Part shown: piece by piece, positions 1-13,863 of the stretch | How the letters are laid out: every line of letters begins with the position of its first letter | Position numbering within the stretch: position 1 is the stretch's first letter | DNA from: an uncultured Oscillospiraceae bacterium | Lineage (GTDB): Bacteria; Bacillota; Clostridia; Oscillospirales; Oscillospiraceae | DNA length: 13,863 nt | Assembly (NCBI GenBank): GCA_934569045.1 | Contig: CAKTJX010000042.1 | Location: forward strand, 1 to 13,863 | Direction of reading: 5' to 3' | Position numbers and translations under genes: made by a program | Notes under the pieces: model-generated | Database searches by the model: none | Told to the model about the DNA's origin: nothing | What the model saw: only the letters and a program-made list of their open reading frames with translations

Positions 1-3000
1 GGAACTGCGTTCCACTTCACCGTCACGCCGTTGGAAGCGTTCTCCAGGGTGCTGACGGCGGGCTGGGAAAGATAGGTGATGCTCTTGCCCGCGGTGTCGT
101 AGGCGCTGGTATAGCTCTTGCCGTCAGCGCTGACGCAGCGGACGGTAAAGGTGTACCGGGTGCCGCTCTGCAGACCGGTAACGGTGTGGCTGGTACCCGT
201 GGTATCCCCCGCGCCCTTCCAGGAGGTGCCGGCGGTCTTATAGTACACACGGTACCGAGCAGCGCCGGGAACCGCGTTCCATCTGACAGTTACGCCGGTG
301 CCAACGTTTTCCAGGGAAGAGATGACGGGCGTTTCCAGGATGGTCAGCTTCGGCAGGGTCTCCGCCTCCACGGTGGTCTCCTGCTGGCCCTGGGCATCCT
401 TATAGACCTTCCCGCAGCGGGAGCAGGTATAATAAGCGTTGTTGCCCGGCTTTTCCAGGGTGGGGGCCACCGCCTCCGTTTTCACCATATCGTGCCCCAG
501 GGCGGGGATCTTCTGCTGAGGAGTCAGCACCTCATTGCAGACAGAGCAATGCTTGCCCTCCGTCAGGCCGGATTCGGTGCAGGTGGGCTCCACGCGCTCA
601 TCCGTTACCTCCGTGTGGCCATTGGCAGGGATCTCCTGCTGGGCAACCAGGACCTCGTTGCAGACGGAGCATTGCGTACCCTCTGTCAGACCGGGCTCCG
701 TGCAGGTCGCCGCCTTGCCGGGGACTGCTTCAGGCTTGTGGCCCGTGGCAGGAATCACCTGCTGGGCTACCAGAATCTCGTAGCAGATGGCACAGTGCAA
801 TCCCTCTGTCAGACCGGGCTCCGTGCAGGTGGGTTCAATACGTTCACCAGGGACTCCCGCATGACCTGTGGATGGGATCTCCTGCTGGGCTACCAGAATT
901 GCATTGCAGACGGAGCAGTGCGTACCCTCTGTCAAGCCTGGTTTCGTGCAAGTGGGCTCCACAGGATCATCCATTACTTCCGTATGGCCCTTGGCGGGGA
1001 TTTCCTCCTGGGCAATCAAGACCTCGTTGCAGACGGAGCAGTGCGTACCCTCTGTCAGGCCCGGTTCCGTGCAGGTGGGCTCCACACGGGCATCGATCAC
1101 TTCTGTGTGACCTGTGGCGGGGATTTCCTGCTGGGCTACCAGGACTTCGTTGCAGACGGAGCAGTGCTTACCCTCTGTCAGGCCGGTCTCCGTGCAGGTG
1201 GGGTCCACATGAGCGTCGACCACTTCCACATGGCCCTTGGCGGGGATTTCCTCCTGGGCAATCAAGACTTCGTCGCAGACAGAGCAGTGCTTACCCTTTG
1301 TCAGGCCGGACTCCGTGCAGGTGGGCTCTACACGGGCATCGATCACCTCCGTGTGACCTGTGGCAGGGACTTCCTTCTGCGCGACCAGAGTTTCATTGCA
1401 GACAGAACAGTGCTTTCCCTCTGTCAAGCCGGGCTCTGTGCAGGTGGGTTCCACGCGGGCATCGATCACCTCCGTGTGACCTGTGGCTGGTATTTTTTTC
1501 TGGGCTACCAGGACTTCATCGCAAACGGAGCAGTGCTTTCCCTCTGTCAGGCCAGATTCCGTACAAGTAGGTTCTACACGGGCATCGATCACTTCCGTGT
1601 GGCTGGGCGGAGTAACCTCGTCCTCTACGGTAGTCTCCTGCATGGCATCGGGATCCTTGAAGACCTGCTGACACACATCACAGATGTAGTAGGCGTTGCT
1701 GCCTGCCTGTGTGCAGGTTGCGGGCACCTGGGGGACATAGGTCAGTATGTGCATGTGGGTTGCGTTATAATGCATCTGCACTCTTTTCACGACATCACTT
1801 TCACTCTCCGAAACCTGAATTTTCTGCCAATCCGCCTCTGTACCGCCATAATAGATATTTCTCAATGCGCTACAGTTCAAAAATACGTTGTCTCCAATAC
1901 TTGTCAGGCCCTTGGGAATCACAATCGTTGTCAGATTCACGCAGTCGGAGAAAGTAGCGTACTCAATGCTCGGCACCCTTTCCGGGATAGTAATGTTTGT
2001 CAGACTGCTACAGCTGGCAAAAGCAGCGTAACCAATACGCGTCAGGCTCTTAGGAAGCACAATCGTAGTCAGGCTGCTGCATTCCTCAAAAGCTTCCTCG
2101 TCAATACTCGTCACGCTCTCCGGAATCGTAACATTGGTTAGACTGCTGCAGTTCCTAAAAGCACTGTGGCCAATGCTCGTGACGCTCTCCGGAATTACAA
2201 TACTGGTCAGACTGCTACAGCTGCAAAAAGCGAAATCGCCAATACACGTCACGCTCTCCGGAATCACAATACTGGTCAGGCTGCTACAGCCGAGAAAAGT
2301 GAACTCGGCAATATTCATCACACTCTCCGGAATTCTTACACTCGTCAGGCTATCGCAGTTGTAAAAGGCACTGGTGCCAATGCTCGTCACGCTCTCCGGA
2401 ATCGTCACGCTGGTAAGACTGATACAGTCCGTAAATAGGCTAAATGCAATTTCCGTCACCCCTTCGGGGATCGTCACGCTGGTCAAACCGCGGCAATTAG
2501 CAAACGCTCTACTGCCAATGGTTATTACCCCGTCCGGAATCGTTACATTCGTCAAGCTACTGCAACCCTCAAAAGCAGACGCGCCAATGCTCGTTATTCC
2601 CTCCGGAATCGTCACGCTCTCCAACTTGCTGCAACCAGCAAATACGCTGTATTCAATACTCGTTAAGCCCTCCGGAATCGTTATACCGGTCAGACTGCTG
2701 CAACCAGAAAAGGCGCTACTGCCGATGCTCGTTACATTCTCCGGAATCACCACGCTGGTCAGGCTGCTGCAGCCAGAAAAGGCAGACGGCCCAATCTTCG
2801 TGACATCCTCCGGAATCGTCACACTGGCCAAGCTGCTGCAATTTTCAAAGGCACTGTAACCAATGCTCGTCACGCTCTCCGGAATCGTTACACTGGTCAA
2901 ACTTCCACAGTCTTCAAAAATATTATCCTCAATGCTCGTTATGCCATCCGGGATCGTTACACTCGTCAGGCTGCTGCATTTTTCAAAGGCTCTATAACCA

Positions 3001-5351
3001 ATGCTCGTCACGCTCTCCGGAATCGTTACACTCGTCAGACTGCTACAGTTGTTAAAGGTGTCCATTTCGATACTTGCTACGCCCTGGGGAATCTCAATTT
3101 CCTTCAGCTTGGTGCAGTCTTTAAAGGTGTAAGCACCAAGCGTTTTCAATCCCTCCGGCAGTTCTACAGAGACAACTTTCAGGCAGCCGTAAAACGCATA
3201 GTCCCCAATGCCCGTCACATCGGACTCCACGACCACAGAAGTAAACTTGGATCTGTACCGATACCAGGGGGCCGTCGAATTTTCAGAGTAGTCGGGCATA
3301 TCGCCGTTGCCGGACAGAAGCAGGACTCCCTCCATCGTCACGACCCAGGTGAGCCGGTTATTTTCTCCGTACCTGCCGCAGGCGATGCTGGGCAGCTTTT
3401 CCAGCTGTTCGGCCTCCACGGTGGTCTCCTGGGTTCCTTCCGCATCCTTGAAGACCTTGCCGCAGCGGTCACAGGTATAGTATTCGTTGTTGCCGGGATC
3501 AAAATAGGTGGGCTCCACGGCCTCGGTTTTCGTCATCTGGTGGCCAAGGGCGACGACGATCTGCTGCTCTTTCAGCGTTTCGCCGCAGACAGAGCACTTC
3601 TTACCCTCCGTCAGACCGGATTCCGTGCAGGTCGCGGCAACCGCGTCCATGATCACCACTGTATGCCCCAAGGCCGAACGCACAACGGACGCTTCGTCAA
3701 TTTCATTTCTGCCGTCGGCATCCGAATAGCACTTGCCGCACTCCGCGCAGCGCCAGTAGGCAATATTTCCGTCTTCCGTGCAGGTTGGGGCTTTCTCCGC
3801 CACTTTTTCCGGCGCGCAAACATGGGGCTCAGCATAGTGCATGTTGGCAGCGAGAAGCGCCGCGTTATCCGTGCCAATTGTTATTTTGTCCCAGTCCGAC
3901 TGGGTGCCGCCGTAATACACATCCGTCAGGCCCGCGCCGCCAAAAGCCGAACCTTCAATGGTCGTAACGGAGGCCGGAATGGTAACCTCCGTCAGACCGG
4001 AGCAATCAAAGAACAGGTGTCCCGGAAGATTAGTCACTTCCCCCGGAATGACAACAGACTCCAGCCCGGAACCCGCAAAGGCATATTCCTTTAACCCGTA
4101 TCCGATCAGGGTCGATGGGAGCTGAATGCTTTTCAGCGCGGTGCAGCCCTCAAACGCATGGTCACCAACCGTATACAGCCCCTCCGGCAGGGAAACATCC
4201 GTCAGATTGACGCAGTTCGTGAACAGATAAGAGGCAGACAGACGGACGATTCCCGCGCCAACAACAACCTTTTTGATCTGGCTGCTGAAGCCGCTCCAAT
4301 AAGACCGGCCGTTGAAATACTTGTAAAAGGACACGTCACCGGAGCCATAGAGATAGAACGTGCCATCCCCATCCAGTACATAACAGACATTTGTACCATT
4401 CTCTTTAAAATTGCTGCAATAACCGCAGGTAATGATCGTACCGTCCGTACAGATCGCGCCGGGGGCGGTAAACACAGTTTCCGTGTAACTGAAATTGATT
4501 TGCAGCCACTGTGCCCTTGTTCCGGCATAGTACAAAGTAAGAGGACCTGCCGCGGACTCCAGGCCAGCCGCCTCTACCCACGTCACACTGGCAGGGATGT
4601 AAATTTCTACGTCGCCGAAGCCGGAGAATGCATCCTTAGCGACGGAGGTAATGCCCTCTTCTATAACGATCTTCGTAATCTGATCCGTATAAGCTGCCCA
4701 AGGGAAATCGGACGCACCGGATTCCGGGCCGCTCATAAGCCCCGTGCCTGAAATCGTCAGGACACCCGCACTGTCTACTTTCCAGGTAATATTCGACCAA
4801 AGCGTGCCAGACGCGATCTGACCCTCAGATTCCTCCAAAAGAAGAGCGATATCATTCTCTGACCAATCTGCTTCCAGGGTGATCTCTACCGTAGGTATTT
4901 CATCCGCCTCCGTCAGGGAGAAGTAGCCGTTTTCGGGCGCATACCCTCCCGCCTCCGCGAGGTAGGCATAATTCCCCGGCTGAAGCAGATAAGTACCGTC
5001 CTCCTCCGGTTTGATGGCCTGGTCAATGTCCCCTTCCGCGGGGTAGACCACCAGGGTCAGGTTCTCCGGGGTGCAGGCAAAGCGCACCCGGACGGGCTGG
5101 GGGTCGGCATCCGCCTCGGTGGGGTCGGTGGTCTCCGTGGCCTCGGCGGCCTCCGCTGCCTCGGTGGCTTCGGTTACCTCGACAGCTTCCGTGGGCTCCG
5201 CCGCCTCGGCGGCTTCGGTTTCTTCGGCTGCTTTCACAGTCTGGGCAGCCTCTGTGGGCTCCGCCGTGTCGGAAACAGTCTCCGCCCACGCGGGCGTAAA
5301 GGTCTGGGCTGTCAGCAGAACAGCCAGGAACAGCGCGAACAGCTTTCTCAT
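1..5351 (-). CDS. Giant BspA-like leucine-rich-repeat surface protein with Cys-repeat stalk and FN3 domains (C-terminus beyond the window)
   Basis: I read the frame codon by codon from the ATG at 5351 to the left edge and found no stop, giving at least 1783 residues. AAGGAG (5364-5359) lies 7 nt before the start. Residues 1-23 form a signal peptide ending PAWA. Residues 24-85 are a Thr/Glu/Ala linker, and 87-160 a small beta-rich region resembling PEGA-type domains (weak). About 161-505 is a first LRR_5/BspA-type block, 510-650 Cys-pair modules, and 653-1191 a second LRR block with nineteen 23-residue repeats. Residues 1251-1619 are nine 41-residue Cys/His repeats. From about 1675 there is one FN3-like domain and the start of a second. 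Such proteins are secreted and usually cell-attached, and some family members bind host proteins or other bacteria. The ligand here is unknown. Any wall anchor would lie beyond base 1. The gene is monocistronic with its own promoter. Confidence 0.93.
495..1601 (-). repeat. Nine tandem 123-bp units encoding 41-residue Cys/His repeats
   Basis: Units run from the His codon at 1601 down to 495, exactly 9 x 123 bp. Each unit has His1, Cys13, Cys24 and Cys27, with the core TCTExGLTEGxHCSVC and a linker close to [14 protein letters not shown]. The four conserved positions are invariant in all nine units (spacing H-x11-C-x10-C-x2-C). Units 1-3 are nearly identical at the DNA level, so recent duplication or gene conversion is likely. 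The repeats probably form a stalk between the LRR head and the FN3 region. Zinc binding or disulfide formation is inferred only. Confidence 0.93.
1893..3203 (-). repeat. Nineteen tandem 69-bp units encoding 23-residue BspA-type LRRs
   Basis: The first unit begins at the Asp codon ending at 3203. Unit 20, which is degenerate and runs into YYGGT, begins at 1892. That is exactly 19 x 69 bp with no insertion or deletion. The consensus is [23 protein letters not shown]: a Cys at position 7, a Leu at 10, and the Ile-Pro pair at 15-16. This is the LRR_5 pattern, which forms a right-handed solenoid. Units 1-2 and 17-20 are the most divergent and look like caps. Confidence 0.93.
3860..4700 (-). repeat. 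First, irregular leucine-rich block of the surface protein
   Basis: This covers roughly residues 218-498. Recognisable pieces are [18 protein letters not shown], then [32 protein letters not shown], and [20 protein letters not shown]. It ends in a [12 protein letters not shown] segment that also closes the second LRR block ([12 protein letters not shown]). The units are LRR_5-like but more divergent and irregular than the 23-residue array, consistent with an older copy of the same module. Confidence 0.7.
5100..5282 (-). repeat. Low-complexity Thr/Glu/Ala-rich linker
   Basis: Residues 24-84 are built almost only from Glu, Ala and Thr, with Pro and Val ([16 protein letters not shown] motifs). 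They follow the signal peptide directly. The composition suggests an extended, acidic spacer at the mature N-terminus. The DNA is a degenerate GCC/TCG/GCG repeat that could vary in length. Confidence 0.75.
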
Positions 5352-5390
5352 AATTCTTCTCCTTCGCACAAATGGTTCAATATATGTGTA

Positions 5391-5419
5391 ATTATATAGT
5401 AGAAAACGGAAAATAACAA
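5391..5419 (-). promoter_or_regulatory. Sigma-A promoter of the surface-protein gene
   Basis: On the minus strand, TTGTTA (5419-5414) and a perfect TATAAT (5396-5391) are separated by exactly 17 nt in AT-rich DNA. Predicted transcription start is near 5384, giving a leader of about 33 nt before the ATG at 5351. It lies just downstream of the terminator of the preceding operon. Confidence 0.8.
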
Positions 5420-5467
5420 TATGCAGGCTGCATAGTAATGAAAATAAAGTTTGTGTAAAATGCGCGT

Positions 5468-5506
5468 AAAAATCCACAGCCAGATATCGCACCTGGCTGC
5501 GGATTT
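5468..5506 (-). terminator. Rho-independent terminator of the isc operon
   Basis: A 14-bp stem (5493-5506 with 5470-5483, one G-U pair in the minus-strand RNA) closes a 9-nt loop. It is followed on the minus strand by a run of T (5472-5468). It starts 8 bases beyond the Rrf2 stop codon. Confidence 0.85.
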
Positions 5507-5513
5507 CTTACGC

Positions 5514-5921
5514 TTATTTTTCTTTGATCAGGTCCGCCAGGGTGATTCCCTCGAAGAAATCATCAATCATGGCGTCCAGCTTATCCCACATGGGGCGGGT
5601 CTCGCAGCAGGCGCTGCGGGAGCAGGCGGAGGGGCCCTCCGCGGTGCAGGAGACGGCGGTGAGGCCGCCCTCCGTGAGCTTCAGGATGCTGCCCACGGTG
5701 TATTCCTCCGGCCTGCGGTTCAGGCGGTAACCGCCGCCCTTGCCGTGGACCGCGTCCACCAGACCGCCCTTGGAGAGGATGGTCATAATGGACTCCAGAT
5801 ATTTTAGGGAAATGCCCTCCTGCTCGGCAATCTCCTTAATGGGAATGTACTCTTCCCCGCCCCGCTGGGCAAAGCATACCATCACCCGCAGAGCATAACG
5901 TCCTTTGGTGGATACGATCAT
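5514..5921 (-). CDS. Rrf2-family transcriptional regulator, IscR-like, with Fe-S ligand cysteines
   Basis: The 135-residue protein has the family N-terminus MIVSTKGRYALRVM, a winged helix-turn-helix (IPIKEIAEQEGISLKYLE, about residues 26-43), and the wing GKGGGYRLNR (60-69). Cys92, Cys100, Cys105 and Cys106 lie where IscR holds its [2Fe-2S] cluster; E. coli IscR uses Cys92, 98 and 104. CymR-type members lack these. It probably senses Fe-S supply and represses the isc operon. The start at 5921 fits the family N-terminus; a longer frame to 5972 would overlap iscU and is rejected. It begins 4 nt after the iscU stop without a clear Shine-Dalgarno, so translational coupling is likely. Being last in the operon is less usual than first. 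Confidence 0.92.
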   Translation of the reverse strand: MIVSTKGRYALRVMVCFAQRGGEEYIPIKEIAEQEGISLKYLESIMTILSKGGLVDAVHGKGGGYRLNRRPEEYTVGSILKLTEGGLTAVSCTAEGPSACSRSACCETRPMWDKLDAMIDDFFEGITLADLIKEK

Positions 5922-5925
5922 CGGC

Positions 5926-6354
5926 TTACTCGCAATGCTCGCAGTGCTCGCACTCCGGGAAGTCCTTCTCATCGTAGGGCAGACCGGCGCGGTCGTAGTA
6001 ATCCTTCAGGGCGTTCTTGATGGCCTCCTCGGCCAGGACGGAACAGTGCATCTTGTGGGCGGGCAGGCCGTCCAGGGCCTCGGCAACAGCCTTGTTGGTC
6101 AGGGCCATGGCCTCGTGGATGGACTTGCCCTTGATCATCTCGGTGGCCATGGAGGAGGAGGCAATGGCGCTGCCGCAGCCAAAGGTCTCGAACTTCACGT
6201 CCTTGATGATGTCATCCTCGATTTTCAGATAAATCTTCATGATATCGCCGCACTTGGCGTTGCCAACCTCGCCCACGCCGTTGGCATCCTCAATCACGCC
6301 CACATTGCGGGGGTGGGTGAAGTGATCCATAACTTTTTCACTGTAAAGTGCCAT
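5926..6354 (-). CDS. iscU: Fe-S cluster assembly scaffold IscU/NifU-N family
   Basis: The 142-residue protein has all three scaffold cysteines: Cys35 in GNAKCGD, Cys60 in FGCGSAIASSS, and Cys104 in AHKMHCSVLAEEA. Asp37, which tunes cluster release, is also present. The family assembles [2Fe-2S] and [4Fe-4S] clusters on these residues using sulfur from IscS. The N-terminus MALYSEKVMDHFTHPRNVG is canonical. GGAGGA (6368-6363) precedes the ATG. The protein ends in a short ECEHCEHCE tail with three extra Cys and two His, which the core fold does not need. It lies 17 nt after iscS and 4 nt before the Rrf2 gene, in one operon. Confidence 0.95.
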   Translation of the reverse strand: MALYSEKVMDHFTHPRNVGVIEDANGVGEVGNAKCGDIMKIYLKIEDDIIKDVKFETFGCGSAIASSSMATEMIKGKSIHEAMALTNKAVAEALDGLPAHKMHCSVLAEEAIKNALKDYYDRAGLPYDEKDFPECEHCEHCE

Positions 6355-6371
6355 TTTCTTGTTCCTCCAAA

Positions 6372-7559
6372 TTACAGAATATAGGTTCTCTTACCGGTCT
6401 GCAGATCTCTCCAGACGGGGGACATGCCCCGCAGATACTCCACGACCTCCGGGACGCACTTCAGGATGTGGTCCACCTCTTCCATGGTGTTCCACTCGCA
6501 CAGGCTCAGACGCAGGGAGCCGTGGGCCACGTCATGGACACGGCCAATGGCCAGCAGCACATGGCTGGGGTCCAGGGAGCCGGAGGTGCAGGCGGAGCCG
6601 GAGGAAGCGCAGATGCCCTTCTGGTCCAGCAGCAGCAGCAGGCTCTCGCCCTCGATGCCCTCAAAGCAGAAGGACACGTTGCCGGGCAGCCGGTGCACCA
6701 GGTCGCCGTTGACGGCGCTGTGGGGGATCTTGGACAGGCCCTCAATCAGCTTGTCCCGCATGGCGGATACCTTGGCGGCATTCTCATCGATGTGGTCGCA
6801 GGCCTCTTTCATAGCGGCAGCCATGCCGCAGATGGCGGGGATATTCTCGGTGCCGGCCCGCTTGCCCCGCTCCTGAGCGCCGCCCTCAATGATGTTCACC
6901 AGGGGGAAGCCCTTGCGGACATACAGCGCGCCGATGCCCTTGGGGCCATGGAACTTGTGGCCGGACAGGCTCAGCATATCGATATTCTGTTCCTTCACAT
7001 TGATGTGCAGGTGGCCCACAGCCTGGACGGCATCGGTGTGGAAGGGCACACCGGCCTCCTTACAGATGGCGCCGATCTCCGGGATGGGCAGGATGGAGCC
7101 GATTTCATTGTTGGCGTACATGGTGGTCACCAGGCAGGTATCGGGACGGATGGCGTCCTTCACCTGCTGGGCAGTGATGTTGTGGCCCTGGCGCACATCC
7201 AGCAGCTGAATCTCAAAGCCTTCCTTTTCCAGCTTCTTCAGGGTGTGCAGCACGGCATGGTGCTCAAAGGCGGTGGAGATAATGTGCTTCTTGCCCTTCT
7301 TCTCCCCCAGACGGGCGGCGGAGATAATGGCCTGGTTGTCCGCTTCTGAGCCGCCGGAGGTAAAGATAATCTCCCTGGGCTCACAGCCCAGGCACTGGGC
7401 CACGGTCTCCCGGGCGGCGTCCAAGGCCTCCTTGGCACGCTGCCCCACAGAGTGCAGGCTGGAAGGGTTGCCGTAAATGGTTGTCATATAGGGCAGCATG
7501 GCATCGATGGCCGTCTGGCTCATCTTTGTGGTTGCCGCATTGTCCGCGTAAACTTGCAT
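6372..7559 (-). CDS. iscS: Cysteine desulfurase, NifS/IscS class
   Basis: This 395-residue PLP enzyme releases sulfur from L-cysteine as an enzyme-bound persulfide for IscU and other acceptors. Visible hallmarks are the N-terminal YADNAATT, the GNPSSLHS loop, SGGSEADN (68-75), the PLP lysine Lys202 in SGHKFHGPKG, and RAGTEN. The catalytic cysteine is Cys324 in SSGSACTSGSLDPSHVL, within the long flexible loop of group I desulfurases. Length matches the family. AGGAGG (7573-7568) lies 8 nt before the ATG. It is the first gene of the iscS-iscU-Rrf2 operon. It could be called nifS; with no nif genes nearby I prefer iscS. Confidence 0.95.
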   Translation of the reverse strand: MQVYADNAATTKMSQTAIDAMLPYMTTIYGNPSSLHSVGQRAKEALDAARETVAQCLGCEPREIIFTSGGSEADNQAIISAARLGEKKGKKHIISTAFEHHAVLHTLKKLEKEGFEIQLLDVRQGHNITAQQVKDAIRPDTCLVTTMYANNEIGSILPIPEIGAICKEAGVPFHTDAVQAVGHLHINVKEQNIDMLSLSGHKFHGPKGIGALYVRKGFPLVNIIEGGAQERGKRAGTENIPAICGMAAAMKEACDHIDENAAKVSAMRDKLIEGLSKIPHSAVNGDLVHRLPGNVSFCFEGIEGESLLLLLDQKGICASSGSACTSGSLDPSHVLLAIGRVHDVAHGSLRLSLCEWNTMEEVDHILKCVPEVVEYLRGMSPVWRDLQTGKRTYIL

Positions 7560-7604
7560 CGGAAAAACCTCCTGTGGTTTCGCAGGGACGGCTCCTCAGG
7601 GAGT

Positions 7605-7627
7605 CTCCCTAGTAGTTCTGTAGGGAG
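7605..7627. repeat. Inverted repeat spanning the isc transcription start
   Basis: CTCCCTA (7605-7611) and TAGGGAG (7621-7627) form a 7-bp dyad with a 9-bp centre. It overlaps the last bases of the -10 box and the expected start near 7619, so it would not be fully transcribed. It could be a second operator or chance. Confidence 0.4.
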
Positions 7628-7660
7628 CATACCACATCTTGCCTACCTTGTCAATAGGTA
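7626..7660 (-). promoter_or_regulatory. isc operon promoter with dyad operator over the -35 box
   Basis: On the minus strand, consensus TTGACA (7654-7649), a 17-nt spacer and TATGCT (7631-7626) form a strong sigma-A promoter. The -35 hexamer lies in the 7-nt centre of a perfect inverted repeat, TACCT-N7-AGGTA (7660-7644). A protein bound there would block RNA polymerase. The Rrf2 regulator encoded in the same operon is the obvious candidate. The promoter is seen directly; the regulator assignment is inference. Confidence 0.75.
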
Positions 7661-7682
7661 AATAAGGCAGCCGTGTCGTTTT

Positions 7683-8144
7683 CTACAGAAAGGACTCGAT
7701 TTTTTTGGCAATTTCCTCCAACCCCGCCTGATCCTCCGGGGCAAAGCGGCCAAGATAGGGACTGTCCAGGTCCAGCACACCCCAAAGCTCTCCCTGGCGG
7801 TACAGCGGAATGACGATCTCGGAATTGGAAGCGCCATCGCAGGCGATATGCCCCGGGAAATCATGGACATTCTCCACCCGCACCGTGCGCCCCTCCGCCG
7901 CGGCCGTGCCGCAGACACCCCGGCCCATGGGGATACGGATGCAGGCAGGCTTGCCCTGAAAGGGGCCCAGGACCAGGGCGTTCTCCCCCTCCAGCAGCTG
8001 GTAAAAGCCCGCCCAGTTGAGCCCCGGCAGCATCTGCCAGAGCAGCGCGGAGGTATTGGCCAGGTTGGCAGTCAAATAGGGCACGCCGGAAACCAGGGCA
8101 TCCAGATTCTGGGAAAGGGCCGCGTAATCGGTTTCAAATTTCAT
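7683..8144 (-). CDS. msrC: Free methionine-(R)-sulfoxide reductase (GAF-domain fRMsr)
   Basis: This 153-residue single GAF-domain protein reduces free L-methionine-(R)-sulfoxide to methionine in the cytoplasm, with electrons from the thioredoxin system. The three family cysteines are Cys68 (KPACIRI), Cys78 (GRGVCGTAA) and Cys102 (GHIACDGASNSEIVIP). Their spacing of 10 and 24 residues equals that of the E. coli enzyme (84/94/118). The N-terminal NWAGFYQL and the DLDSPYLGRF segment are also typical. An AGGAAG-type ribosome-binding site precedes the ATG. It has its own promoter, diverges from the SpoIVB gene, and ends upstream of the isc promoter. I see no clear terminator. Confidence 0.92.
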   Translation of the reverse strand: MKFETDYAALSQNLDALVSGVPYLTANLANTSALLWQMLPGLNWAGFYQLLEGENALVLGPFQGKPACIRIPMGRGVCGTAAAEGRTVRVENVHDFPGHIACDGASNSEIVIPLYRQGELWGVLDLDSPYLGRFAPEDQAGLEEIAKKIESFL

Positions 8145-8174
8145 TTTTCTTCCTGCCTTTCATTTTCTTTCCCT

Positions 8175-8203
8175 ATTCTAGCCTGTTCCGACTCCGCAAT
8201 CAA
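8175..8203 (-). promoter_or_regulatory. Sigma-A promoter of msrC
   Basis: On the minus strand, TTGATT (8203-8198) and TAGAAT (8180-8175) are separated by 17 nt. Predicted start is near 8168, about 24 nt before the ATG at 8144. Confidence 0.7.
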
Positions 8204-8277
8204 GAAAAATTTGAGAGACGGCCCAGAGACCACCAGATTTTTCGACTTTTTCAGCGGTTACAACCCATGGTCCGGGT

Positions 8278-8284
8278 CATATTA
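8278..8284 (+). promoter_or_regulatory. Possible forespore (sigma-F/G type) -10 element of the SpoIVB gene
   Basis: CATATTA fits the CATnnTA-like -10 pattern of forespore sigma factors and lies about 30 nt before the start codon. A matching -35 is not convincing; GGTTA at 8256-8260 is the nearest candidate. The call leans on the known sigma-G control of spoIVB in Bacillus. Confidence 0.3.
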
Positions 8285-8313
8285 AGGAGGCAGAGAGAAA
8301 GGAGGGATTTGTG

Positions 8314-9273
8314 ATGAAACGAAGGATTCAAATTTTTTTGCTGCTGATCTGGATGCTCCCCGTCAGCGCCCGGGCGGCGGATTACCTGGTGCCCGTGGGG
8401 CGGCTGGTGGGCTTGCAGCTGCGGTGCGACAGCGTAACCGTTGCCGCCTTTGACGATGCGCTGGGGAGCGCGGCCCGGGACGCGGGGCTGAAAATCGGAG
8501 ACCGGATCACTAAAGTCTCCGGTCAAGAGGTGCACAGCATCGCCCAGCTCCGGCAGGCGCTTCACACCGCCGCCTCGCCTATGGAACTGACGGTCACCCG
8601 GGGCAGCCGCCAGCTGACACTGACGGTCACCCCGCCCATCCAGGACGGTGCGCCGGTTCTGGGGGTCTACCTGCGGGAAGGCATCTCCGGCATCGGCACC
8701 GTCACCTGGTATGACCCGGAAACCGGACGCTTTGCCGCCCTGGGCCACGGCGTCAGCATGCCCAAGGAAGGCTTGCTGAACATGGTCTCCGGGGACATCT
8801 ACCCTGCCCAGATCAGCGCCGTTCAAAAGGGCAAAACCGGCACCCCGGGACTGCTGAAGGGGCAGGCCCTCACAAGCAGCCCCAGCGGAACGCTCCTGAA
8901 AAACACGCCCCAGGGCATTTTCGGCATCTCCCCCGGCGGGTTTGAGGGCTCCCCGGTGCCGGTGGCCCAATGGGAAAATCTGCACACCGGCCCCGCCACC
9001 ATCCGCGCCACCGTCCAGGGCAGCACTCCGCGGGAATATTCTGTGGAAATTCTGAAATTATATCCAAAAGACCGGACCACCCACCGGAATTTTCTCCTGA
9101 AGGTCACCGACTCGGAGCTGCTGCGCTGCACCGGCGGGATTGTGCAGGGCATGTCCGGGAGCCCCATTTTGCAGGATGGGCGGCTGATCGGCGCCGTCAC
9201 CCATGTTTTGGTAAATGATCCAACTTCTGGATACGGTATCTTTATTGAGAATATGCTGGAGGCGGCGGGGTAA
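8314..9273 (+). CDS. spoIVB: SpoIVB-type serine peptidase (family S55) with PDZ domain
   Basis: In spore formers SpoIVB is secreted from the forespore and cleaves SpoIVFA, which triggers SpoIVFB processing of pro-sigma-K. The 319-residue product has an N-terminal hydrophobic segment (7-21), a PDZ-like region (about 45-105), and an S55 domain. Catalytic candidates are His145 in ALGHGVS, Asp266 in KVTDSELL, and Ser281 in GMSGSPIL. The Asp-Ser gap of 15 equals that of B. subtilis Asp363/Ser378. The ending AVTHVLVNDPTSGYGIFIE is diagnostic. It is about 100 residues shorter than B. subtilis SpoIVB. ATG 8314 is 7 nt after GGAGGG (8301-8306), so I prefer it to the GTG at 8311. It is not beside spo0A or recN, its usual neighbours, so it may be a paralogue. 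Confidence 0.88.
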   Translation: MKRRIQIFLLLIWMLPVSARAADYLVPVGRLVGLQLRCDSVTVAAFDDALGSAARDAGLKIGDRITKVSGQEVHSIAQLRQALHTAASPMELTVTRGSRQLTLTVTPPIQDGAPVLGVYLREGISGIGTVTWYDPETGRFAALGHGVSMPKEGLLNMVSGDIYPAQISAVQKGKTGTPGLLKGQALTSSPSGTLLKNTPQGIFGISPGGFEGSPVPVAQWENLHTGPATIRATVQGSTPREYSVEILKLYPKDRTTHRNFLLKVTDSELLRCTGGIVQGMSGSPILQDGRLIGAVTHVLVNDPTSGYGIFIENMLEAAG

Positions 9274-9277
9274 GAGT

Positions 9278-9300
9278 AGGGTCCGGACTTTCCGGACCCT
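9278..9300 (+). terminator. Perfect 10-bp hairpin after the SpoIVB gene, without a U-tract
   Basis: AGGGTCCGGA (9278-9287) and TCCGGACCCT (9291-9300) pair perfectly around a CTT loop, 4 bp past the stop codon. The next bases are AAAACG, so it is not a classical intrinsic terminator. It could be a mRNA 3'-end stabiliser or a degenerate terminator. Confidence 0.45.
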
Positions 9301-9401
9301 AAAACGCTTTGACTTTCGTCCTTTATTCATACGCACAATAGCAATACAACTGTGAAAACTTTTGGTGAATTTACCTTTACCATCCCTATACACCGCCGCA
9401 T

Positions 9402-9442
9402 ATCCCTCCCTGCCCATGGGAAAGCTATGCGCAGGGAGGGAT
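9402..9442 (+). promoter_or_regulatory. 12-bp hairpin that sequesters the Shine-Dalgarno of the thioredoxin-reductase gene
   Basis: ATCCCTCCCTGC (9402-9413) pairs without mismatch to GCAGGGAGGGAT (9431-9442), with a 17-nt loop. The right arm contains GGGAGGG, the ribosome-binding site of the ATG at 9448. Folding would therefore hide the site. The pairing is seen directly; a regulatory role is inferred. No convincing promoter was found in 9301-9401: TTGACT at 9309 lacks a good -10, and TATACA at 9387 lacks a good -35. Confidence 0.6.
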
Positions 9443-9447
9443 TTTCT

Positions 9448-10362
9448 ATGGAAAAGGTCTGGGATATGCTCATTGTGGGCGGCGGGCCCGCGGGGCTGGC
9501 GGCGGGGCTCTATGGGGCCCGCGCGGGGGCAGCGTGTCTGCTGCTGGAGGCCGGGACACCCGGCGGGCAGATGCTGCTGACGGAGCAGATCGGCAACTAT
9601 CCAGGCGCCGGGACCATTGAGGGGTTTGTGCTGGCAGAGCGGATGCTGCAGGATGCCGTGGACGCGGGGCTTTCCTGGCAGCGCGCCGCCGTGCTGTCCG
9701 CGCGGCTGGAAGGCAGCGAAAAAGAGCTGGCCAGCGACATTGGCCCCTTCCGGGCCAGAGCCGTGATTCTGGCCGCCGGAGCCGCGCCCCGGAAGCTTGG
9801 GCTGCCGGCGGAGGCGCGGCTGCTGGGCCGGGGCGTAAGCTATTGCGCGCTGTGCGACGGATTCTTTTACAGGGGCAAAACCGTCTGCGTGGTGGGCGGC
9901 GGGAACTCCGCCGCAGAAGAAGCGCTTTACCTCGCCGCCCTGGCGGAAAAGGTATATCTGATCCACCGTCGGGCCCGGTTCACCGCCGGGCAGGCTGTAC
10001 TGGAGCGGCTGCGCCGGACGGAGAATGTGACCATTCTCACGGGCTGCCAGATAAAGCACATTCTGGGCACCGAGCATGTGACAGGGATTGCGCTGGAGGA
10101 TGCGCAGACGCGGCAGCTGCAATTGGACACGGATGGGATTTTTATTGCCATTGGCCGCTGTCCCGCCACGGATTTTCTGCCCCAGGCCCTTTCGAAGGAC
10201 GAAAATGGGGCCCTGCGCACAGACGAAAACCTGGCCTGTTCCCTGCCTGGTGTCTTCGCGGCAGGGGATATCCGGCGCAAGGGAACCCGGCAGGTCCTAA
10301 CCGCCGCGGCGGATGGCGCGGTGGCCGCGGGCAGCGCCCTGGAATATTTAAATAAATCGTAA
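9448..10362 (+). CDS. Thioredoxin reductase family FAD/NADPH flavoprotein
   Basis: The 304-residue length matches bacterial low-Mr thioredoxin reductase, which passes electrons from NADPH through FAD and a redox disulfide to thioredoxin. Motifs in order are the FAD fold DMLIVGGGPAGLAAGLYGA, the TPGGQM segment and the redox pair Cys133-Ala-Leu-Cys136-Asp. Then come the NADPH fold VVGGGNSAAEEA, the NADP-phosphate-binding HRRARFTA, and the C-terminal FAD motif VFAAGDIRRKGTRQVLTAAADGAVAA. The active site is CALC rather than the commoner CATC or CAVC, so a specialised partner is possible. The ATG at 9448 is 7 nt after GGGAGGG and gives the normal N-terminus; an in-frame ATG at 9427 lies inside the leader hairpin. 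No thioredoxin gene is adjacent. trxB is the likely name, but the paralogue is uncertain. Confidence 0.9.
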   Translation: MEKVWDMLIVGGGPAGLAAGLYGARAGAACLLLEAGTPGGQMLLTEQIGNYPGAGTIEGFVLAERMLQDAVDAGLSWQRAAVLSARLEGSEKELASDIGPFRARAVILAAGAAPRKLGLPAEARLLGRGVSYCALCDGFFYRGKTVCVVGGGNSAAEEALYLAALAEKVYLIHRRARFTAGQAVLERLRRTENVTILTGCQIKHILGTEHVTGIALEDAQTRQLQLDTDGIFIAIGRCPATDFLPQALSKDENGALRTDENLACSLPGVFAAGDIRRKGTRQVLTAAADGAVAAGSALEYLNKS

Positions 10363-10378
10363 TGTTTTTTCGGCTTTC

Positions 10379-10407
10379 TTGCTTTTTTTCCCAGGGTGTG
10401 CTATAGT
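10379..10407 (+). promoter_or_regulatory. Sigma-A promoter (extended -10) of the lipoprotein gene
   Basis: TTGCTT (10379-10384), a 17-nt spacer and TATAGT (10402-10407), with TG one base upstream of the -10 (10399-10400). Predicted start is near 10414. It lies right after the trxB-like gene, where no clear terminator is seen. Confidence 0.75.
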
Positions 10408-10440
10408 GAATACATTATGTTTACTGGAGGCCACGACCCC

Positions 10441-11940
10441 ATGGGCTTGCGCAAATTTACCCTGATTCTGGCGTTACTTCTGCTTCTGCTGACCGGCTGC
10501 GGCAGGCAGGAATCCGCTGTGGAGACAACCGAAGCACCGCCGGAAACCACGAATCCCGCCTATCTCGCCACAGAGCTGCAAATGATTGTCACCTACGAGA
10601 ATGTGGGCGAGCTGGAAAACTACAAGAATCTGACCCTGCTGGATGCCACCGGCTCCACCGCCTACCCGGCGCTGGAGGTATACGCCCGGAACCATCCCAA
10701 TGTGAACGTGATCTACACCGTGTCCCTTGGTAAAAAAGAGGTGGCCCACGGCATGGAGGAGATCACCCTCACCGCTGACGAAACGGACTACGACGCGCTG
10801 CTGGCGAACCTCACCTATCTGAAGGATACCAAAGCTCTGAAGCTGCCCAAAACCTCCCTGACCGCGGAAGAGCTCCACGTTCTGGCGGAGACCTACCCCG
10901 ACCTGGAAATCACCTACACCCTGGGACTGGCGGGGCAGGAATTCACGGAGGACACTACCAGCCTGGATCTGTCCGCCCTCACCTCCGGCCAGGTCACCGC
11001 CGCCTCTGAAACCCTGGCCCGGCTGCCGAACCTGGAAACTGTAGAGCTCATGACCGCCGGGGGCACCAGCGCATTGAGCCAGCAGGATGTGGAGGTTCTG
11101 GTGAACGCCGCACCCAACACCAAATTTCACTATACCTTCACGCTCTTCGGCAAGGAGATTTCCACTGACGATGCCCAAGTGGAATTCAAGAATCTGAAAC
11201 TCACGGAGACGGATATCCCCGCCCTGCGGCAGGCTCTGGCCATCATGACCGGCTGCAAGGCCTTCATTCTGGAGAACTGCGGGCTGGACAACGAGACCAT
11301 GGCCGCCATCCGGGCTGACTACCCCAACACAGAGCTGGTGTGGAAGATTCAGTTCGGCAAGTACAGCGCCATGACCAACGCGGAAACCATCCGGGCGGTG
11401 TACAACGTCTTTGACGACACCTGCGAAAACCTGAAATACTGCTGGCGGGTCAAATACATGGACATCGGCCACAACGAGACCCTGACAGACCTGAGCTTTG
11501 TGGGCTATATGCCGGATCTGGAAATCCTCATTGCCTCCGGCTGCGCGGTGAAGCAGCTGGACGGGTTTGAGAACTGCAAAAAGCTGGAATTTCTGGAGCT
11601 GGCCTACTGCTACAAGCTGGAATCCATTGAGCCCCTGGCTGGCTGCGAAAACCTTAAGAATCTGAACATCTGCTATTCCAAGGTCTCGGACCTGAAGGCC
11701 CTGGACGGGCTGCCCCTGGAGCAGTTCATGTGCAAGCAGACCCGGGTTCCCGCGGCGGAGCAGAAAATCTTTAAGGAAATCCACCCCGACTGCGTGACGA
11801 ATTTCTACGGCAAGGAGCCCTACGCCGGCGCGGGCTGGCGCTACAAGGACAACGGCAAGACCTATACGGAAATCTATAAAAAGGTCCGGGAGGTCTTCGG
11901 TTACGATGACATGCCCATGCCGACGGTAGCGAAGAAGTAA
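10441..11940 (+). CDS. Lipoprotein with about 70-residue repeats and a C-terminal leucine-rich region
   Basis: I do not recognise a named gene. The 499-residue product starts with a lipoprotein signal: hydrophobic residues 6-17 and lipobox LLTGC with Cys20 as the lipidated residue. A Thr/Glu/Pro linker follows (24-40). Residues 85-310 contain four copies of a motif like YPDLEITYTLGLAGQEF, at 85-101, 152-168, 224-240 and 294-310. Each lies in an alpha/beta-looking unit of about 70 residues. Residues 337-435 are leucine-rich (LTDLSFVGYMPDLEILIASG, KKLEFLELAYCYKLESIEPL). The C-terminus is short and polar. GGAGG (10426-10430) lies 10 nt before the ATG; the upstream in-frame extension lacks a signal and is rejected. 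It is probably displayed on the outer membrane face. Function unknown. Confidence 0.88.
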   Translation: MGLRKFTLILALLLLLLTGCGRQESAVETTEAPPETTNPAYLATELQMIVTYENVGELENYKNLTLLDATGSTAYPALEVYARNHPNVNVIYTVSLGKKEVAHGMEEITLTADETDYDALLANLTYLKDTKALKLPKTSLTAEELHVLAETYPDLEITYTLGLAGQEFTEDTTSLDLSALTSGQVTAASETLARLPNLETVELMTAGGTSALSQQDVEVLVNAAPNTKFHYTFTLFGKEISTDDAQVEFKNLKLTETDIPALRQALAIMTGCKAFILENCGLDNETMAAIRADYPNTELVWKIQFGKYSAMTNAETIRAVYNVFDDTCENLKYCWRVKYMDIGHNETLTDLSFVGYMPDLEILIASGCAVKQLDGFENCKKLEFLELAYCYKLESIEPLAGCENLKNLNICYSKVSDLKALDGLPLEQFMCKQTRVPAAEQKIFKEIHPDCVTNFYGKEPYAGAGWRYKDNGKTYTEIYKKVREVFGYDDMPMPTVAKK

Positions 11941-11944
11941 AAAC

Positions 11945-11984
11945 AGTGCGTGTCGCAGAAAGCAAAACTGCAACACGCACTTTT
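11945..11984 (+). terminator. Rho-independent terminator of the lipoprotein gene
   Basis: AGTGCGTGT (11945-11953) pairs with ACACGCACT (11973-11981), then after one mismatch GCAG with CTGC, around a loop AAAGCAAAA. TTTT follows at 11981-11984. It begins 4 bp after the stop codon. Confidence 0.8.
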
Positions 11985-11989
11985 CAATT

Positions 11990-12092
11990 TGTCCCGAAGG
12001 GACACCGTATCCACCCGAACGGGTGATTTCGTCCGGTCAAAGACCGGATTTCACCTGTCGAAGGACAGATTTCATCCAGCCAAAGGCTGGAT
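11990..12092. repeat. Array of five tandem short hairpins with variable stems
   Basis: The five stems are TGTCCC/GGGACA (11990-12004), CACCCG/CGGGTG (12012-12025), TCCGGTC/GACCGGA (12032-12048), CTGTC/GACAG (12055-12068) and ATCCAGCC/GGCTGGAT (12074-12092). Loops are GAA, AA, AAA, GAAG and AAA. ATTTC follows hairpins 2-5. The unit is 21-22 bp. Stem sequence differs in every unit but always pairs perfectly, so the shape, not the sequence, is conserved. The array fills the space between the lipoprotein terminator and a final large hairpin, between convergent genes. Confidence 0.85.
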
Positions 12093-12098
12093 TTCGCC

Positions 12099-12129
12099 GG
12101 AGCTGCCGCATTTTGCGGCAGCTCCTTTT
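12099..12129 (+). terminator. 12-bp terminator hairpin closing the array (also at the 3' end of obgE)
   Basis: GGAGCTGCCGCA (12099-12110) pairs perfectly with TGCGGCAGCTCC (12114-12125) around TTT, and TTTT follows on the plus strand (12126-12129). On the minus strand the same hairpin directly follows the obgE stop codon but has no U-tract. It probably ends plus-strand read-through and may also serve obgE. Confidence 0.7.
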
Positions 12130-13403
12130 CAGCGCATATACTCAAATTGCAGGTCGTAGATATCCACGGTGTCGCCGTCCTGGATGCCCATTTCCTCCAG
12201 GCGGGCAAAAAGTCCGCACTTGCGGAGCATCTGGTCAAAGTAATTCCGGGACTCGTAGTCATCGAAATTGATGTTCTGTACCAGCCGCTCCAGCCAGGTG
12301 CCGGTGACCATCCAGGTAGAACCCAGATGCTCGATGGTGAGTTCCTGAGGATCTCCGGCCTCCGGCTGCCGCTCCACGTACTCCGGCTCATAGATGGTGA
12401 CCGGGGGTAGGGTCCGCAGCTTTTCCGCAACTACCCGCATCAGCTGGCGGGTGCCCTGGGTAGTGCCGGCGGAAATCTCATAGAGCTCGCACCCGGCGGC
12501 CTCCACGCAGGCCCGGAGCCGCTGGAGATTGTCCGAGTCCGGGGGGAGCAGATCGATCTTGTTGGCGGCCACAATCATGGGCCGATTGGAGAGGTCTACG
12601 CTGTAGTTCGCCAACTCGTCACAGATGGCGTGAAAGTCCTCCACAGGATCCCGGCCCTCGCTGCCGGAAACGTCCACCACATGGACAAGCAGACGGCAGC
12701 GGTCAATATGCCGCAGGAAATCGTGGCCCAGGCCCGCGCCCTCCGCGGCACCCTCGATGATGCCGGGGATATCCGCCATAACAAAGGACACGCCCTCATC
12801 CACATAGATCACGCCCAGGTTGGGAAACAGGGTGGTGAAATGGTAATTGGCGATCTTGGGCCGGGCATTGGAGGTGACGGACAGCAGCGTAGACTTGCCC
12901 ACATTGGGGAAGCCCACCAGGCCCACATCCGCCAGGAGCTTCAGCTCCAGAATCACGTCCCGCTCCTGGCCCTTGAGCCCCACCTTGGCGAACCGGGGCA
13001 CCTGCCGGGTGGCGGTGGCGTAATGGGCATTGCCCCAGCCGCCCCGGCCGCCCTTGGCGATGACAAAATCCTCGCCGGTGGACATATCCACGATGATCTG
13101 ATTGGTCTCCGCATCCCGGACCACGGTGCCCCGGGGCACCTCAATGATCAGGGGCTCTCCCCGCTTGCCGCTCATGTTGCGGCCCAGGCCGTTGGCCCCC
13201 GCCTGGGCGGCGTACTTGCGCTTATAGCGGAAATCCAGCAGGGTGGACAGATTGTCGTTGACCCGCAGAATCACGCTGCCGCCATGGCCGCCGTCGCCGC
13301 CATCGGGTCCGCCGGAGGCCACATATTTCTCCCGGTGGAAGGCCACGGCGCCATCGCCGCCCCGTCCGCCGCAGACTGTAATCCGAACCTTATCTACAAA
13401 CAT
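12129..13403 (-). CDS. obgE: Obg-family GTPase
   Basis: The 424-residue essential GTPase acts in 50S ribosome maturation and stress responses, and in sporulation control in Bacillus. It has the Gly-rich Obg domain (1-157; CGGRGGDGAVAFHREKYVA, GGPDGGDGGHGG). The G domain has G1 GFPNVGKST (164-172), TTLFPNLG in switch I, G3 DIPG (211-214), G4 NKID (281-284) and G5 near EISAGT. The C-terminal OCT domain ends EMGIQDGDTVDIYDLQFEY, normal for Gram-positive Obg. GGAGGT (13414-13409) is 5 nt before the ATG. It follows rpmA in the common order, but a terminator and a structured leader lie between. It converges with the lipoprotein gene. Confidence 0.97.
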   Translation of the reverse strand: MFVDKVRITVCGGRGGDGAVAFHREKYVASGGPDGGDGGHGGSVILRVNDNLSTLLDFRYKRKYAAQAGANGLGRNMSGKRGEPLIIEVPRGTVVRDAETNQIIVDMSTGEDFVIAKGGRGGWGNAHYATATRQVPRFAKVGLKGQERDVILELKLLADVGLVGFPNVGKSTLLSVTSNARPKIANYHFTTLFPNLGVIYVDEGVSFVMADIPGIIEGAAEGAGLGHDFLRHIDRCRLLVHVVDVSGSEGRDPVEDFHAICDELANYSVDLSNRPMIVAANKIDLLPPDSDNLQRLRACVEAAGCELYEISAGTTQGTRQLMRVVAEKLRTLPPVTIYEPEYVERQPEAGDPQELTIEHLGSTWMVTGTWLERLVQNINFDDYESRNYFDQMLRKCGLFARLEEMGIQDGDTVDIYDLQFEYMR

Positions 13404-13427
13404 TGCTTACCTCCATGTTCTCACGGC

Positions 13428-13496
13428 GGGTGACACAGAAAAGGGCACGAAAAAGGCGCTGTGCCGCGGGCTTCCGCGCGCTTTTCTCTGCCACCC
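13428..13496 (-). ncRNA. Predicted three-way-junction RNA in the obgE leader
   Basis: Read as minus-strand RNA, 13496-13481 pairs with 13443-13428 over 16 positions, with one G-U pair and one G-G mismatch. This outer helix encloses two hairpins: 13477-13474 with 13469-13466 (4-nt loop), and 13465-13461 with 13448-13444 (12-nt loop). It begins 9 bases after the T-run of the rpmA terminator and ends 13 nt before the obgE Shine-Dalgarno. I do not recognise it as a named riboswitch or ribosomal-protein leader. Structure is inferred from pairing alone. Confidence 0.5.
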
Positions 13497-13504
13497 AGGA
13501 TTCC

Positions 13505-13539
13505 AAAAAAGGACTGCCGCAGAAAAAGCAGCAGTCCTT
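13505..13539 (-). terminator. Rho-independent terminator after rpmA
   Basis: On the minus strand, AAGGACTGCTGC (13539-13528) pairs with GCGGCAGTCCTT (13520-13509), with one G-U pair, around a 7-nt loop. A six-T run follows (13510-13505). It separates rpmA from obgE, so obgE depends on read-through or an internal promoter; I found no clear promoter in the short gap. Confidence 0.85.
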
Positions 13540-13556
13540 CGTTTCTTAGGCTTGTC

Positions 13557-13838
13557 TTACTGCTCAGCGTAAACGGAGCACTTCCGACGATCCTTGCCCA
13601 TGCGCTCGTACTTCACGGTGCCGTCAACCAGAGCGAACAGGGTATCATCCTTGCCGATACCAACGTTGGTGCCGGGATGGATGTGGGTGCCTCTCTGGCG
13701 AACCAGGATGTTGCCAGCCAGAACGAACTGACCGTCAGCACGCTTGCAGCCCAGACGCTTGGACTCGGAATCACGGCCGTTCTTGGTGGAACCGCCGCCC
13801 TTGTGGTGAGCGAAGAACTGAATACCAATCTTCAGCAT
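13557..13838 (-). CDS. rpmA: 50S ribosomal protein L27
   Basis: The 93-residue protein of the large subunit sits near the peptidyl-transferase centre. Its sequence is canonical: [21 protein letters not shown], then [21 protein letters not shown] and [10 protein letters not shown]. It carries the N-terminal extension MLKIGIQFF before AHHKGGG, which in Firmicutes is removed by the Prp protease to expose the functional N-terminus. A prp gene is therefore expected just upstream, beyond the right edge, usually between rplU and rpmA. GGAGGTG (13852-13846) lies 7 nt before the ATG. Confidence 0.97.
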
Positions 13839-13863
13839 TGTATTACACCTCCAAAACTTCGAT

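Follow-up and report, generated by a model that had tools for sequence, protein, structure and literature searches.

The hairpin array between obg and a leucine-rich-repeat (LRR) gene of an uncultured Oscillospiraceae bacterium is a true member of the known family Gut-1. This family is dispersed in multiple copies among related genomes, its copies lie at the 3' ends of genes, and pairing in their stems is kept while the sequence changes. We put the probability at roughly 0.6 that the array is a gene-end copy of a dispersed, structured and probably non-autonomous family of mobile elements, which also acts as a two-way transcript end. We infer that the cassettes have moved. The window, the whole stretch of DNA that was analysed, comprises 13,863 nt, and all coordinates below refer to it unless another locus is named.

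Architecture of the cassette

Through comparison with copies in four further genomes (G142, G208, G193 and G243), the intergenic gap was resolved into a single cassette of seven hairpins, H0 to H6 (Table 1). The near-constant part of the window array is confined to linkers of 5-6 bases. The GTCCC/GGGAC stem of H5 recurs in G142 and G208 cassettes. A hairpin-chain parser that admits only Watson-Crick pairs read H0 to H5 as one chain of six hairpins with a score of 80, the next best chain in the window reaching 29. The maximum score was 26 in 1000 dinucleotide-preserving shuffles of the array region and 28 in 20 shuffles of the whole window; without H0 the array scored 53, with 1000 shuffles giving at most 22.

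Table 1. Features of the cassette and the genes on either side of it, in window coordinates
Feature	Positions	Strand	Remarks
Leucine-rich-repeat protein gene	10396..11940	plus	PF12799 LRR_4; convergent to obg
Whole cassette	11941..12128	minus	fills the 188-bp gap between the genes with H0, four units of linker and mini-hairpin, H5 and H6
H6 large hairpin	11945..11981	.	inverted repeat; 14-pair stem, one non-Watson-Crick pair
H5 TGTCCC(TTC)GGGACA	11990..12004	minus	preceded by GATACGG (12005-12011)
H4 CACCC(GTTC)GGGTG	12012..12025	minus	first five bases only within Gut-1 match
Linker CGAAAT before H4	12026-12031	minus	
H3 CCGGTC(TTT)GACCGG	12033..12047	minus	inside Gut-1 match
Linker TGAAAT before H3	12048-12053	minus	
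H2 CTGTC(CTTC)GACAG	12055..12068	minus	inside Gut-1 match
Linker TGAAAT before H2	12069-12074	minus	
H1 CCAGCC(TTT)GGCTGG	12076..12090	minus	extendable to 12074-12092; inside Gut-1 match
Linker CGAAAT before H1	12091-12096	minus	
H0 large hairpin	12099..12125	minus	inverted repeat; 12-bp stem, loop of 3, 100% complementary
obg/cgtA GTPase gene	12129..13403	minus	NF008955 GTPase ObgE, 555.8 bits

The initial annotation had described five mini-hairpins and a large hairpin at 11990-12125, at intervals of about 21-22 bp and separated by an ATTTC-type spacer, which reads GAAAT on the minus strand; the parser recovered all six hairpins. Its second stem, given as CACCCG, is corrected to CACCC with a GAAC loop, because the longer stem would leave a loop of two bases. 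Its bounds and orientation also had to be revised, as it had missed both the Gut-1 identity of the array, with minus as the Gut-1 strand, and H6, which belongs to the same cassette.

Both flanking genes end directly at the cassette: only 3 nt separate the obg stop codon from H0, which is read on the obg strand, and the LRR stop codon (11938-11940) abuts H6. H6 is flanked by T-runs, at 11939-11943 on the minus strand (overlapping the LRR stop codon) and as TTTT at 11981-11984 on the plus strand. It carries the stem and T-run of an intrinsic terminator and, judging from these features, is terminator-like in both directions and a candidate terminator. On the plus strand H0 is followed by TTTT (12126-12129), which makes it terminator-like for the LRR-gene transcript. 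Bidirectional intrinsic terminators similarly place a stem and T-run between convergent genes, as H6 does here and H0 does on the other strand, but the cassette differs from them in the five additional mini-hairpins with conserved linkers in between. Elsewhere in the window, positions 3-5492 of the minus strand encode at least 1830 aa of a BspA-type leucine-rich-repeat protein whose gene runs off the window, and a 123-bp tandem repeat with 9 copies (501-1601) lies within the frame of this gene.

Membership in Gut-1

The Rfam model of Gut-1 (RF01706) matches 12099-12021 on the minus strand at 55.8 bits, against a gathering cut-off of 50, and covers model positions 1-77 of 77. It is the only Rfam match above cut-off in the window, others near the array falling below theirs. 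The Gut-1 alignment and the hairpin chain both show a run of three hairpins connected through (U)GAAAU linkers on one strand, so that the window shares with the Gut-1 RNA its three hairpins and UGAAAU-type linkers. The window differs in extent: the Rfam model is a small RNA of three hairpins, whereas here the array forms a cassette at a gene end, with five small hairpins and two large ones, and belongs to a family dispersed across the sampled genomes of the family and class. Elsewhere Gut-1 also occurs in a bipartite form linked to IVP genes (see below). A second model, R1, was built from 18 cassettes, including that of the window; its window match is therefore not independent, whereas the Rfam match is.

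Pairing is kept while sequence changes

Maintained pairing with changing sequence is shown in the mini-hairpin stems. Across the 23 pairs of H1-H4 in 18 aligned cassettes, 97.6% of 413 cells hold a standard pair, compared with a shuffled mean of 69.9% and with 34-45% when the pairing partner is slid by 1-3 columns. Changes on both sides occur in 21 of the 23 pairs, with 108 compensated cells, 3 one-sided changes and 10 unpaired cells. Compensatory variation under a constant architecture, as the initial annotation had proposed, is supported. None of 500 shuffles was as high on four of five covariation measures, and 2 of 500 were on the fifth; related sequences may beat such shuffles without structure, while the slid-partner control preserves relatedness. 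These counts cover 18 of 23 cassettes selected by regular expression, the alignment omitting L183, L187, L188, L189 and L191; H5 was excluded since its register varies from group to group.

Placement at gene ends and a possible role of the transcript

Position was counted over 79 distinct arrays with a chain score of at least 40, drawn mostly from the lists of Gut-1 matches, so the counts describe the stronger arrays. On the Gut-1 strand the 5' neighbour could be called for 74 of them and is codirectional in 64 (15 of these neighbours being tRNA genes) and opposite in 10. The codirectional arrays lie a median of 39 nt from the gene end, 54 of the 64 within 100 nt. Where both neighbours were called (61 arrays), 29 pairs are convergent, 32 point in the same direction and none is divergent; among 284 background pairs with gaps of 100-500 nt, all from 80 obg-centred loci and not a random genome sample, 36 are convergent, 168 same-direction and 80 divergent. 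The element thus keeps to the ends of genes and stays out of upstream regions that two genes share, and the enrichment between convergent genes that the initial annotation had suggested checking is found. A length-based gene caller was discarded for this purpose as noisy; a codon-usage caller gave 56 of 73 arrays as codirectional and 4 as seemingly divergent, figures that became 64 of 74 and none once tRNA genes were added.

At some loci a hairpin or linker overlaps the neighbouring gene. In L116 (1477-1502) the left arm of the border hairpin holds the stop codon of the neighbouring gene (237-1484), and in L109 (about 1451-1502) the border hairpin takes in the last bases of a tRNA-Ala gene. 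A hairpin upstream of the IVP gene of L234, an IVP locus without an array, likewise includes a stop codon. Where a border hairpin includes the end of the neighbouring gene, the other arm repeats host sequence in inverted form, which may be left over from fold-back copying during insertion. Furthermore, the upstream gene of L190 (128-1006) stops at the TGA of the first TGAAAT linker (1004-1006), so that the element appears to supply its stop codon.

This placement would also fit a transcript-end structure selected for its function as RNA, whose copies would be domesticated parts of genes, with hairpins that protect the obg mRNA from exonucleases at its 3' end or block transcription from the opposite gene. 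Roles in mRNA 3'-end protection and against convergent transcription had been put forward in the initial annotation, and the sense-strand position behind stop codons would fit them. The same reading draws on the T-runs of H6, on the excess of convergent sites and on the predicted RNA energy of the window cassette (-102.7 kcal/mol). The scarcity of G-U pairs counts against it, because selection at the RNA level on that strand should favour G-U. Among 541 mini-hairpins, read by TGAAAT-type linkers and with the two halves of bipartite elements read on opposite strands, G-U accounts for 15 and A-C for 26 of 3014 cells (G-U 0.5%); hairpins with fewer than 4 Watson-Crick pairs had been removed beforehand, which inflates absolute pairing. 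tRNA stems at array loci contain G-U in 124 of 1513 cells (8.2%), and terminators behind genes at 80 obg loci of related genomes, in a similar count allowing at most two non-Watson-Crick pairs, contain 26 G-U and 13 A-C in 1599 cells (G-U 1.6%).

Set against the terminators' 1.6%, the G-U argument loses some of its initial force, with only the ratio of G-U to A-C remaining. This ratio of 15:26 in the arrays against 26:13 in terminators (Fisher p 0.008; small numbers) indicates that the arrays lack the G-U preference expected from selection on one RNA strand alone, and the gene-end subset by itself, although small, gives 4 G-U and 7 A-C in 751 cells. On these small numbers, the deficit favours constraint at the DNA level or on the two strands alike, or else a process in which one arm is copied from its partner. 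We regard selection for an RNA function at transcript ends as unlikely, though as the strongest of the competing explanations.

Occurrence and dispersal in relatives

Relatives were reached through an obg search of named loci, which places the window near Pseudoflavonifractor sp. MSJ-30 and Faecousia-type Oscillospiraceae. Gut-1 matches occur in 5 of 18 genomes chosen from the obg list (3 above cut-off). In the family of genome G004, 54 of 300 genomes have them, 37 above cut-off; for its class the figures are 49 of 291 and 33. Up to 15 copies were counted in a family genome, which is also the largest number of candidates scored per genome in the family and class samples, so that copy numbers there are lower bounds. 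Among 14 control genomes, one (E. coli) had a match, which was below cut-off. With the 18-cassette model, 19 of the 40 G004 relatives searched had matches; one genome contained 49, and 26 were counted in the genome with the closest obg DNA among 30 compared (84%). The impression, recorded in the initial annotation, of similar arrays in related gut Clostridia is borne out by the family and class samples; with arrays present in relatives and pairing above shuffles, the result is the opposite of what it had named as grounds for giving up the idea.

Conservation does not extend to the gap between obg and the LRR gene: 28 of 30 relatives match part of window 10396-13403, but none of these matches covers the array. 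The nearest named relative, Pseudoflavonifractor sp. MSJ-30 (G001, Obg 97%), has no Gut-1 match. Other large hairpins follow obg in that genome (L001, 7272-7600). In G208 a cassette also lies behind obg, but in reversed orientation (L189), and looks like an independent occupation of the obg-adjacent gap. At L144 of G142, a cassette of 187 bp has 6 further copies in the same genome (142-187 bp aligned, 81-95% identity). The gene before it (226-963) has counterparts in G201 and G051 at 67-69% identity, where the next gene follows about 30 nt on and the array is absent; a third matching locus, in G250, is also without an array, its gene layout being ambiguous.

Several further repeat arrangements were noted. 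L144 contains a second repeat of about 145 bp (8-152), with several G142 copies at 81-87% identity. Ten G142 stretches matching either the L144 cassette or this other repeat were kept outside all counts; an array is present in 2 and absent from 8, the eight having been fetched for the 145-bp repeat. Two cassettes stand head to tail, with starts about 100-215 bp apart, in L117, L170 and L177 (G193) and in L100 (G142), as if one had inserted behind the other or been duplicated. In G079, arrays form inverted back-to-back pairs with large hairpins at the outer ends (L159, L160, L163, L165, L166 and L167). L305 (2860-3034) holds a different tandem hairpin array, in which palindromes CTTTGAAACCG...CGGTTTCAAAG alternate with CAAAGC...GCTTTG.

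Two forms of the element

The gene-end cassette, H0-H1-H2-H3-H4-H5 and often H6, is found in G142, G208, G193, G243 and the window. In the 23 cassettes compared, a hairpin of at least 7 bp occupies the H0 place in 21 and the H6 place in 18, with a T-run at H6 in 12, the window among them; within the group formed by G142, G208 and the window, H6 with a T-run is present in 12 of 15 cassettes. A TTGCA core is common to H0 and H6 in many of them.

Other genomes, and some loci of the cassette genomes, carry a bipartite form, with TGAnnn linkers in the left half and nnnTCA linkers in the right. Linker types include TGAAAT/ATTTCA, TGATAT/ATATCA, TGAAGT/ACTTCA, TGAAGC/GCTTCA, TGATGT/ACATCA and TGAATT/AATTCA. 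In 57 of 66 distinct elements, selected by a linker-run filter in which complementarity was not a criterion, the left and right types are reverse-complementary (5000 reshufflings: mean 22, maximum 34), and therefore the two halves change together. The minimum-energy fold of a whole bipartite element (L086) has a long closing stem and local hairpins but no clean ladder of linker pairs; because the computed fold shows no simple ladder, cross-pairing of the linkers is read from covariation only.

Association with IVP genes and with Y1 transposases

Of seven open frames scanned beside arrays, four match PF05635 (23S_rRNA_IVP), the rest being TIR_2, Exo_endo_phos and a frame with no match. PF05635 was found in 19 of 23 Gut-1 genomes tested, 4 having no IVP match, and was absent among the 10 window proteins scanned. 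Among the 300 family genomes, 36 have both Gut-1 and IVP, 18 Gut-1 only, 37 IVP only and 209 neither (totals: IVP 73, Gut-1 54), an odds ratio of 11.3 with kinship ignored.

Conversely, 20 IVP loci were chosen from 46 IVP matches for having no listed Gut-1 match adjoining. A hairpin array lies within 420 nt upstream in 10 of these and downstream in 2, compared with 36 of 1946 background windows; the hairpin-chain test found no upstream array at the other 10. A strict two-half test was positive upstream at 3 of 20 and downstream at 0 of 20, against 0 of 3892 background windows, and one locus (L242) is positive in this test and negative in the looser chain test. Six further IVP loci, picked for a nearby Gut-1 match, were read and excluded from the count of 20. 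The order is frequently tRNA gene, terminator hairpin, left half, right half and IVP gene, with a protein gene in place of the tRNA at several loci. In G142, the stems of the IVP-linked array (L253) differ from those of the gene-end cassettes. Three array-less IVP genes (L244, L248 and L249) are preceded by inverted short repeats of type GAATAATGAATAGTGAAT, resembling linkers without hairpins.

S23/IVP genes are known from intervening sequences of 23S rRNA, that of Coxiella being described as a selfish element within a helix of 23S rRNA (PMC4990558), and the family is said to resemble Avd, a protein of diversity-generating retroelements (PMC10053308). Rather like the Coxiella intervening sequence, the arrays are structured inserts in or next to structured-RNA genes, and a PF05635 gene adjoins many fuller relatives of the array. 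They differ in lying behind tRNA and protein genes and not inside 23S rRNA; that of the window sits between obg and the LRR gene, with no IVP gene among the window proteins scanned. The bipartite form linked to IVP genes could be Gut-1 in its complete version, and IVP proteins might drive its spread.

A different agent would be a Y1 transposase of the RAYT or IS200 type, moving a REP-like element through single-stranded hairpins. Like REP/BIME sequences with their RAYT transposases (PMC6006769), the arrays are dispersed intergenic hairpins often close to gene ends, and Y1 is present in 33 of the 54 Gut-1 genomes and in 92 of the 246 without Gut-1. However, 21 Gut-1 genomes have no Y1 match (as do 154 of the others), and the odds ratio of 2.6 is weaker than that of IVP. 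The arrays have many short variable hairpins per copy with near-constant linkers and lack a constant palindrome, the stems differing between hairpins and between copies. A further REP feature described in PMC6006769 is a GT[AG]G foot. Movement by a Y1 transposase is improbable. Identification as REP/BIME was rejected on the missing palindrome, and as a CRISPR array for want of a constant direct repeat with variable spacers; the initial annotation had set both aside, having seen no constant repeat.

The small-RNA reading of Gut-1

The paper that described Gut-1 (Weinberg et al. 2010, PMC2864571) is certain that it is an RNA, judges a cis-regulatory role unlikely, gives its source in a table as human gut only, and groups it with non-coding RNAs most likely unaffiliated with mRNAs. 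A literature search, with subscription papers and bioRxiv preprints mostly outside its scope, returned this describing paper only; by term search, 'Gut-1' is absent from the main text of a 2021 paper that surveyed human microbiomes for candidate structured RNAs (PMC8040213). Rfam types the family as 'Gene; sRNA'. These classifications speak for a stand-alone small non-coding RNA acting in trans, yet position and sequence variation speak against it: the 3 nt between the obg stop codon and H0 leave no room for a promoter, the 64 of 74 arrays that follow a gene codirectionally stay mostly within 100 nt of its end, and stems vary between copies and linkers between elements. A trans-acting small RNA is improbable. 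Chance pairing or simple low-complexity sequence can practically be discarded, being refuted by the shuffle tests, the above-cut-off Gut-1 match and the slid-partner control.

A proposed mechanism and its meaning

For the mobile-element reading, three steps can be outlined. First, the obg message would pass H0 and H1-H5 and end at H6, and the convergent message would end at H6 or H0; the cassette would then be a harmless two-way transcript end, a tolerated niche that explains why copies accumulate there. From the sequence features available, we hold this to be about an even bet. Second, the copies would probably stem from transposition or copying that recognises folded hairpins and not sequence. 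Third, and more tentatively, the fuller bipartite version upstream of the 23S_rRNA_IVP gene could be the autonomous or helper form. The initial annotation had imagined a mobile hairpin cassette growing by templated inversion. Dispersal and the IVP-linked form support the mobile part, whereas growth by templated inversion is not demonstrated; the scarce G-U pairs and the few cases in which H0 reaches into a neighbouring gene are only compatible with it.

Taken jointly, these elements allow a more speculative picture, which we consider rather doubtful as a whole. Instead of a small RNA, Gut-1 might be the folded body of a mobile element that belongs to a new class, with the four-helix-bundle IVP/S23 protein as its sole gene where one is present. 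It would be recognised by shape, through linkers that pair across the two halves (reverse-complementary in 57 of 66 elements) with mini-hairpins branching off on both sides, while sequence drifts or one arm is copied from the other. Such elements would settle downstream of tRNA genes and protein genes, with the window cassette as a short derivative that lacks a gene.

Gut-1 has been an orphan candidate RNA since 2010. As a multi-copy, shape-conserved element at gene ends, it shifts the question from which target it regulates to which agent copies it. The IVP link offers a candidate job for S23/IVP proteins outside rRNA. Moreover, kept structure combined with changing sequence and few G-U intermediates makes the family a testable case of hairpin evolution at the DNA level or by templated copying.
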